DNA of 64,000 nt from Calditrichia bacterium (lineage in GTDB: Bacteria > Calditrichota > Calditrichia > Calditrichales > Calditrichaceae), in assembly GCA_026983775.1 (NCBI GenBank), contig JALSTK010000051.1, positions 1-64,000 on the forward strand, written 5' to 3'. The notes beneath the pieces are model-generated. The model was not told where the DNA came from and did not search any database. It was given only the letters and a program-made list of their open reading frames with translations. Positions within the stretch are counted from its first letter, which is position 1; every line of letters begins with the position of its first letter. Both the position numbers and the translations under genes were made by a program. This document shows, one piece after another, positions 1 through 64,000 of this stretch.

Positions 1-430
1 TCCAGTTCCCGGTGGGAAAATTGCGGTTGATGTCCACACCATGCGCATTGACCCTGGTTCGTAGCAACAATCCGTCCGGATTGACCACCGGTACTAATAC
101 GACCCGTTTATGAATATAATCCGGATGAGCAAACAGCGTATCTGCCAACTGTTTCACCAGGTGAAAACCGCTTTGCTCGTCACCGTGAAAAGCCCCGAAA
201 ATCAGTGTAACGGTCCCTGTGTCGCCGCTTTGCCAGTAATAGATCGGATGGCCTTTTTCCGAATTCCCATAGATTTTCCAGGGTACCCTGTCTTTGGGAA
301 GAAGGGCGTAGACCCGGTTGGTGCGTTTCTTCAATTGAAAATGACGGTAGTAAGGCCAGGCGTATTTATAAGTTAAAAAGGCCACAATCAATAACAGAGC
401 GATCCAGTTCCATTTAAAATTAAAATGCAT
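1..430 (-). CDS. M14-family zinc carboxypeptidase, N-terminal part
   Basis: Reading the minus strand from the ATG at 428-430 gives 143 residues before the left edge of the window cuts the gene. An N-terminal hydrophobic stretch (about residues 8-22) looks like a signal anchor. The M14 zinc-binding pair H82 and E85 sits in an H-G-D-E motif, followed by N-P-D-G at 117-120 and D-I-N-R-N-F-P at 133-139, both typical of carboxypeptidase A/MpaA-like enzymes that bind peptide C-termini. The catalytic Glu and third zinc His would lie off the window. An AAGGA element lies about 10 nt before the ATG. It probably trims peptides or murein peptides in the envelope. It is transcribed away from the microcompartment operon and shares a 214-bp divergent intergenic region with it. 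Confidence 0.85.
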   Translation of the reverse strand, partial: MHFNFKWNWIALLLIVAFLTYKYAWPYYRHFQLKKRTNRVYALLPKDRVPWKIYGNSEKGHPIYYWQSGDTGTVTLIFGAFHGDEQSGFHLVKQLADTLFAHPDYIHKRVVLVPVVNPDGLLLRTRVNAHGVDINRNFPTGNW

Positions 431-644
431 AATATTTCTGTCCTTCTTTAAATAATATGAATAGAGCATATTTTACGGTTTTTGAATAACCGGATCAAGA
501 AAGCACAACTGTAGAAAAATCAGCGTACTGATTTTAGTGTATCATATCCGCTTTCCAGCCGATCGGATGGGAAGATTCAAATCACACAAGGATTCTGGTC
601 TTTACGCTTGCTTGTAAAGTGATTATTTCTTTAATTTATGAATT
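431..644. promoter_or_regulatory. Divergent intergenic region (M14 peptidase / BMC operon)
   Basis: This 214-bp gap separates the start of the minus-strand peptidase from the first gene of the plus-strand microcompartment operon, so it must hold promoters for both. It is AT-rich near both starts. I could not assign a clear -35/-10 pair or a regulator operator. A short inverted repeat (CGGTT/AACCG, around 477-494) is too weak to call a structure. Confidence 0.45.
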
Positions 645-1199
645 ATGGAACTGGCCTATGGATTTATTGAAACACGGGGCTATATAGCGGCCATCGAAGC
701 GGCAGACGCCATGGTTAAAGCAGCCCGGGTGGAACTTGTCAAATGGCGTAAGGCGGGCGGCGCCCTGGTGCTGATAGTGGTAAAAGGTGAATTGGGTGCC
801 TGTCAGGCCGCAGTCAATGCCGGTAGTGTGGCCGCAGACCGCGTGGGGCAGCTAATTTCAGCCAATGTCATTCCCCGTCCCTTCGACGATACGGTTCTGC
901 TGGTAGAAACTTTTATGAAGGGCAGAAAAAAACAATCCTCTGCGGAAACGGGTACGCCCAAAAACAGGCCACAGAAAACCGGACGAAGAGCCGGACAAGG
1001 CTCCCGGGTAAAAACGCAAACGGTGCAGGAAAAACTTGAGGAACTTCTGAAAAAATCAAAACAGGGTCTTTCCCTTAAAGAGCTTTCCGGAAAGAGCGGT
1101 AATGATCAGAGTGAGGTCAGGATGATTCTCAAGCAAATGATGGATCAGGGTTTGGTGGAAAAGGTACAGAAGACTTACTTTTATACAGGCCGTAAATGA
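645..1199 (+). CDS. BMC-H shell protein with C-terminal winged-helix tail (EutK-like)
   Basis: This 184-residue protein has two parts. Residues 1-85 form a BMC domain: it opens with an E-T-R-G-Y strand, has the A-D-A-M-V-K-A-A helix, and ends with N-V-I-P-R-P, matching PduA/EutM hexamer proteins. Residues 91-127 are a disordered, strongly basic linker rich in Lys and Arg. Residues 128-184 look like a winged helix-turn-helix, with L-S-L-K-E-L-S as the first helix and a Y-F-Y wing at the end. EutK of the ethanolamine system has the same BMC-plus-nucleic-acid-binding architecture. It is the first gene of the operon and overlaps the parA-like gene by 4 bp (ATGA), implying coupled translation. I infer that the tail may tether compartments to DNA or to the ATPase. 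Confidence 0.85.
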   Translation: MELAYGFIETRGYIAAIEAADAMVKAARVELVKWRKAGGALVLIVVKGELGACQAAVNAGSVAADRVGQLISANVIPRPFDDTVLLVETFMKGRKKQSSAETGTPKNRPQKTGRRAGQGSRVKTQTVQEKLEELLKKSKQGLSLKELSGKSGNDQSEVRMILKQMMDQGLVEKVQKTYFYTGRK

Positions 1200-1963
1200 A
1201 ACTGATCGTTATCATCAACAATAAAGGCGGAGTGGGTAAAACGACCAGTGCCGTCAATCTCTCGGCCAGCCTGGCCCGCATGGGTAAAAAAACTTTGCTG
1301 GTTGATCTGGACCCTTCGGCCAGTACTTCCTTGCATTTGGGATTTGACAAACAGGGCAATCGGCATCAAACCATTTGCGACTATTTAATCAACCCTAATC
1401 GTCGATTGGCTGATTATATTTATGAAACGGACAGCGAGGGTCTGGACTGTCTGCCCTCGGAGCCGGCTTTGAGCGAATTTTATGATGAGATGCAGCAGGA
1501 GGAAGACACGGAATTTTTTCTGAAGCGCTCCGATTTTCCCCGTAAGTATGATTTGATTTTCTTTGACAGTCCGCCCAATATGGGCAATCTGGCTCTCAAT
1601 GCTCTGGCCATTGCTGATTATGCCCTGATTCCTGTTCAAACCCAGTATCTGGCCTTAAGCGGTTTGGAAGTTACTCTGAATGTAATTGAAAAAGCGCAGC
1701 GTCATTTGAATAAACGTTTAAAAATATTAGGACTTTTCGGCACGCAGTATGACCGGCGGACAAGAGTGGCCAAAGAAGTCTATGCTTTGATTCAGGATCG
1801 GTTCGGTCAACAGGTTTTTGAGACGATTATTGGTGTGAACAGCAAATTAACCGAGGCCTTTAATGCTCAAAAACCAATTTTAAAATATGCGCCGTCAGCC
1901 CGAGGTGCAAAAGAGTATCAGGCTCTGGCTGCGGAAATTTTAAAACGTTTGAAAATAACATAA
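1196..1963 (+). CDS. ParA/MinD-family ATPase within the BMC operon (McdA-like role proposed)
   Basis: This 255-residue protein has the deviant Walker A motif K-G-G-V-G-K-T-T (residues 10-17, signature Lys10 present), a Walker A' segment V-D-L-D-P at 36-40 and a Walker B segment F-F-D-S-P-P, all as in Soj/ParA. The usual Q-G-N after D-x-D-P is S-A-S here, a small divergence. ParA ATPases form ATP-dependent dimers on the nucleoid and move plasmids, chromosomes or carboxysomes (McdA). No parB is adjacent. The gene overlaps the shell-protein gene upstream and is followed 10 bp later by the small EutQ-N-like gene, so a role in microcompartment positioning is a reasonable inference. A stray chromosomal Soj is the alternative. 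Confidence 0.9.
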   Translation: MKLIVIINNKGGVGKTTSAVNLSASLARMGKKTLLVDLDPSASTSLHLGFDKQGNRHQTICDYLINPNRRLADYIYETDSEGLDCLPSEPALSEFYDEMQQEEDTEFFLKRSDFPRKYDLIFFDSPPNMGNLALNALAIADYALIPVQTQYLALSGLEVTLNVIEKAQRHLNKRLKILGLFGTQYDRRTRVAKEVYALIQDRFGQQVFETIIGVNSKLTEAFNAQKPILKYAPSARGAKEYQALAAEILKRLKIT

Positions 1964-1973
1964 AGTTGTTAGC

Positions 1974-2309
1974 ATGAAGAAACTCATTTCAGCCCTGACC
2001 ATCCGTCAGGCCAAAAAAGACGGAGTACAGGAAATAATAATCGAATCTGGTAAAACGATTGTCACTCCGGAAGCACGCAGTATGGCCAAGGATTTCGGCA
2101 TTGCCCTGATGGATTCCGGAGTAACAGGTTCCCACGGAAATCAATCTGAGTTACCCGGTAAACTGGACGAAAAACTGGTACGCCAGGTGGTGGAACAGGT
2201 GGTTGAGAAATTACCGCCGGATAAGCGTCAACCGGAGCTGGTACGGGAAGTAGTTGTTGAGGTCCTTTCCGAGTATTTAAACGGTAGAGAGTACCGTAAC
2301 AAGCGATGA
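1974..2309 (+). CDS. Small EutQ-N-like protein with two encapsulation-peptide-like helices
   Basis: This 111-residue protein starts with a segment (about 1-47) resembling the N-terminus of EutQ: M-K-K-L-I-S, then I-V-T-P-E-A-R and a D-F-G-I close. The acetate-kinase-like cupin domain of EutQ is absent. After a Gly/Ser-rich linker come two amphipathic helices with hydrophobic i/i+3/i+4 spacing, at about 64-80 and 87-102. Both resemble the peptides that target enzymes to BMC shells, such as the N-terminus of the aldehyde dehydrogenase at 3995. It overlaps the next gene by 4 bp (ATGA). I infer a scaffold or adaptor that links cargo to shell, or a partner of the ParA-like ATPase. No enzymatic motif is visible. 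Confidence 0.6.
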   Translation: MKKLISALTIRQAKKDGVQEIIIESGKTIVTPEARSMAKDFGIALMDSGVTGSHGNQSELPGKLDEKLVRQVVEQVVEKLPPDKRQPELVREVVVEVLSEYLNGREYRNKR

Positions 2310-3319
2310 TATCCGAGACCGTAATGAATCTTTGGCGGGAACGGTGTAGTAAGAGGCCGAAAACCGTAGTCTTCACCGATGCCCTGGATGTTCGGGTGTT
2401 AGAGGCCGCCCGCTATTTGAAAGACGAGTCTTTTACGGATCCGATTCTAATAGGAAGTCCGGTTCAGATCAGGGAGTTTGCGGAAACGTACCATATCTCC
2501 ACCCGCGGTATCCGGGTGCGCGCTCCGCGTCATGATAAGGATTTCGATCATCTGGTACGTGCTTTCTTTGATAAACGATCTCAAAAGGGGTTATCCCGGT
2601 TCGAGGCGACGGAGCGTCTGGCTTCGCCCTTGTGGTACGGAATGATGCTATTGAAACAGGGTGCGGCTCAGGCTTGCCTTTCCGGCAATCAACAGCCGAT
2701 CGGTGAAGTGCTGCATGCGGCTCTGCAGGTACTTGGTCCGCCAGAGGAGGGAAAGACGGTTTCCTCTTTTTACCTGATGATCGGTCCGGATGAAAAAAAC
2801 ATCTATGCCTTTGCCGACGGGAGTGTTTTAATTCGGCCGACCGCCGCCCAATTGAAGGATGTGGCTATTGATACAGCGCGGAATTTTGAAAAACTAACGG
2901 GCCGCATCCCGAAAGTGGCTCTGCTATCGTTTTCGACCAAAGGCAGTGCGCAGCATGAAAGGACGGATAAAGTCAGGGAAGCCGTGGAATTAATCCGAAA
3001 AGAGGACCCCGCTTTGCTGGTGGACGGGGAACTTCAATTCGATGCGGCGATGGTCCCGGCTGTAGCAGCTCAAAAGGCACCGCAAAGTCCGTTAAAAGGG
3101 GAAGCCAATGTGTTTGTTTTTCCTTCTTTGAATGCAGCGAACATCGGCTATAAAATTGCCAGGGATCTGGTCGGTTACAAAGCTTACGGGGCTTTTGTAC
3201 AGGGTTTACCCAGACCGATCGTAGCTTTAACGGCCCATTGTACGACCCGGCAAATTATCGAGACCACCCTGCTCACTTCCTGCTTAACGGCAAAAGTGAA
3301 GTTGGAGGTCGGAGGATAA
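2306..3319 (+). CDS. Divergent EutD/Pta-family phosphotransacylase
   Basis: This 337-residue protein has the length and fold signatures of phosphate acetyltransferase: F-S-T-K-G-S-A at 209-215, D-G-E-L-Q-F-D at 240-246, and N-I-G-Y-K-I-A at 279-285. In BMCs such an enzyme turns acyl-CoA into acyl-phosphate and regenerates CoA. The C-terminal catalytic block, normally L-S-R-G-C-S followed by an acidic residue, reads L-T-A-H-C-T-T-R-Q (308-316). Ser309, Arg310 and Asp316 of the Methanosarcina enzyme, implicated in catalysis, are therefore Thr, Ala and Gln. The family R-P-A-L-Q motif has His at 137. Either the substrate or mechanism differs, or the protein is catalytically dead. It overlaps the preceding gene by 4 bp. 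Confidence 0.85.
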   Translation: MISETVMNLWRERCSKRPKTVVFTDALDVRVLEAARYLKDESFTDPILIGSPVQIREFAETYHISTRGIRVRAPRHDKDFDHLVRAFFDKRSQKGLSRFEATERLASPLWYGMMLLKQGAAQACLSGNQQPIGEVLHAALQVLGPPEEGKTVSSFYLMIGPDEKNIYAFADGSVLIRPTAAQLKDVAIDTARNFEKLTGRIPKVALLSFSTKGSAQHERTDKVREAVELIRKEDPALLVDGELQFDAAMVPAVAAQKAPQSPLKGEANVFVFPSLNAANIGYKIARDLVGYKAYGAFVQGLPRPIVALTAHCTTRQIIETTLLTSCLTAKVKLEVGG

Positions 3320-3367
3320 AATCATAGAGGAAACAAATCGGAACAACCGAATGATTAGGAGAGATAA

Positions 3368-3655
3368 ATGGAAGCATTAGGCATGATTGAAACCAAGGGA
3401 TTAGTAGGATTGATCGAGGCCTCGGATGCCATGGTTAAAGCGGCCAAAGTGGAATTGGTTGCTTATCAGCAGATCGGCGGTGGCTATGTGACGGCCCTGG
3501 TACGCGGTGATGTAGCGGCCTGTAAAGCGGCAACGGATGCCGGAGCGGCTGCAGCGGAACGGGTCGGCGAGCTAATTTCCGTGCATGTGATTCCGCGTCC
3601 TCACGATGATCTGGAAGATGTTTTTCCCATTAAACTGCGCAGCAAACAGAAATAA
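3368..3655 (+). CDS. BMC-H hexameric shell protein, copy 1
   Basis: This 95-residue single-domain BMC protein is of the PduA/EutM type. It shows the E-T-K-G-L-V opening strand, the A-S-D-A-M-V-K-A-A helix, a pore loop with I-G-G-G-Y (36-40) and the closing H-V-I-P-R-P strand. Such proteins form hexamers that tile the shell facets, with the pore loop letting substrates through. The pore is glycine-lined rather than serine-lined as in PduA. It is preceded by an AGGAG element 6 nt from the ATG. It differs from the next gene's product at only 10 of 95 aligned residues, six of them in the first 90. Confidence 0.95.
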
Positions 3656-3683
3656 ACGGAATTTCTAAATAAAGGAGAAGCAA

Positions 3684-3974
3684 ATGATGGAAGCATTAGG
3701 TATGATCGAAACCAAGGGCTTGGTGGGTCTGATTGAAGCTTCGGATGCCATGGTTAAAGCAGCCCGTGTTAAATTGGTTGCTTACGAGCAGATCGGCGGT
3801 GGCTATGTGACCGCTCTGGTACGCGGAGATGTGGCGGCCTGTAAAGCGGCGACGGATGCCGGAGCGGCCGCAGCGGAACGGGTCGGTGAGCTGGTCTCCG
3901 TGCATGTGATTCCGCGTCCTCACGGTGATCTGGAAGAGGTTTTCCCGATTAAACTTAAAGGAACCATTAAATAA
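3684..3974 (+). CDS. BMC-H hexameric shell protein, copy 2
   Basis: This is the tandem paralogue of the gene 28 bp upstream. It encodes 96 residues from the ATG at 3684, or 95 from the ATG at 3687, which aligns exactly with the start of copy 1. A GGAG lies 6 nt before the first ATG, the same spacing as copy 1, so I keep the first. The pore loop is identical to copy 1 (I-G-G-G-Y). Changes such as K27R, E29K, Q34E and D80G alter surface charge, and the last five residues differ most. The pair probably forms mixed or alternative hexamers. A recent duplication is the simplest origin. Confidence 0.94.
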
Positions 3975-3994
3975 TCGGAAGCAGGTAACAGCTC

Positions 3995-5407
3995 ATGAGC
4001 TTATCATCTCAGGAAATCGCGCAGATCGTCAATTCGGTTCTAACTAAACTGGAAAACAAATCGGCGCCGGCTCGATCTTCGACGGCCAATTTGGCAACCG
4101 GAGTTTTTCAGACTCTGGATGAAGCCGTTGCAGCGGCTCATCAGGCCCAAAAACAGATTCGCAACCTGGAGTTTCGCGGGAAAATCATTCAGGCGATTCG
4201 TCAGGCCGGTATCGAGCACGCCCGGGAATGGGCCGAAATGGCTGTCCGGGAAACGGGAATGGGCAATATTGCGGATAAGACCGCCAAAAATATTTCACAG
4301 GCGGAACGTACCCCGGGTATCGAGGATTTGCGTCCCGAAGCCCTTTCCGGAGACCATGGTTTGACCATTACCGAAAATGCCGCCTGGGGAGTCATTGCTT
4401 CAATTACCCCTTCCACCAATCCGGCGGCAACCATTCTGAATAATACGATCAGTATGGTCTCTGCAGGTAACGCAGTGGTGTACGGTGTGCATCCGGCGGC
4501 AAAAAAAGTTTCACAACATGCCATTTCCGTGATCAATGAGGCGATTGCCCAAATAGGCGGGCCGCGCAATCTACTGGTGACCGTGGCCGAACCGTCTATT
4601 GAAGTCGCCCGGCAGTTATTCCAGTTCCCGGGAATCGATCTGTTGGTGGTCACCGGCGGGGAATCGGTGGTGGAAGCGGCGCGTAAGCATACCAATAAAC
4701 GGTTGATGGCGGCCGGAGCCGGTAATCCGCCGGTAGTAGTGGATGAGACGGCCGATATCGCCAGGGCGGCCAAAGATATTGTCTGGGGAGCCTCCTTCGA
4801 TAATAATATCGTGTGTGCCGATGAAAAAGAAATCATTGCCGTGGATCAGATCGCGGATCAGCTTAAGCAGGAAATGCAGAAACACAAAGCCGTGGAATTA
4901 TCAGCCGCTCAGAGCGAGGCTCTGGCCCGGGTTATTTTAGAAGGTTATCCTGACAAACCGGTTATTAACCGTAAACTGGTGGGTCGGGATCCTAAAGTAT
5001 ACGCCGAAAAGATCGGTCTGAATATAGCGGCGGATACGCGTCTGCTTTTTATGGAGACCGATAAAAATCATCCCTTCGCCCGTCTGGAATTAATGATGCC
5101 TATTGTTCCCTTAGTCAGAGCGAGGGATGCGAATGAAGCGATCGATCTGGCTCTGGAGCTGGAACGGGGTCTGCACCATACAGCCGCCATGCATTCCAAA
5201 AATATCGATCATATGAATCGTATGGCCAATGAAATCAACACCAGCATCTTCGTTAAAAACGGACCCTGTCTGGCCGGATTGGGCTTCGGAGGGGAAGGCT
5301 GGACCTCCATGACTATTACCACTCCCACCGGTGAAGGAGTGACTTCGGCCCGCAGCTTTGTACGTCTGAGGCGTTGCGTGATCGTGGACCATTTCCGAAT
5401 TGTGTAA
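3995..5407 (+). CDS. CoA-acylating aldehyde dehydrogenase (EutE/PduP type) with encapsulation peptide
   Basis: This 470-residue enzyme matches EutE/PduP in length and motifs. It oxidises an aldehyde to acyl-CoA with NAD+ and CoA inside the compartment. Residues 1-20 form a short amphipathic helix (I-A-Q-I-V-N-S-V-L-T-K-L), followed by a Ser/Ala-rich linker to about residue 33, which is the classic lumen-targeting peptide. The nucleotide-binding region includes I-T-P-S-T-N-P (137-143). The catalytic Cys274 lies in N-N-I-V-C-A-D-E-K. The C-terminal F-G-G-E-G-W-T motif is typical of the family. The actual aldehyde cannot be read from sequence, because the enzyme that would make it is not in this operon. 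Confidence 0.93.
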   Translation: MSLSSQEIAQIVNSVLTKLENKSAPARSSTANLATGVFQTLDEAVAAAHQAQKQIRNLEFRGKIIQAIRQAGIEHAREWAEMAVRETGMGNIADKTAKNISQAERTPGIEDLRPEALSGDHGLTITENAAWGVIASITPSTNPAATILNNTISMVSAGNAVVYGVHPAAKKVSQHAISVINEAIAQIGGPRNLLVTVAEPSIEVARQLFQFPGIDLLVVTGGESVVEAARKHTNKRLMAAGAGNPPVVVDETADIARAAKDIVWGASFDNNIVCADEKEIIAVDQIADQLKQEMQKHKAVELSAAQSEALARVILEGYPDKPVINRKLVGRDPKVYAEKIGLNIAADTRLLFMETDKNHPFARLELMMPIVPLVRARDANEAIDLALELERGLHHTAAMHSKNIDHMNRMANEINTSIFVKNGPCLAGLGFGGEGWTSMTITTPTGEGVTSARSFVRLRRCVIVDHFRIV

Positions 5408-5409
5408 TC

Positions 5410-6255
5410 ATGTCGACTATGAAAGAAGTCAATCGTCGTCTGCAACTTATTGAACGTATCGTAAATGACGACCATCCGCAAAAGGTGCCATCCAAAATTC
5501 ATGTGGGCGTTGATTTGGGCACGGCGGATATCATGGTTATGGCAACAGATGAATCCGGGGAACCGCTGGCCGCATTTATGGAATGGGCGGAAGTGGTACG
5601 AGACGGCATCGTGCTCGATTACTGGGGGGCAACACAGATTGTCAAGCGTTTAATTCAACGCATTGAACAGAAATTAAGCATTCATATTCAACAGGCCATT
5701 AGTTCTTTCCCTCCCGGAACCGATCCCCGTACTTCAGAAAATGTTATTCAGGCCGCAGGGCTAAGTGTAGAAACCATTATCGATGAACCTTCCAGCGTGG
5801 TTCGACTGCTTAATTTGAAAGAGGGAACCGTCATTGATATAGGCGGCGGCACAACCGGCTTAGCCGTGGTTAAAGGGGGTAAAATTGTGTATACAGCCGA
5901 TGAAGCCACAGGCGGACACCATGTAACACTCACTATTGCCGGCAACCGTAAAATAACATACGAAGAAGCCGAAGCACTGAAATGTAACGGTCAGGCTGAA
6001 AATCTTTTGCCTGTGGTCGAACCCGTTTTTCAGAAAATGGCCGATATTCTGAACAACCATATTGGCAAACAGACCGTACAAAAAATATATTGCAGCGGCG
6101 GAACCTGCTGTTTCCCGCACATGGATCGGGTTCTGCAGGAAGAACTTCCCGGGAAAGAAATCATTATGCCCTACAATCCCTTGTACCTGACTCCCCTGGC
6201 TATTGCCTCGTATCGTGTAGAAAAGGAAGGCTATGAACCGACAACAGATGCTTGA
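5410..6255 (+). CDS. eutJ: EutJ-like actin/Hsp70-fold protein
   Basis: I use the ATG at 5410, 2 bp after the dehydrogenase stop. A longer reading from 5374 would only add residues overlapping that gene. The 281-residue product matches EutJ in size. It shows the actin/Hsp70 ATP-binding signatures: V-G-V-D-L-G-T-A-D near the N-terminus, D-I-G-G-G-T-T-G in the middle and C-S-G-G-T-C-C-F near the end, plus the EutJ-typical E-W-A-E-V-V-R-D-G-I. EutJ is thought to act as a chaperone or reactivase for BMC enzymes, although its exact job is unproven. It overlaps the next gene by 23 bp. A reactivase-like protein hints that the missing signature enzyme may need reactivation, as cobalamin or radical enzymes do. 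Confidence 0.9.
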   Translation: MSTMKEVNRRLQLIERIVNDDHPQKVPSKIHVGVDLGTADIMVMATDESGEPLAAFMEWAEVVRDGIVLDYWGATQIVKRLIQRIEQKLSIHIQQAISSFPPGTDPRTSENVIQAAGLSVETIIDEPSSVVRLLNLKEGTVIDIGGGTTGLAVVKGGKIVYTADEATGGHHVTLTIAGNRKITYEEAEALKCNGQAENLLPVVEPVFQKMADILNNHIGKQTVQKIYCSGGTCCFPHMDRVLQEELPGKEIIMPYNPLYLTPLAIASYRVEKEGYEPTTDA

Positions 6256-7573
6256 TAAAATAAGGAAGGCCGGTGTGATCGGGGCGGGAGGAGCCGGATT
6301 TCCGACCTATAAAAAGCTGGATGCCAGCGTGGAACACATTATCGCCAACGGGGCGGAATGCGAGCCGCTTCTTTACAAAGACCGTCAGACCATGCTACAA
6401 GAGCCCGAAGCTTTGATGCGCGGTTTGCAGATCATGCAGGAAATCACAGGCGCTGATAAAGTGACCATCGCTCTGAAGGAAAAGAATCGTGATATTGCCG
6501 AAAAATATACCCCTATGGCAGAAAAACATGGTTTTCGGTTTTTTGTCTATGAGGATGTATATCCGGCCGGGGATGAACACATATTAGTTTATGAGGTTAC
6601 CGGACGTCTCATTCCGCCGGGAGGGATACCGTTGCAGGTGGGCTGTGTGGTCGATAACGTGGAAACGATTGTCAATATCGCCCATGCCGTGGATGAGGAT
6701 CGGCCTGTGATCGAAAAATATGTGACGGTAACCGGGGAGGTGCAAGAAGCGCTGACCTTGAGGGTACCGGTCGGTACTCCCTTCGAAACCTGTATCGGAC
6801 AGGCCGGCGGATTAACAACGGATGAGCCTGTGGTCTTAACCGGAGGCGTAATGATGGGCGGCATCAGCCCGGATTTATCCAATCCTGTGGCCAGGAATAT
6901 CGGCGGACTGATTATCCTTCCTGAAGATCATTATTTGGTCAAGAAGAAGTCAACGCCCAAAGAATCCTATACGCGTATCGGTCATGGCCAGTGTGATCAG
7001 TGTTCGCTATGCACGGAAATGTGTCCCCGTTACCTGTTAGGACATCCTCTTGAACCGCATAAGGTGATGCGCAACCTGCTCATGACCGGAGAAGCAAAGG
7101 AACGGGCCAGCCTATGGGCTCAGTTCTGTGTCGAATGTAATGTCTGTACCATGATCGCCTGTCCCGAGGGGCTTGATCCCATGCATATTTGTATCGACGC
7201 CAAGCAATTGTTACGGGAAAAGAATCTGGCCCGCACGGATGAAGAGATGAAACGGTTAGTACGTGATGCCCACCCGGTAAGAAAAGGGCGTGAAATTCCC
7301 ATTCAAACCGTTTACCGTCGTTTGGGACTAACTCCTTATGACCGGCATGCGGAATTTGATCCTGTTACCGTCCGGCCCGGAACGGTCATCCTTCCATTGG
7401 ATTCTCATATCGGTCAGCCGGCCCGTCCCCTGGTTCAAGTGGGCGACAGGGTGAAACAGGGACAAATTATTGCCGATGTGGAGGCGGATGCCCTGGGCAC
7501 GCCGATACATGCCAGTATTAACGGAACAGTTACCCAAATCGAAGCGCGGGGTATTGAGATTAAAACCAGTTAA
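6233..7573 (+). CDS. pduS: PduS-like FMN/4Fe-4S electron-transfer protein (RnfC family)
   Basis: This 446-residue protein matches PduS. It begins with the RnfC-type glycine-rich motif G-A-G-G-A-G-F-P and N-G-A-E-C-E-P, which bind FMN/NADH. It has two ferredoxin clusters: C-D-Q-C-S-L-C-T-E-M-C-P and C-V-E-C-N-V-C-T-M-I-A-C-P. A lipoyl/barrel-sandwich-like C-terminal segment ends at 7573. PduS reduces cobalamin or passes electrons across the shell in the propanediol system, and related proteins occur in glycyl-radical BMCs. It is directly followed (14 bp) by the Fe-S trimer PduT homologue, its usual partner. The pair implies redox exchange with the lumen. Confidence 0.92.
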   Translation: MNRQQMLDKIRKAGVIGAGGAGFPTYKKLDASVEHIIANGAECEPLLYKDRQTMLQEPEALMRGLQIMQEITGADKVTIALKEKNRDIAEKYTPMAEKHGFRFFVYEDVYPAGDEHILVYEVTGRLIPPGGIPLQVGCVVDNVETIVNIAHAVDEDRPVIEKYVTVTGEVQEALTLRVPVGTPFETCIGQAGGLTTDEPVVLTGGVMMGGISPDLSNPVARNIGGLIILPEDHYLVKKKSTPKESYTRIGHGQCDQCSLCTEMCPRYLLGHPLEPHKVMRNLLMTGEAKERASLWAQFCVECNVCTMIACPEGLDPMHICIDAKQLLREKNLARTDEEMKRLVRDAHPVRKGREIPIQTVYRRLGLTPYDRHAEFDPVTVRPGTVILPLDSHIGQPARPLVQVGDRVKQGQIIADVEADALGTPIHASINGTVTQIEARGIEIKTS

Positions 7574-7587
7574 GGGAAGGGATTTTT

Positions 7588-8139
7588 ATGAAGGGCTCTG
7601 CCATCGGAATTGTGGAAACATCGAGTATCGCCAAAGGATTTGAAGTGGCTGACGCCGTCCTGAAACGAGCCGATGTGCAAATCGTGGTCAATAGAACCAT
7701 CTGTCCGGGTAAATACATGGTTTTAATTAGTGGCGATGTGGATGCGGTGAACGCCAGTATTGAAGCCGGCGTTGCGGTTGGGGCCCATACCGTGGTGGAT
7801 CATTTTATTATTCCCAATATACATCCTGATGTTTTTCCGGCCATCAGTGGTGTGGATCATTTGCCGGAAATTGAAGCCCTGGGGGTGATTGAAGGTTTTT
7901 CCGTCGCTTCGGTGATCGAAGCGGCCGATGCCGCGGTTAAAGCGGCCACGGTACAGTTGATCACCGTGCATTTGGCCATGGCCATCGGCGGCAAGGGATT
8001 TGTAACCCTTACCGGAGATGTGGCCTCCGTGCAGTCGGCCGTGGATGCCGGAGCGGCCATTATCGAAAGCAAGGGTCTGCTGGTGGAGAAAATCGTTATT
8101 CCCTCTCCTCGTCCCGAAATCGTTCAGGAATTTATCTGA
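7588..8139 (+). CDS. pduT: BMC-T shell protein with Fe-S pore cysteine (PduT-like)
   Basis: This 183-residue protein has two tandem BMC domains (about 4-88 and 92-180), making it a pseudohexameric trimer. The first domain has C-P-G-K-Y with Cys39, matching Cys38 of PduT, which co-ordinates a 4Fe-4S cluster in the central pore of the trimer. The second has the usual I-G-G-K-G loop. It probably conducts electrons between the lumen and outside, with the PduS-like protein encoded just upstream. It is the last gene of the operon and overlaps the convergent FMN-reductase gene by 16 bp. I see no terminator between them. An AGGGAAGGG ribosome-binding stretch precedes the ATG. Confidence 0.93.
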   Translation: MKGSAIGIVETSSIAKGFEVADAVLKRADVQIVVNRTICPGKYMVLISGDVDAVNASIEAGVAVGAHTVVDHFIIPNIHPDVFPAISGVDHLPEIEALGVIEGFSVASVIEAADAAVKAATVQLITVHLAMAIGGKGFVTLTGDVASVQSAVDAGAAIIESKGLLVEKIVIPSPRPEIVQEFI

Positions 8140-8663
8140 TTTTTCCTTAGAGCCTTTGTATATCGTATCAGACCTGTCGTTAATTCTTTTAGACGTCTTT
8201 GTAATTCCGCTGAAGGAAGATTCTCCCCGTTAAAATCATCGGCCGTACTATAGACAAAACGGGGGATAATCGTACAGCGGAATTCCAGCATCAAACTATT
8301 ACCGAAGGACATAAAGGACATATAACTGTTCTTCCCACCCGCCGCAATAAGAAATCCGATGACTTTGTCGTTCCAGACTTCGCCGGTTAGTTCCACGGCA
8401 TTTTTAAGAGCGGAGTTCACTGCGTAATTGTAAACCGGTCCGGCAAGAAGAATACCTTGTGCCCGGGCGATAATCGACTTCAGCTTAAGAACATTCAGGT
8501 TAATCTGGCTTTTGTCTCCGTCGCATAAGGGCAGAGGGAATTCACGCAAATCGACATATTCCACCGGAACGGCTTGTGTTTGTAACAAAGCAACGGCTTT
8601 TTCGGCCAGAATTCGGCTGCGGCTTTCCGGGTACAGGCTGCCGCTTAAAACTAAATAGGACAT
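8124..8663 (-). CDS. NADPH-dependent FMN reductase family flavoprotein
   Basis: This 179-residue protein has a flavodoxin-like fold typical of the FMN_red family. S-G-S-L-Y-P-E-S-R-S near the start is the FMN phosphate-binding loop. A-G-P-V-Y-N-Y at about 75 and the following A-L-K-N helix form the isoalloxazine side. It likely reduces FMN or small acceptors with NAD(P)H in the cytoplasm. It runs toward the microcompartment operon and overlaps the BMC-T gene by 16 bp. It is probably not part of the BMC, because it is on the other strand and has no targeting helix. Its substrate cannot be told from sequence. Confidence 0.85.
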   Translation of the reverse strand: MSYLVLSGSLYPESRSRILAEKAVALLQTQAVPVEYVDLREFPLPLCDGDKSQINLNVLKLKSIIARAQGILLAGPVYNYAVNSALKNAVELTGEVWNDKVIGFLIAAGGKNSYMSFMSFGNSLMLEFRCTIIPRFVYSTADDFNGENLPSAELQRRLKELTTGLIRYTKALRKNQINS

Positions 8664-8857
8664 GTTTTTTAGACTCCATAAATTTAATTCTAATCATTTC
8701 ATCCAAACATCGTGCAAGGTAATCAATCGCATAATGAGATATATTTATTCCCGTCTCCCGGCAATTTACATTTTCTTGAAAACTCTATTTGCAAAAGTGG
8801 AGTACGGTCAATAAATTTGGCGCGGGCAAACAAATCTATCTCTGCGAAAGAATCATC

Positions 8858-9487
8858 ATGAAACTAATTTCGATCCTGTTGTTTCCGCTACTGTTCATAG
8901 CTTGCCAAAAATATAATCCTCCCCGTTATTCGGCGCAGCAAATCGATTCCCTGAAACACACTTTTCAAACATACCTTATCTCTACGGAGCATGATTTTAA
9001 AACGGCCGACTGGTCTCCGCTGACCGCAGAAGATCGCAAGACATTTACCCATTTGCATTATTACCCGTATGATATCACCTGGCGTTTCGAGGGGCCTATT
9101 CATCGGTATACGCGGGTGGATTCCATTAAAATCCGCGGATCGAAAGCAGGAGATGTTCGTCCGGCCGTTCGTTACGGATATTTTGAATTTGAAAAAGACG
9201 GGCAAAAATTTCGATTACAGATTATTAAGATACTTCCTACCGAGCCCGGTCGTAAGGCCCATCTTTTTCTGGGTTTCTGGGATGAAACTTCCGATGTGGA
9301 AACCTATGGCGGTGGTCGTTACATCGATATAGAAGAACACAAACAGAATCGCTACATAGTGGATTTTAACTACGCCTACAACCCTTATTGCGCTTACAGT
9401 GATCGCTACAGTTGTGCCATTCCGCCTTTTGAAAACAGGCTGAAAATTGCTGTCAGAGCCGGTGAGAAAATTTACAAGGAACATTAA
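8858..9487 (+). CDS. DUF1684-family lipoprotein
   Basis: I start at the ATG at 8858, which gives a clean lipoprotein signal (hydrophobic run ending in F-I-A-C, acylation at Cys14). A start at 8789 would bury that signal. The mature part carries the DUF1684 hallmarks: a G-G-R-Y-I-D segment, D-F-N-Y-A-Y-N-P-Y-C-A-Y, and P-P-F-E-N-R-L near the end. The function of DUF1684 is unknown. It ends exactly one base before the next ATG, so it is probably cotranscribed with the two phosphatase genes that follow. Confidence 0.85.
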   Translation: MKLISILLFPLLFIACQKYNPPRYSAQQIDSLKHTFQTYLISTEHDFKTADWSPLTAEDRKTFTHLHYYPYDITWRFEGPIHRYTRVDSIKIRGSKAGDVRPAVRYGYFEFEKDGQKFRLQIIKILPTEPGRKAHLFLGFWDETSDVETYGGGRYIDIEEHKQNRYIVDFNYAYNPYCAYSDRYSCAIPPFENRLKIAVRAGEKIYKEH

Positions 9488-10444
9488 ATGAACCCTTATT
9501 TACAGATCGCTATAGAAGCCGTTCAGGAAGCTTCCCGTATTTGTCGGCAGGTGCAGGCTCAACTGATATCGGAAGATACGCTCATCAAAAAGGACCGCAG
9601 CCCGGTTACGGTTGCGGATTTTGCTTCTCAGGCCGTTGTCTGTCGGATGATACATGAGCACTTTCCGCAAATGGCCATTGTCGGCGAGGAAGATGCCCAA
9701 AGTTTAAGGCAAGAAGAAAATGAAGAATTGCTGGCAAAGATTCAAACCTTCTTACCGGACTGGTCCGTTCAGGATATTCTGGACAGCATTGATTTAGGCA
9801 ACGGTCAATCCGGAGAGCGGTTCTGGACTCTCGATCCCATCGACGGCACAAAAGGTTTCCTGCGCGGTCAGCAATATGCCGTGGCTCTGTCTCTTATTGA
9901 GCACGGTCAACCGGTGTTAGGTGTTCTGGGTTGTCCGAATTTACCTTACGAGGAGGGGGGGCAGCCGGGCACGCTGGCCTATGCGGTGAAAGGACAGGGA
10001 ACCTTTGTCCGTGAAATGGAGGGAAAGCGGTTAAAAGCGATTCATGTGGCTCAAAAGAAGGAGCAGGATACGGTGCGTTTTTTGGAAAGTGTGGAAGCCG
10101 GGCATGCCAATCATGGCTTGCAAGGGGCCGTAATGAGTGCCTTCGGTCGGCGTGCTCAATCGGTGCGCTATGACAGCCAGGTTAAATATGCCGTATTGGC
10201 CCGGGGTGAGGCCGACGTTTATTTACGTCTACCCAATCCTTCCCAACCGGACTATCGGGAAAAGATATGGGATCATGCCGCAGGAGTGGTTATCGTGCGT
10301 GAAGCGGGTGGCCGGGTAAGCGATATGTTCGGCCGGGAGCTGGATTTTTCCCGGGGGAAAAAATTATCGGACAACCGGGGTGTTGTTGCCACTAACGGCA
10401 ATCTGCATAAGATGATAGTGGAAACGATTAAAAAGGCGCAATAA
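9488..10444 (+). CDS. 3'(2'),5'-bisphosphate nucleotidase, HAL2-type
   Basis: This 318-residue protein belongs to the lithium-sensitive phosphatase superfamily. It has D-R-S-P-V-T-V-A-D near the N-terminus, the V-G-E-E-D metal site and D-P-I-D-G-T-K-G-F-L-R-G, which is diagnostic of PAP phosphatases of the HAL2/SAL1 branch. The C-terminal W-D-H-A-A-G metal site is also visible. It would hydrolyse 3'-phosphoadenosine 5'-phosphate to AMP, clearing a by-product of sulfonation or acyl-carrier-protein activation. The extra segment before D-P-I-D-G is typical of HAL2 and absent from CysQ. It directly abuts the DUF1684 gene and precedes an inositol monophosphatase relative. Confidence 0.87.
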   Translation: MNPYLQIAIEAVQEASRICRQVQAQLISEDTLIKKDRSPVTVADFASQAVVCRMIHEHFPQMAIVGEEDAQSLRQEENEELLAKIQTFLPDWSVQDILDSIDLGNGQSGERFWTLDPIDGTKGFLRGQQYAVALSLIEHGQPVLGVLGCPNLPYEEGGQPGTLAYAVKGQGTFVREMEGKRLKAIHVAQKKEQDTVRFLESVEAGHANHGLQGAVMSAFGRRAQSVRYDSQVKYAVLARGEADVYLRLPNPSQPDYREKIWDHAAGVVIVREAGGRVSDMFGRELDFSRGKKLSDNRGVVATNGNLHKMIVETIKKAQ

Positions 10445-10481
10445 ACGGGTAAAATTCCAGGATATAAAATGGGAAGTGGTG

Positions 10482-11294
10482 ATGAATAATTCCCTGATGG
10501 ATACGGCCCGAAAGGCAGCCCGGGCCGGGGGGCAGATTTTAACAAAGCATTTTGGCAAAGTACCTTCGGCAGCCATCCGCCGGAAAACAAAAAATGATTT
10601 TTTAAGTTTTGTGGATGAACAATCGGAGGCAGCCATTATTTCGGTTATTAAACGAAATTTTCCGGATCATGCCATTCTGGCCGAAGAGAGCGGCGCCCGG
10701 GCGGAGAGCAGCACGAATTTATGGATTATCGATCCTTTGGACGGTACGAAAAATTATCTTTCCGGTATTCCGGTTTTTGCTATTTCCATTGCCCTGATGC
10801 AAAAGGACGAACTCATTCTGGGAATTATCTATGATCCGTTGCGGGATGAAATGTTCACCGCTCAAAAGGGGCTCGGTGCTTATCTTAACGACCGAAGAAT
10901 CCGGGTCAGTCAAAAATCCTCACTCGGTGATTGTTTGGTTGCCACCGGTTTCCCGTTTAAAGCCAAACAATTTTTACCCCCCTATCTGCGCACATTTGAA
11001 GATATTTTTAATCATTCGGTAGGCATGCGTCGGATGGGTGCGGCAGCTATTGATCTGGCCTATTTATCCTGCGCCCGTTTTGATGCTTTCTGGGAAATCG
11101 GCCTGAGTCCCTGGGATGTGGCTGCCGGTACGGTACTGGTCCGGGAGGCCGGTGGTAGGGTCAGTGACTTTTGGCTGGGAGACCGTTTCCTTTATGGAAA
11201 TTACATGCTGGCCTCCAATGGTTTGGTTCACGATGAAATAGCAACCCTTATTCGTCGTTATTTTCCGAAATACCGAAAAGTATATCAAGATTGA
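10482..11294 (+). CDS. suhB: Inositol monophosphatase family protein (SuhB-like)
   Basis: From the ATG at 10482 the product is 270 residues, the family's usual size. GTG codons at 10476 and 10479 are alternative starts. The metal-binding motifs are complete: L-A-E-E-S-G, I-D-P-L-D-G-T-K-N-Y and S-P-W-D-V-A-A-G. The enzyme would hydrolyse inositol 1-phosphate or similar sugar/nucleotide monophosphates. SuhB also binds RNA polymerase in some bacteria, which cannot be judged here. It lies 37 bp after its distant superfamily relative and 59 bp before prs, so these three form a likely nucleotide/phosphate metabolism cluster. Confidence 0.87.
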   Translation: MNNSLMDTARKAARAGGQILTKHFGKVPSAAIRRKTKNDFLSFVDEQSEAAIISVIKRNFPDHAILAEESGARAESSTNLWIIDPLDGTKNYLSGIPVFAISIALMQKDELILGIIYDPLRDEMFTAQKGLGAYLNDRRIRVSQKSSLGDCLVATGFPFKAKQFLPPYLRTFEDIFNHSVGMRRMGAAAIDLAYLSCARFDAFWEIGLSPWDVAAGTVLVREAGGRVSDFWLGDRFLYGNYMLASNGLVHDEIATLIRRYFPKYRKVYQD

Positions 11295-11353
11295 GGTGCG
11301 TTCAATAATCAAATGAAGAAGATGTTTAAAAATATGGGTAGTAACCGAGAGGT

Positions 11354-12406
11354 ATGAAAGTGGTTAAGCCAAGTATTTCCAAAAAGCGGGGGGAACGGGG
11401 TGCCTTAAGCATTTCGGCCTGTGCTTCAGGGCAGGTTTTCGCCCAGCGTATTGTGGATCATTTAAATGAAATTTTAAGAAACGGCAACGATTTGCTTCCT
11501 TTTCGTTTGACCGAATCGGAAGAAATACAGTTCGCCAATGGGGAGATTAAGACCGTCATTAAAGAGAATATTCGCGGGGATGATCATTATATCGTGCAAT
11601 GTATGGATGATCCACTCACCCGGCGTTCAATTAATGATAATCTGATGGCCCTTCTGACCGCCGTAAACGCCGCCTTCCAGTCCGATGCGGATTCGATCAC
11701 TGTGGTCATTCCCCAATATCCATACTCCCGGCAGGAACGTAAGAAAACGCGCGAGGGCATCACCGCCAAACAAATTGCTCAGTTTTTGGAAGTATCCGGA
11801 GCCAACCGGGTGATTACCCTGGATGTACATGCCGAAGCAATCATGGGTTTTTTCAGTACGGCCAAACTGGAAGATCTGCATGCCTCCCGTACCTTGATTA
11901 ATTACTTTCGCGACCACTATGAAGCCAATCATTTGATTATTACTTCGGCGGATGTGGGTGGTGCCGAGAAAGCGCGCTTTTATTCCAAAGAATTGCATAC
12001 GGATTTGGCGATTGTAGATAAGGCCCGTGACTATTCACGTAGCAGCGTGGTAGAAAGTATGCGCCTGGTAGGCGATGTGCGTGATAAACATGTTCTGATT
12101 CCCGATGATATGGTGAGCACCGGCGGTACCATCGTCAATGCGGCCAAATTATTAAAAGATAAAGGTGCCCGGGATATTTATGTTGCCTGCAGCCTTCCCT
12201 TTTTCAACGGCGATGCGGAGGAAAAATTGGGCCGGGCCTATGAAGACGGTCTCATCAGCCGTATTATCGGAACCGACGCGGTTATGCACGGCGAAAATTT
12301 TATTAAACGTAATTCCTGGTACGATGAAGTATCCATTGCTCCGCTTTTTGCCCAGGTAATATACAATATCAATGCCAAACGATCGGTCTCGGAATTGTTA
12401 AGATAG
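11354..12406 (+). CDS. prs: Ribose-phosphate pyrophosphokinase (PRPP synthetase)
   Basis: This 350-residue enzyme joins ribose 5-phosphate and ATP to give PRPP for nucleotide, His and Trp synthesis. Family marks include F-A-N-G-E near the N-terminus, P-Y-S-R-Q-E-R-K ATP loop, L-D-V-H-A-E and S-A-D-V-G-G-A. The PRPP-binding loop reads D-D-M-V-S-T-G-G-T where most enzymes have D-D-M-I-D-T-A-G-T, and a longer C-terminus is present, so it belongs to a less common subgroup. It has a short N-terminal extension of about 20 residues. It follows the inositol monophosphatase gene and ends before a 277-bp gap. Confidence 0.9.
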   Translation: MKVVKPSISKKRGERGALSISACASGQVFAQRIVDHLNEILRNGNDLLPFRLTESEEIQFANGEIKTVIKENIRGDDHYIVQCMDDPLTRRSINDNLMALLTAVNAAFQSDADSITVVIPQYPYSRQERKKTREGITAKQIAQFLEVSGANRVITLDVHAEAIMGFFSTAKLEDLHASRTLINYFRDHYEANHLIITSADVGGAEKARFYSKELHTDLAIVDKARDYSRSSVVESMRLVGDVRDKHVLIPDDMVSTGGTIVNAAKLLKDKGARDIYVACSLPFFNGDAEEKLGRAYEDGLISRIIGTDAVMHGENFIKRNSWYDEVSIAPLFAQVIYNINAKRSVSELLR

Positions 12407-12683
12407 GTAAAGAAAAAATACATTCTTCTTCGGATTTTTTTCCCCGAAGGTTATGCACTTTTCTCTCAGATGATCATCCGGTTATATAGCTTCTATCGCC
12501 GTCCGCAGATTCAAAGGGGATAAAAAAGAGTATTTCTCAGTTCCGGTTCCCAATTCTTAATAATTTTGGCCCAATCCCGGGATTCGAATATTTTAACCGG
12601 ATTTGTTTTACACTCCTTTTACAAAGCCGTGTATTTGTTTTCGGTATTTTCCTTCATTCGAACAGTCTAATTAGGGAGATAAA
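12407..12683. other. Intergenic region after prs
   Basis: This 277-bp AT-rich gap has no convincing gene. A 6-bp hairpin (CTTCGG at 12428-12433 with CCGAAG at 12444-12449) could be a weak transcription end for prs, but its T-run lies in the loop and none follows the stem. The promoter for the hemolysin III gene must lie in the right half. No tRNA fold fits. Confidence 0.4.
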
Positions 12684-13322
12684 GTGCATTTTTTCAGGGA
12701 TCCTTTAAGCGGTTTGACTCACTTCATTGCCTTTATCCTGGCCGTTATCGGTCTGGTTTTTTTATTACTGCGCGATGCACATTCCGCCAGCGGTTTACAT
12801 CTGATCTCTTTTACTGTTTTTGGAGGTGCTATGATTTTTCTTTATCTCTTCAGCACGCTTTATCACTGGCTGCCTGTTTCCGGATCGCGCCTCCGTTTTT
12901 TCCGCAAGATGGATCATATGATGATATTTATCTTTATCGCTGCTTCCTATACGCCGATCTGCTTGATTTCCCTGCACGGGCCGTGGGGGTGGTCCATTTT
13001 GTCCGCAGTATGGGGCTTAACGCTTCTGGGAATCCTCTTCAAATTATTCTGGCTGAATGCTCCGCGGAAATTCTATACGGCCATCTATCTCTTGATGGGA
13101 TGGATCATCGTTATCGGTATCTGGCCTTTGAGCAAAGCGATCGTTACCGGAGGCATTTATTTGCTAACCCTGGGGGGACTATTCTATACAATCGGAGCCG
13201 TGGTCTATGCTTTAAAAAAGCCTGATCCGGTTCCGTCCGTGTTCGGCTTCCACGAACTATTCCATCTTTTTGTCATATTGGGCAGTTCCGCCCACTATTT
13301 GATGATGTATCGATATGTATGA
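12684..13322 (+). CDS. Hemolysin III/PAQR-family membrane protein
   Basis: The GTG at 12684 starts a 212-residue protein and is preceded by AGGGAGA. It shows seven hydrophobic segments. The N-terminal P-L-S-G-L-T-H motif and the later Y-H-W and F-H-E-L-F-H segments carry the conserved His and Ser/Asp metal-site residues of the hemolysin III/progestin receptor-like family. The family is membrane-embedded and probably hydrolyses lipids such as ceramide-like substrates. The bacterial function is not settled. It ends 8 bp before the convergent response-regulator gene. Confidence 0.88.
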   Translation: MHFFRDPLSGLTHFIAFILAVIGLVFLLLRDAHSASGLHLISFTVFGGAMIFLYLFSTLYHWLPVSGSRLRFFRKMDHMMIFIFIAASYTPICLISLHGPWGWSILSAVWGLTLLGILFKLFWLNAPRKFYTAIYLLMGWIIVIGIWPLSKAIVTGGIYLLTLGGLFYTIGAVVYALKKPDPVPSVFGFHELFHLFVILGSSAHYLMMYRYV

Positions 13323-13330
13323 CGGAAAAA

Positions 13331-14050
13331 TCAGGAGGATTCATCGCTGAACATATACCCGGCTCCCCGGACGCTGCGGATATAAACGGGATGCGAGGGA
13401 TCCTGTTCGAAGTACTTACGGAGATGGGCAATAAAATTATCCACCGTACGGGTCTCGATATCCGATTTTACATTCCAGACATTTTTCAGTAACTCCTGCC
13501 GTGAAATAATTTTACCCTTATGGTCGATTAAATATCGTAAAAGAAGCGCTTCCTGGGGTGTGAGCTGGAACTTTTTATCTCCTGCCTGGCAGGTCAGGTT
13601 TTCAAAATTTATTTCGTTTTTGCCGAAATGAATTACCGGGGTACGGGTTGTGGTTTCCTTATACCAGCTCTTACGTCTTAGCATTCCTTGTACTCTGAGA
13701 AGCAATTCATCCAAATGGAAAGGTTTGATCAGATAATCATCCGCACCGGTCTCAAATCCCTTTATACGATCCTTGATATCCCCACGGGCGGTAAGCATAA
13801 GGATCGGTATCTGGGGGTCTTTTTGCCGTAGAATTTCGGCGATTTCAAAACCGTCATAATAAGGAAGCATGATGTCTAAGATAACCAGATCGTACGTGTC
13901 GGAATCAATGTACTCCAGGGCTTTTTTACCGTCAGCCGCCCGTATGACCTCATACCCTTCCTCGCTCAGATTAAATTCCAGACCGATGGCCATGGTATCT
14001 TCATCTTCTACGAGTAAAATTTTTGCCCGGACAAGTTCATTTTTTTTCAT
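13331..14050 (-). CDS. OmpR-family response regulator
   Basis: This 239-residue protein has an N-terminal receiver domain (V-E-D-E-D acidic pocket, phosphoacceptor Asp in L-V-I-L-D-I-M-L-P, Lys in L-I-K-P-F) and a C-terminal winged helix of the OmpR type (E-T-R-T-V-D-N-F-I-A-H-L-R recognition helix, V-R-G-A-G-Y wing). It overlaps the end of the upstream kinase gene by 14 bp, so the two are translated together. The start is the ATG at 14050, where the M-K-K-N leader precedes the receiver. The target genes cannot be told from sequence. It is convergent with the hemolysin III gene. Confidence 0.92.
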   Translation of the reverse strand: MKKNELVRAKILLVEDEDTMAIGLEFNLSEEGYEVIRAADGKKALEYIDSDTYDLVILDIMLPYYDGFEIAEILRQKDPQIPILMLTARGDIKDRIKGFETGADDYLIKPFHLDELLLRVQGMLRRKSWYKETTTRTPVIHFGKNEINFENLTCQAGDKKFQLTPQEALLLRYLIDHKGKIISRQELLKNVWNVKSDIETRTVDNFIAHLRKYFEQDPSHPVYIRSVRGAGYMFSDESS

Positions 14051-15065
14051 CGGCAGGCACCGTTTTTCTACTACGCTTCAATAAATTTTTAATATAGTGT
14101 TTCTTAGAGACCCGATAAACAGGGAGTTCTATTTTAAAGGTGGTACCGTATCCCTGCCCCTTGCTAAACACACCGATTCGGCCACCGTGGAAACGAACCA
14201 GCTCGTTTACCCAATAGAGACCTAATCCGGTACCTTTAACCGAAGGACTGTTATGATGTTCCAACCGCTGGAATTTATGGAAGATCTTCTTCTGATCTTT
14301 GGAAGCAATACCCACACCATTGTCCGTAATTTCGATCAGAATCTTTTTTCTGGTACAGTTTAGCCGTATGTCCAGTTGAACGGGCTGGACCGTATATTTG
14401 GCAGCGTTATCGAACAGGTTATCAAATACAAGCCGGAACCAGTTACGATCCAATACGCATTGGCAGGAAGGATGACCGCTAATGCGGATAGCTTTGTCCG
14501 GAATGTGAACCTGCTCGGCCGAATCCCGGATCATCTGCCGGAGAACCTGATCGGAATCATAAATTTGGTAATCGTAGGCATATTTACCGATCGTTTTTTT
14601 CTGATCCAACCCGGAAAGATAGAGAATGGAGCTGATAAGTTTGTTGAGCCGCTCCACATCATTCAGCATGAGGGTAAAAAATTCTTGTTGTTTATCCCTG
14701 GGAATCTGCCGGGATCGTAATGTTTCCAGATAGAGTTGAATGGATGACAGAGGCGATTTTAATTCATGAGTAATACTGGCAATAAAATTATCATACATTC
14801 GGGTCAAACTGATTTGGCGGGTAAGGTAAACAAAGATCAAAGACATTCCAAGAGAGATGGCCACCATAAGGATTAAGCCGCTGATCAGAGCAAAGAGGTT
14901 GGTGTTCCCGGAAATAAGTTGCGGAGAAATCTTACTGCCGACTTTGGTAAGGATAATATAGTTACTTACATACCAATATATCCATAGCCCTAAGAGGGAT
15001 AACCAGGCCACCTGAGCCACAATAAAAATCAATATATGATAAAACAGAGAATGGGTTTTTTTCAT
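14037..15065 (-). CDS. Sensor histidine kinase
   Basis: I start at the ATG whose complement is 15063-15065 (M-K-K-T-H), because this puts the first transmembrane helix at residues 8-37. A longer reading from 15149 adds only a hydrophilic lead. The 342-residue product has two transmembrane helices flanking a short (about 25-residue) external loop. It has a HisKA segment with I-T-H-E-L-K-S-P-L, then an HATPase domain with N-A-A-K-Y, D-N-G-V-G-I and G-T-G-L-G-L boxes. No HAMP domain or large sensor domain is seen, so it may sense membrane state or an envelope partner. It is cotranscribed with the response regulator. Confidence 0.9.
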   Translation of the reverse strand: MKKTHSLFYHILIFIVAQVAWLSLLGLWIYWYVSNYIILTKVGSKISPQLISGNTNLFALISGLILMVAISLGMSLIFVYLTRQISLTRMYDNFIASITHELKSPLSSIQLYLETLRSRQIPRDKQQEFFTLMLNDVERLNKLISSILYLSGLDQKKTIGKYAYDYQIYDSDQVLRQMIRDSAEQVHIPDKAIRISGHPSCQCVLDRNWFRLVFDNLFDNAAKYTVQPVQLDIRLNCTRKKILIEITDNGVGIASKDQKKIFHKFQRLEHHNSPSVKGTGLGLYWVNELVRFHGGRIGVFSKGQGYGTTFKIELPVYRVSKKHYIKNLLKRSRKTVPADEKK

Positions 15066-15192
15066 AAATAGGATTCTTTTTTTATTCCCGATCCAATTTA
15101 CTCTTTTTACATTCTTTTTACAATTCTCCTCAAAAAAGATTGTTAACATTGCCTCTATATCGTATCGAGTTATTAACGTTAAGGAAAGAATT

Positions 15193-16308
15193 ATGTTTTA
15201 CAATCGGCTGCCGTCATTAAAAATCGGTGACTATGTGTTGCCGACTCCAATTATTCAAGGTGGAATGGGGGTGGGTATCTCTTTGTCGGGATTGGCTTCT
15301 GCCGTGGCTAACGAAGGAGGTATCGGTGTTATTTCTTCAGTGGCGCTTGGTCTTTTGGATAAGGATACAGGCCGTTCCTATCGTGAGGCTAATATCCAGC
15401 TGCTGAGAGAAGAGATCCGTAAAGCGCGGCAGCTCACCGATGGCGTGATCGGTACGAACATTATGGTAGCGATGACCGATTTCAACAGCCTTTTGGAATG
15501 CAGTATCGAAGAAGAAGTCGATATTGTTTTTATGGGTGCGGGCTTGCCCCTTCGTTTTCCGAAAGGATATACTCCGCAGCGCATTCAAAGTATCAAAACA
15601 CTCTTTGCTCCCATCGTATCTTCCGGTCGGGCTGCTCAGCTTATTTTCCAGTATTGGGAGAAAAGCTTCGGCCGTATTCCGGATGCCGTTGTGGTAGAAG
15701 GTCCCAAAGCAGGAGGACATTTAGGTTTCAAACGCTCGCAGATCGATGATCCGAAATTCCGATTGGAAAATATTGTACCCGATGTGATTGAAGTAGTGGC
15801 AACCTTTGAAGAACTTTTACACAAAGATATACCGGTCATAGCAGCCGGGGGAATTTTTACGGGTGCCGATGCCAGAAAATTTCTGGAAATAGGTGCCAGA
15901 GGCATCCAAATGGCCACGCGCTTTGTGGCTACTTATGAGTGCGATGCCTCGGACGCATTTAAACAAACCTATGTGGATTGTAAAAAAGAAGATATAGAAA
16001 TTATTCAAAGCCCGGTAGGACTGCCGGGAAGGGCGATCCGGAATGCGTTTTTAGACGGGGTTGAGGCGGGGGAACGTAAACCGGTCAAGTGTTCATGGAA
16101 GTGTATCAAAACCTGCGATTTCCGTACGACCCCCTATTGTATTGCCGACGCACTGAAAAATGCCCAACAGGGAGCCTTGTTAAAAGGATTCACTTTTGCC
16201 GGGTCAAACGCTTATAAGGTAGATAAAATTATCTCGGTTAAAGAGCTGTTTGCCGATCTGCAGCAAGAATATGCCCAATCTTTCACGGAAGAACGTATGG
16301 CCGTCTGA
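15193..16308 (+). CDS. NAD(P)H-dependent flavin oxidoreductase, nitronate monooxygenase family
   Basis: This 371-residue TIM-barrel FMN enzyme opens with P-I-I-Q-G-G-M-G-V-G, then A-N-E-G-G-I-G-V. A G-A-G-L-P-L loop and G-P-K-A-G-G-H-L-G carry the family's active-site His region, followed by A-A-G-G-I-F-T-G and G-A-R-G-I-Q-M-A-T-R-F phosphate-binding loops. Family members oxidise nitronates or serve as FabK-type enoyl-ACP reductases. The C-terminal C-x3-C-x4-C cysteines are seen in the NMO-like long class. It stands 127 bp from the divergent kinase gene and ends 3 bp before the convergent proline dehydrogenase gene. Confidence 0.87.
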   Translation: MFYNRLPSLKIGDYVLPTPIIQGGMGVGISLSGLASAVANEGGIGVISSVALGLLDKDTGRSYREANIQLLREEIRKARQLTDGVIGTNIMVAMTDFNSLLECSIEEEVDIVFMGAGLPLRFPKGYTPQRIQSIKTLFAPIVSSGRAAQLIFQYWEKSFGRIPDAVVVEGPKAGGHLGFKRSQIDDPKFRLENIVPDVIEVVATFEELLHKDIPVIAAGGIFTGADARKFLEIGARGIQMATRFVATYECDASDAFKQTYVDCKKEDIEIIQSPVGLPGRAIRNAFLDGVEAGERKPVKCSWKCIKTCDFRTTPYCIADALKNAQQGALLKGFTFAGSNAYKVDKIISVKELFADLQQEYAQSFTEERMAV

Positions 16309-16311
16309 CCA

Positions 16312-17214
16312 TTAACTCAGGCCAAAAATTCGTTTAAATACATAACCCGCCATGCGCGGGTTTTCTTTTAAACGACGGGTGGAATAGGGATACCATTGTT
16401 CTCCGTAAGGTACATAGACCCGTAAGCGATGGCCGGCATCGATGATAATCTTCCGCAGTTGTTCATCCACGCCTAAAAGCATCTGGAATTCATATTCATC
16501 CTTTTTTAAACCGTATTTTTCAATCAACATCAACGCCTGCCAAACCAATTTCTCATCATGGGTGGCAATGCCGGTATAGCAACGGTTGGATAATAGTTTT
16601 TCCAGATTGTATTTATAGTTCTCATTAATAATCGCCATGTCTTTATAGGCGATTTCCCGGGCCTCTACATAAATTCCTTTACAGAGACGCAGGTTGGGTT
16701 TTTCCTTCAACAGTAAATTAATGTCCGCAGAAGTACGACGTAAATAGGCCTGAATGACCGTACCCACATGGTTTCCAAATTCTTGTTTGAGTTTCAAATA
16801 CATCTCGATAGTGGCTGAGGTAGTTGTATGATCTTCCATATCGATACGGACAAAATTATTGAATTTTTTTGCTTCCCGGACGATTCTTCTGATATTTTGG
16901 TAGCAATATTCCTGATCGATATTCAGTCCCATTTGGGTCGGTTTTACAGATAGATTGGCATCCAATTGATATTCATCAATGGCCCGCAAAATGTGCAGAT
17001 ATTCAACAACGGCTGCTTCCGCTTCTTCTTTGTTCATGCTTTCTTCACCTAAAAGGTCCATGGTGGCCATGGCGTGATGAGCATTTAATTCTTTTACGAC
17101 CGCTATGGCATCGTCCAGCTTGGGGCCGGCAATATAATGACGTGAAAAATAACCTACGACAGGTTTCGGAATTAAGGGTAAACTCCAGACAACCAGCTTA
17201 TCGAAAAAACTCAT
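16312..17214 (-). CDS. Proline dehydrogenase
   Basis: From the ATG with complement at 17212-17214, preceded by GGAGAAGGAGA, the product is 300 residues and matches monofunctional PutA/FadM enzymes. It oxidises L-proline to pyrroline-5-carboxylate with FAD, donating electrons to the membrane. Visible motifs are S-V-K-P-T-Q-M-G, F-V-R-I-D-M-E-D, R-L-C-K-G-I-Y and the C-terminal R-R-L-K-E-N-P substrate loop. No pyrroline-5-carboxylate dehydrogenase gene is adjacent. The terminator for the opposite gene lies inside its 3' end (16344-16362). Confidence 0.93.
   Translation of the reverse strand: MSFFDKLVVWSLPLIPKPVVGYFSRHYIAGPKLDDAIAVVKELNAHHAMATMDLLGEESMNKEEAEAAVVEYLHILRAIDEYQLDANLSVKPTQMGLNIDQEYCYQNIRRIVREAKKFNNFVRIDMEDHTTTSATIEMYLKLKQEFGNHVGTVIQAYLRRTSADINLLLKEKPNLRLCKGIYVEAREIAYKDMAIINENYKYNLEKLLSNRCYTGIATHDEKLVWQALMLIEKYGLKKDEYEFQMLLGVDEQLRKIIIDAGHRLRVYVPYGEQWYPYSTRRLKENPRMAGYVFKRIFGLS
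16344..16370 (+). terminator. Rho-independent terminator for the nitronate monooxygenase gene
   Basis: AACCCGC (16344-16350) pairs perfectly with GCGGGTT (16356-16362) around a 5-nt loop, followed by TTCTTTTA. It sits inside the coding 3' end of the convergent proline dehydrogenase gene, 36 bp after the monooxygenase stop. Confidence 0.7.
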
Positions 17215-17432
17215 AGTCTCCTTCTCCCGCAATAAATTCCATTTTAGATTCGAGCTCACAAACTCCGGACTATATATTGTACTAAATTTAACAAGGGAAA
17301 CAGTCAGAAACAATAAGATTATTAGAATAGTATCTCAAAATTCATTTTTTAAATTTTATCATTTGAAAAAAAACAAAGATCGATTATATTAGACCCGTTA
17401 TTCTTGTTTTACTAAAAAATAAGGAGAATTTT

Positions 17433-18473
17433 ATGCGACGTTTTTTTATGGGTTTTATTATGATGGGATTGCTGCTCAGCTTCGCATCGGCCGGAGTGAT
17501 TAAAACGAGCAAAACTTCGGTAGCCTTTAAAGGATTTGGAAAGATCATTACTCATTCTACCACCAGGTTACAGGGAATGAAGCAATATGAAGAAAAGAAC
17601 ACCAGCTTTGAAGGCCAGGGATTGATGGGCGCCGTGACCGGGAGATTTATGAATACGGGCAAAGAAGGCGAAATTACCGCTCTGGATGAACTAAAGATCT
17701 ACCGCATCAACTTCAAGAAAAAACAGTATACGGTCTCTCCCATTGAAAAGCTTAATTACGAAAAACCCGCCTCTTCAGCCAAAGAAGAACAGGAAACAGA
17801 AAACGAGCCTGCGGAGAAAAGTAATATCAGGATTATACGCAGAGTTTTCAAAGTAACCGATAGCGGCCAGGATCAGATGATCAACCAGTTTAAGAGCCAT
17901 AAATATACGATTCTCTGGGTGACCCAGTGGAAAAACATGGAAACCGGAGAAACGGGAACGGATAGTTTATTTACAGTGGTTTGGACGACAAAACCTTCGG
18001 CGGACCTGCAAAAAGCACAGGAAGAAGAGCTGCAGTTCGGCAAAGCTTATATGAAAAAAGTCGGACTGGATTTAAGCGAATCACAATCGGATATTCTGGG
18101 TCTCCGCTGGCTGGCTCAGTTCCAGCAGATGAACCGTCAGGAAAACACACCGGAAAAAGTGGAAGCGTCGCAGATGGCCGGCGAGCTGAAAAAGATCAAG
18201 GGGTTCCCTGTTCTGGTTGACGGTAGTTACTATGCCATTCGTCCTCATAAGAAAAAGGTGGAAGAGGAAGAAAAAACGGATATATCCGATTTAAAAAGTA
18301 TGTTCGGCGGATTTATGAAAAAAGCCATAAAGAAAAGAATGAAAAAGGATAATGAAAAGATTGAGGATAAGGCGGCTTTCACCTATCATACGGAGTTGAT
18401 CAGTGTAAAAATTGCCAATTTATCCGGGGATGATTTCGCCGTACCCGACGGCTTTGAGCGGGTAGATAAATAA
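17433..18473 (+). CDS. Exported protein of unknown function
   Basis: This 346-residue protein begins with a signal peptide (hydrophobic 5-19, A-S-A-G cleavage region near 20). The mature part is rich in charged residues and lacks a recognised domain. Its first third (about 20-110) could be a beta-rich DUF4412-like domain; that is only a loose resemblance. A Lys/Glu-rich segment is near 105-130, and another K/E block is near 275-300. AAGGAG lies 8 nt before the ATG. It is monocistronic: it faces away from the proline dehydrogenase gene and ends in a strong terminator. It is probably periplasmic. Confidence 0.6.
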   Translation: MRRFFMGFIMMGLLLSFASAGVIKTSKTSVAFKGFGKIITHSTTRLQGMKQYEEKNTSFEGQGLMGAVTGRFMNTGKEGEITALDELKIYRINFKKKQYTVSPIEKLNYEKPASSAKEEQETENEPAEKSNIRIIRRVFKVTDSGQDQMINQFKSHKYTILWVTQWKNMETGETGTDSLFTVVWTTKPSADLQKAQEEELQFGKAYMKKVGLDLSESQSDILGLRWLAQFQQMNRQENTPEKVEASQMAGELKKIKGFPVLVDGSYYAIRPHKKKVEEEEKTDISDLKSMFGGFMKKAIKKRMKKDNEKIEDKAAFTYHTELISVKIANLSGDDFAVPDGFERVDK

Positions 18474-18474
18474 C

Positions 18475-19551
18475 TTAAAAGGCAGGCTTCCGGCCTGCTT
18501 TTTTTCTTTGAAAAACCCGAAATTCGGGGATGAAACTGCCCAGGCCCTGATTGCAGTTGCGGCACATTTCGATTTGTTTGCGGTTCGAGGCAAGTTGCTG
18601 GCGGAAATGTTCAAATTTCGTTCCGCGCCACAGGGTTTGAAAAGATTCGGTTTCTACAATATTTCCCATCTCATATTGACCGTTTTTATCAAAACAGCAA
18701 GGAACCATAGAACCGTCCCAGTTGATCAGGGTCGATAGCCAGGGGCGCGGACACGATTTTTTATTATTGTTTTTGACTTCATAGTGCCGACCGTCGAATT
18801 TGTAGCGCCGGAATTTGTCATTTACAGGCAGCCAGATTTTAGCCTCTTCCAGAGAACGCACTTCTATATTCTTTATGAGCAAGCGATCCACTCCCAATTC
18901 CTCGGCCAGCTTTCGGACTGTGGGAAGTTGATGTTCATTTTGCTTCATGACTAAGAATTGCAGGGCGATCAGCGGCGTCTTCTTTTTGCGTTGTTTTCTG
19001 ATTTGCATAAAACGCCGGGTTCCTTCAATGACTTTGTGAATATCACCGCGTACCCGGTACTGTTCATATACATCCTGAGTGGTGCCGTCCAGGGAAACGA
19101 TCATGGAATCCAGGCCGGAATCAATCGTGGCCCAAATCGTTTCTTCCGTAAAATAATGGCCGTTGGTACTGGTCGTACAATAGATATTATATTTTTTTGC
19201 CAGCTGCACCATTTTCAGAAAGTCCGAATTCAGATAAGGTTCGCCCTGATGATAAAGAAGCAGGAAAAAAATGTCCTTACCCATTTTGTCCAGGATGGTT
19301 TGAAAAACTTCGAGACTCATATTTCCCCGTTGACGGGTCATTTCCCCGTTACCGGTCGTACAAAGGGGGCAGCGTAAATTGCAGGTATTGGTGGGCTCGA
19401 CGGTTAAAATAGTTGGTCGTCCCCAAAGAATATTCTTTTGCAGAAGGGCGGAAAGTAAAAACGAGCTGCCGGTTTTAAACAAATTCAGAATTCGCCGGCC
19501 GTTTAATGATTTTAATAAATGGGGTATATATAATTCATTATCCGGCATCAT
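18475..19551 (-). CDS. Radical SAM/SPASM domain protein
   Basis: This 358-residue protein has the radical SAM cluster motif C-N-L-R-C-P-L-C near residue 58. The H-Q-G-E-P glycine-rich motif region is near 100 and a C-terminal SPASM domain contains C-P-R-P, P-C-C-F-D and C-R-N-C cysteines that bind extra Fe-S clusters. Such enzymes modify peptides or proteins, or act on sugars and tRNA. No precursor peptide is visible nearby. An N-terminal 40-residue segment precedes the barrel. It stands divergent from the glycosyltransferase gene, so a role in glycan or lipid modification is possible but unproven. Confidence 0.88.
   Translation of the reverse strand: MMPDNELYIPHLLKSLNGRRILNLFKTGSSFLLSALLQKNILWGRPTILTVEPTNTCNLRCPLCTTGNGEMTRQRGNMSLEVFQTILDKMGKDIFFLLLYHQGEPYLNSDFLKMVQLAKKYNIYCTTSTNGHYFTEETIWATIDSGLDSMIVSLDGTTQDVYEQYRVRGDIHKVIEGTRRFMQIRKQRKKKTPLIALQFLVMKQNEHQLPTVRKLAEELGVDRLLIKNIEVRSLEEAKIWLPVNDKFRRYKFDGRHYEVKNNNKKSCPRPWLSTLINWDGSMVPCCFDKNGQYEMGNIVETESFQTLWRGTKFEHFRQQLASNRKQIEMCRNCNQGLGSFIPEFRVFQRKKAGRKPAF
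18482..18505 (+). terminator. Rho-independent terminator after the exported protein gene
   Basis: GCAGGC (18482-18487) pairs with GCCTGC (18493-18498) around TTCCG, followed by seven T. It begins 9 bp after the stop codon and lies within the last codons of the convergent radical SAM gene. Its opposite strand has a weaker T-run and could act weakly the other way. Confidence 0.85.
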
Positions 19552-19725
19552 AGTTCCAGGCTACCCTTACTGTTACAATCATGAATCTCTTAACAAGCCC
19601 GCAAATTAAAGGAAAACCGGCATAGATGCAAAAGAGTTAAATGGATTCCGGCGGAAATTTAATTGAATTTATTTTCTACATTTACGAACTTGAAATGAAA
19701 AACATGATTCAGGAGCAGGAACATA

Positions 19726-20823
19726 ATGAGTTGGTTATTGTGGGTTTTTATTCTCTTCAGTGTATTTTATATAGGTGTCGTGCTCCTGGTAATCTACGCC
19801 CTGAACCATTTGGAACGGAATATTCCATCTAAAAATACACCTTTTATTTCAATTGTCATTGCTGCCCGAAACGAAGAAACCCGCCTGGGGCCTTTGCTAT
19901 CTTCTTTACAGCAACTTAGTTATCCTGCGGATCGATTCGAAGTTATTTTTGTAGATGATCATTCTTCCGATCAGACGGTACGGCTGTTGATGAAGGAGGC
20001 TGCAACCCGGAAAAACTGGAGTGTGCTTCGCATTGAACAAGATAGTGATAAATACCATGCCAAAAAAATGGCTCTGGCCAAGGGAGTGGATCATGCCAGA
20101 GGGCGGATCATTTTTGTGACGGATGCCGATTGCCGGGTTCCCCGGGACTGGTTGCAAACCATGGTTTCCTATTTTGATGAAAAAACCGACATGGTTCTGG
20201 GATACTCCCCTTTAGAAGACAGGAGCGGATTTCTGGACAAATGGTTAAAATTCGATAATCTTTTTTCTGCTATTACCGTGGCGGCTCCCGTGCAATTGGG
20301 TTTTCCGATCAGCAGTGTCGGCCGCAACATGGCTTTTCTAAAATCGGCTTATGAACGGGTGGGCGGCTATCGGGCTTTAACCGGGTTCCGTAGCGGGGAC
20401 GATATTCATTTAACAGAACGCATGCGCGATCTGAGTCCCGGCGAAATCAGGTATTGTGCACATCCGGATAGTTTTGTATATACGCAACCCCCGGATACAG
20501 GCCGGGAGATTTTTTATCAGCAATTACGCAAGAACAGTAAAATTTTGGATAAGAGTCGGCGATCTGCGGCCTTTTCGATTGTTCTTTTTTTGGCCTATGC
20601 TCTGTTTTTTACATTACCTCTTTTTAACAGTTCCTGGCTAACCGTCTGGGCAGTCGTTTTAGCGGGAAAGTATCTTTTGGAGTATGTCGCACTCCATAAA
20701 AGCTGTAAAATTTTCAGGAATAAAGAGCTTATTCCCTATCTGCCGCTCATGATGTTACTTTATCCTTTTTATGTAATGATTCTGGGTTTTATCGGCTACC
20801 TTCATCTTTATGAATGGAAATAA
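19726..20823 (+). CDS. Glycosyltransferase family 2, membrane-anchored
   Basis: This 365-residue protein has one N-terminal transmembrane helix (3-24) and two or three at the C-terminus (about 280-355). Between them is a GT-A domain: I-A-A-R-N-E-E nucleotide-sugar entry, V-D-D-H-S-S-D, the T-D-A-D-C metal site and a Q-L-R-K-N acceptor-side motif like the Q-x-x-R-W of processive enzymes. It would transfer sugars to a lipid or polysaccharide at the inner membrane. It overlaps or abuts the next membrane-protein gene, suggesting an operon for glycolipid assembly. The sugar donor is not evident. Confidence 0.9.
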   Translation: MSWLLWVFILFSVFYIGVVLLVIYALNHLERNIPSKNTPFISIVIAARNEETRLGPLLSSLQQLSYPADRFEVIFVDDHSSDQTVRLLMKEAATRKNWSVLRIEQDSDKYHAKKMALAKGVDHARGRIIFVTDADCRVPRDWLQTMVSYFDEKTDMVLGYSPLEDRSGFLDKWLKFDNLFSAITVAAPVQLGFPISSVGRNMAFLKSAYERVGGYRALTGFRSGDDIHLTERMRDLSPGEIRYCAHPDSFVYTQPPDTGREIFYQQLRKNSKILDKSRRSAAFSIVLFLAYALFFTLPLFNSSWLTVWAVVLAGKYLLEYVALHKSCKIFRNKELIPYLPLMMLLYPFYVMILGFIGYLHLYEWK

Positions 20824-20834
20824 CAGGAAAACGG

Positions 20835-21782
20835 ATGAAAACACGGCTTCGTGAACAATTACTTTTCGTTGCTAAATATATAGTGGGCCTTTCTCTGTTT
20901 CTATGGATCCTGCAGCGGGTAAATATCCAAAAAATATTTGAGACTCTCAGTTCTTTTTCCTTCCCGGCCCTGCTGGCCGTCATTTTCATTTCGGTGGTAA
21001 ATCTGGCTATTCAATATCGAAGATGGCGATTCCTGATTCACAGTCATTCCGCCCATCAGGGGATTAAAGAGTTACTGCCCGCATTTTTGGCCGGTTTTAC
21101 TTTCCGCTTAATCATACCGGGCGGTCATGCAGAGATTACAAAAATTTTCATGCTCCGGGGTAAAAAGAGTGCTCAGGTAATGGCTTTTGGCATAGAAAAG
21201 TATTTCGAAGCTTATTTAAAAGTAATGCTGATTCTGTTTGTTCTTCCCCTGGTTTATAAGAAGGCGCGCATAGAGCTGTTACTTCTAGCTGTCTTTTTAT
21301 TTGTATTGAGTCTGTTCCTGCCCAGATTGCTGAATTTGTCTTATTTAAACCGCTTCAGGGAAAAGAAGGTGGTCTATTCCATGTTGTTGATCAAAACCGC
21401 GTTATTTTTTGTCGCCATATTAATTTGTATAACCTTTCAATACTATATTTTGTTGAATGAAGTAGCGGCAGTGAATATGCTGATTTCAGGGCTGACCGTA
21501 ATTTTTATATTGGGGGCCGGACTCATTCCTATTTCGGTCTCCGGACTCGGCGTGCGGGAAGGATTGGCAGCCTGGATTTTGAGCCAGTACCATTTTCCGG
21601 CCGCCGCTGCCGTGGGGATCTCTTTTTTCATATTTTTATTGAATGTTATTATCCCCGCCTTGCTGGGCGTTTATTTCATTTTTCGTAAACGTCGGGAGCT
21701 GAAAAATGCCGGCCGGACCATTAAGCAAGCGACCCGCGATGTGATTTCTCATTATCGTTCCAGAGAAAGAACCGAAGATTGA
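20835..21782 (+). CDS. LPG-synthase transmembrane-domain (UPF0104) protein
   Basis: I prefer the ATG at 20835, which has an AGGA 7 nt upstream. An ATG at 20814 would overlap the glycosyltransferase by 10 bp. The roughly 315-residue product has about eight hydrophobic helices. It carries the family motifs P-G-G-H-A-E at about 105 and S-V-S-G-L-G-V-R-E-G near 240. The family includes flippase-like parts of MprF and AglD-type proteins, and is often paired with glycosyltransferases. A flippase role for the glycolipid made by the upstream enzyme is my inference. Confidence 0.85.
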   Translation: MKTRLREQLLFVAKYIVGLSLFLWILQRVNIQKIFETLSSFSFPALLAVIFISVVNLAIQYRRWRFLIHSHSAHQGIKELLPAFLAGFTFRLIIPGGHAEITKIFMLRGKKSAQVMAFGIEKYFEAYLKVMLILFVLPLVYKKARIELLLLAVFLFVLSLFLPRLLNLSYLNRFREKKVVYSMLLIKTALFFVAILICITFQYYILLNEVAAVNMLISGLTVIFILGAGLIPISVSGLGVREGLAAWILSQYHFPAAAAVGISFFIFLLNVIIPALLGVYFIFRKRRELKNAGRTIKQATRDVISHYRSRERTED

Positions 21783-21965
21783 AACGGGTATAGGCGCAAT
21801 TTGTATCAGTAAAAAAAACCGGTTAAACCGGGAAGTATATTTCGGATCGGCAAAATATTTTATATTTTTACTTGTTTTTGAGAAAATTTTATTTATTTTT
21901 GATTGTCTTCTTTTCTTATTTTAAATTTCTAAACTTTTACCAGCCAACTTTTAGGAGGAGGGAGT

Positions 21966-22397
21966 ATGAGCAGAGGATCAGTCAATAAGGTTATTCTCAT
22001 TGGGCGTTTAGGGAAGGATCCCGATATGCGGTATGCGCCTAGTGGCACAGCCATCGCTAATTTCTCGCTGGCGACCAATCACAGTACGAAGGATGCCGAC
22101 GGTAACTGGACAGACCAGACCGAATGGCACAGTATACGCACTTTTGGTCGTCAGGCGGAATTTGCCGGTGAGTATTTGAAAAAAGGTCGTCAGGTCTATG
22201 TGGAGGGTCGATTGCAGACCAGTAGCTGGGAAGATCAGAACGGCCAGAAAAAATACCGTACGGATGTCATTGCCAATGACATTCAGTTACTGGGCTCAAA
22301 ATCGGAAGCAGGAACCGCCGCGCCTCCGGCTGAAAGTGTTTCCGAGCCCGAAGCTCCTACCGATGAACCTATGGAACCGGATGACCTCCCCTTTTAA
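21966..22397 (+). CDS. ssb: Single-stranded DNA-binding protein
   Basis: This 143-residue protein has an OB-fold (1-105) with V-I-L-I-G-R-L-G-x-D-P and T-E-W-H motifs. A short acidic tail ends in D-D-L-P-F, the peptide that recruits DNA-repair partners. AGGAGGAGGG lies just before the ATG, a strong ribosome-binding site. It leads a run of nucleoside-salvage genes, from which it is separated by a hairpin at 22404-22422, so expression of the two parts may differ. Confidence 0.96.
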   Translation: MSRGSVNKVILIGRLGKDPDMRYAPSGTAIANFSLATNHSTKDADGNWTDQTEWHSIRTFGRQAEFAGEYLKKGRQVYVEGRLQTSSWEDQNGQKKYRTDVIANDIQLLGSKSEAGTAAPPAESVSEPEAPTDEPMEPDDLPF

Positions 22398-22403
22398 TCT
22401 TTT

Positions 22404-22422
22404 ATGGCACAGGAGGTGCCAT
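22404..22422 (+). promoter_or_regulatory. Hairpin between ssb and cdd
   Basis: ATGGCAC (22404-22410) pairs perfectly with GTGCCAT (22416-22422) around AGGAG. The tail (TTTCCCTT) is a poor U-tract, so it may be an attenuator or RNA-stability element and not a full terminator. Confidence 0.5.
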
Positions 22423-22466
22423 TTCCCTTGGTTCTAGTCATAAAAAGTAATAAATTCAGGATTAGT

Positions 22467-22865
22467 ATGACCGATTATAATAAAGATCAGTTGATTTCGG
22501 AAGCGAAAGAAGCACGCAAATTTGCGCAGGCCAAGTACTCTCACTTTCCGGTCGGTGCGGCCCTCCTTTCTGCTGACGGACAAATTTTTACCGGCTGTAA
22601 TGTGGAGAGCAGTTCTTACAGCCTGACCATTTGCGCCGAGCGTGTCGCTTTAACCAAAGCTCTCTCCGAAGGCAGTACCCAATTCAAAGCCATTGCGATC
22701 TCTGCCCGTGATGGCCAGTATTGTCCTCCATGTGGGGCCTGCCGACAATTGTTATACGACTACGCTCCGGATCTGGAAGTTATTTTAAGTAATGGCACGC
22801 AAAGTAAAACGTACCTTTTGAAAGATCTTTTACCCCATGCATTTGAAGATTCACAACTTGGATAG
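22467..22865 (+). CDS. cdd: Cytidine deaminase
   Basis: The 132-residue reading from the ATG at 22467 matches the short homotetrameric class. A reading from 22404 would add 21 residues translated from the hairpin. It has G-C-N-V-E-S-S-S-Y, the C-A-E-R catalytic Glu/zinc motif, and the zinc ligand pair in C-P-P-C-G-A-C-R-Q. It deaminates cytidine and deoxycytidine to uridine forms. It is followed 3 bp later by udk. Confidence 0.94.
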   Translation: MTDYNKDQLISEAKEARKFAQAKYSHFPVGAALLSADGQIFTGCNVESSSYSLTICAERVALTKALSEGSTQFKAIAISARDGQYCPPCGACRQLLYDYAPDLEVILSNGTQSKTYLLKDLLPHAFEDSQLG

Positions 22866-22868
22866 AAT

Positions 22869-23501
22869 ATGAAAAAAGGAATTCTTATCGGGATTGCCGG
22901 TGCTTCCGGTTCCGGGAAAACTTTAGTGGCCAATAATATTATCCAGGCTCTCGGCTCGGAAAAAGTGGTTATGATGCAGGAAGATTCTTATTATAAGGAT
23001 CTATCCGATATTCCCTTCGATGAACGGACAGGGAAAAATTTCGATCACCCGGATGCATTCGATCACGAACTATTGGCAGACCATATGGAAAAATTATTGG
23101 CCGGCCAATCCATTTCCCATCCTATCTATGATTACAAAACTCACAGCCGAATGAAAGAAACGCGAACCGTAGGCCCCCACACCATTATTTTGCTTGAAGG
23201 CATTTTGGTCTTAAATGAGCCGCGGTTAAGGGAGTTAATGGACATCCGTGTTTTCGTGGATACGGCCCCGGATATTTGTTTTATTCGCCGTTTGAAAAGG
23301 GATATCGAAGAAAGGGGGCGCAGCGTGGATTCCATTATTCATCAGTATACCGAGACCGTGCGTCCCATGTATTTTCAATTTATCGAACCCTCCAAACGGT
23401 ATGCGGATATCATTATTCCCCGTGGCGGCAAAAATATGGTTGCCATTGACCTGCTGTCCACAAAAATTTCCTCTCTGTTGAAAAAGCAGGATTCAAAGTA
23501 G
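22869..23501 (+). CDS. udk: Uridine kinase
   Basis: This 210-residue enzyme phosphorylates uridine and cytidine with ATP or GTP. It has the P-loop G-A-S-G-S-G-K-T (11-18), D-S-Y-Y-K-D substrate loop, H-P-D-A-F-D and Y-D-Y-K-T-H, with the lid [11 protein letters not shown]. It sits 3 bp after cdd and 16 bp before the tdk start used here. Confidence 0.95.
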
Positions 23502-23517
23502 AAAGGTGATGCTATCG

Positions 23518-24105
23518 ATGTTGAATATTGTTAAACAACATACCGGCTGGATCGAGGTGATCTGCGGCAGTATGTTCAGCGGTAAAACGGAAGAGCTCAT
23601 CCGGCGTTTGCGTAGAGCGGTCATCGCCCGTCAGAAAGTTGAAATTTTCAAACCTAAAATAGATAATCGATATAGCACCACCGAGATCGTATCTCATGAT
23701 AGACAAAAAATCAAATCGCGACCGATCGAGAAACCCCGGGAAATATTGCAATATGCCCTGGAAGCACAGGTTGTGGGCATCGATGAAGCTCAGTTTTTTG
23801 ACGATTCACTGATTCAGGTATGTCAGACTTTGGCAAATATGGGGAAGCGGGTCATTGTTGCCGGTTTGGATCAGGATTACCGTGGTAAACCATTCGATCC
23901 CATTCCCCGCTTACTGGCTATTGCCGAGTATATTACCAAAACGCATGCGATTTGTGCTATTTGCGGGAATCCGGCCAATCACACCCAGCGATTGACCCCG
24001 GATAAAGATACGGTTATCGTGGGTGCCGGAGATATCTATGAAGCGAGGTGTAGAAATTGTTTCGAACCGCCCAAAGAAGATGAAGAGGAGACAACTAAAG
24101 AATGA
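23518..24105 (+). CDS. tdk: Thymidine kinase, type II
   Basis: I choose the ATG at 23518, 11 nt after an AAAGG. GTG at 23506 and ATG at 23509 are alternatives that overlap that element. The 195-residue enzyme has P-loop [14 protein letters not shown] Walker B and four zinc Cys (C-A-I-C-G and C-R-N-C). It phosphorylates thymidine and deoxyuridine. A Glu/Asp-rich tail ends the protein. It overlaps the transporter gene by 4 bp. Confidence 0.95.
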
Positions 24106-25415
24106 AAGATATTGCTTTCGGAGTATTCGGTCTGTTTGTATTGATTGCCATTGCTTTTCTTTTTTCCAATAATAAAAGAAAGATTCGCTGGGATCAGGTA
24201 GGAATAGGAATCGGGTTACAGTTGGTATTTGCTATTTTTGTTCTATTGACTCCCTGGGGGGCTACCTTCTTCGATTGGATTGCCAGTTTTTTTGTAAAAA
24301 TCATTTCTTTTACGTTTGACGGGGCTAAATTTGTGTTTGGCGCTCTGGCCGATCAGACCCTGTTCGCTAAAGCGTTCCCTAAAAATCTGCAGGCTTCTGC
24401 CGGTTTCATCTTTGCCTTTCAGGTTTTACCTACGATTATCTTCTTTTCTTCACTGATGTCGGTTCTCTACCATCTGGGTATTATGCAGAAAATTGTTCAG
24501 GGTATGGCCTGGGTTATGGCCAAAGCCATGAAAGTCAGCGGAGCGGAATCCATTTCTGTGGCGGCGAATGTCTTTATCGGTCAGACGGAAGCTCCTCTGG
24601 TCGTCCGGCCTTATGTTGAACCCATGACTAAATCCGAGTTGCTTACTTTAATGATTGGAGGTATGGCCACGATTGCCGGTGGTGTGCTGGCCGCTTATGT
24701 GGGGTTGCTGGGGGGAACCGATCCGGCGCAACAATTATTTTATGCCAAACATTTACTCTCGGCCAGTATTATGGCTGCACCGGCTACTATCGTGATTGCT
24801 AAAATTCTGGTACCCGAAACCGAACAATCCATCACTATGGGTAAGGTAAAAGTGGAAGTGGAAAAGACGGCTTCCAATGTAATCGAAGCCGCTGCCACCG
24901 GTGCAGCCGATGGGTTGAAACTGGCGCTGAATGTTGCCGCCATGTTGCTGGCCTTTATTGCTCTGATAGCCATGTCCAACTGGATCATTACCGGAGTGGC
25001 AACCGACTGGCTGGGCATTACTTCCAACGGGCAGCCGATTACGTTGGAGATGCTCTTGGGATGGATGCTGAGTCCCATTGCCTGGGTAATTGGCGTGCCC
25101 TGGCATGATGCAATAACAGTCGGTTCACTGATCGGCCAGAAAGTCGTTTTGAATGAATTTATTGCCTATTTAAAATTATCCGAGATAATTCCCCTGCATA
25201 TTATCGGAGAAAAAGCCATCATTATTTCCACCTATGCCTTATGCGGATTCGCTAATTTTTCATCCATTGCTATCCAGATCGGCGGTATCGGGGGTATTGC
25301 TCCTTCGCGGCGCAGTGATCTGGCCAAATTCGGTTTGAAGGCCGTGCTGGGAGGCTCTCTGGCCACCTTTATGACGGCAACCATAGCCGGTGTATTAATC
25401 TCTCTGATTCATTAA
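24102..25415 (+). CDS. nupC: Concentrative nucleoside transporter (CNT/NupC family)
   Basis: This 437-residue membrane protein fits the CNT fold. The motifs F-I-G-Q-T-E-A-P and the G-x-G-x-x-P-x-R-R near the C-terminus are those of the nucleoside- and sodium/proton-binding regions. It imports nucleosides that cdd, udk, tdk and purine nucleoside phosphorylase then process. Overlap with tdk (ATGA) shows a shared transcript. Confidence 0.92.
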
Positions 25416-25427
25416 AAAGGAATACGG

Positions 25428-27149
25428 ATGAAAACATTTTTAAAATGGTTCATAGGTATTATTATTGTCTTTTCATTGCTGATTTTTGCCGGGTATATTG
25501 TGTTAAGCAGTTTGTTCAGTAATGAACCCGTTGTGCCCTCCCACGCCTATCTGAGCATTCGTTTAAGCGGAACTTTATCCGAATATCTTCCTCCGGACCC
25601 TATTTCGGAAGCCCTGGGGGAATCGGAATTAGACCTGAAAAAGATTCGGGACGATCTGGAGAAGGCTCGCATCGATAAACGCGTGAAGGGCGTTGTTTTC
25701 GAAATCGGTATGTTGGAAACGGGTTATGCCAAGCTGCAGGAACTGCGTTTTTTGATTGGTGAATTCCGAAAGAGCGGTAAAAAAGTGTATGCTTTCCTTG
25801 GACCGGATGTAGCCCTGACCAAAGATTATTATCTGGCTACAGCATGTGATTCTATTTTTATGCCCCCTGCGGCGAATCTTTTTTTAACGGGTATTCGTTC
25901 CGAAGTCACGTTTTACAAAGATTTCTTCAAACGCTTCGGAGTTCAGGCCCAGTTTGTCCATATCGGTAAATATAAAAATGCACCGGATTCCTATACGCGT
26001 AACACAATGTCTCCCGCACAAAAAGAGGTCCTCGAAGATATAATCAGTCAGTTCTATAGTGAACTTGTACAAGCTATTTCCGAAGCGCGGCATATCTCTG
26101 AAACGGAGGCGGATAGACTCATTCAACATCAGAGCGGATTTAGCGGTCAAGGCGCTCTTAAGGCAGGGCTCGTGGATCAACTCGGATTTTCGGAAGATGT
26201 TGTTGCTTTATTTAAAAAGAAGGATGACAAGATTCGAAAACTTTCGGCTGAGGAATATGCCCGGGTTCCGGCCAGTTCGCTTAAAATCCGGAATAAAAGC
26301 CGTATTGCTGTTGTGAATTGTGTGGGAATCATTGCCGGCGGGAGTGATTCCAATGTGCCCTTGCTTGGCCGTGTAATGGGTTCCGCGTCCACGATCAGTA
26401 ATATTAAACGGGCAGCCCGTTCCAGATCCATTAAAGCTATCATCTTACGGATCGACAGTCCCGGCGGTTCAGCCAGCGCATCCCAAAATATCTGGCATGC
26501 TATAAAGGAGGCCTCCCGTAAAAAACCGATTATCGCTTCCGTGTCGGATTACGGGGCCTCCGGAGGTTATTTTCTGAGTATGGCGGCCGATACCATGATT
26601 GCAGCTCCCAACAGCCTGGTTGGTTCCATCGGTATATTTGCCGGAAAATTCAGTTTTAAAAATCTGTATGATAAACTGGATTTAAATAGTGAAGCGGTTC
26701 AAAAGGGACGCCATGCGGACCTGTTTTCTGTGCTGCAACCCTGGGATGGTGAAGAAGAGCGGATGATGCAGGCATTGATTACAGATTTTTACAGGGAGTT
26801 TGTTCAAAGGGTTGCGGAATCCAGGGGAATGACTTTCGAAGCCGTGGATCATCTGGCCCGGGGCAGGGTATGGACGGGCAGGGAAGCGGCTCGGAACGGT
26901 CTATTTGACCGGACCGGTTATTTCTATAGCGCCTTGCAGGCAGCTAAAAAAATGGCCCATATCGATAGCAGCCAATCCGTCCGCCTTGTCTATTATCCGC
27001 GCAGGCGTTCGATGTTCCGGGAAGTACTATCCAATTTACAGGTCCTGACCTCTGCCTCCGGAAATGCATTCGCTCGCTTTTCGCATTTCATAGAACAAAT
27101 TCAGAATAAACCCCTGGCACTCCTGCCCTTTCAAATGAAAATCTATTAG
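25428..27149 (+). CDS. sppA: Signal peptide peptidase SppA, long form
   Basis: This 573-residue protein has an N-terminal membrane anchor (9-30) and two ClpP-like domains, as in the 67-kDa SppA of E. coli. The nucleophile is Ser378 in G-A-S-G-G-Y in the second domain. The general-base Lys lies in G-K-Y-K-N-A (Lys183) in the first, so the active site spans both halves. It degrades leftover signal peptides in the membrane. It sits among salvage genes 12 bp after the transporter and 13 bp before purine nucleoside phosphorylase. I know no functional link; it may simply be cotranscribed. Confidence 0.93.
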   Translation: MKTFLKWFIGIIIVFSLLIFAGYIVLSSLFSNEPVVPSHAYLSIRLSGTLSEYLPPDPISEALGESELDLKKIRDDLEKARIDKRVKGVVFEIGMLETGYAKLQELRFLIGEFRKSGKKVYAFLGPDVALTKDYYLATACDSIFMPPAANLFLTGIRSEVTFYKDFFKRFGVQAQFVHIGKYKNAPDSYTRNTMSPAQKEVLEDIISQFYSELVQAISEARHISETEADRLIQHQSGFSGQGALKAGLVDQLGFSEDVVALFKKKDDKIRKLSAEEYARVPASSLKIRNKSRIAVVNCVGIIAGGSDSNVPLLGRVMGSASTISNIKRAARSRSIKAIILRIDSPGGSASASQNIWHAIKEASRKKPIIASVSDYGASGGYFLSMAADTMIAAPNSLVGSIGIFAGKFSFKNLYDKLDLNSEAVQKGRHADLFSVLQPWDGEEERMMQALITDFYREFVQRVAESRGMTFEAVDHLARGRVWTGREAARNGLFDRTGYFYSALQAAKKMAHIDSSQSVRLVYYPRRRSMFREVLSNLQVLTSASGNAFARFSHFIEQIQNKPLALLPFQMKIY

Positions 27150-27162
27150 AAGAGTTTAACGT

Positions 27163-27987
27163 ATGCAAACCTCGGGACAAAAGAAGCTTTCAGAAGCCGT
27201 CCGGTATATCCGAAGTTATACGGATATGAAACCGCGCAGCGGTATTATCTTAGGCAGCGGACTGGGAGCCTTCGCCGATACCCTGGAACATAAAGTTAAA
27301 ATTCCTACCAGTAAAATCCCTCATTATCCCCGTTCTACCGTTATCGGTCACCAGGGTTTTTTAGTGTTTGGCAGCCATGCCGGAGTTCCTTTGCTGGCTG
27401 TTCAGGGTCGTACTCACTTCTATGAAGGGTACCCGATTCAGGATGTTACCTTTGTAGTTCGCATCATGCAGGCCTTAAAAATACCGATTTTAATGGTAAC
27501 TAACGCCGCAGGGGGCATAAATCCGTATTTTAAGCCCGGAGATTTGATGTTAATCACCGACCAAGTCAATTTTTTGTTCGATAATCCATTAAAAGGCAAA
27601 TTGGAATTCGGTGAACCAAGATTTCCGGATATGTCCGATGCGTATACGGCTGAATTTTTCGAACGGATCGAAAAAATCGCCCTGAAGCGGAATATCGCTT
27701 TGAAACGAGGCGTCTTATGGGTCTCAAGCGGGCCGAGTTATGAAACAGCGGCCGAAGTAAAAATGATCCGTAAATTCGGTGGTGATGCCGCCAGTATGTC
27801 TACCGTTCCGGAAGTGATTGTTGCCGTTCACGGAAAGATGAAGACCATCGGTATATCCTGTATTACGAATTATGCCACCGGGATCAGCGCCAGAAAACTT
27901 TCCCATACCGAAGTGACGGACACTGCTAATCTGGTAAAAGAAAAATTCCTGTCTCTGGTTACAGGGATCATTGAAGATTTGCTCTAA
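27163..27987 (+). CDS. punA: Purine nucleoside phosphorylase, trimeric type
   Basis: This 274-residue enzyme splits purine (deoxy)nucleosides with phosphate. The motifs are those of the PNP/MTAP family: I-L-G-S-G-L-G, the H-F-Y-E-G-Y loop, T-N-A-A-G-G-I-N base-site strand and the S-T-V-P-E-V segment followed by C-I-T-N-Y-A-T-G. It resembles bacterial PunA/XapA and human PNP, not hexameric DeoD. It ends the nucleoside-salvage run. Confidence 0.92.
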   Translation: MQTSGQKKLSEAVRYIRSYTDMKPRSGIILGSGLGAFADTLEHKVKIPTSKIPHYPRSTVIGHQGFLVFGSHAGVPLLAVQGRTHFYEGYPIQDVTFVVRIMQALKIPILMVTNAAGGINPYFKPGDLMLITDQVNFLFDNPLKGKLEFGEPRFPDMSDAYTAEFFERIEKIALKRNIALKRGVLWVSSGPSYETAAEVKMIRKFGGDAASMSTVPEVIVAVHGKMKTIGISCITNYATGISARKLSHTEVTDTANLVKEKFLSLVTGIIEDLL

Positions 27988-28072
27988 GTTAAAAATAAAG
28001 CTTTATTTTTCTCTGAGATTTACATATTTTACTTCAGATTCAGGGAAATCTGATTTAACGGGGAGGTTTAGC

Positions 28073-29209
28073 ATGAAACGAACACCATTAACGTTAATGT
28101 TAATTTTCGCTCTGGGCCTGGGGCTAAAGACCTTTGCCCAGGATCTGACACTTAATCTGCAAGTGTTGGATGAAGAGAAATTGCAGGTTCTTTTTATTTC
28201 GGACCTCGATCTGCAACAATTAGGGACAGCCGAAGAACTCTTCAGCTTGCAAATCATCAAGAATACGAACCGTGGGTTTCCGCGTTGCCACTTGCTTCTT
28301 CAGGTTTGGAAAGACCAGGATTTACTGGCTTATTCGGAATCGGATTCCTTTGCCATACCGGCCGATCCTGCCGGTACCGTTTATGAAACGAATAATGTGG
28401 AATTGGTCAATAATTCTTTCTATCTCCATCCCGGAGACCCCTCCACCCGTATCCACATGAAAGAAAGCAAGTTGGGTGATGAAATCGAGGGTTTACAGGA
28501 AAAGGTATTATCGTCGGGAAAAGCACCTTTTGGGGTCTACAAATTAAGTGCCACCCTATTTAATGACGTGGATGGCTCTACGGTTGATTTCCGTGAAGTG
28601 ACCTTCCTGGCAGCCACCAATCCAAGCTATATCCAATTAGTCTCTCCGGGCGGCAATGCCGGTAGTGGACTGGCCCATCCGGTTTATACCGAATTTCCAA
28701 TATTTCAGTGGAACGGCAATGGAGAGGAATATCAGGTAGTCGTATTCGAAAAAAAACCTATGTTGCAATCTTTAGACGATGTCCTGGGTTCCGTTCCCAA
28801 CTGGGAGTCGGAACATCTCAGCGGATTATCGGCTATGTATCCGCAGGGCAGCGGTGCGATTCCGCTTGAGTTCGGTAAAACTTATTACTGGATGGTGCGC
28901 ATGTTTGTGCATACTTCCTCCGGGATAGAGCGCATTAACAGTGAAGTTTGGGAATTCAAACTCAGTGATCCCGCGAATCAGGGTTTATCTCAAAATGCGC
29001 TTTCCAAACAGGATTTGTTATCCTTTTTACAAGACCTTCTCGGTGAGAAAGCAAAAGTTATTAAGGATCGCCTGACCGGCTTTGATATCCGGTCCATTAT
29101 GTTAAACGGCCAGCGGATCGATATTCAGGAACTTTATCAAAAGATCCGCGACTATCGAGACCGGAAGGTTGAAGTTTATGATGTCGTTCTTCCATCCAGT
29201 AGCTATTAG
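28073..29209 (+). CDS. Secreted protein, first gene of the FecR/CHASE2 operon
   Basis: The ATG at 28073 follows GGGGAGG and opens a signal peptide (M-K-R-T-P, hydrophobic to residue 17, F-A-Q cleavage). The mature protein, about 358 residues, is not in a family I recognise. A central part (about 190-305) has the F-x-W repeats of fibronectin-like/Ig-like folds (F-P-I-F-Q-W-N-G and T-Y-Y-W-M-V-R). It is followed by a Gln/Lys-rich C-terminal region with Leu-rich helices. The N-terminal part is mainly beta. A periplasmic or surface role in the following signalling system is inferred from the 10-bp spacing to the FecR gene. Confidence 0.65.
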   Translation: MKRTPLTLMLIFALGLGLKTFAQDLTLNLQVLDEEKLQVLFISDLDLQQLGTAEELFSLQIIKNTNRGFPRCHLLLQVWKDQDLLAYSESDSFAIPADPAGTVYETNNVELVNNSFYLHPGDPSTRIHMKESKLGDEIEGLQEKVLSSGKAPFGVYKLSATLFNDVDGSTVDFREVTFLAATNPSYIQLVSPGGNAGSGLAHPVYTEFPIFQWNGNGEEYQVVVFEKKPMLQSLDDVLGSVPNWESEHLSGLSAMYPQGSGAIPLEFGKTYYWMVRMFVHTSSGIERINSEVWEFKLSDPANQGLSQNALSKQDLLSFLQDLLGEKAKVIKDRLTGFDIRSIMLNGQRIDIQELYQKIRDYRDRKVEVYDVVLPSSSY

Positions 29210-29219
29210 GAGTGAAAAA

Positions 29220-29906
29220 ATGAAACGAACATATAGTTATATTTTGATATTCAGTCTTCTTTTTTTATTAAGCGATTTGTTTGCTGCTTCCAAACCGATC
29301 GCCATTGTTTTGAAGGCCAGGGGATCCGTTACCGTACAATATGGTAAACATTCGAAAAAAATAAAAGCCAAAAGAGGAACCAAAATTTACACCAACACCA
29401 AAATCATAACCAGGACAAAAAGTTATGCAGCGGTCATTTTCATTGAGGATCGCAGTTTGGTCAGGGTTCGCCCCAATTCTTCCTGTACTTTTCATGGCAA
29501 AAGAGAAAAACAGACCATAGCCAAAAATGTGTTTCTGGAGGTGGGAACCATCTTCTGCAAAATCACGAAGCAGAAAAGAGGCCGCTTCCGGGTGACGACA
29601 CCTACGTCGGTGGCTTCGGTAAAAGGAACCGCTTTTTGGACCAAACAGGAATTTAAAGGCGCTACCTGGTATTTTGGTGAAGAAGGGGAAGTGGAAATAA
29701 GTACAAAAAAAGGCTGGGCCTTGTTGCGCAAGGGTAAAACAGGATATGTAGGCTCCGCCAATAGCAAGCCGATCGTGCGTGAAACCAAACCGGGTGAAAA
29801 ACCGACTTTTGGTGAAGAAGAGACCAAGATCGATGAATTCCAGTTTGAATTTCAGAACGATAAGGGTCAAACCAAATCTCTAAAATTCAAGGTGAAAAGG
29901 AAGTAG
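29220..29906 (+). CDS. FecR-domain secreted protein
   Basis: The ATG at 29220 starts a 228-residue protein with a signal peptide (hydrophobic 6-19, F-A-A-S). The next 110 residues form the FecR domain: a beta-helical segment with V-T-V-Q-Y-G, G-T-K-I-Y-T-N-T, D-R-S-L-V-R-V-R-P-N-S and V-G-T-I-F-C-K, then T-P-T-S-V-A-S-V-K-G-T. FecR domains sense outer-membrane or cell-surface cues. The tail is Lys-rich and unstructured. It is the second gene of a four-gene operon ending in a CHASE2 adenylate cyclase. It has no sigma-factor partner here, unlike FecR itself. Confidence 0.85.
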   Translation: MKRTYSYILIFSLLFLLSDLFAASKPIAIVLKARGSVTVQYGKHSKKIKAKRGTKIYTNTKIITRTKSYAAVIFIEDRSLVRVRPNSSCTFHGKREKQTIAKNVFLEVGTIFCKITKQKRGRFRVTTPTSVASVKGTAFWTKQEFKGATWYFGEEGEVEISTKKGWALLRKGKTGYVGSANSKPIVRETKPGEKPTFGEEETKIDEFQFEFQNDKGQTKSLKFKVKRK

Positions 29907-29955
29907 TCTCCATAACAGCACTTTAATAAAATCGAGAATACTTCGGGAGATATAT

Positions 29956-32325
29956 ATGAAAAAATTTATATCGATCATCATTTTAATCGGTTTGATATGT
30001 GGGGGTAATCGGTTTGCCTATGCCGGAAATATATTTCATGATGTCCCGGCGCCGGTAGTGATGGGTGAAGCACTGCATCTGGAAGTGAACAGCATGAATA
30101 ATCAAATAACTCTCTATGAGCCGATGCTTTTCTACCGCATGCAGAGCGAACAAAATTTTCGTTCAATGCATCTGAAACGTGAAGGTTTGGTTCTTTATGC
30201 GGATATTTCCACGACTCAGTTTCATCCCGGGAATTTCCAATACTACTTCGCTTACCAGGATGCTGCCGGCCGGGTACATTATCTGCCTGAAAACGATCCC
30301 CAGGATCATCCCTTTCAAGTTCAAATCTTACCTTCCAAATCCGCGGGAGGCAAGATAGCTTCGAATCAGATCCCGGTGCTTCTTTTAAGCCCGGAGCCCA
30401 ATGCCGTTATTCCTTCCGATGAATTATTGATCGCTTTTTCTGTTCCCCTGGAAGTAGAGCATCCCGAAAATTATCAATATAAATTATATATCGGCGGAGT
30501 AGATGTTTCCCGTTTATTACAACGGGATGACCATTTGCTGAGCTTCTCACCCGGGACGATTCGCAGCGGACTACACAATATTGAATTCAAAATGTATGAT
30601 TCCAACGGTAAAATTGTAGCCACCAAAGAAGTGTCATTCAGGATTACGGCGAGACCTTCGCGGAAGAAAGGATTCAATTCACGGACTTCGATCTTTGTAG
30701 ATAACCGTTTGCAGACCATAGCCAATCATTCACAAAATTATTACCGGGGCGGTTTAAATTTTGCTGCAGGTTACAAAAAATTTGATTTTGGTGCTCAGAC
30801 CCTGGTCAGTTCCGAAGAATCCTATAGCCGCCAGCCGGTTAATAAGTATAGTCTGTTTGTACGCTATAATTTTTCACCTCGAAGCAATATCTACTTACGA
30901 GCTGGGGATTTCAGCAGGGATATTGATCCTTTGTCCTTTTGGGGTAAAAGGGTTCGCGGTCTCAATGTCGGCTTTATGACCCGCTTTTTCAACTTCGACT
31001 ACGGATATGGGGAAACTTACAGAGCTGTGGAAGGAAAATTGGATTCGACCGGTAAAATATCCCAATATGGAACGTACAAACAGAAATTCATTAGTTTCCG
31101 TCCCCAGTTTAACTTCGGCAGCCATTTTACCTGGGCATTGGATTTGTTAAACGCCAGGGATGATATCCATTCCATTGCCTACGGGAGCAACCCGAAAGAG
31201 AAATTGGTCATGGGAACAGCCGTCAGCCTGAATCTGGACAATAACAGGATTGTCTTTAAAGGCAGTTTCCAGGCCAGTATTAAAAATGAAGATGCTGTGG
31301 GAAAAATTGATTTCGACTCTCTGGCCGACCGCTATGATTTAACGGGTTCGGATCGGGATGCTGCGCAGAAGTTTGTAAACCTGATGGATAAAACCGGATT
31401 TTTGACTCTCACCCAGGGTCTATCTCCTATCCCCAGTGTCGGCTGGCAGGCGGAGGCCCGTTTTCGGTATTTTAACCATTCCCTGAGAGCTCTTTACAAA
31501 GGGATCGATCCTGAATTTACCACGCCGGGCAATCCCTACCTGTTACGGGATATTAAAGGCCTCTTTATTACCGACAATGTACGCATGCTGAATAACCAGA
31601 TTTTTCTTAATTTGTATTTTAAAAATTATCATGAGAATCTTTCTCAGGGAGATGCCAAGACCAGAAACACGGAAATCGGGGGAGCGATTTCTTACTTTCC
31701 TTTTAACACGCTGCCCAGCGTTACCCTTTCTTATGGAAACCAGTCCCGTTTGAACGGATTGGCGGAAAATGATATTTCTCCGGATTCGACCATATTTTTA
31801 GTAGAAGATAACCGGACACAACGAATGGGACTCTCTTCGAGCTACAATTTTGCGGCCGGTTCCGTTAAAAATATCGCGACATTCAGCGTTACAAAATTTA
31901 TGCGTGACGATGCTGTTTATGACGCCAATCAATTGGAATACACTTTACTTACCCTTGGCCTGCGCAATCGTTTCTCTTTCCCTTTGACAACACGTGTGAG
32001 CTATGCTCAGACCGGCAATGATTTCGGTAAAAGTACCTTTAAACGCAGTACCAAAATTAAGAAGACCTTCTTTGCCGTGGATTACAATTTTGCCAGGGTT
32101 ATTATGGACGGAGATCTAAAACCGTTTTTTCACCTGACGTATCAAAAAATTTCCAACTCCGGCCTTATTGTTTCGGACTATAGCCGGCTAAATTATACAG
32201 CCGGCCTCTATTTAAGAAATACTCGTGCCGGAAATTTTTCGGTGCGCTTTGATTATATCGATTTTGGTAACCGCTACAGTTGGCACGATACCATATTAAG
32301 CACAAGATACGATGTTTCTTTTTAG
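29956..32325 (+). CDS. Outer-membrane beta-barrel protein with N-terminal periplasmic domain
   Basis: This 789-residue protein has a signal peptide (hydrophobic 5-22, Y-A-G). Residues 30-240 look like Ig-type beta-sandwich domains. From about 250 to the end the pattern of alternating hydrophobic residues with aromatic girdles suggests 20 or more amphipathic strands, and the protein ends in R-Y-D-V-S-F with the C-terminal aromatic typical of outer-membrane insertion. No known family is obvious. It sits between the FecR gene and the cyclase gene. It may be a surface receptor or export channel whose state is read by the FecR protein. Confidence 0.65.
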   Translation: MKKFISIIILIGLICGGNRFAYAGNIFHDVPAPVVMGEALHLEVNSMNNQITLYEPMLFYRMQSEQNFRSMHLKREGLVLYADISTTQFHPGNFQYYFAYQDAAGRVHYLPENDPQDHPFQVQILPSKSAGGKIASNQIPVLLLSPEPNAVIPSDELLIAFSVPLEVEHPENYQYKLYIGGVDVSRLLQRDDHLLSFSPGTIRSGLHNIEFKMYDSNGKIVATKEVSFRITARPSRKKGFNSRTSIFVDNRLQTIANHSQNYYRGGLNFAAGYKKFDFGAQTLVSSEESYSRQPVNKYSLFVRYNFSPRSNIYLRAGDFSRDIDPLSFWGKRVRGLNVGFMTRFFNFDYGYGETYRAVEGKLDSTGKISQYGTYKQKFISFRPQFNFGSHFTWALDLLNARDDIHSIAYGSNPKEKLVMGTAVSLNLDNNRIVFKGSFQASIKNEDAVGKIDFDSLADRYDLTGSDRDAAQKFVNLMDKTGFLTLTQGLSPIPSVGWQAEARFRYFNHSLRALYKGIDPEFTTPGNPYLLRDIKGLFITDNVRMLNNQIFLNLYFKNYHENLSQGDAKTRNTEIGGAISYFPFNTLPSVTLSYGNQSRLNGLAENDISPDSTIFLVEDNRTQRMGLSSSYNFAAGSVKNIATFSVTKFMRDDAVYDANQLEYTLLTLGLRNRFSFPLTTRVSYAQTGNDFGKSTFKRSTKIKKTFFAVDYNFARVIMDGDLKPFFHLTYQKISNSGLIVSDYSRLNYTAGLYLRNTRAGNFSVRFDYIDFGNRYSWHDTILSTRYDVSF

Positions 32326-32361
32326 TATCTAAAGCATGCAAACTAACACTCGGATCTGATT

Positions 32362-34518
32362 ATGAAATTCACCAAGCCCAAAGCAAAACCAGGAGTATTG
32401 TTTTCCATTTTTGTCGTTGCCGTTTTACTCGCTTTGGTACTCAATTACATCAGTATTTTCCAGACGGTTGATCTTAAGAGTCTGGATTGGCGGTTTTCAT
32501 TTCGCGGACCCCTGGATATCAAAGAATCACCTGTGGTAATTCTGGCCATTGATGATCAATCGGATGAATCCACACCGGCCCGTTGGCCCTGGCCCCGCTC
32601 ATATTTTGCCCATGTGATTGAAAATCTGGAAAAGGCGGGAGTGGCCGCTATAGGAATCGATGTAATCTTTGATCAACCCGACCGGTTCGGCGCGAAAGAG
32701 GACGATCGTTTTACCGCGGTACTGAATAAGTACGACAATATTGTTCTAACCGGTAAGATTTTACACACACAATCGAAATTATCGTACTATACGGTTATCC
32801 CTCCTTATGAAAAATTTCTAACGCCGCGGACTCATTGGGGACTGGCTGCTTTAGAAGCGGATTTAGACGGTTTTTACAGACGCTATCCTGTGCTGGAGTT
32901 TGCCAATGATTCTCTGTATCCTTCCCTGGCAGCGGAGGTTATTCATGTGTATCAATATAGGGACCGGAAGTTCAGGCAGGGGGAAGATGCCAATAATTTT
33001 TACCTGGGAAAGCACGTCATTCCGAAATATGACGAATACGGCATGCTGATAAATTATGTCGGGCATGCCGGTTCTTTTCAGTACTATTCCTTCGATAATG
33101 TTTTGGATGACAGCGAATTTGATTTGAGAGATGAATACGATATGGATGCTTTTGATGATCCGGGTGATTCCACTCTGGGTTTACCGCCGGGATTGCTTTA
33201 CAGCGGCAAATTAAAAGATAAAATCGTTCTTATCGGTTCGACCATGCAGGAATTACATGATAATTTTCCGACCCCTTTTCTGGAATATATGGGCCAGGAT
33301 TCCCAAAAAGTAAAAACAGAAATGCCGGGAGTTGAAATTCATGCCAATACGATCGAGACCATTTTAAATGATCGGTATTTAAGAGGATTGTCCAATCCGG
33401 AATTTATTGCCTTATTGGTTATTCTAAGCCTATTGGTCTTGCTGATCAGTCGGCAAATAGGAACTTTGTGGGCCGGCCTGTCCATTGTATTATTGGTCGG
33501 ATTGTACATTATAGCCTTTTTCTGGGCTTTTATCGATGAGCAGCTGGTCTTGCCACTTTCCGCACCCTTACTGGCCATCCTTTTTAATTTTATCGGCTAT
33601 ACCTTGTACCAGTATCTGTTGACTCAGGAGGAAAAGAAAGTTCTGCGCGGCGCTTTTGCCTATTATGTTCCGGAATCGGTTATTCAGGAAATTATGAGCA
33701 AGCCCGAAAATCTGTCTTTGGGCGGTGAGGAACGCGAAATCACGGTTTTGTTTTCGGATGTAGCCGGGTTCACGACCATCTCCGAATCCCTCGAACCACG
33801 GGAACTGGTTATGCTGCTTAATGAATATTTGACGGCTATGACCGATATTATTTTAGAGCATAAAGGCATTATTGATAAATATGAAGGGGATGCCATCATG
33901 GCCGAATTCGGTGTCCCCGTTGCTTATGAACATCACGCCAGGTATGCTTGTATTGCCGCCCTGGAAATGCAGAAGAAGCTTAAAGAGATGCGCAACAAAT
34001 GGCGCGAAGAGGGTCGACCGGAACTACGGGCGCGCATCGGTATTAATACCGGGGAGGTGATTGTCGGCAATATGGGCTCGAGAGATGTATTCGATTATAC
34101 GGTTATGGGGGATCATGTGAATCTCGGTTCCCGCCTGGAAGGCGCCAATAAGTTTTACGGAACCTATATCATGATTAGTGAGTTTACGCAGCGTATCGTG
34201 AAAGACGAATTCTATACCCGCTCTCTGGACCTGATTCGGGTAAAGGGCAAAAAGAAACCGATTGCAGTATACGAATTGTTAGCTGAAAAAGAGACCAAAT
34301 TTAGCGAAGGTTTTCTGGAAATGTTGGATATTTACGAACAGGGTATCCGCGCCTACCGTAAACAGAAATGGAATGAGGCCTATAGTCTTTTTGAGAAATG
34401 TTTAAAGCTGGTACCGGATGACCCGCCTTCTGCTCTGTACAAACAGCGTTGTATGGATTTTCGTCTGAAGCCTCCACCCATGGATTGGGATGGAGTCACT
34501 ACCATGAAGGAGAAATAA
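32362..34518 (+). CDS. CHASE2-domain class III adenylate cyclase
   Basis: This 718-residue protein has an N-terminal transmembrane helix (13-33), a CHASE2 sensor domain in the periplasm (about 40-340), three transmembrane helices (about 350-420), then a class III cyclase catalytic domain (about 455-635). Metal ligands are Asp466 (F-S-D-V-A-G-F) and Asp510 (K-Y-E-G-D). Lys506 and Thr580 (D-Y-T-V-M-G-D-H) are the purine-specificity pair of the class IIIb form. Asn587 and Arg591 stabilise the transition state. A TPR-like repeat ends the protein. It should make cAMP in response to an envelope signal, fed by the three preceding genes of the operon. It ends in a bidirectional terminator. Confidence 0.9.
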   Translation: MKFTKPKAKPGVLFSIFVVAVLLALVLNYISIFQTVDLKSLDWRFSFRGPLDIKESPVVILAIDDQSDESTPARWPWPRSYFAHVIENLEKAGVAAIGIDVIFDQPDRFGAKEDDRFTAVLNKYDNIVLTGKILHTQSKLSYYTVIPPYEKFLTPRTHWGLAALEADLDGFYRRYPVLEFANDSLYPSLAAEVIHVYQYRDRKFRQGEDANNFYLGKHVIPKYDEYGMLINYVGHAGSFQYYSFDNVLDDSEFDLRDEYDMDAFDDPGDSTLGLPPGLLYSGKLKDKIVLIGSTMQELHDNFPTPFLEYMGQDSQKVKTEMPGVEIHANTIETILNDRYLRGLSNPEFIALLVILSLLVLLISRQIGTLWAGLSIVLLVGLYIIAFFWAFIDEQLVLPLSAPLLAILFNFIGYTLYQYLLTQEEKKVLRGAFAYYVPESVIQEIMSKPENLSLGGEEREITVLFSDVAGFTTISESLEPRELVMLLNEYLTAMTDIILEHKGIIDKYEGDAIMAEFGVPVAYEHHARYACIAALEMQKKLKEMRNKWREEGRPELRARIGINTGEVIVGNMGSRDVFDYTVMGDHVNLGSRLEGANKFYGTYIMISEFTQRIVKDEFYTRSLDLIRVKGKKKPIAVYELLAEKETKFSEGFLEMLDIYEQGIRAYRKQKWNEAYSLFEKCLKLVPDDPPSALYKQRCMDFRLKPPPMDWDGVTTMKEK

Positions 34519-34547
34519 AAAAAGGCGACTACAGTCGCCTTCTTTTA
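34517..34547. terminator. Bidirectional rho-independent terminator
   Basis: AAGGCGAC (34522-34529) pairs with GTCGCCTT (34534-34541) around TACA. A seven-A run before it and CTTTTATT after it give T-tracts on both strands, so it can stop the cyclase operon and the convergent groES transcript. Confidence 0.9.
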
Positions 34548-34564
34548 TTCAAAGAGGAGCCTCT

Positions 34565-34834
34565 CTAACCGACAATAGCGAGGATATCACCACGCTGTAC
34601 AATAAGGTATTCCTTGTCGTCTACTTTAATTTCATCTCCGGAATATTTGGAATAGATGATTTTATCCCCGACCTTAACGTGTTCCTGGAGATCTTCATCC
34701 GTACCGACCGCAATCACTTTGGCCATACGGGGTTTTTCCTTGGCCGTATCAGGAATGATAATCGACCCGACTTTTGCCTCTTCTTCTTCAATTTGTTCAA
34801 CGAGTACCCGGTCATCTAAAGGTTTAATCTTCAC
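34565..34834 (-). CDS. groES: Co-chaperonin GroES
   Basis: This 89-residue protein is a full Gro[10 protein letters not shown] at the start, the mobile loop [10 protein letters not shown], and a beta-barrel with [11 protein letters not shown] and the closing D-I-L-A-I-V. It caps GroEL and helps folding. No groEL follows; the gene is transcribed right after the glutaredoxin gene (10 bp gap) and ends at the terminator. groEL must be elsewhere. No CIRCE inverted repeat is visible upstream. Confidence 0.96.
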
Positions 34835-34844
34835 TTTGACCTCC

Positions 34845-35096
34845 TTATTTTATACCTAATAAACGATTTATTTTTGGTTTGTCAAATCCAACGATTGGAC
34901 GGTTATTTATCAAAATCACGGGAACACCACTTTGCCCCGTACGACGCTGCATATCCATGGCTGCCTTATGATCTCTGGATACATCAATATCCCGAAAGCG
35001 GAATTTTTTCTCCCGAAAATACCGTTTGGCTGCATTACAATGGGGACAGGTCGGTGTCGAAAAAACAATGATTTTTGGCTGTGCTGCAGTATTCAA
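34845..35096 (-). CDS. Glutaredoxin-family protein (NrdH/GrxC-like)
   Basis: This 83-residue protein has a thioredoxin fold. F-S-T-P-T-C-P-H-C (active-site C-x-x-C), S-G-V-P-V-I-L-I-N (cis-Pro) and G-F-D-K-P at the C-terminus resemble glutaredoxin-like and NrdH-type proteins. It reduces disulfides or mixed glutathione/thiol bonds. It is cotranscribed with groES, which links a stress chaperone with thiol repair. Its start, the ATG at 35096, follows an AGGAGG-like run. Confidence 0.9.
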
Positions 35097-35424
35097 GCTT
35101 AACCTCCTATTTTACTTGTTTCCGAATCCTGCTCAAACTGACTAAATTTTTGATGCATGGGCCAGCCAAAAGATACAGGGTAACTGCCTGATTTCCTGCT
35201 TTTTATGTAAACTTTAAGTTAATGCTTTCCAATGATAAAATCAATATAGGGCTCTATTTTTATTCCCCCGAGACTCTGCCTTTAATTTTATTGTTAATTC
35301 CCGTAAAAATAAATATATTCTGTTCTTTAAATTCTTTAAAAAAGTATCACGAAATCGGTGAAAGAGGATATAAAAATACGGAGCCTTATCCTCTTCAAAT
35401 AATTTAAATATACAAGGAGCAAGT
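35097..35424. promoter_or_regulatory. Divergent intergenic region (glutaredoxin-groES / uppP)
   Basis: The 328-bp AT-rich gap has no gene. Its right end holds a perfect 9-bp inverted repeat, listed separately. Both divergent promoters must lie here. The left half has no clear inverted repeat, and in particular no CIRCE. I see no candidate -35/-10 pair that I trust. Confidence 0.45.
35362..35395 (+). promoter_or_regulatory. Inverted repeat in the uppP leader
   Basis: AAGAGGATA (35362-35370) is the exact reverse complement of TATCCTCTT (35387-35395), separated by 16 nt. It lies 29 nt before the uppP ATG. It could be an mRNA hairpin or an operator. Confidence 0.4.
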
Positions 35425-36237
35425 ATGTTACACTTATGGAAGGCGATATTTTTAGGATTTGTGCAAGGAATGGCGGAATTTTTACCGATCTCCAGCTCGG
35501 GCCATCTCGTTCTTTTCGAGAAGTTACTTCATTTTCATCAGCAGGGAATCGCTTTCGAAGTGTTTGTTCATTTCGGTACGCTCCTTTCAATATTTGTCGT
35601 GTTTCGTAAGGAGCTCCTCTGGATGCTCCAAGCACCCTATAAGGTGTGGGTAGAAAAAAGTACGGCCCCGGAATATCTAAAATATTTAAGATGGGATTTG
35701 TATATTATTGTTGCAACCATACCGGCCGGTTTCGTAGGATTGTTTTTAAAGGATTATGCAGAGCGTCTGTTCAGTGATATTCTGGTAGTGTTAATCGCCC
35801 TGTTATTTACGGCCTTCATTATGATTGTTACCCAGTTTTTAAGCTATCGCAAGAAAGAATTTAATTACGGAAATACGTTTATTATCGGTATTGCTCAGGC
35901 CATTGCCATTATCCCCGGAGTATCACGCAGCGGCAGCACCATTTTTACCGGAATGGCCTTCGGACTGGAGCGGCAGGAGGTGGCAAAATTCTCTTTTTTA
36001 ATGTCCATTCCGGCTATTTTGGGTGCCGTGGTTTTACAGGTCGGTGATTTGATGCGGACGCCTCCCACTTCGACAGAGATGATCGATTTGACTGCCGGCA
36101 CGATTGCAGCCTTCTTCTTCGGCTATTTGGCGATTAAGTGGTTATTGGAAGTGGTTAAAAAAGGGAAGTTACAATGGTTCGGCTATTATTGTGCAGCGGT
36201 AGCGATTAGCGGATTAATCTTCTATTTTTGGGTATAA
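35425..36237 (+). CDS. uppP: Undecaprenyl-diphosphatase (BacA/UppP)
   Basis: This 270-residue membrane protein has the two catalytic motifs of the family: F-L-P-I-S-S-S-G-H-L near the start and P-G-V-S-R-S-G-S-T in the middle. It dephosphorylates undecaprenyl diphosphate so that the lipid carrier for cell-wall synthesis can be recycled, and it gives bacitracin resistance. AAGGAG is 7 nt before the ATG. It precedes the NSS transporter gene by 2 bp. Confidence 0.96.
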   Translation: MLHLWKAIFLGFVQGMAEFLPISSSGHLVLFEKLLHFHQQGIAFEVFVHFGTLLSIFVVFRKELLWMLQAPYKVWVEKSTAPEYLKYLRWDLYIIVATIPAGFVGLFLKDYAERLFSDILVVLIALLFTAFIMIVTQFLSYRKKEFNYGNTFIIGIAQAIAIIPGVSRSGSTIFTGMAFGLERQEVAKFSFLMSIPAILGAVVLQVGDLMRTPPTSTEMIDLTAGTIAAFFFGYLAIKWLLEVVKKGKLQWFGYYCAAVAISGLIFYFWV

Positions 36238-36239
36238 GT

Positions 36240-37700
36240 ATGAATCGGGTTAAAGAATCCTTTACTTCGCGCTTTGGTTTAATCGCGGCCACCATAGGTA
36301 TGGCGATCGGTGCCGGAAATATCTGGCGTTTTCCACGACTGGCCGGTCAGTACGGGGGTACGTTTTTAATACCCTGGCTACTGTTTTTATTTCTCTGGTC
36401 CGTTCCTCTCTTAATCGTCGAATTTTCTGTGGGTAAAAAGGTTAGAGCCGGGGTAATCGGGGCGTTCAGCAAAGCTTTGGGAAGCGGCTATGCCTGGATG
36501 GGTTGGTTTGTGGCTTTCTGTACCACCGCGATCTTATTTTACTATTCCGTAGTAACCGGCTGGAGTCTAAAGTATTTTGTACTTTCCGTGAGCGGTCAGC
36601 TTTTTCATTTAAATCATCAGGCTTATTGGCAAAGTTATACCGCCTCTGTTTTTCAGCCGCTTCTCTATCATTTGATTGCGATTTCCATCGGCGGTTATAT
36701 TATTTACAAAGGAATTGTGAAAGGAATCGAGCGTTTTTCCAAGGTAATCGTTCCCCTGCTCTTCATCCTTTTAATTATATCCGCTCTGGAAGCGCTTTCT
36801 CTGCCGGGATCCGCAAAGGGAATGCACTATTTTTTTTCCATCGAAGGACATAAATTTGCCAACTACAAGCTTTGGCTGGATGCCCTGTCCCAGTCGGCAT
36901 GGTCCACCGGAGCCGGCTGGGGTTTGTTACTGACCTACGCCATTTACGCCCGGGAGAAAGAAAAGATCGTAAGTAATTCCATATGGGCCGGAGTCGGCAA
37001 TGATCTGGCTTCTATTTTTGCCGGTCTGGCGGTTATTCCCACGGTTTTTGCCCTTAGTGCCAGCCTGCCCGCAGCTCACCGGGCCCTGGATTCGGGCAAT
37101 CAGGGTTTGGCTTTTATTGCGATTCCGCAGCTTTTCTCTAAAATGGAAGGGGGAATGATTTTTGCGGCTGTTTTTTTCCTGGCCCTTTTCTTTGCGGCTC
37201 TATCCAGCCTGATCTCGATGATCGAATTGGCGGTGCGGCTATTTATGGACTTCGGCTGGTCACGAAAAAAATCGGTCATTTTAATTACATCGGTTACCTT
37301 TATCTTGGGAGCGCCTTCGGCCGTATCATTGAATTTTTTTAATAATCAAGACTGGGCCTGGGGAGTGGGATTGATTCTAAGCGGAGCTTTTTTCACCTAT
37401 TTAGTACTTAGAATCGGGGTAGGTCGTTTTGTAAGAGATTGGCTGAAGCCGGAAAGCAACCTGAAAGGATACGAATGGGTCTTCAGGATATTATTTTATA
37501 TAGTGATTCCCATCGAATTTGTCCTTATGTTGGGTTGGTGGTTCTGGCAGTCGATCCAATGGTCTCCGGCTTCCTGGTGGGATCCGTTTCAAACATTCAG
37601 TCTGAGTACGGCCGTTTTTCAATGGCTGGTTGTTATCGCGATCGGCATTATTTTGAATAAACAGTTTAATCGCTATCTGGAAAGAGCAGAACGTGGCTGA
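36240..37700 (+). CDS. Sodium-dependent transporter, NSS family
   Basis: I choose the ATG at 36240 (M-N-R-V-K), 2 bp after the uppP stop; one at 36228 would overlap it. This gives about 486 residues. The first helix has the family's G-A-G-N-I-W-R-F-P ligand/sodium-binding motif. The hydrophobic pattern gives 12 transmembrane helices, as in LeuT. The substrate is probably an amino acid or a related amine. It overlaps holA by 8 bp. Confidence 0.92.
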   Translation: MNRVKESFTSRFGLIAATIGMAIGAGNIWRFPRLAGQYGGTFLIPWLLFLFLWSVPLLIVEFSVGKKVRAGVIGAFSKALGSGYAWMGWFVAFCTTAILFYYSVVTGWSLKYFVLSVSGQLFHLNHQAYWQSYTASVFQPLLYHLIAISIGGYIIYKGIVKGIERFSKVIVPLLFILLIISALEALSLPGSAKGMHYFFSIEGHKFANYKLWLDALSQSAWSTGAGWGLLLTYAIYAREKEKIVSNSIWAGVGNDLASIFAGLAVIPTVFALSASLPAAHRALDSGNQGLAFIAIPQLFSKMEGGMIFAAVFFLALFFAALSSLISMIELAVRLFMDFGWSRKKSVILITSVTFILGAPSAVSLNFFNNQDWAWGVGLILSGAFFTYLVLRIGVGRFVRDWLKPESNLKGYEWVFRILFYIVIPIEFVLMLGWWFWQSIQWSPASWWDPFQTFSLSTAVFQWLVVIAIGIILNKQFNRYLERAERG

Positions 37701-38694
37701 ACTTTCTTTATCTGCGGCTATAAAAAATATTCAGGCCGATAAAATCGACGGTCTATACTACTTAATCGGTACGGAAAAATTTTTTCATGACCGGTTCATC
37801 GATGCAATCACAGCAAAAATATTTCCCGATAAATCCGGCAAAGATTTAAATTTGTCGATTTTATACGGCACCGAAAATACGTTGTCGGATGTATTGTCCG
37901 CAGCGATGGTCTATCCCATGCTCTCGGCCTATAAACTGGTCATTGTCCGCGAGTTTGACAAAATGAAAATTACCGATCCCGATGCTCTGATCAAATATCT
38001 GGAGCATCCCCAAAAAACTACCTGCCTGGTGTTGAGCGCAATGCAGGAGGGTCGGGCCAGGATATTTTCGGATATTAAGCGTTTTGCCCGGATCATTCCC
38101 TGCAAGCCCGTACCGGAATATAAAATGGCAGACTGGCTCGTAAATCATTTTAAAAGCGAACGGATCGAAATCGAACAGCAGGCGGCCCATATGCTGGTGG
38201 ATCATATCGGATCCAGTTTGTTGAATTTGCAGCAGGAGATCCAGAAGATTATTAATTACAAAAATGATCGGTCCGTTATCACGGTAGAGGATGTTATAAA
38301 GATTACAGGACTGACCAAGGATGCGAATATTTTCGCCCTGCAAAAGGCACTTGCGAAACGGGATCTCAGCGGCAGCCTGAAAATCAGTAAAAATCTGACG
38401 GAAAGCGGACATGATTTATCCAACATCATTTCGGTTTTGTTCACCTTCTTCCGACGGGTTCTCATTGCCGGATCATTGCGTCAGCGCGGGATGAATCCGA
38501 AACAGATTTCTGCAGAAATGCATCTGCGTGAATTTCAAAGCAGAGAACTATTTGTAACGTTACAAAATTTTAATAACTTACAAATCGAGCGGATTATCGG
38601 TTTTATGAATGCGCTGGATATACAGATTAAAAGCTCTTCCGTTAATGCTGAGTCGGTTTTACAGCTTCTTTGTTATAAAATTTGCAGGATTTAA
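37693..38694 (+). CDS. holA: DNA polymerase III delta subunit
   Basis: This 333-residue protein is the clamp-loader delta subunit by its family features: a Y-L-I-G-T-E-K-F-F opening, V-I-V-R-E-F-D-K, and the helical C-terminal region with F-A-L-Q-K-A-L-A-K and R-R-V-L-I-A. It binds the beta clamp and opens it. It overlaps the transporter gene by 8 bp, so the two share a transcript. Confidence 0.9.
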   Translation: MAELSLSAAIKNIQADKIDGLYYLIGTEKFFHDRFIDAITAKIFPDKSGKDLNLSILYGTENTLSDVLSAAMVYPMLSAYKLVIVREFDKMKITDPDALIKYLEHPQKTTCLVLSAMQEGRARIFSDIKRFARIIPCKPVPEYKMADWLVNHFKSERIEIEQQAAHMLVDHIGSSLLNLQQEIQKIINYKNDRSVITVEDVIKITGLTKDANIFALQKALAKRDLSGSLKISKNLTESGHDLSNIISVLFTFFRRVLIAGSLRQRGMNPKQISAEMHLREFQSRELFVTLQNFNNLQIERIIGFMNALDIQIKSSSVNAESVLQLLCYKICRI

Positions 38695-38724
38695 TGGAAA
38701 CTATTATTTTATTTGTGAAAAAAG

Positions 38725-38755
38725 GGGAACTAATTCCCAAAAACCAGGGTTAAAA
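38725..38755 (+). promoter_or_regulatory. Candidate ECF-type promoter upstream of the sigma gene
   Basis: GGAAC at 38726-38730 resembles the -35 element of many ECF promoters, and it sits about 18 bp before GGTTAA at 38748-38753. It overlaps a 5-bp inverted repeat (GGGAA/TTCCC). Autoregulation by the sigma factor would fit. No consensus is known for this factor, so this is a suggestion only. Confidence 0.25.
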
Positions 38756-38771
38756 AAGCGTTTATAATTTT

Positions 38772-39374
38772 ATGAATGATATTGAAAGCGAAGTAAAGCT
38801 CGATAAAGAAGTCAGTGATGAACAACTTATCAAGCGTTTTCAGAATGGAGACAATTACGCATTTGATTTACTCGTAAAGAGATATAAGGAGCCTTTACTC
38901 AATTTCGTTTTCCGCTTTTTGGGAAATCATACGGATGCTGAAGACGTGGTGCAGGAAACATTTTATCGGCTCTATAAAAATAAACATTACTATCGTGAGA
39001 TAGCAAAATTTTCGACCTGGATCTATACCATTGCCGGTAATTTAGCGAAAACCGAATTACGCAGAAGGAACCGCCGTAAATTATTTTCCATCAGTCACTA
39101 TATGTCTACTGAAAAGGATTATGATATTGCGGACACGGAATTTGGTCCCGATACGTTGACCAATTCGGATATAACGGATAAAATTATCCAGGATGCAATT
39201 GATAAATTATCGCCCAAGTTTAAAGAAGTCATCATCTTGCGCGATATACAGGGTTTCTCATATGAAGAAATTGCCGAGATTGTCCATATTCCACTGGGTA
39301 CAGTGAAATCACGAGTCAATCGGGCACGTTTACGTTTACAAAAGGATTTAAAGGACTTAGTTGAAGAACCTTAA
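38772..39374 (+). CDS. RNA polymerase sigma factor, ECF family
   Basis: This 200-residue protein has sigma region 2 (Y-K-E-P-L-L-N-F-V-F-R-F, D-A-E-D-V-V-Q-E-T-F) and region 4 (L-S-P-K-F-K-E-V-I-I-L-R, Y-E-E-I-A-E-I, G-T-V-K-S-R-V-N-R-A-R), matching the RpoE-like ECF group. It is followed by an anti-sigma gene, so it is presumably kept inactive until a signal arrives. A 37-residue acidic N-terminal lead comes before region 2. Confidence 0.94.
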   Translation: MNDIESEVKLDKEVSDEQLIKRFQNGDNYAFDLLVKRYKEPLLNFVFRFLGNHTDAEDVVQETFYRLYKNKHYYREIAKFSTWIYTIAGNLAKTELRRRNRRKLFSISHYMSTEKDYDIADTEFGPDTLTNSDITDKIIQDAIDKLSPKFKEVIILRDIQGFSYEEIAEIVHIPLGTVKSRVNRARLRLQKDLKDLVEEP

Positions 39375-39407
39375 TCAAGTTCAATTAGCGTATGGAGTGT
39401 GTAGCCT

Positions 39408-39947
39408 ATGATGTCTTGCGACACAGCAAAAAGGATGTTGTCCGAATATGTGGACCATGCTTTAAATGAACAGGATCGGTTTCAGGTAGAAGCGCATCTG
39501 CAGCAATGCCCCGATTGCCGTAAAGTTTTCAGTGATGTGGAATATCTTACCCAACGTCTGCGCAGGGCACAGACGGTTCAGGTTTCCGCTGATTTTGATT
39601 CTCAATTGAGAACCCGAATCATGGATGATAGTCAAAATATCCCGGAAAAGGGTTTGCCCATCCGGAAAATGTCTTTTGGCTTTTCCGGTGCCGTTGTAGT
39701 GGCGGCAGTCACCTTTTTCTTTTTCAGCCAGTTGTCCACTCCCCCGGATGGGCAAAACTCCGTTTCGCATTCTACGATGAGTAATGTCCGGCAATTCTCT
39801 CTACCGGTAAAAGGGAAACCGATTGAGAACCAGACTGCTATGTCTTCTGTGGATAAAATTTCAGAAGATTCCCTCAAGAATCCACCTCTTCCGGTCGATG
39901 AAAGTAAAATAAAGCTGGTAGGGCAGGAAAGGCAACAACAACCTTAA
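39408..39947 (+). CDS. Anti-sigma factor with zinc-finger (zf-HC2) domain
   Basis: This 179-residue protein has the anti-sigma ZAS motif: Cys near residue 4, then H-L-Q-Q-C-P-D-C around 30-37, a conserved H-x3-C-x2-C zinc site that clamps ECF sigma factors. One transmembrane helix is near 90-107 (F-G-F-S-G-A-V-V-V), then a Ser/Pro-rich periplasmic tail. It lies 33 bp after the sigma gene, the usual arrangement. Signals probably reach it through regulated proteolysis of the membrane segment. Confidence 0.9.
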   Translation: MMSCDTAKRMLSEYVDHALNEQDRFQVEAHLQQCPDCRKVFSDVEYLTQRLRRAQTVQVSADFDSQLRTRIMDDSQNIPEKGLPIRKMSFGFSGAVVVAAVTFFFFSQLSTPPDGQNSVSHSTMSNVRQFSLPVKGKPIENQTAMSSVDKISEDSLKNPPLPVDESKIKLVGQERQQQP

Positions 39948-40011
39948 CATAAAAATTTGTTTTTAGACTGCTTTATCTTTACTTTTGTCACCTTTTGAGG
40001 ATAGAATATCC

Positions 40012-41235
40012 GTGGCAAGATTTATACGTATTTTTATTCTGGTTATCCTGGGTGTTTTTATCCGATTTGAGTTCTTGGGAACGATTGCGGCCATTGTGGT
40101 GCGGCTGTTGATTGTAGGAGCTATCGGATATGATCTTTATATTATGTGGAAAGAGAGCACCGAAGAGCAGGAAGAGGATGAAAGGCAGGAAGAAGACCCT
40201 CAGGCCAGAATGTTGATGCTCAAGAAACAAGCGCTCTTTGACATACGATTATTCAGTTTGGACCTGATCATTCAAAATGACGAGCGATATGTTGAATTTT
40301 TAAAAAACCAGTTCGATATTCTATGGAATTTTATTCTTCCTCATAATGGGTATCTTTTCTATTTTGACGGCAAAGGGATTTTAAAAATTATCCATAAAAG
40401 TATTCAGTCGGAAGTGGAATGGAAGATGCCCCCGGCCGAAAGTCCGTTTTTTGAACTCATTGATGCAAAAGCAGGGATTCTGATTGAGAATAATCTGGAA
40501 CTGGCCAGTAAGTCTGTGCCTTTCTATGATCAACAGTCGTATAAACCCCGGGCTTTTCTGGCTTTTAAAACAGTTGTCGGAAACGAAGAAAAGCTGTACT
40601 GGGTCTTTGATGCGGCTTCTGCAAATTTTTTCAATACGGATGAAACCGGAATTTTGGAAACGGTAAACAAAGAGGTAAAGAAGGTTCTGGATCAGGCCAT
40701 CAAAACGGCAGGATTGGAAGAGAGTTTTATTGATATCAAACAAAAACTGCAGTTGGCCCAAAGACTCAATGCCCAGAACAATATCGATGGTTGCATTGAA
40801 GTTTACAGTGAATTTATCATTGAGCAGTTTGAAGCGTCGCGCATGACCATTGCTTTACGGAAGAATGAAGAGGCGGCCCGCATTGTAAAGGCCGTGGGCG
40901 TGGATGATACGTTTAAAACCGGGTTCGAATTTGCCCTGGACGAAGGGCTGAGTGGTTGGGTGATTATGAAAAATAAACCCTATTTAATCGATAATATTGA
41001 TAAAGGGGAGTACTTTATTCCCAGATTTACCCGTCAGGAAAGAACAAATTATTCCCTGCGTTCTTTTTTAGCGGTGCCTTTCCAGGTGGATGATCGGGCT
41101 CTGGGAATGGTTAGTCTGGAACATAAAGAAGAAAATCAATTTAATTTTGAAGATAAAGAACGATTGATGGCTTATAGTCAGTTAATGGCTGAAGCGATCC
41201 ACCGTTTAAAAAATGAACAAGAGATTGGAGGGTAA
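40012..41235 (+). CDS. Membrane-anchored GAF-domain protein
   Basis: From the GTG at 40012 the product is 407 residues. A TTG at 39985 is a less likely start. It has two hydrophobic segments within the first 45 residues, an acidic Glu-rich stretch, then a middle region of unknown fold (about 75-220). A C-terminal GAF domain (about 265-400) follows, with E-G-L-S-G-W-V and F-L-A-V-P-F-Q-V. The GAF could bind a small ligand. No output domain is present, so it may act as a sensor that passes a signal by protein contact. It follows the anti-sigma gene, but I cannot show a link. Confidence 0.75.
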   Translation: MARFIRIFILVILGVFIRFEFLGTIAAIVVRLLIVGAIGYDLYIMWKESTEEQEEDERQEEDPQARMLMLKKQALFDIRLFSLDLIIQNDERYVEFLKNQFDILWNFILPHNGYLFYFDGKGILKIIHKSIQSEVEWKMPPAESPFFELIDAKAGILIENNLELASKSVPFYDQQSYKPRAFLAFKTVVGNEEKLYWVFDAASANFFNTDETGILETVNKEVKKVLDQAIKTAGLEESFIDIKQKLQLAQRLNAQNNIDGCIEVYSEFIIEQFEASRMTIALRKNEEAARIVKAVGVDDTFKTGFEFALDEGLSGWVIMKNKPYLIDNIDKGEYFIPRFTRQERTNYSLRSFLAVPFQVDDRALGMVSLEHKEENQFNFEDKERLMAYSQLMAEAIHRLKNEQEIGG

Positions 41236-41430
41236 ATGGCCAAGAAACAGGATTTTGCCAGCAAAACGATGAAACTGGCTAAACATGGCAAATCATGCCC
41301 TGTCTGCGGTGAATTTTATACCTATGTGAAGACCGTAGACATGGTTGCTTCTGAAAAACCGGGTGCCTATCATTTTGTGGAGCATGTAGTGCCGGTTTGC
41401 AAATGTAATGAAAAGGCGATCTACGGATAA
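41236..41430 (+). CDS. Small zinc-ribbon-like protein
   Basis: This 64-residue protein has C-P-V-C near residue 21 and C-K-C near the end, which could bind zinc. It is Lys-rich at the N-terminus. It begins exactly one base after the GAF protein's stop codon, so it is cotranscribed with it. The function is unknown. A perfect terminator follows directly after its stop. Confidence 0.75.
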   Translation: MAKKQDFASKTMKLAKHGKSCPVCGEFYTYVKTVDMVASEKPGAYHFVEHVVPVCKCNEKAIYG

Positions 41431-41458
41431 GAGTCAATTGAATTGACTCTTTTTTTTT
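41431..41458 (+). terminator. Rho-independent terminator
   Basis: GAGTCAAT (41431-41438) pairs with ATTGACTC (41442-41449) around TGA, followed by nine T. It ends the sigma/anti-sigma/GAF/zinc-ribbon region. Confidence 0.92.
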
Positions 41459-41480
41459 AGGTTCAACCGTCAATCCTTTT

Positions 41481-42000
41481 CTCCACAGAGGTTCTATTGA
41501 ATATCACAAAGAGCACAAAGGCTTTAATCAAACTTTTTTATACTTTGTGTACTTTGCGTGCTTCGTGTGCCTTTTATTTCCCGTCAAATCTTTTATCCAC
41601 AGAGGTTCTATTGAATACCACAAAGGGCACAGAGAGCACAAAGGTTTTTAACTGACTTTTTTATACTTTGTGTACTTTGCGTGCTTCGTGTGCCTCTTAT
41701 TTCCCGTCAAATCTTTTCTTTACAGAGGTTCTATTGAATACCACAAAGGGCACAGAGAGCACAAAGGCTTTAATCAAACTTTTTTATACTTTGTGTACTT
41801 TGCGTGCTTCGTGTGCCTCTTATTTCCCGTCAAAATCTTTTCTCCACAGAGGTTCTATTGAATACCCCAAAGGACACAGAGAGCACAAAGGTTTTTAACT
41901 GACTTTTTTATTCTCTGTGTACTTTGCGTGCTTCGTGTGCCTCTTATTTCCCGTCAAATCTTTTCTCCACAGAGGTTCTATTGAATACCACAAAGGGCAT
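41481..42000. repeat. Tandem array of ~120-bp repeats, 4 full units plus a partial fifth
   Basis: The shared CAGAGGTTCTATTGA segment begins at 41486, 41600, 41723, 41847 and 41970, giving unit lengths of 114, 123, 124 and 123. Unit 1 lacks 9 bp in its first half. Each unit carries CACAAAG-type boxes on one side and TTTGTGTACTTTGCG on the other, which are near-inverted and could fold. Units 1 and 3 share a CTTTAATCAAAC middle; units 2 and 4 share TTTTTAACTGAC, an A-B-A-B order. The boxes recall intergenic repeats spread in many environmental bacterial genomes. No open frame in it looks real. It lies after a terminator. Confidence 0.9.
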
Positions 42001-42534
42001 TTCTCAAATACGTTTTACTCTCGTAATTCAAGCGATATTCTTCCCGACGAATCGGATCGAACTAAAAAAATGTAGCAGCGTTTTGGAAGTTCTATCCTTG
42101 CCACACCATAAATAATCGCTTTTCAGAACCCTATTCTACTACCCATTTCTCGTTGGCCCAACTCATCCCGAACACCTCGGCCCCTTCTGCCCAACTGGAG
42201 ACAAACGCGCTTTTTGTGCCGGACTATAAGTGGACCAGTGCCTTAAACATATCGGATATTTTTCCTTGCTTTTTTGCGATGATAAACTTAAACGATACTA
42301 CATTCTTTAAAATCCCGTACAACCAAACAAATTTTTCTATAGACAAATGAAGAAAACTTTTCTATCTTAATCAATAATGTTTTGATGAGCATCTTTCTCT
42401 CCGACTATTTTGGTTGGGTTAATCAAAATTTCGAAGATGGATGCCCATCTTTCAAATTTTTTGCCCATGGATTCACCAAGAGAACCATTTTTTGTGGTTT
42501 GATACAAGTTAAGAACAAGGAGAATGGACCTCGA
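42001..42534. other. Intergenic region before the sugar-locus regulator
   Basis: This 534-bp stretch separates the repeat array from the hybrid sensor gene. I see no confident gene. A GC-richer island lies at about 42140-42235 between AT-rich flanks. On the minus strand one frame, broken by a TAG, reads K-F-I-I-A-K-K-Q-G and later W-A-E-G-A-E-V-F-G, which might be a decayed gene end. The promoter for the sensor gene probably lies in the last 150 bp. Confidence 0.4.
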
Positions 42535-45500
42535 ATGCAATTTAAAAGTTCGACTAAATCAAAAGTTTCATCTATGTTTCGACTTCTCCTTAATCTTTTT
42601 CTAATAACGATATTATTCCCGATTGATAATTATTCGTATCAGGCTTACAGACCACAAAGAGAGGACCCTCTGAATGAAATCTTATTCTGGACACGATTTA
42701 AAGAAATGGACAATTATGAATTTGAATGTATGACTGAGGATGAGAAGGGTACGCTATGGTTTGGTGGAAGAGGAACGGTTGCGCGTTATGATGGGGATAA
42801 CTGGTCGTTTTTTTTCTTATCGGGACCTCACCGAGAAGAACGCGTTTTATCGCTGTGCTCGGATGGGAATGAAACCGTTTATTGCGGACTCGAGTCCGGG
42901 CTGTGGGTACTTAAAAAAGGAGTTTGGGAAAAAGTTTTCCCCAAACAGAACGATTGGAAAGTATATATAAGCGAAGTTAGAAAATTTTCCGATGGCAGCA
43001 TTTGGGCGGCAAGTGATAAAGGGCTTATTGTCATTAAAGACTCCAAAACTTTTTTATATACTATCCCGGGAATCGGTTTAAAAAAGCAAAATATTATGCC
43101 TGAGGTTAAAATCTTGTATTTTAGCGGTGAATTCCCTCTGGGCTTTAATGTAGTCTCTGTTTGTGAAGGAAATAATGATGAGGTGTGGTTCGCTTTGGAA
43201 AGTAAAGAAATATTAAGAGTTAAACGAAGCAACCCCACCAAAGCCATAAATATTTGGAGGAATCTGGATAAGGGAAAAGGTATTGAAAAAGAGATGCCTC
43301 AACGGTTATTATTGGCGGATGACGGTAAAATATGGTCTGTAACCAGCCAGGCAAATAGAGGGATAAATATTTTTGACCCTAAAAAAAATAAATGGACGCG
43401 CTTCTACTTGAGCGAACTGTTTGGCGGCGACGATACCAATGAAGATATCATTCAAACAAAAGACGGTAAAATATGGATCGGTGGGATACGACGTCTTTTT
43501 ACCTATTTTGAAGGTCAATGGCGTGAATATACATCGTATCAAACCCCTTTACCCGCAGCCCGTATTCAGCTTTTGGAATCGAGAGATGGGAGTGTATGGA
43601 TAGGAGGAAAACATAATACCTTATACCGTCTGGATTATTCTCGAAATCGCTGGGAGATCCTGAAACATCTAAACTTTCATACGGAATCATTAGACGGGAA
43701 ACGATGGTTTATCTCTGTGGATAAACGAGTAGTTATGAACGATACCGCCACCGAAAACTGGGTTTCATATGGGACGGAAGACGGATTGATCGACAATCCA
43801 TTAGTGTTGATTACAACCTCCAAAGGACAGGTATGGGCTGCAGGCAGCCATCATTCTGTTGCGGCTACCGCTTTTTTTGATGGTCATCGATGGCAAAAAC
43901 AAATCTACCCTCAATTAGGGATGAGCATCCATTATAGAAATATTTTCGAAGCGGCTGACGGAACTCTATGGATAGGAGCGTTCGATACCATAATACGGAA
44001 GCCTTACTTGGGTGGGGTCCTAAATATACGATTGAATACGAATAATGAAATTACAAAAAAGCACTTTACCTATAGCGACATAGGTAGAAATGACGTAATG
44101 GGTATTACCCAAGACAAAGAGGGCACAATTTGGACGGCCGGAATTTTTGTAGAAAAATATGACGGGAAAACGTGGACCAAAATAACCCAACCGGCTGACC
44201 TGGCAAGCGGTTGGCTGGATGAAATTAAATGCGATAGGAAGGGTGGAATATGGGCTGCGGATGAAGGAGTGGGTTTATTCTATTTGCCGGAGAAAGGGAA
44301 AAAATGGCGTAAGTTTACTATCAATGACGGCTTAGCAAGCAATACCATCTTAAGTATATTACCTCTCATGGATGGCACTGTTTTGGTAGGTACAGAAAAG
44401 GGGATAAGCAGATTTGACGGCAATTCCTGGTTGACCTATGCTTTACCGAAGTCGATTACGATCCAAAGGGACGGAGGAATGCTGAATCAAACAGAAGACG
44501 GTTCCATCTGGGTTAATAATTCTTCGGCATCCTGGAACAGAAGCGCCCTTGGCCCATTGACTTCGAAAGAATGGACGTATGTTAGAAAAGTGTTTCGGAC
44601 CATTCATTATATACCGGAAAACATTCCGCCGAAAACAAAAATAATTATTGCTCCAAAACAGGTGTCCGAAAAAGGAAATCTGTTTATAAAATGGGCAGGT
44701 TCGGATTATCTTAATGAAACACCAGCGGACTTACTTCAATATTCCTTTCGTCTAAATAACGGCCCTTGGTCAAATTTTAGCTATGATACGCAAAAACTGT
44801 TCCTTGCTCTCGGTAGGGGAGCATATAGCTTCGAAATCCGTGCCCGGGATATGGATATGAATGTTGAAAAAGCGATCAAACGTCATATCTTCGTAGTTGC
44901 GCCTCCTCTTTGGCTTAGGCCGTGGTTTATTACTCTGGTACTGAGCTTTATTATAATCGTAACCATACTTGTGTATTACATCTATAGAAAACAATTACTC
45001 ATAAACAAAATGGAAGCGGAAAAAATACATGAAATGGATATGATGAAGCTGCGTTTTTACACCAATCTTTCGCATGATTTGCGGACTCCTCTTAATTTGA
45101 TACTTAGTCCTTTATCAGATTTATTGGAGAAAGCAAAAGAAAATAGAAGGCTAAAACAACAGTATGAATTAATGTATCGGAATGCTGTCCGTTTAAATAA
45201 TCTGGTTGATGAAATCATCGATTTCCGTAAAATTGAGACAGGCAGTATGGAATATACCCCTTCTTCTGCTTATATAAAAAGATTTATAGAGAATATTGTC
45301 GATTCGTTCAAACTATTAGCATTAAAACAAAAGATCACTTTTAAACTTATTGCCGATTTTGAAGATTGTTATGTATTATTCGATAGTGAAAAATTGGAAA
45401 CCATTCTATATAATCTATTATCGAATGCTTTCAAATATACTCCCGGGCATGGCCAAATAACGCTTTATCTGAACTTGAAGGACGGCAATGATAAAGAATT

Positions 45501-46578
45501 ATTGGAAATAAAAGTAGAGGACAGCGGTCCGGGTATTCCGGAAGATAAAATCAGTACTATCTTTGAACGCTATGTCCAATTAAAAATAAATAAATACAGT
45601 AATGAACAGGGGGCAGGGATTGGATTGGCGCTCACAAAAGAACTGGTTGAAATTTGCGACGGAAAAATATTTGCAGAAAACAAAAAGACCGGAGGGGCCG
45701 TATTTACCGTTCTTTTACCGTTGAGGATTATTCGACTGGAAGAAGAAATAAAACGCAAGGAAACGATTGCCCATGAATTGGAACAATTGAAACAGACGAA
45801 TGAAGTAGGTATTATGGAAGATAAAATGAGACAACTGATTTTGGTTGTAGAAGATTACGATGATGAGAGAGAATATATTACGAATAAATTGCTGGAAGAA
45901 TTCGATGTAATATCCGCGCGTAACGGGAAGGAGGGCGTTGAAAAGGCGAAAGAGATAATTCCCGACTTAATTATTAGCGATATTAAAATGCCTGAAATGG
46001 ATGGTTTCGAATTATGCAAAATGCTCCGTGATGATGCCGTTACCAGCCACATACCATTTATCTTCTTAAGCGGAAAACAATCGGAAGAAGCCAGGTTGGA
46101 AGGATTTCGCATTGGAGCAGATGATTTTGTTTCCAAACCGTTTAAATATTCATTATTGCTAGCGCGCGTTAAAAATATTTTCGAACGAAGACAAAAGATG
46201 CTGGAACGGTTTAATAAAGACCTTGAAATTAGTCAGGAATATCTCTCTTCCAAAGAAGGGGAATTTTTAAAAAAAGCCAAGGAAATTGTGGATAAATATA
46301 TGTCGGATGAATCATTTGATGTTTTGGTATTGTGCAATGAAATTGGAATGAGCCGTACACAATTGTTCAGAAAATTCAAGGCATTAACCGGAGATACGCC
46401 AAATTCGTTTATCCGCCGTATACGTTTGCAAAAGGCGGCTGTCCTGTTGAAAAAATCCGATATGAATGTAACCGAAATCTGTTATGAAGTAGGATATAAA
46501 TATCCGGGGCACTTTTCCCAGCATTTTAAAAAACAGTTCGGATGCACACCGAAAGATTTTCAAAAGATAGATAATTGA
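42535..46578 (+). CDS. Hybrid two-component system sensor-regulator (HTCS)
   Basis: I start at the ATG at 42535, which has AAGGAGA about 10 nt upstream and gives a signal sequence; a reading from 42382 adds an unlikely lead. The 1347 residues show a periplasmic two-lobed beta-propeller (about 40-700; repeated W-F-G-G-R/I-W-I-G-G motifs), a Y_Y_Y domain (about 700-790), a transmembrane helix (about 796-820), HisKA with His847, an HATPase (about 950-1062; N-A-F-K-Y, G-A-G-I-G-L), a receiver with Asp1149 and a C-terminal AraC-type HTH (about 1250-1347). In Bacteroidota such proteins bind oligosaccharide in the periplasm and activate the neighbouring sugar locus, which fits here. Confidence 0.95.
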   Translation: MQFKSSTKSKVSSMFRLLLNLFLITILFPIDNYSYQAYRPQREDPLNEILFWTRFKEMDNYEFECMTEDEKGTLWFGGRGTVARYDGDNWSFFFLSGPHREERVLSLCSDGNETVYCGLESGLWVLKKGVWEKVFPKQNDWKVYISEVRKFSDGSIWAASDKGLIVIKDSKTFLYTIPGIGLKKQNIMPEVKILYFSGEFPLGFNVVSVCEGNNDEVWFALESKEILRVKRSNPTKAINIWRNLDKGKGIEKEMPQRLLLADDGKIWSVTSQANRGINIFDPKKNKWTRFYLSELFGGDDTNEDIIQTKDGKIWIGGIRRLFTYFEGQWREYTSYQTPLPAARIQLLESRDGSVWIGGKHNTLYRLDYSRNRWEILKHLNFHTESLDGKRWFISVDKRVVMNDTATENWVSYGTEDGLIDNPLVLITTSKGQVWAAGSHHSVAATAFFDGHRWQKQIYPQLGMSIHYRNIFEAADGTLWIGAFDTIIRKPYLGGVLNIRLNTNNEITKKHFTYSDIGRNDVMGITQDKEGTIWTAGIFVEKYDGKTWTKITQPADLASGWLDEIKCDRKGGIWAADEGVGLFYLPEKGKKWRKFTINDGLASNTILSILPLMDGTVLVGTEKGISRFDGNSWLTYALPKSITIQRDGGMLNQTEDGSIWVNNSSASWNRSALGPLTSKEWTYVRKVFRTIHYIPENIPPKTKIIIAPKQVSEKGNLFIKWAGSDYLNETPADLLQYSFRLNNGPWSNFSYDTQKLFLALGRGAYSFEIRARDMDMNVEKAIKRHIFVVAPPLWLRPWFITLVLSFIIIVTILVYYIYRKQLLINKMEAEKIHEMDMMKLRFYTNLSHDLRTPLNLILSPLSDLLEKAKENRRLKQQYELMYRNAVRLNNLVDEIIDFRKIETGSMEYTPSSAYIKRFIENIVDSFKLLALKQKITFKLIADFEDCYVLFDSEKLETILYNLLSNAFKYTPGHGQITLYLNLKDGNDKELLEIKVEDSGPGIPEDKISTIFERYVQLKINKYSNEQGAGIGLALTKELVEICDGKIFAENKKTGGAVFTVLLPLRIIRLEEEIKRKETIAHELEQLKQTNEVGIMEDKMRQLILVVEDYDDEREYITNKLLEEFDVISARNGKEGVEKAKEIIPDLIISDIKMPEMDGFELCKMLRDDAVTSHIPFIFLSGKQSEEARLEGFRIGADDFVSKPFKYSLLLARVKNIFERRQKMLERFNKDLEISQEYLSSKEGEFLKKAKEIVDKYMSDESFDVLVLCNEIGMSRTQLFRKFKALTGDTPNSFIRRIRLQKAAVLLKKSDMNVTEICYEVGYKYPGHFSQHFKKQFGCTPKDFQKIDN

Positions 46579-46851
46579 TTCCTATTATCTTAATTATAAA
46601 CTTTTGTATTACCCCATTTCTTCCTGTGAATAGCTTCTATAACAAAAATATAATTAGTTAATTGAAGCCTCAAATTAGCCCTCGTTATTTATGGAGCCAT
46701 ACTTTTATAAAAAACGAAATCGTCAATATCCCGACCTGCCGGATGGGACTAATATTTAAATTTTTGGAACAAATTTATAAGAAAGTAAACGTCCTATAAA
46801 TTACTATTTTACGTAGAGAATAAAAGTCAATGTAAGTAAAGGTGTAAACTG
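46579..46851. promoter_or_regulatory. Intergenic region before the TonB-dependent receptor
   Basis: This 273-bp AT-rich gap should contain the promoter activated by the hybrid sensor. I could not identify a binding site with confidence. No terminator hairpin is visible after the sensor gene. Confidence 0.35.
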
Positions 46852-49731
46852 ATGTATAAAAAAAAATCAATATTTCCGTTATTTGTTTTGATAATCTTTG
46901 TTAATTCAGTATTTCTGTTCGCAGCTTCGGAAAAAATAACAGGCATTGTGATAGATAGTAAAACCAAGGAACCGCTTCCGGGCGCCAATGTTGTCGTTAA
47001 GGGTACTTTAACAGGCAGTTCCACGGATAGCGATGGTTTCTTCTTTATCCCGGATATCGAACCGGGCAATTACACGCTGCTTATAACATACGTTGGATAT
47101 AAAGATAAAGAAATAGCGATAGAAGTTAAAGCGGGAGAAAGCCCCAAATTGAAAATCGAGTTGGATTATGTGGCTATGGAGTCTGATCAGGCTATTATAG
47201 TTACTGCGCAAGCGGAAGGACAAATTAAAGCCATTAACCAACAGCTTTCTTCGAAGGCGATTAAGAATGTTGTCTCGGAGGCGCGGATAAAAGAGCTGCC
47301 GGACGCAAACGCTGCTGAAGCCTTAGGACGCTTGCCCGGCGTTACGATAAACCGTTCCGGCGGCGAAGCGAATAGTGTTAATATCCGCGGACAGAGCGGA
47401 GGTGCAAATTCATTTTATGTGGAAGGTATGCGCTTGATAGGCTCCGAAGGCAGGGGAGTGGAACTTTCTAATATTTCTTCTTCAATGATTGGTGGGATAG
47501 AGCTTCAGAAATCTTATCTGCCGGATAATGACGGAGATGTGAGCGGAGGCGCAGTTGTTTTTAAAATGAAAGAGGCAGACCCTGGCTTAATGGTAGACGT
47601 TCTTGCCAGGCAAGGCTATAACGGCCTTACAGAGTCGTTTCTTATGAATGATATTTCTGTTACCCTTGGAAATCGTTTTTTTGATGATCGGTTGGGTGCC
47701 ATAGTGAACTTAACCTATGATAAAAAAGATAGAAGCTCGGACCAGGTAAGTGGGGAGTATACAAGTTATCCTATCAGTACGGATGACCTGCCTGGTGTTG
47801 AACCTTTTAGCGGTACATTTAGCAGAAGAGTGGAGATACATAACAGATGGGGAGTTACCTATAATATCGATTACAAAACTTCTGACCATAAAATCCGATT
47901 TATGGGATTTTTAGCCTCTTTGGAAAGAGATGGTTCCCAAACTACAAATGAAATTCTTCGAACACCTAAAAAAATGCTTTATTCCGGGATGAAGTACTTA
48001 TCCAAAGATAACAGTTATCTTTTCGGCTTAAATGGAGACCACAGTTTATGGAAGATGAAACTGGATTGGGGAGCGTCCTATTCAAGTACAAAAAGGGAAC
48101 AACCCGGTATTTATGGAATAAACGGAGAGAACGTATTCAAATTTAAATGGGATAGAAATGCGAATATTGTGGATCTATTTGCTTCGGTCGCCGATCAGCA
48201 TGATTTTCGAGCAATCAACACAACAGCCACAAGTTTTAGCAGTACGTTGAATAAAGCTTCGGAAACGTCGTTTTATTTGAATGCGGAACTTCCTTTTAAT
48301 ATTAGCAATCTGATAGCCGGTCAGATTAAAATGGGCGGCAAGTTTAGAAGGGATGTACGCTCTTATAATAAAACAGGCTCCGAGGTGTGGTACGCTGCTA
48401 ATCCCACTTTATACGGCGTAGAAGGTACGGCTTTAATCGATTCGTTATATCCCGAATTAAATTATTTCCGTACGGACCGAAATATCATCGGATACGGTAA
48501 CTTTGCCAAAGACAAAGTTATCGGATTTAAGGCTGGAAAAAACATGAACTTATATTATCCTGTTGATTGGGATTTGACGATGGATGTGATAGAACGCTGT
48601 AAAAATGAATATCGAAGAAATTTGGCCTTAAAAGCAAATAACTATAATAACTCGGAGAATATTTCCGCGGGATACATTATGGCAAATATCGACTTTGGGC
48701 CGTACGTTTCCTTTATTCCCGGAGTTCGTTTCGAATCCTATATCGGAAAAACGGACGCTTATAAATATGTGGCCGATCCCAGCCGAATCGGTACAAAAAT
48801 ACCTGGTGATATTACCCCTGTTCAGGCAACCACGATTAACGATGAGTGGCTGCCCATGTTTACGCTTAAGGTAAAACCGTTAGATTGGTTCGACATACGC
48901 GCTTCAGTTACAAAAACTCTCTTACGTCCCAGTTTTCAGAGCATGAGTCCTCGATTGTCTGAAGATACTGAGTTTAACCGAGATTATGGGAATCCTTTAT
49001 TAAAACCGGCAAAAAGCCAGAACTACGATTTATATTTATCCTTTTATGAAAGCTATCTCGGTTTATTTACCGTGGGCGGTTTTTATAAAAATATTGTAGA
49101 CGAAATTAATTCGATAAATGATATTATAATAGACCCCGATTCACTAGGATTACCGGATAAATACAAGTTTAAAACATTCAGTACATTTGAAAATAACAAA
49201 TATTACAGTTTTATCAAAGGTTTGGAACTCGATTGGCAAACCAATTTATGGTATTTACCGTATTTTCTGAATGGTCTTGTCTTAAATGTAAACTATACTC
49301 TATTGGGGACGGAATCCAAACGTCGCTTATTATTTATTAGGGAAAGACAAATTCCCGTATATCCATTTCGAGAAACCATACTGGTTGATTCTTCCCGTAT
49401 TAGTAATGTTTTGGAATCGCCGAATCAAACGTTAAAACTCTCTCTGGGATACGAAAAAGGCGGTTTTTCCGGGCGTGTTTCTCTTTTTTATCAAGCGAGA
49501 GCCTTAAGCTGGGTCGCTCCTTATAAAAATGATAACGAAGCGACTGAACAAATATACAGGTGGGATGTACAGCTTTCACAAAGAATTATAGATGGGCTAA
49601 AGTTATATGTAAATGGAAACAATTTATCTGCCTGGCCGGATGTAACCTCTTTTTATTATTTTCCCGATAAAAAAACATATATTGAAAATTATGGCTGGTC
49701 CATGAATATAGGATTACGCTACCAATTGTAA
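46852..49731 (+). CDS. TonB-dependent outer-membrane receptor with carboxypeptidase-like N-terminal domain
   Basis: This 959-residue protein has a signal peptide (hydrophobic 8-25), then a carboxypeptidase-regulatory-like beta-sandwich (about 28-105; I-T-G-I-V-I-D, L-P-G-A-N-V-V-V-K-G-T). A plug domain follows (about 125-235; L-G-R-L-P-G-V, V-N-I-R-G-Q, G-I-E-L), then a roughly 22-strand barrel that ends in G-L-R-Y-Q-L. It would import oligosaccharides with TonB energy. Most Bacteroidota sugar loci pair SusC with SusD, but no SusD-like gene is present here, so this resembles the SusD-free TBDRs of Proteobacteria and Calditrichota-like bacteria. Confidence 0.93.
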   Translation: MYKKKSIFPLFVLIIFVNSVFLFAASEKITGIVIDSKTKEPLPGANVVVKGTLTGSSTDSDGFFFIPDIEPGNYTLLITYVGYKDKEIAIEVKAGESPKLKIELDYVAMESDQAIIVTAQAEGQIKAINQQLSSKAIKNVVSEARIKELPDANAAEALGRLPGVTINRSGGEANSVNIRGQSGGANSFYVEGMRLIGSEGRGVELSNISSSMIGGIELQKSYLPDNDGDVSGGAVVFKMKEADPGLMVDVLARQGYNGLTESFLMNDISVTLGNRFFDDRLGAIVNLTYDKKDRSSDQVSGEYTSYPISTDDLPGVEPFSGTFSRRVEIHNRWGVTYNIDYKTSDHKIRFMGFLASLERDGSQTTNEILRTPKKMLYSGMKYLSKDNSYLFGLNGDHSLWKMKLDWGASYSSTKREQPGIYGINGENVFKFKWDRNANIVDLFASVADQHDFRAINTTATSFSSTLNKASETSFYLNAELPFNISNLIAGQIKMGGKFRRDVRSYNKTGSEVWYAANPTLYGVEGTALIDSLYPELNYFRTDRNIIGYGNFAKDKVIGFKAGKNMNLYYPVDWDLTMDVIERCKNEYRRNLALKANNYNNSENISAGYIMANIDFGPYVSFIPGVRFESYIGKTDAYKYVADPSRIGTKIPGDITPVQATTINDEWLPMFTLKVKPLDWFDIRASVTKTLLRPSFQSMSPRLSEDTEFNRDYGNPLLKPAKSQNYDLYLSFYESYLGLFTVGGFYKNIVDEINSINDIIIDPDSLGLPDKYKFKTFSTFENNKYYSFIKGLELDWQTNLWYLPYFLNGLVLNVNYTLLGTESKRRLLFIRERQIPVYPFRETILVDSSRISNVLESPNQTLKLSLGYEKGGFSGRVSLFYQARALSWVAPYKNDNEATEQIYRWDVQLSQRIIDGLKLYVNGNNLSAWPDVTSFYYFPDKKTYIENYGWSMNIGLRYQL

Positions 49732-49864
49732 CATCGAATTTATAAAGGATGAAGGAGGCATCATCTATCGGTAAGACGATTAAAAGAAAGGAGGTTAATC
49801 GGTACTAATGTTCAAATGTTTTATCTAATTAAGGTTAATGTTTAACAGTTTAGGAGGATGTAAA

Positions 49865-51595
49865 ATGAAATATGTTGTTTCAATAATCATGTTGCTACTT
49901 TTTTCAAGCATTGTGTGGGCTCAGGTACCGGATACTGTGGCTGTGGCGCCCGGTTTGAATACTCTTGCCGATGCGTTGGAAGATGCGGCTAATTTCGGTA
50001 AAGTGTTCAAACTCCAACGCGGCGGAGTTTATGTAAATGAAAGGCTTGCCTATTCGATGGATTCTGTTGCCTCTACCTGCTATATTTACGGTGAAAAAGA
50101 ACCGGCAGACCAGCCGCCGGCAATGATTCAAAGATATATTGGACCCGGTGATGCTACCTGGGAAGTTCTGGTTGCCAGTGATTATCCCGCGAATGTTAAA
50201 TTTGAGAATGTTGGTTTTTATTGTTATTCCCAAAACGGAGAACCCTTTCTCGGAGCTGTGGATATTTGGAAAAGCGGCGGTTCTTTAGAACTTAATAATT
50301 GTTTCTTTGATGGTTCTAATTGGGCTGCTATTTTTGTTGAAGCGAATAACGTGGATATTAAAATAACCAATAATCTTTTTCTGAATTCAACTAATAGTGC
50401 CTTCTTCCAGCAAGGTCACTTATACGAAGGTTGGGGGGTTGTCGGAACTACCGCAGAAGTGTATAATAATACCATGGTAAATTTTGGTGGGGAAGGACAG
50501 GGAGATGGCGTTAAACTCGATACGTTAAAGATGCTCCATAATACCTGGCTATTAGTAGACCGACATGTTAGCTGGGACGGCTGGATGGGGCAAATTAACC
50601 GAATATTTGAAAACAATATTATGGTTGACTGTTATGCCCGTGGCTATGTTGGCCCGAGACCCGACTGGAAAGAACATCCGGACAGCGCCGGCTATGCGGG
50701 TGACAACGGAGACCAGGGAAAGACGCCCTCGCCCCTCGATAGTTTGGAAGGAGTTATACTGGTCGATTCTCTTTGGCGAGTGCTCGGTGATTCTACGTTC
50801 TTAGGCTCTGCCGAAGCGGAACGTCTCGTAAGTATCAGAAATAATCTTAAATATACCACCCAACTTTTAAAAGATCATCAAGCTTCTATTACCGCTACCA
50901 ACAATCCTCTCTTTAATAACTGGACATTAAAAATGTTCAATGACTTTCCCAATAAAATTAATGAAGGGAATTTGGATGAAACCGTTGACCCTGATTTTGT
51001 CCAGGGATTGCCGGCATCAGTTTACGAACCCTTCTTTAAGAATAATTACCAGCGCAGAAATCTCGGTGCACGGGAAGAGGGGTATCCTTTTATGGAGAAC
51101 TGGGATTGGAGCGGCCAGGGCAATTTTGCGCTTGTTCCTACCACCTGGCCGGTACCCCTTAACTTAAAACCGCAGGCCCCCGAATTGGAAACGGCCGGAA
51201 CGGACGGGTATCCTTTAGGCGACCTGAACTGGTGGGGTGAAAAAGTAGTGGAAGACTGGGAAAATGGTAGAGATTATACGGATATAGCCGATGAACACGA
51301 GGTTCATCCTATCGATTTCGTACTTTCGCAAAATTATCCCAATCCTTTTAATCCGGTAACTCATATCGTATATCAACTTTCCAGAAAAGCTCAAGTTAGT
51401 CTTGATGTGTATAATATAGTCGGGCAAAAAGTACGTACTCTGGTAAATAACGATAAAATGGCGGCCGGAGTACAGGAAGTAACCTGGGACGGCAAAAACG
51501 ATTTTGGTAAAAAATTGGGATCCGGAATCTATTTTTACAAACTAGCGGTGGATAACAAGGTTGTGGATGTGAAAAAAATGATGATGATTAAATAA
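49865..51595 (+). CDS. Secreted beta-helix protein with C-terminal sorting domain
   Basis: The ATG at 49865 follows AGGAGG, and the signal peptide is clean (hydrophobic 5-18, W-A-Q). The 576-residue product shows a right-handed parallel beta-helix (about 20-350: repeated N-N-x-F and N-N-T/I-M turns) as in pectate lyases, alginate lyases and related polysaccharide binders. The end (about 480-576) is a FlgD-like type-A sorting domain with N-Y-P-N-P-F-N-P and G-I-Y-F-Y-K-L, used by type IX secretion to export and anchor proteins. It should meet polysaccharide at the cell surface. Catalytic residues could not be assigned. Confidence 0.85.
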   Translation: MKYVVSIIMLLLFSSIVWAQVPDTVAVAPGLNTLADALEDAANFGKVFKLQRGGVYVNERLAYSMDSVASTCYIYGEKEPADQPPAMIQRYIGPGDATWEVLVASDYPANVKFENVGFYCYSQNGEPFLGAVDIWKSGGSLELNNCFFDGSNWAAIFVEANNVDIKITNNLFLNSTNSAFFQQGHLYEGWGVVGTTAEVYNNTMVNFGGEGQGDGVKLDTLKMLHNTWLLVDRHVSWDGWMGQINRIFENNIMVDCYARGYVGPRPDWKEHPDSAGYAGDNGDQGKTPSPLDSLEGVILVDSLWRVLGDSTFLGSAEAERLVSIRNNLKYTTQLLKDHQASITATNNPLFNNWTLKMFNDFPNKINEGNLDETVDPDFVQGLPASVYEPFFKNNYQRRNLGAREEGYPFMENWDWSGQGNFALVPTTWPVPLNLKPQAPELETAGTDGYPLGDLNWWGEKVVEDWENGRDYTDIADEHEVHPIDFVLSQNYPNPFNPVTHIVYQLSRKAQVSLDVYNIVGQKVRTLVNNDKMAAGVQEVTWDGKNDFGKKLGSGIYFYKLAVDNKVVDVKKMMMIK

Positions 51596-51624
51596 TATTA
51601 TCCACGCCGTTCGGTAGGATAAAG

Positions 51625-51662
51625 GGGCGGAATATATGAATCGAATATTCCGCCCTTTTTTT
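51625..51662 (+). terminator. Rho-independent terminator after the beta-helix gene
   Basis: GGGCGGAATAT (51625-51635) pairs perfectly with ATATTCCGCCC (51645-51655) around a 9-nt loop and is followed by seven T. It separates the receptor/beta-helix transcript from the enzyme genes that follow. Confidence 0.9.
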
Positions 51663-51758
51663 AAAACAATTTGATAGAGGTAGGCCGGAAAAATGATAAT
51701 CGAAGAAATTTAAATTAATAAAGTGTAAGCGAACTATTCTTAAAATACCTGACTTAAA

Positions 51759-52550
51759 ATGTTTGTACATCCGATAATACGCTTTCTTTACCGTCAACCG
51801 GGTCGTTCCTTTTTCAGACGGAAAAAAGAAGAATTCTATAATATTATATTACCGTATTTATATAAAAAATTGCCCAATGTGCAAATAGGTGAAAACAATG
51901 TTTTTACCAGCCCCTACAATCTGTCATTTAAGCATGACAAAGCAGCTTTAAAAATAGGTAATGATAATTTTTTTTCAGCAAAAACTACATTGGCGGTATT
52001 TGAAGAGGGAAAACTTGAAATCGGAGATTATTGCGCCATGTGGGAGGGGCGCATAGGATGCCGCTTTAAAATTACCATCGGAGATATGTTTTTAGCAGCG
52101 GAAAATTTTATAATTGAAGACAGCATCGGCCATCCGGTGGATAGCGAATGGCGAAAACGACAGATACTTTGGTTTGCGCAAAACAGAAGAAAAAAAACGA
52201 CTGAAAAATATGATGAAAGCGAACTTACCAAAGAAGAACGACAATTTATAGACCATTTTGCCTTTGCCGCCATGCCGCCCATGGAAGATGTAAATGTCGG
52301 CGAGATTATTATCGGGAATAATGTTTGGATTGGTAGGAATGTAACTATTTTAAAGGGTGCTAAGATAGGAGATAATTGTGTAATCGCAACCGGCTCGATC
52401 GTAACAAAAGAAATACCGGCAAATTGTGTAGCCGCAGGAATTCCTGCTAAACCGGTGAAAAAACTGCCCGTTATTCCTTTTCAGACAACAATGAAGAAGG
52501 TAAAAGAACAATATAAAGATTATATAAGTGATCCGAGAGATACATGGTAA
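51759..52550 (+). CDS. Hexapeptide-repeat acetyltransferase
   Basis: This 263-residue protein is of the left-handed beta-helix type. Repeated I-G-x-x hexapeptides run from about 40 to 100 and again from 185 to 240 (I-I-I-G-N-N-V-W-I-G, G-A-K-I-G-D-N-C-V-I). A-G-I-P-A-K-P near the end is the classic CoA-binding signature. The H-P-V-D-S-E segment near 125 is where the catalytic His of sugar O-acetyltransferases lies. It would acetylate a sugar or glycan. It is the first gene after the terminator. Confidence 0.85.
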   Translation: MFVHPIIRFLYRQPGRSFFRRKKEEFYNIILPYLYKKLPNVQIGENNVFTSPYNLSFKHDKAALKIGNDNFFSAKTTLAVFEEGKLEIGDYCAMWEGRIGCRFKITIGDMFLAAENFIIEDSIGHPVDSEWRKRQILWFAQNRRKKTTEKYDESELTKEERQFIDHFAFAAMPPMEDVNVGEIIIGNNVWIGRNVTILKGAKIGDNCVIATGSIVTKEIPANCVAAGIPAKPVKKLPVIPFQTTMKKVKEQYKDYISDPRDTW

Positions 52551-52626
52551 TAAAAACCTTCAGGGAAAGTATAATCACAAAAAAATCAGGGCATTATCAT
52601 TGCAAATTAAAAATATGGATGGGGAC

Positions 52627-54351
52627 ATGAAATCATTATTAACCCCAGTTCCGATATTGTTTATATTGCTGGTTTTTTTATCCTGCTCAAACAAACATTA
52701 TAGCTGCCGTTGGGTATATGCCTTTGGCTCCACTTGTGAGACGGAAAAAGGCCTTTCCAGATTAAAGCAAATTGCCGATTCTGCTGCAGCGCATGGCTTG
52801 AACGGTTTTGTGCTGCCCGGCAGAGCCGATCGTATCGACAAGCGTCCGCCGGAGTATCTTAGGCGATTAAAAGAGTTAAATGTCTATTTGAAAAAAAGAA
52901 ATTTAGAATTGATCCCTGCTATTATGTCTTTCAGCTGGGGAGATGCGCTCTACGAGAATGATCGCAATCTGACAACGGGTCTGCCGGTAAAAGAGGCACT
53001 TTTTAGCGTTAAAAACGGACAGGCGCAGCTGGAATCCGATTATGCAGTGGAAATAGAGAACGGTTCCTTTGAAAAATATGACCAGAAAGAAATTGAAAAT
53101 TGGACTTTATCGGAAAAAGCCGCACAGAATATTGCATTAATTCCGCACGAAAGTGCAGCGGGTAAGACGGCTTTGCGGGTTAAGATCGAACATAATTTAC
53201 CCGATGAATATCCGCTTTTGACTCAGTCGATAAAAGTGCATCCTTATAGGTTGTATAAAGTTACTTATTGGATAAATCTGAAAAAAATCATACATAATGC
53301 CTGGGGTGTTTTTCCCGTTCAAGTAAAAGGGTCGGATGGACGCGGGCTGCATTATCAAATTCCCTTTATCCCGCAAGACAGCGCATGGCATAAAGCGGTT
53401 ATAGCCTTCAACAGCTTAAATTATTCTGAAGTTAGGATTATTATCTCTTCGCCGGCTTCACAAGAAGCGGAATATCTGGTAGATAACCTCTCCATTGAGG
53501 AAGCCGGATTAATAAATGTTTTGCGTCGCCCGGGCACACCGGTAGTGGTTCGCGGCGCCGACAATGGTTTTTTATATGAGGAAGGTAAAGATTACGATAA
53601 GATTATCGATCCCTTTCGTATCGATTCTTCATGGAATGAAAAAATAGATTTTCGTTTTGACCACCGGGAACCTCCCATAAAAATTTTACCCGGCAGCAGA
53701 ATAAAAGAAGGCCAGAAATTGCGGGTCAGTTGGTATCACCCGCTTTATATCTACGGAGGCGCCTTTCCTCTCTGTATGTCCGAGCCAAAAGTGTATAAGT
53801 TGTTGCGTAGAAAGGTTGAACTGATTCATGAGGCTATTGCCCCGCAAAAATATTTGATAAGCATAGAAGAAATACGCGGCGGTAACACCTGTGCTGCATG
53901 TAAAGCCCGTAATATAACGATGGCTGAAACGGTGGGCGATTGTGTACATAAATGCGCCGATATTTTGAAAGAAGTAAATCCCCGGGTGCAGCTTTATATG
54001 TGGGGTGATTTATTTGATCCGAACCATAACGGCGATGAAAGAGAAGGTAAGTATTATTTTCATGTGCATGGAAATTATAGCGGTTCATGGAATTATATTC
54101 CAAAGGATATGGTGATGATACCCTGGTGGGATGAAATCATGGAAAAATCGGTTCAACATTTTGATTCTCTGGGCTTTAAAACCATCTCCGGCTGTTATTA
54201 TGACAGGGATGATGATTTTTCCATACTGAAAAAAATGATGAAGGATTTGAAAAAATATGATAGCCACACAGGTTTTATGTATTGTTCGTGGGAAGATAAA
54301 TTCGATTTAGTAAGCGCTTTTGGGGATTTGTTAAAACAAGGTCAGCCGTAG
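52627..54351 (+). CDS. TIM-barrel-like lipoprotein, putative glycosidase with carbohydrate-binding insert
   Basis: The ATG at 52627 gives a lipoprotein signal (hydrophobic 9-20, F-L-S-C at about 18-21). ATGs at 52615 and 52528 are alternatives. The 574-residue product seems to have a beta/alpha barrel split by an insert: a barrel start (G-L-N-G-F-V-L-P, Y-L-R-R-L-K-E-L-N-V), an insert at about 135-300 shaped like a CBM4/9-type beta-sandwich (L-R-V-K-I-E, Y-R-L-Y-K-V-T-Y-W), then the barrel end with I-S-I-E-E-I-R-G-G. Glu in I-E-E-I is a candidate catalytic acid. It also has several Cys (C-A-A-C). I cannot assign a GH family. It likely acts in the periplasm on the imported glycan. Confidence 0.55.
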   Translation: MKSLLTPVPILFILLVFLSCSNKHYSCRWVYAFGSTCETEKGLSRLKQIADSAAAHGLNGFVLPGRADRIDKRPPEYLRRLKELNVYLKKRNLELIPAIMSFSWGDALYENDRNLTTGLPVKEALFSVKNGQAQLESDYAVEIENGSFEKYDQKEIENWTLSEKAAQNIALIPHESAAGKTALRVKIEHNLPDEYPLLTQSIKVHPYRLYKVTYWINLKKIIHNAWGVFPVQVKGSDGRGLHYQIPFIPQDSAWHKAVIAFNSLNYSEVRIIISSPASQEAEYLVDNLSIEEAGLINVLRRPGTPVVVRGADNGFLYEEGKDYDKIIDPFRIDSSWNEKIDFRFDHREPPIKILPGSRIKEGQKLRVSWYHPLYIYGGAFPLCMSEPKVYKLLRRKVELIHEAIAPQKYLISIEEIRGGNTCAACKARNITMAETVGDCVHKCADILKEVNPRVQLYMWGDLFDPNHNGDEREGKYYFHVHGNYSGSWNYIPKDMVMIPWWDEIMEKSVQHFDSLGFKTISGCYYDRDDDFSILKKMMKDLKKYDSHTGFMYCSWEDKFDLVSAFGDLLKQGQP

Positions 54352-54428
54352 TGCGGAAGAAAGATAGGCTATGATTAAAACAAAAATGGAATTTATCGCA
54401 ACATATAAGGAAGAAAAGAGACACTGAT

Positions 54429-56279
54429 ATGGGATGGATAGATTATGGAATAGTTATCGGGTATTTTATAATTATGATCATCATCGGGTTTTTACATCAG
54501 AAAAAAGCGGCGCAAAATACCCGTTCCTATTTTTTGGGTGGCAATAAATTGCCCTGGTGGATTACGGCAATGAGCCTGAGTATGGCCTCGATTGATATTA
54601 CCGGCACGATGGTAAATGTCTCCGTTTTTTATTATATGGGCATTAGGGGATTTTACTATAGCATTTGGATTGTTAGCGGAATAGCACTTATGGCTCATCT
54701 GGGACGTTGGATTCGACGGTCAAATGTCATTACGGCCGCGGAGTGGATGACAACGCGTTTCGGTGAAGGGCTTGCCGGAGAATTACCCAGGCTTACCGTT
54801 GCCGTGGTTTCAATCGGCATGTTAATCGGGATGGTTGCCTATAGCTTTGTCGGTGTTGGGAAGTTTGTCGCAGAGTTTGTCCCTGCTGTGTCTTCGGATG
54901 CAGGCAATAATATTGCTATTTTGGGCATTATTGTCATTGGTATAACCACGCTTTATTCCGTGTTGGGTGGTTTATTCAGTGTAGCCTATACAGACCTTGT
55001 GCAAACTCTTATTCTTGTACTGGTAACCATGTATATTTCCGTTATGGCTTTTATCACGGTTGGACCGGAATTTATCGCTTCAAACACACCGCCAGGGTGG
55101 GATCAGTTAACTATGACATCGACAATAGAATATTTAAAAAATGTTTCTTTAGCCGGATATGAAAAAGGGGCGTTTTACAATATTCTACCCTGGTTTATGA
55201 TGTGGGTAATTCAAACGATGTTAGCCTTTTTCAGCGGTCCTGCCGGCGGCCCGGGAATGCAGTTCATGCTTTCCACTAAATCTCCTCGTGATACCTGTAA
55301 ACAGGCGGCCGGTTTGCAAATACTGGCGTTTCCTCGGTGGACTTTGATAGCCGGGCTGGCTTTGCTGGCCTTAACCATGAAAGTGAATGTGCAGGACACC
55401 GATACGATTGTGCCGGTTATAATCAATACGGTTATCCCGATGGGCCTTAAAGGGATTGTGCTCATTGGTTTTTTAGCCGCTTTTATGTCCACCTTTTCAA
55501 TTAGTATTAATAACGGGTGTTCCTACATTATTAACGATGTTTATTTAAGGCATATTCGCCCTAATGCCTCCGGCAAGGAATTTGTTCTGGTTACCTACAG
55601 TGTCTCCGCCCTGGTTGTCATCTCGGGTGTTGTTCTCGGTATCGGTATGCAGAGTATACTGGAACTAAGCATCTGGATTTTTAGCATCATGTTTGGTAGC
55701 ATGATTGTTCCGATGGTATTACGCTGGTACTGGTGGCGATTTAACGGCTGGGGATTTGCGGCGGGTATCGGCAGCGCTTTCCTGATCGCCGTTCTGCAAA
55801 AAATATTACAAAAGGGCGGGCTGGTCGATTGGCCGGACTATTATTTCTATTATTTTATGATATCCTTTTCATTCGTCGTCTCCATAGCGGTAAGTTTATT
55901 GACTCCGCCTACGGACGAAAAAACGCTTAAGAAATTTTATGCATCCATACAACCCTGGGGCTTTTGGAAACCGATTCATAAAAAGATATTGAAAAGCAAT
56001 CCTCATTTTCGTAAAGAGAATATGGCTAAATTGGACTTTTTTAATATGGTAGTAGGCGCTGTAAGTATTTTTGCTCTGAACATATTACCGTTCTATTTTA
56101 TGTTGCATAATTGGGCAATGTCTGCAAAATTATTTGTCATTTTTGTTGTTACGGCCATAATACTCTATTTTACCTGGTATAAAACACTGCCAACGGATAA
56201 AAGCGAATTGGCTGTTAGTGAATCTCAACATTCTCATACCGAAATCGAAACGGTAGAAGCATCTCAAGTTTATAATTGA
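54429..56279 (+). CDS. Sodium:solute symporter (SSS/SLC5 family)
   Basis: This 616-residue membrane protein has 13 to 14 hydrophobic helices. The family motifs are visible: Y-F-L-G-G-N-K-L-P-W-W in the N-terminal loop and later S-M-A-S-I-D-I-T-G-T with sodium-site Ser/Thr. Relatives carry sugars or amino acids with sodium. Its position between two glycosidase genes implies transport of the oligosaccharides or sugars released outside the inner membrane, ready for phosphorolysis. It is followed 21 bp later by the GH94 gene. Confidence 0.92.
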   Translation: MGWIDYGIVIGYFIIMIIIGFLHQKKAAQNTRSYFLGGNKLPWWITAMSLSMASIDITGTMVNVSVFYYMGIRGFYYSIWIVSGIALMAHLGRWIRRSNVITAAEWMTTRFGEGLAGELPRLTVAVVSIGMLIGMVAYSFVGVGKFVAEFVPAVSSDAGNNIAILGIIVIGITTLYSVLGGLFSVAYTDLVQTLILVLVTMYISVMAFITVGPEFIASNTPPGWDQLTMTSTIEYLKNVSLAGYEKGAFYNILPWFMMWVIQTMLAFFSGPAGGPGMQFMLSTKSPRDTCKQAAGLQILAFPRWTLIAGLALLALTMKVNVQDTDTIVPVIINTVIPMGLKGIVLIGFLAAFMSTFSISINNGCSYIINDVYLRHIRPNASGKEFVLVTYSVSALVVISGVVLGIGMQSILELSIWIFSIMFGSMIVPMVLRWYWWRFNGWGFAAGIGSAFLIAVLQKILQKGGLVDWPDYYFYYFMISFSFVVSIAVSLLTPPTDEKTLKKFYASIQPWGFWKPIHKKILKSNPHFRKENMAKLDFFNMVVGAVSIFALNILPFYFMLHNWAMSAKLFVIFVVTAIILYFTWYKTLPTDKSELAVSESQHSHTEIETVEASQVYN

Positions 56280-56300
56280 AAGCTGAGGGAATAAGGACAA

Positions 56301-58682
56301 ATGATTGCGGCAAATGGGTATGGCTATTTCGAGCCCCGAAAAAGAGAGTATATAATTATCCGTCCGGATACCCCGCGCCCCTGGTATAATTATTTAATGA
56401 ATGACGATTTTGTCGCCTTTATTTCCAACACGGGCGGTGGGATGTCGTATTATAAAGACCCCAAAGTTTATAGATTGCTGCGCTTTCGCTTTCAAAACAT
56501 TCCTATGGATCGTCCCGGGCGTTATATCTATATAAGAGATGAAGAAACGCAAGAATATTGGTCGGCTACCTGGGCACCTACTATGAAGGATGGCGGTAAA
56601 TATACATGCCGCGTGGGTGCCAATTATCAGATTATTTCTTATCAGTTTAATGGAATTGAAACGGAAATTACCTATTTTGTTCCGCCCGATTTACCTTTGG
56701 AAATATGGGATTTAAAAATAAAGAATCTTAGCGCTCAAAAAAGACGTATAAGAACTTTTTCTTATGCCGAATTCGCCTTCTGGGGTGCCATGCGTGATTT
56801 AATAAACCTTGACGCGCCACCCAACTGTACCCGCATCAAATACGATAACGGAAGCATCGTTCATTACAGTTATAACGATATTGGCAGCGGCTTGCATGAT
56901 ATGCATTTTGTTCAAAACTATGGCTTCCATACGGCTCATCTTCCTCCCGTGGGCTATAACGGAAACAGAGAAAAATTTATCGGGACCTATCGAAGCGAAG
57001 CCAATCCTTTGGTGGTAGAGAATGGCCGGTCAACCGATTACTGCGAAAATCATGGATATCCTATCGGATCATTAGAGCACCTTATTGCCTTGGAGCCGGG
57101 TGAGACCAAACGTATTATTTATCAAACCGGTTTCGGAAAGGATGAACAGAGTTATAGAGAAAATTCGAAAAAATATAAGAGTGAAAAAAATGTAGACGAA
57201 GCGTTGAATGAAGTTAAGGCGCATTGGTATAAGAGGTTTAGCGCTTTTCAAGTTAAAACGCCTGATAGGGAATTTGATACCATTGTTAATTCTTTTATCC
57301 AGTACAATGCAGGCGTAACTTCCGTTCTATCCCGGGCAATCGGAAGCTGGCAGCGGGGAATAATGCTGAGTATCGGATTCCGTGACAGCGCCCAGGACCA
57401 GGCTGCCATGCTGCATGCCATGCCCGACGAATCAAAAAGAATGATTTTGAAATTGTTAAACGGTGTAAACCAAGACGGCTCGGCCTGCCATGTGTTCAAT
57501 CCCCTGTTGAATTATTACGGCGCAAGCGGTTTTTATGACGACCAGAACTGGATTGCTATAACAGTGGCCGCCTATGTAAAAGAAACAGGCGATGTGGACT
57601 TTCTTGAGCAACGCGTGCGCTGGGCCGATTCGGAAGAAAAAGACACGGTATTTAACCATTTATTAGCAGCTCAGGAATTTTCCTGGAATCATCGTGGGAA
57701 ACACGGTTTGATGCAGATTGGCAATGCGGATTGGAACGACAGTCTTAATCCGGGAGATAAAACGAGCGAATCTGTTTTTAATTGTCATTTATACGGAGCT
57801 TCCACGCAAGCCCTCATCGGTTTATGCAAAATAAAAGGAGAAACCCGGCTCGCACGGTTATTGAAGAAACGTTATGATGAAATTAAAAAGCTGACTAATG
57901 ATATCGGCTGGGACGGCAAATGGTATAAGCGGCTCATTAAAACCGACGGAGAACATGTGGGTTCAACAAGTTGCCATAAATACGGCAGTATATTTCTGGA
58001 ACCGCAGCCCTGGGCCGTGATATCCGATTTTGCCAGCCGGGAAACAGCACAATCTATTCTGGATAAGGTAGAAGAAAAATTAGGAACGGAATACGGCCAT
58101 AAAATTATGGATAGGCCCTTTTATACTTATGATGAGTCTATCGGTTCGGCCGGCATCTCTCCTCCGGGTACTAAGGAGAACGGTGGGGTATTCAATCATA
58201 GTTCCAGTTGGATGATTTACGCCGAGGCCTTACTCGGACGCGGCAATAAAGCATACGAATATTATAAACGTATGTCTATGCCGGAAAAGCAAAAAAGAAT
58301 CGAAACGTACCTGCGCGAACCTTACGCCGCTTGTCAGTATATTCCGGCACCGCCGGCAAAGAATGTAGGCGAGGGAATAAACCCCTGGCTCTCGGGCACA
58401 GCGGCCTGGCAGGCTATTTCTACCATGCAAGGCATCATCGGCTGCAGGGCTGATTATGATGGGTTGATTATTGATCCTTCCATACCTGATAGCTGGGACG
58501 GCTTCGAGTTGGTACGAAAATTTAGGGGGATTGAATATCATATAACGGTAAAAAATCCTGATAGAATTTGTCATGGTGTAAAAAAACTAACCGTCAATGG
58601 TAAAGAATTACCCGGTTGTAAAATTCCTTATGATGAGAAGCAAAAAAATCAAAAAGTTTATGTACAGGTTTTATTGGGATAA
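56301..58682 (+). CDS. GH94-family glycoside phosphorylase
   Basis: This 793-residue protein has the family's beta-sandwich N-terminal domain, helical linker, (alpha/alpha)6 barrel and C-terminal jelly-roll. Motifs that match cellobiose/chitobiose phosphorylases are G-F-R-D-S-A-Q-D, the D-W-N-D motif at 477-480 that carries the general acid, and P-G-T-K-E-N-G-G-V-F-N-H. It would split a beta-linked disaccharide with phosphate to give a sugar 1-phosphate and saves ATP. No signal peptide, so it is cytoplasmic. Its substrate (cellobiose, laminaribiose, chitobiose or other) is not readable. A relic of a second copy's end follows it. Confidence 0.92.
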   Translation: MIAANGYGYFEPRKREYIIIRPDTPRPWYNYLMNDDFVAFISNTGGGMSYYKDPKVYRLLRFRFQNIPMDRPGRYIYIRDEETQEYWSATWAPTMKDGGKYTCRVGANYQIISYQFNGIETEITYFVPPDLPLEIWDLKIKNLSAQKRRIRTFSYAEFAFWGAMRDLINLDAPPNCTRIKYDNGSIVHYSYNDIGSGLHDMHFVQNYGFHTAHLPPVGYNGNREKFIGTYRSEANPLVVENGRSTDYCENHGYPIGSLEHLIALEPGETKRIIYQTGFGKDEQSYRENSKKYKSEKNVDEALNEVKAHWYKRFSAFQVKTPDREFDTIVNSFIQYNAGVTSVLSRAIGSWQRGIMLSIGFRDSAQDQAAMLHAMPDESKRMILKLLNGVNQDGSACHVFNPLLNYYGASGFYDDQNWIAITVAAYVKETGDVDFLEQRVRWADSEEKDTVFNHLLAAQEFSWNHRGKHGLMQIGNADWNDSLNPGDKTSESVFNCHLYGASTQALIGLCKIKGETRLARLLKKRYDEIKKLTNDIGWDGKWYKRLIKTDGEHVGSTSCHKYGSIFLEPQPWAVISDFASRETAQSILDKVEEKLGTEYGHKIMDRPFYTYDESIGSAGISPPGTKENGGVFNHSSSWMIYAEALLGRGNKAYEYYKRMSMPEKQKRIETYLREPYAACQYIPAPPAKNVGEGINPWLSGTAAWQAISTMQGIIGCRADYDGLIIDPSIPDSWDGFELVRKFRGIEYHITVKNPDRICHGVKKLTVNGKELPGCKIPYDEKQKNQKVYVQVLLG

Positions 58683-58766
58683 ACTGGCTTCAAGGAATTA
58701 GAAGGAGATAGACAGTATGATGAGAAACAAAAAGGCAAAAAAGTCTATGTACGGGTCCTATTGTAA
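58683..58766 (+). pseudogene. Relic of a second GH94 gene (3' end only)
   Basis: Read on past the GH94 stop in the same frame, 58683-58766 encodes a copy of that protein's last residues. K-E-L-x-G is followed by Y-D-E-K-Q-K, K-V-Y-V and V-L-L, then a stop at 58764-58766. The two tail segments begin at Y (58629 and 58716), exactly 87 bp apart. The matching nucleotides are imperfect, with synonymous changes, so this is likely an old remnant of a lost tandem paralogue and not a fresh duplication. The next gene's ribosome-binding site and start codon lie inside it, in another frame. Confidence 0.75.
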
Positions 58767-59718
58767 TAAATCGATCTTAAAAGGAAATGAAAGATATAGC
58801 CTGTCGCGGGTTGTAATAGTTCTAACTTATTTATTCTTATTGATGTCCTGTATAAATCGCCAAAGCCCTGGGACTGACTTCGCTCCGGAAATGGTACAAT
58901 TTATCCCCTCGGATAAGAATCCGCTTTTTTCCGGGACAGGTAAGAATACCTGGGACCGATACATCCGTGAACGGGGGTATATTTTATTTGACGAAGGAAT
59001 ATATAAGATGTGGTATTCGGGTTACAGTGAAAAAGATTCTGCAGAAGTATATCTGGGCTATGCCACTTCCCAGGACGGATTTAACTGGACGCGTTATGCG
59101 GATAATCCCATTTTCAGCGAAAAATGGACCGAAGATATGCAGGTTATTAAACATAACGGCCGATATATAATGGTAGCGGAAGGCAAAGACGATATTGCCC
59201 ATCTTTTAATGTCGGATGACGGCATCCATTGGCAGGAGAAAGGCGACCTGCATATTCTACAAACCGACGGACAACCCATAAGCGCCGGCCCTTATGGTAC
59301 ACCAACATTGTTTTATGAAAAGGATGTTTGGTACCTGTTTTATGAAAGAAAGGATCTGGGAATCTGGCTGGCCAAATCGGTATCCGCCGATCTTTTGGAA
59401 TGGGAAAATATCGATGATGATCCAGTTATTCCCATAGGGCCGGATAAATACGACCGCTTTCAGGTGGCTCTGGATCAAATTGTAAAATACAAAGGAAAAT
59501 ATTACGCCTACTACCATTCCTGTGGAGATATAAATTATGAGACCTGGGTCTCCAATGTTGCCCTTTCAGACGACTTGATTCACTGGAAAAAATACCGGGG
59601 GAATCCTATCGTTCGGGGAAACTATTCCAGTCCCATTCTGGTCTATGATGGGGCACATTATCGCTTATACACAATGCATCCGGATGTACGTGTTTATTTC
59701 CCAAAAATAGTCCCGTAA
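58717..59718 (+). CDS. Five-bladed beta-propeller lipoprotein, GH43/GH117/GH130-like
   Basis: The ATG at 58717 has AAGGAG 9 nt upstream, but its first 16 residues are overprinted on the GH94 relic, and ATG at 58720 is equally possible. A hydrophobic segment (about 34-43) leads to L-M-S-C, a lipobox at about Cys44. The rest (about 60-325) is a five-bladed propeller with repeats such as Y-K-M-W-Y-S-G, I-H-W, W-Y-L-F-Y and Y-A-Y-Y-H-S. Such folds are typical of GH43, GH117 and GH130 enzymes and inverting exo-glycosidases. D in G-Y-A-T-S-Q-D-G is a candidate. It probably acts in the periplasm or at the outer membrane. Confidence 0.8.
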   Translation: MMRNKKAKKSMYGSYCNKSILKGNERYSLSRVVIVLTYLFLLMSCINRQSPGTDFAPEMVQFIPSDKNPLFSGTGKNTWDRYIRERGYILFDEGIYKMWYSGYSEKDSAEVYLGYATSQDGFNWTRYADNPIFSEKWTEDMQVIKHNGRYIMVAEGKDDIAHLLMSDDGIHWQEKGDLHILQTDGQPISAGPYGTPTLFYEKDVWYLFYERKDLGIWLAKSVSADLLEWENIDDDPVIPIGPDKYDRFQVALDQIVKYKGKYYAYYHSCGDINYETWVSNVALSDDLIHWKKYRGNPIVRGNYSSPILVYDGAHYRLYTMHPDVRVYFPKIVP

Positions 59719-59755
59719 TGAGAGGATGTAATCATTTAAATGAAATTAAAGCAAA

Positions 59756-62611
59756 ATGGAACAAAATTTTTCTGTCGAAGCACATAGAATAGTCGAGTTG
59801 CCCATAACTCACCGCGTAAATTCCCTCGGAGGGTACGGTCCGGGAAAAGAAGTGATTTACCAGGCGCATCCTTTTGGCGCGCCGGCCGAAGTTAGCGATA
59901 AAAAAGGTAATACTGCCGTTTCTTTTTTGTCCAACGGCTCCATCGATTTCAGGGTTAATCTGCCCGGCTTTCCGGAAATTGTGATTCTGGCAGCCAGCTT
60001 CGAAAAAATGGATAAAAGGGAAATCAATGTACCGGCTCAAAATATTTGGATAGAAATCAATGGCCGGGCTTCATCTATCATTAATCCCCATGGCGGCTAT
60101 CCGCTTAGCTTTTCGAAGATTAAAATTGTTAAGATTACCCAACCGCATCCGGCCATGTGGTATTGTACCGAATTCGACCGTGGAAGTAGGGTAAACGTAC
60201 AGACAGCCGTAAAACTATGGCTTACGGAAACCAGATTCGGACCGGTTTTGCGAAGAGATGTTTTTATAAAAAATAAATCCCAAGAAGCCCTTGAAGGAAA
60301 TCTCTGGCTCTATTTTAATCTGCCGGCTACAATGGAATATACCTGGGACAGGGATATCTGGTATAACCGCGGTTTGCCGCTTTCCGGCGCAAACACGGTT
60401 ATCGCCAGCACGGTGCCCAACAGAGATATAGTTCAATTGAAGCAAGTAACATCCGATTGGCTGGATGGCCTAAGTTTTAAACAGGCCACTTGTGATTATA
60501 TCAGTTTTATCGGGCATAGTGCGGCCAATGCGTTTCTACCGTTAGCCGTGCAAAAAGGGGAACTGCTAAAGAGAGGGGCCGGCCGGAGAATCAATCGTTT
60601 TAACTCACCGACAATAGCCGCCAATCGGTACGATATTCGTCTTCCGGCAGGAGGCTCTACCGCACTGCAACAGAGTTTATTATTTGTTATGGATGAAACG
60701 ACGATTGCCTATTTCCGAAGAAGTATGCAGGCTGAATCGGCAGATTTTGATGAAATGGAACAGGCCTTTCGCAAAAGCAGTCAATGGCTTGTTGATAAAA
60801 CGGCTAAACATCTTTTGATTGATACTGTACCCGAAGCGGCCCATATTGATGCCAACGCCGAGGCTGATTTTGAGATCAAACTGCCCGGCAACCCAAAACT
60901 GGAGGCGTTTTTTTCCTCTGCCTTAAGCAACATAGATTCCCATTATAACCGAACCTACGGGCGCAGGCTGGCCGACGGCGTGGAAATCGGAATGCGCGAT
61001 CGGGCTCAGGATATGTGGTTAATGATGAAAATAGAGCCCGAAATTGTCCGGCAAGATTTGATCTATACATTTAGTATGATGTACTCCTTACCGGATCATG
61101 TAATGAAAAACAAGTATCCTCTATCATTGGCCGAAAAACTGCATGGTATGTTTCCCCGGCAGTACCCCAGTAGGTGGTCCGATCGTTCGCAACCGGTGGA
61201 GAATGATAACCGACCATACGCAGATAGTGCTTTATGGCCGGTGGAAACGCTTTTGAAATATATCAACGAAACCGGAGATATACCCATTTTAAAGGAGGAA
61301 ATTTCCACTTCTACGCTGACGGATTTTGACCATCCCCTTAAGGCAAAAATGAAGGGGCTGGCAAATCGCTTTAGCGTTTTTGAAGTCGTTAAGGAAATAT
61401 TGAACGCCTATGGCCGGCATATTAAGGACAGCCCCTATGGAATGGCGCAAATACTATTTGGGGACTGGGCGGATCCAATAGGAATGATAGGGGCGAGCAT
61501 TCCGGGGGATGCATCCACCAGGGGAAAAGGTCGGGGTACGAGTGTTCGGCTTTCGGCTCATCTTTTTTTGGTTATGGTAAAATTTGTCGATCTTTTACGC
61601 GACCAAAGAACTCAGGCTTTGTTTAAGGAACGGTTGTCTTTACAGAAAATGATAAAATCCTTAAGCGCAACAGCCGACCGTCTTCGAAAAAATATTCTAA
61701 AATATGCCTGGGAAGAAACGGATTCAAAAGATACCAGCGGGTTTATTTCGTATATACATGAATTTAACCTGGACGGCAGCGTACCGGATTATAAGACAGG
61801 TGAAACGGGATATACTATCGGGTCGATGCTCGGAAAAGATTATGATAGCATTGCCAGAAGAGAATTGCTTGCCAATGCGTATGGGATGGAAATGATCGCG
61901 GTAGAAAGGTCATATTTACAGCCCGTGCCTGGCAAGAAGCAGAAAATAAACGATATTTTAAACATGACCGATCATCTTCTATCGGATGAAGTTTTAGGGG
62001 TTAAGCTTTTTTCGCATCCCATTGCCAACAACGAGGGTGCCATAAAATATTGCGGCCGGATGGGTATGATTCCGGCCGGCTGCGCCGAGAACGGAGAGTA
62101 CCATCATGCCGGTCACATGATGCAATATTTCAGATGGGGAATAGAAGGGCAGGTTGAATGGGCCTGGAAGTATTATAAGCCTTTGCTTTCCGTTTACCGA
62201 AATGAATATTTAAACGGTCCATTCGATATGCTGGCTAATTCCTACGCTTCCGATGGCAAGGACCCTCATTTTGGCGCCGGGATGTTATTCGGTTCATCCG
62301 GATCAATCGATTGGATGGTCGAAATTATCGAACGGGCGGTTGGACTGGAACTGAATTTGTTTGATTCAAAAGCGCCGGAACTGCAAATTATCCCCCGATT
62401 ACCCAAAGATTTTGGGAATACGGTAGAATTTAGGCGTAAAATTCATTTCCTTCGGAAAGATAAATTTGTGGAAGTCCCTTTACGAATACGGATTAAAAAA
62501 GATAAGGCAGAACAGTCACAATCCGTTATAATCAATGGCAAAAAAACTATCCGGCCACAGATTAAATCTTTGCAAAATATGGAGTATGTGGATATTATTA
62601 TAAAGCTATAA
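59756..62611 (+). CDS. Divergent GH94-like (clan GH-Q-like) protein
   Basis: This 951-residue protein has the same order of parts as the GH94 protein: N-terminal beta-sandwich (about 1-330), (alpha/alpha)6 barrel (about 370-850), C-terminal jelly-roll. Key motifs are G-M-R-D-R-A-Q-D (cf. G-F-R-D-S-A-Q-D) and F-G-D-W-A-D-P, with Asp570 and Asp573 in place of D-W-N-D. The A-E-N-G-E-Y-H-H-A segment takes the place of K-E-N-G-G-V-F-N-H, and overall it is a distant match. It may be a phosphorylase of another specificity (as in GH149 or GH161) or a hydrolase. The substitution of Asn by Ala next to the acid is notable. It has no signal peptide. Confidence 0.7.
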   Translation: MEQNFSVEAHRIVELPITHRVNSLGGYGPGKEVIYQAHPFGAPAEVSDKKGNTAVSFLSNGSIDFRVNLPGFPEIVILAASFEKMDKREINVPAQNIWIEINGRASSIINPHGGYPLSFSKIKIVKITQPHPAMWYCTEFDRGSRVNVQTAVKLWLTETRFGPVLRRDVFIKNKSQEALEGNLWLYFNLPATMEYTWDRDIWYNRGLPLSGANTVIASTVPNRDIVQLKQVTSDWLDGLSFKQATCDYISFIGHSAANAFLPLAVQKGELLKRGAGRRINRFNSPTIAANRYDIRLPAGGSTALQQSLLFVMDETTIAYFRRSMQAESADFDEMEQAFRKSSQWLVDKTAKHLLIDTVPEAAHIDANAEADFEIKLPGNPKLEAFFSSALSNIDSHYNRTYGRRLADGVEIGMRDRAQDMWLMMKIEPEIVRQDLIYTFSMMYSLPDHVMKNKYPLSLAEKLHGMFPRQYPSRWSDRSQPVENDNRPYADSALWPVETLLKYINETGDIPILKEEISTSTLTDFDHPLKAKMKGLANRFSVFEVVKEILNAYGRHIKDSPYGMAQILFGDWADPIGMIGASIPGDASTRGKGRGTSVRLSAHLFLVMVKFVDLLRDQRTQALFKERLSLQKMIKSLSATADRLRKNILKYAWEETDSKDTSGFISYIHEFNLDGSVPDYKTGETGYTIGSMLGKDYDSIARRELLANAYGMEMIAVERSYLQPVPGKKQKINDILNMTDHLLSDEVLGVKLFSHPIANNEGAIKYCGRMGMIPAGCAENGEYHHAGHMMQYFRWGIEGQVEWAWKYYKPLLSVYRNEYLNGPFDMLANSYASDGKDPHFGAGMLFGSSGSIDWMVEIIERAVGLELNLFDSKAPELQIIPRLPKDFGNTVEFRRKIHFLRKDKFVEVPLRIRIKKDKAEQSQSVIINGKKTIRPQIKSLQNMEYVDIIIKL

Positions 62612-62688
62612 TAAAAAAATCTTACATGTCGGCAGCAGCATGACCGGATTATATTAGACAAATTTTAAGATGGATAAGGGGAAACACC

Positions 62689-64000
62689 GTGAAATCGACT
62701 CTGCATAAAATATCTGTTTTCTTAAGCGTATTCCTTTTTTGTATCATATCGGGTAAAACCGTTTCGGCTTCAAACTCAGAAACGGCGGCATTCAATCTTA
62801 CGGTAAAAAACATCCAGAATGAGCTGCTTTTGCAAAACCGCAATATTTCATTGCGCATTTCGGACAAACTACAATTATTTCCGGCTCTCAAAGATTCAAA
62901 CCGTTGGCTCAGTTTTGTGGCCTATTCGGAAACATCACCTCCAGCTTTCTACATTACCCTTGACGGTGAAAAAATAACAGAAATAAAAGCAGACCTTGAT
63001 AATTACAAAAAAGTACCGCTACAAGATGAGTTGGGAAGGGGCTGGTCCGTTATCATCAATGCCGAAGCACAGCGAAAGAATACAGGGGCAAAATCGCATT
63101 TGAGTATAAAGATGCAGTTGTATCTGTCTTTTTACGAAGATTTTCCTTTTAGTGTGTTTTCGCAGGTTAAGTATACGAATCAGGGACGCCAGCCTATCCG
63201 GATAGAGGCTATGGTTAGTAACCGTTTCGTTATAGACCGCCGTTTAGTGGATTCTACGGCAGCCTCATGGGATTTCGCTTCTTATCAGGGCGTATCTCTT
63301 CATTGGGGTAGGGACTATAGCCTGATTCGTACTTTGCCGGATATGAAAAGAAAAAATTTTCTCGGTACCACAGTCATGGAAAACGGCCAAACCACCGGGG
63401 GAGGCACTCCTCTCATAGACTTGTGGACTCCTCAGTTAGGACTCGCTCTGGCCAGTGCAGAAAACAAACCGCAATGGATTTCCATGCCGGTGAACGGCAC
63501 TAAGGATAACCGGATCGAAATGGCTGTCGTAGAGCATGTGGGAGATAAGGCCGTTCAACTTGCTCCCCTCAAGCCCGGTCAGTCGATACGCGGTATACGT
63601 ACGGTAATGATTTTGCATAAACTGGATTACTATGCTCCATTGAACACGTTTGCTCATATTTTACGGCAGCAAGGGATTAAAATACAAAAAATATCACCGC
63701 CGCAGGCTTATCTTCCTTATTGGAAAACCTGGGGCTTAGGGATGCATTTTACTAAAAAACAGATTTATAAAGAACTGGATGTTCTAAAACGCATTGGAAT
63801 TTATTGGGCCAATTTGGACGATGGCTGGTTTACCAGGTACGGTGACTGGGAACCGAATACGGAACCGGGGAAATTCCCTGGCGGCGAAACGGATATGATC
63901 GCATTTGTAGACAGCATCCATAATAAAGGTTTTAAAACCAGTCTCTGGTGGTACCCGCAAGGCGTAAGCCCGCAAAGTAAACTGGCCGAACAGCATCCCG
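62689..64000 (+). CDS. GH36-like alpha-galactosidase-type protein, N-terminal part
   Basis: A GTG at 62689, preceded by AAGGGG, starts an open frame that reaches the right edge (437 codons in view). Residues 1-28 are a signal peptide (hydrophobic 8-21, V-S-A). The N-terminal domain is a beta-sandwich as in GH36 enzymes. The barrel begins near 330 (Y-L-P-Y-W-K-T-W-G) and includes N-L-D-D-G-W-F (375-381), G-D-W-E-P, K-F-P-G-G and S-L-W-W-Y-P, all typical of clan GH-D. The catalytic Asp residues may lie beyond the edge. It is probably an exported alpha-glycosidase cleaving the polysaccharide's side chains. Confidence 0.75.
   Translation, partial: MKSTLHKISVFLSVFLFCIISGKTVSASNSETAAFNLTVKNIQNELLLQNRNISLRISDKLQLFPALKDSNRWLSFVAYSETSPPAFYITLDGEKITEIKADLDNYKKVPLQDELGRGWSVIINAEAQRKNTGAKSHLSIKMQLYLSFYEDFPFSVFSQVKYTNQGRQPIRIEAMVSNRFVIDRRLVDSTAASWDFASYQGVSLHWGRDYSLIRTLPDMKRKNFLGTTVMENGQTTGGGTPLIDLWTPQLGLALASAENKPQWISMPVNGTKDNRIEMAVVEHVGDKAVQLAPLKPGQSIRGIRTVMILHKLDYYAPLNTFAHILRQQGIKIQKISPPQAYLPYWKTWGLGMHFTKKQIYKELDVLKRIGIYWANLDDGWFTRYGDWEPNTEPGKFPGGETDMIAFVDSIHNKGFKTSLWWYPQGVSPQSKLAEQHP

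Follow-up and report, generated by a model that had tools for sequence, protein, structure and literature searches.

EutQN, a stand-alone protein of 111 amino acids encoded in a bacterial-microcompartment operon (1974-2309, + strand; positions are those of the window, the whole 64,000-nucleotide stretch of DNA that was analysed), is likely a natural minimal EutQ-type shell-cargo linker, lacking the enzyme half of EutQ, in a dispersed deoxyribose-type (SPU) metabolosome. By analogy with EutQ, it probably ties the enzymes of the organelle to its protein shell. This reading builds on homology over EutQ residues 1-100, the conservation of both C-terminal helices, the position of the gene in the operon, and the encapsulation peptides of the cargo; the assignment of binding roles to its parts follows Salmonella EutQ. 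The linker function of EutQ is known, and what is new is the cupin-less stand-alone form conserved in Calditrichota.

Full-length, stand-alone orthologues of EutQN (90-108 amino acids) were found in 18 Calditrichota genomes belonging to two families, and within-genus comparisons gave dN/dS values of ~0.06-0.23. The open reading frame is therefore real and under purifying selection, not a chance ORF. A search for related loci returned nothing with the single EutQN protein as query, and Calditrichota only with a five-row subset of the EutQN alignment.

Pfam reports no significant domain in EutQN; the cupin (PF06249) is absent, and the reading frame stops at residue 111. The NCBIfam EutQ model (NF012001) matches EutQN 1-100 to EutQ 1-100 of 233 (E 1.9e-11), and hhalign aligned 16 members of the EutQN family with E. 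coli EutQ 1-99 over 96 columns at 98.7% probability (E 4e-16). Sequence identity between EutQN and EutQ is only 25-27%. By these alignments, EutQN is EutQ 1-100 minus the cupin, a predicted EutQ N-domain linker protein, and a full EutQ is excluded. An earlier note on this DNA had described a tiny protein with a EutQ-like N-terminal sequence and no cupin, and both points are borne out; its claim that only the first ~47 residues of EutQ are kept does not hold, as the NCBIfam and hhalign matches span EutQ 1-100. The protein and its parts are:

1974-2309, + strand: EutQN, stand-alone EutQ N-terminal protein, 111 amino acids, start codon through stop codon
1974-2114, + strand: EutQ-N domain, residues 1-47, predicted beta-alpha-beta-beta-alpha-beta, with H1 at 7-15 and H2 at 32-41 (model and 27-domain alignment)
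2115-2168, + strand: disordered, unconserved linker, residues 48-65 (pLDDT <50 at residues 50-59; identity 0.08)
2169-2210, + strand: H3, residues 66-79, amphipathic, equivalent to EutQ H3 (model, conservation, H3/H4 alignment)
2232-2297, + strand: H4, residues 87-108, equivalent to EutQ H4, with V93/V97 aligned to cargo-peptide-binding EutQ residues (model, H3/H4 alignment)

AlphaFold2, run on the EutQN family, predicts beta strands at residues 3-5, 20-23, 28-30 and 44-47, helices at 7-15 and 32-41, a linker, and helices at 66-79 and 87-108, with modest overall confidence (pLDDT 75, pTM 0.38). In the linker between the N-domain and the C-terminal helices pLDDT is below 50, indicative of disorder. 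The four-helix layout is common to this model and to EutQ 1-99, for which it was described in Salmonella (PMC12487888). The two C-terminal helices noticed earlier are thus present, although their ends differ (64-80 and 87-102 had been given), and they stand apart from the N-domain in the model rather than packing into one globular domain. The helices had also been taken for additions to the EutQ sequence. We aligned H3/H4 separately, so that the N-domain could not drag the remainder of the alignment along, and E. coli EutQ 64-102 matched the H3/H4 of the family without gaps at a score of 29.6, against 25.1 for the best of 20,000 shuffles. On this comparison the two helices are EutQ's own H3 and H4, and nothing has been added.

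Mean pairwise identity within the family is 0.46 in the N-domain, the most conserved part of the protein, 0.38 in H3, 0.31 in H4 and 0.08 in the linker, and the second helix is thus conserved relative to the linker. Family-mean hydrophobic moments are 0.46 for H3 (shuffles 0.30, p 0.07) and 0.45 for H4 (shuffles 0.27, p 0.016). Foldseek of the EutQN model against the PDB gave nothing below E 0.001; its top match for the N-domain (1974-2114) is a resemblance to ~50 residues of LpxI (probability 1.00, TM 0.39, E 0.07). PDB sequence matches of EutQN comprised only designed helical repeats and weak Ras matches, which we judged to be artefacts of helix composition.

EutQN is encoded together with shell and cargo genes, as the third of ten tightly packed genes (645-8139) in the order BMC-H_wHTH, ParA, EutQN, PTA, two EutM-like BMC-H, EutE-like AldDH, EutJ-like, PduS/RnfC-like and BMC-T. 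The nine other genes are:

645-1199, + strand: BMC-H shell protein with a C-terminal winged helix, EutK-like architecture (BMC-H_wHTH); stop overlaps the ParA start (ATGA)
1196-1963, + strand: ParA/MinD-family ATPase
2306-3319, + strand: phosphotransacetylase (PTA), Pta/EutD type; start overlaps the EutQN stop (ATGA)
3368-3655, + strand: BMC-H shell protein, EutM-like
3684-3974, + strand: BMC-H shell protein, EutM-like
3995-5407, + strand: acylating aldehyde dehydrogenase (AldDH), EutE-like, with N-terminal encapsulation peptide SSQEIAQIVNSVLTKLE
5419-6255, + strand: EutJ-like actin-fold protein
6233-7573, + strand: PduS/RnfC-like flavo-iron-sulfur protein
7588-8139, + strand: BMC-T shell protein, tandem BMC domains, PduT-like

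The order EutQN-PTA-BMC-H-BMC-H-AldDH-EutJ has its counterpart in E. coli eutQ-(T)-D-M-N-E-J, so EutQN occupies the place of eutQ. In relatives with a complete contig, EutQN follows BMC-H_wHTH and ParA and precedes PTA, with the exception of G010; in G014 it lies at a contig end. A gene that we named by eye as FMN-reductase-like (8124-8663, - strand) overlaps the end of the BMC-T gene, and a 40% identical FMN-reductase-like gene adjoins the locus in G019 and G016 too.

The idea, already raised in the earlier note, that the protein bridges shell and cargo draws strong support from its homology to a region whose binding has been published, rather than from mere likeness of the helices to targeting peptides. 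In Salmonella, EutQ 1-99 suffices to target GFP to the compartment, cargo separates from the shell when residues 9-99 are missing, and compartments still form without the cupin (100-229) (PMC12487888). EutQ H1/H2 associate with the shell, and their removal separates cargo from shell; the EutC and EutE peptides are bound by H3/H4, and binding of the EutC peptide requires L89 and V93; and the stoichiometry reported for EutQ 1-99 is 1:1 (PMC12487888). Shifted by 4 positions, the five Salmonella EutQ residues named in that report all agree with E. coli EutQ, and L89/V93 correspond to E. coli L93/V97 and to EutQN V93/V97. Among the 16 EutQN family members, residue 97 is V or I in 15 and T in the other, and residue 93 varies among V, L, A and T; the two polar residues put forward as contacts in EutQ (Salmonella E64, R67) are not conserved here. 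On the cargo side, AldDH has a EutE/EutC-like encapsulation peptide in 15 of 15 relatives, as does the DeoC-type aldolase in each of the 10 genomes examined for it.

We propose that the N-terminal alpha/beta domain of EutQN (H1/H2) would dock at the inner face of the shell, that the H3/H4 hairpin on its flexible linker would bind the N-terminal encapsulation peptides of cargo, and that EutQN would couple core and shell during assembly. Its cargo would be AldDH from the same operon and deoxyribose-phosphate aldolase from a satellite locus. Encapsulation peptides assemble as trimeric bundles (PMC12339742), and H3, H4 and one cargo peptide may assemble likewise, which would fit the stoichiometry of EutQ 1-99. 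With the acetate-kinase/cupin half missing, EutQN would lack the enzymatic part of EutQ; since full EutQ dimerises through the cupin, EutQN may be monomeric or oligomerise differently.

EutQN would serve as a natural experiment on this mechanism, which was published in 2025: its lineage keeps the linker half without the enzyme half, and its cupin-less form is what the Salmonella deletion data predict should work. It would extend EutQ-type assembly from ethanolamine to deoxyribose-type compartments, and could provide a compact, ~100-residue, two-sided adaptor for engineered shells. Features that unite EutQN with EutQ (NF012001) 1-99 are the alpha/beta N-domain, the linker, H3/H4 and the conserved hydrophobic cargo-binding positions, as well as a gene ahead of those for phosphotransacetylase, EutM, EutE and EutJ. 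Unlike EutQ, EutQN has no cupin/acetate-kinase domain, and it would serve a ParA-bearing deoxyribose-type metabolosome of Calditrichota, whereas EutQ belongs to the ethanolamine operon. CcmN, CsoS2 and PduB 1-37 differ from EutQN in sequence and architecture. Their proposed role is equivalent to that of EutQN, and they have been named as linkers joining cargo to shell (PMC12487888).

The EutQ-N domain (EutQN residues 1-47) is present in many proteins, and in a 27-row alignment T31 and A34 are invariant and A38 nearly so. Searches of 385 genomes (E <= 1e-3) found the domain in 68; 67 of these have BMC shell genes, compared with a total of 118 shell-bearing genomes (Fisher p 5e-41, to be read only as a guide given that species are non-independent); outside Calditrichota, 47 of 47 EutQ-N genomes carry shell genes. 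The sole EutQ-N genome without them, G006, has only the RpiB fusion. The domain occurs in EutQ, at either end of RpiB, at the C-terminus of PduL and of TIGR02536/PduM-like proteins, in tandem, and in mini-proteins of 80-109 amino acids that combine one targeting-like helix with the domain (one was modelled). Its profile also finds E. coli EutT, which lay outside the profile, as the third best of 350 ORFs (E 7e-4). The TIGR02536/PduM family shares the domain with EutQN but carries it at the C-terminus, usually with an encapsulation-peptide-like helix at the N-terminus; its domain order is reversed, no H3/H4 hairpin follows the domain and, unlike EutQN, some members have an extra flavoprotein-like domain.

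That so many unrelated compartment proteins carry the N-domain points to a common, directly testable shell-docking module without a dedicated Pfam family. Our literature search found no paper describing the sharing of EutQ-N among these proteins, though it may still be reported. We consider it a serious but tentative possibility that metabolosomes generally use the domain as a shell-docking module, one that has yet to be named; for proteins other than EutQ, we infer the docking. Were this the case, compartments would join EutQ-N to an H3/H4 cargo clamp (EutQ, EutQN), to a single targeting helix (the 80-109-residue mini-linkers), to a second copy in tandem, or directly to an enzyme (RpiB, PduL, EutT and PduM-like flavoproteins), and EutQN would be one of the simplest natural forms of the module.

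Short stand-alone EutQ-N proteins in other BMC loci, which the earlier note had thought worth seeking, do occur, in the form of the 80-109-residue mini-proteins in other phyla; at shell loci L103, L111, L112, L113, L156-L159 and L161 the targeting-like helix stands before EutQ-N, in reverse order. PduL-type phosphotransacylases with a C-terminal EutQ-N domain were seen at L108:7225-8232, L164:6819-7580 and L166:2-871, and tandem EutQ-N proteins at L102:3341-3826 and L109:4594-5085. One tandem protein passes the Pfam threshold for the E3-binding (peripheral subunit-binding) domain; matches of EutQ-N to E3_binding are otherwise sub-threshold, and we took them as motif resemblance rather than family membership.

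An McdB-like role, in which EutQN would bind the adjacent ParA and also cargo or shell so that ParA spreads compartments over the nucleoid, appears unlikely. EutQN does lie directly between ParA and PTA in a packed operon, here and in every complete-locus relative except G010, and the distributions of EutQN and ParA are near-identical: orthologues of this kind of ParA (E <= 1e-55) occur in 18 of the 385 genomes searched, from the same two families, and 17 genomes hold both. McdB, the positioning adaptor of carboxysomes, is likewise a small adaptor whose gene lies next to that of a ParA-type ATPase in a microcompartment locus, but family searches showed no sequence relation between McdB and EutQN. 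Moreover, the EutQ-N domain and helices are not confined to ParA-bearing loci. EutQ does the linker job in eut operons without ParA, no ParA of this kind was detected near the mini-proteins and fusions of other phyla, and G010 (a genome only 73% complete) keeps BMC-H_wHTH-ParA-PTA while EutQN was not found there. EutQ-type shell-cargo linkage explains EutQN without ParA, and the ParA link suggested in the earlier note finds no support apart from adjacency.

BMC-H_wHTH appears to be a better candidate for the partner of ParA than EutQN, because it shares the architecture of EutK, which is needed for normal compartment distribution, and its stop codon overlaps the ParA start. EutK is a BMC-H protein with a tail thought to bind nucleic acid; without it, the Eut compartments of Salmonella remain at the poles, and a ParB-like role has been suggested by the authors (PMC12487888). 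The BMC-H_wHTH tail matches EutK weakly (E 0.1; 0.01 in a relative), and no close solved structure was found for the wHTH part. The segment 645-1963 would thus encode a candidate ParB/McdB-like shell protein and its ParA.

Less is to be said for a primary role of H3/H4 as tandem encapsulation peptides seeding the condensation of cargo, with the N-domain a passive tag without shell contact; we consider this quite improbable. In form the helices do resemble encapsulation peptides, H3 is similar to the AldDH peptide, and the two helices together could initiate trimeric peptide bundles (PMC12339742); homology, however, identifies them as EutQ H3/H4, the helices to which such peptides bind in EutQ. 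Against a passive N-domain stand its conservation (0.46), its recurrence on unrelated compartment proteins, and the separation of cargo from shell in EutQ without H1/H2 (PMC12487888). It is highly unlikely that EutQN is a decayed or subunit-like fragment of EutQ serving chiefly to keep the adjacent PTA inside the shell. In favour of this, the two genes overlap by ATGA and are adjacent in relatives, PTA has by eye no encapsulation-peptide motif at its N-terminus, and elsewhere a phosphotransacylase, PduL, carries EutQ-N directly at its C-terminus. Purifying selection speaks against decay, however, and H3/H4 retain the hydrophobic residues to which peptides of other enzymes bind.

The compartment that EutQN would serve as shell-cargo linker can be read from its gene content. 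A DeoC-type aldolase and RpiB are encoded in the genome, dispersed, outside the main shell-gene locus: BMC-P is found with DeoC, whose N-terminus is encapsulation-peptide-like, and pyrimidine-nucleoside phosphorylase (G000:C16), a phosphopentomutase-like (DeoB) metalloenzyme with BMC-P genes (G000:C21), RpiB fused to a EutQ-N domain (G000:C100), and BMC-P with an ACT protein and DUF711 (G000:C121). The pairing of BMC-P with DeoC recurs in several genera. Since DeoC and RpiB are SPU hallmarks (Sutter et al., PMC8217296), the compartment is most likely a dispersed SPU metabolosome of the deoxyribose type.

Axen et al. called the Caldithrix abyssi locus a metabolosome with an incomplete core, no signature enzyme having been seen (PMC4207490), and scattered shell vertex genes and deoxyribose enzymes (G000:C16, C21, C100, C121; L046-L049) would explain this filing. 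The RpiB fusion with an N-terminal EutQ-N domain, present in most relatives, has no H3/H4 and lies downstream of a histidine ammonia-lyase gene (G000:C100:11902-12531, L046). The ACT-domain protein encoded beside BMC-P on G000:C121 (L049:7790-8245) carries two tandem N-terminal helices reminiscent of H3/H4.
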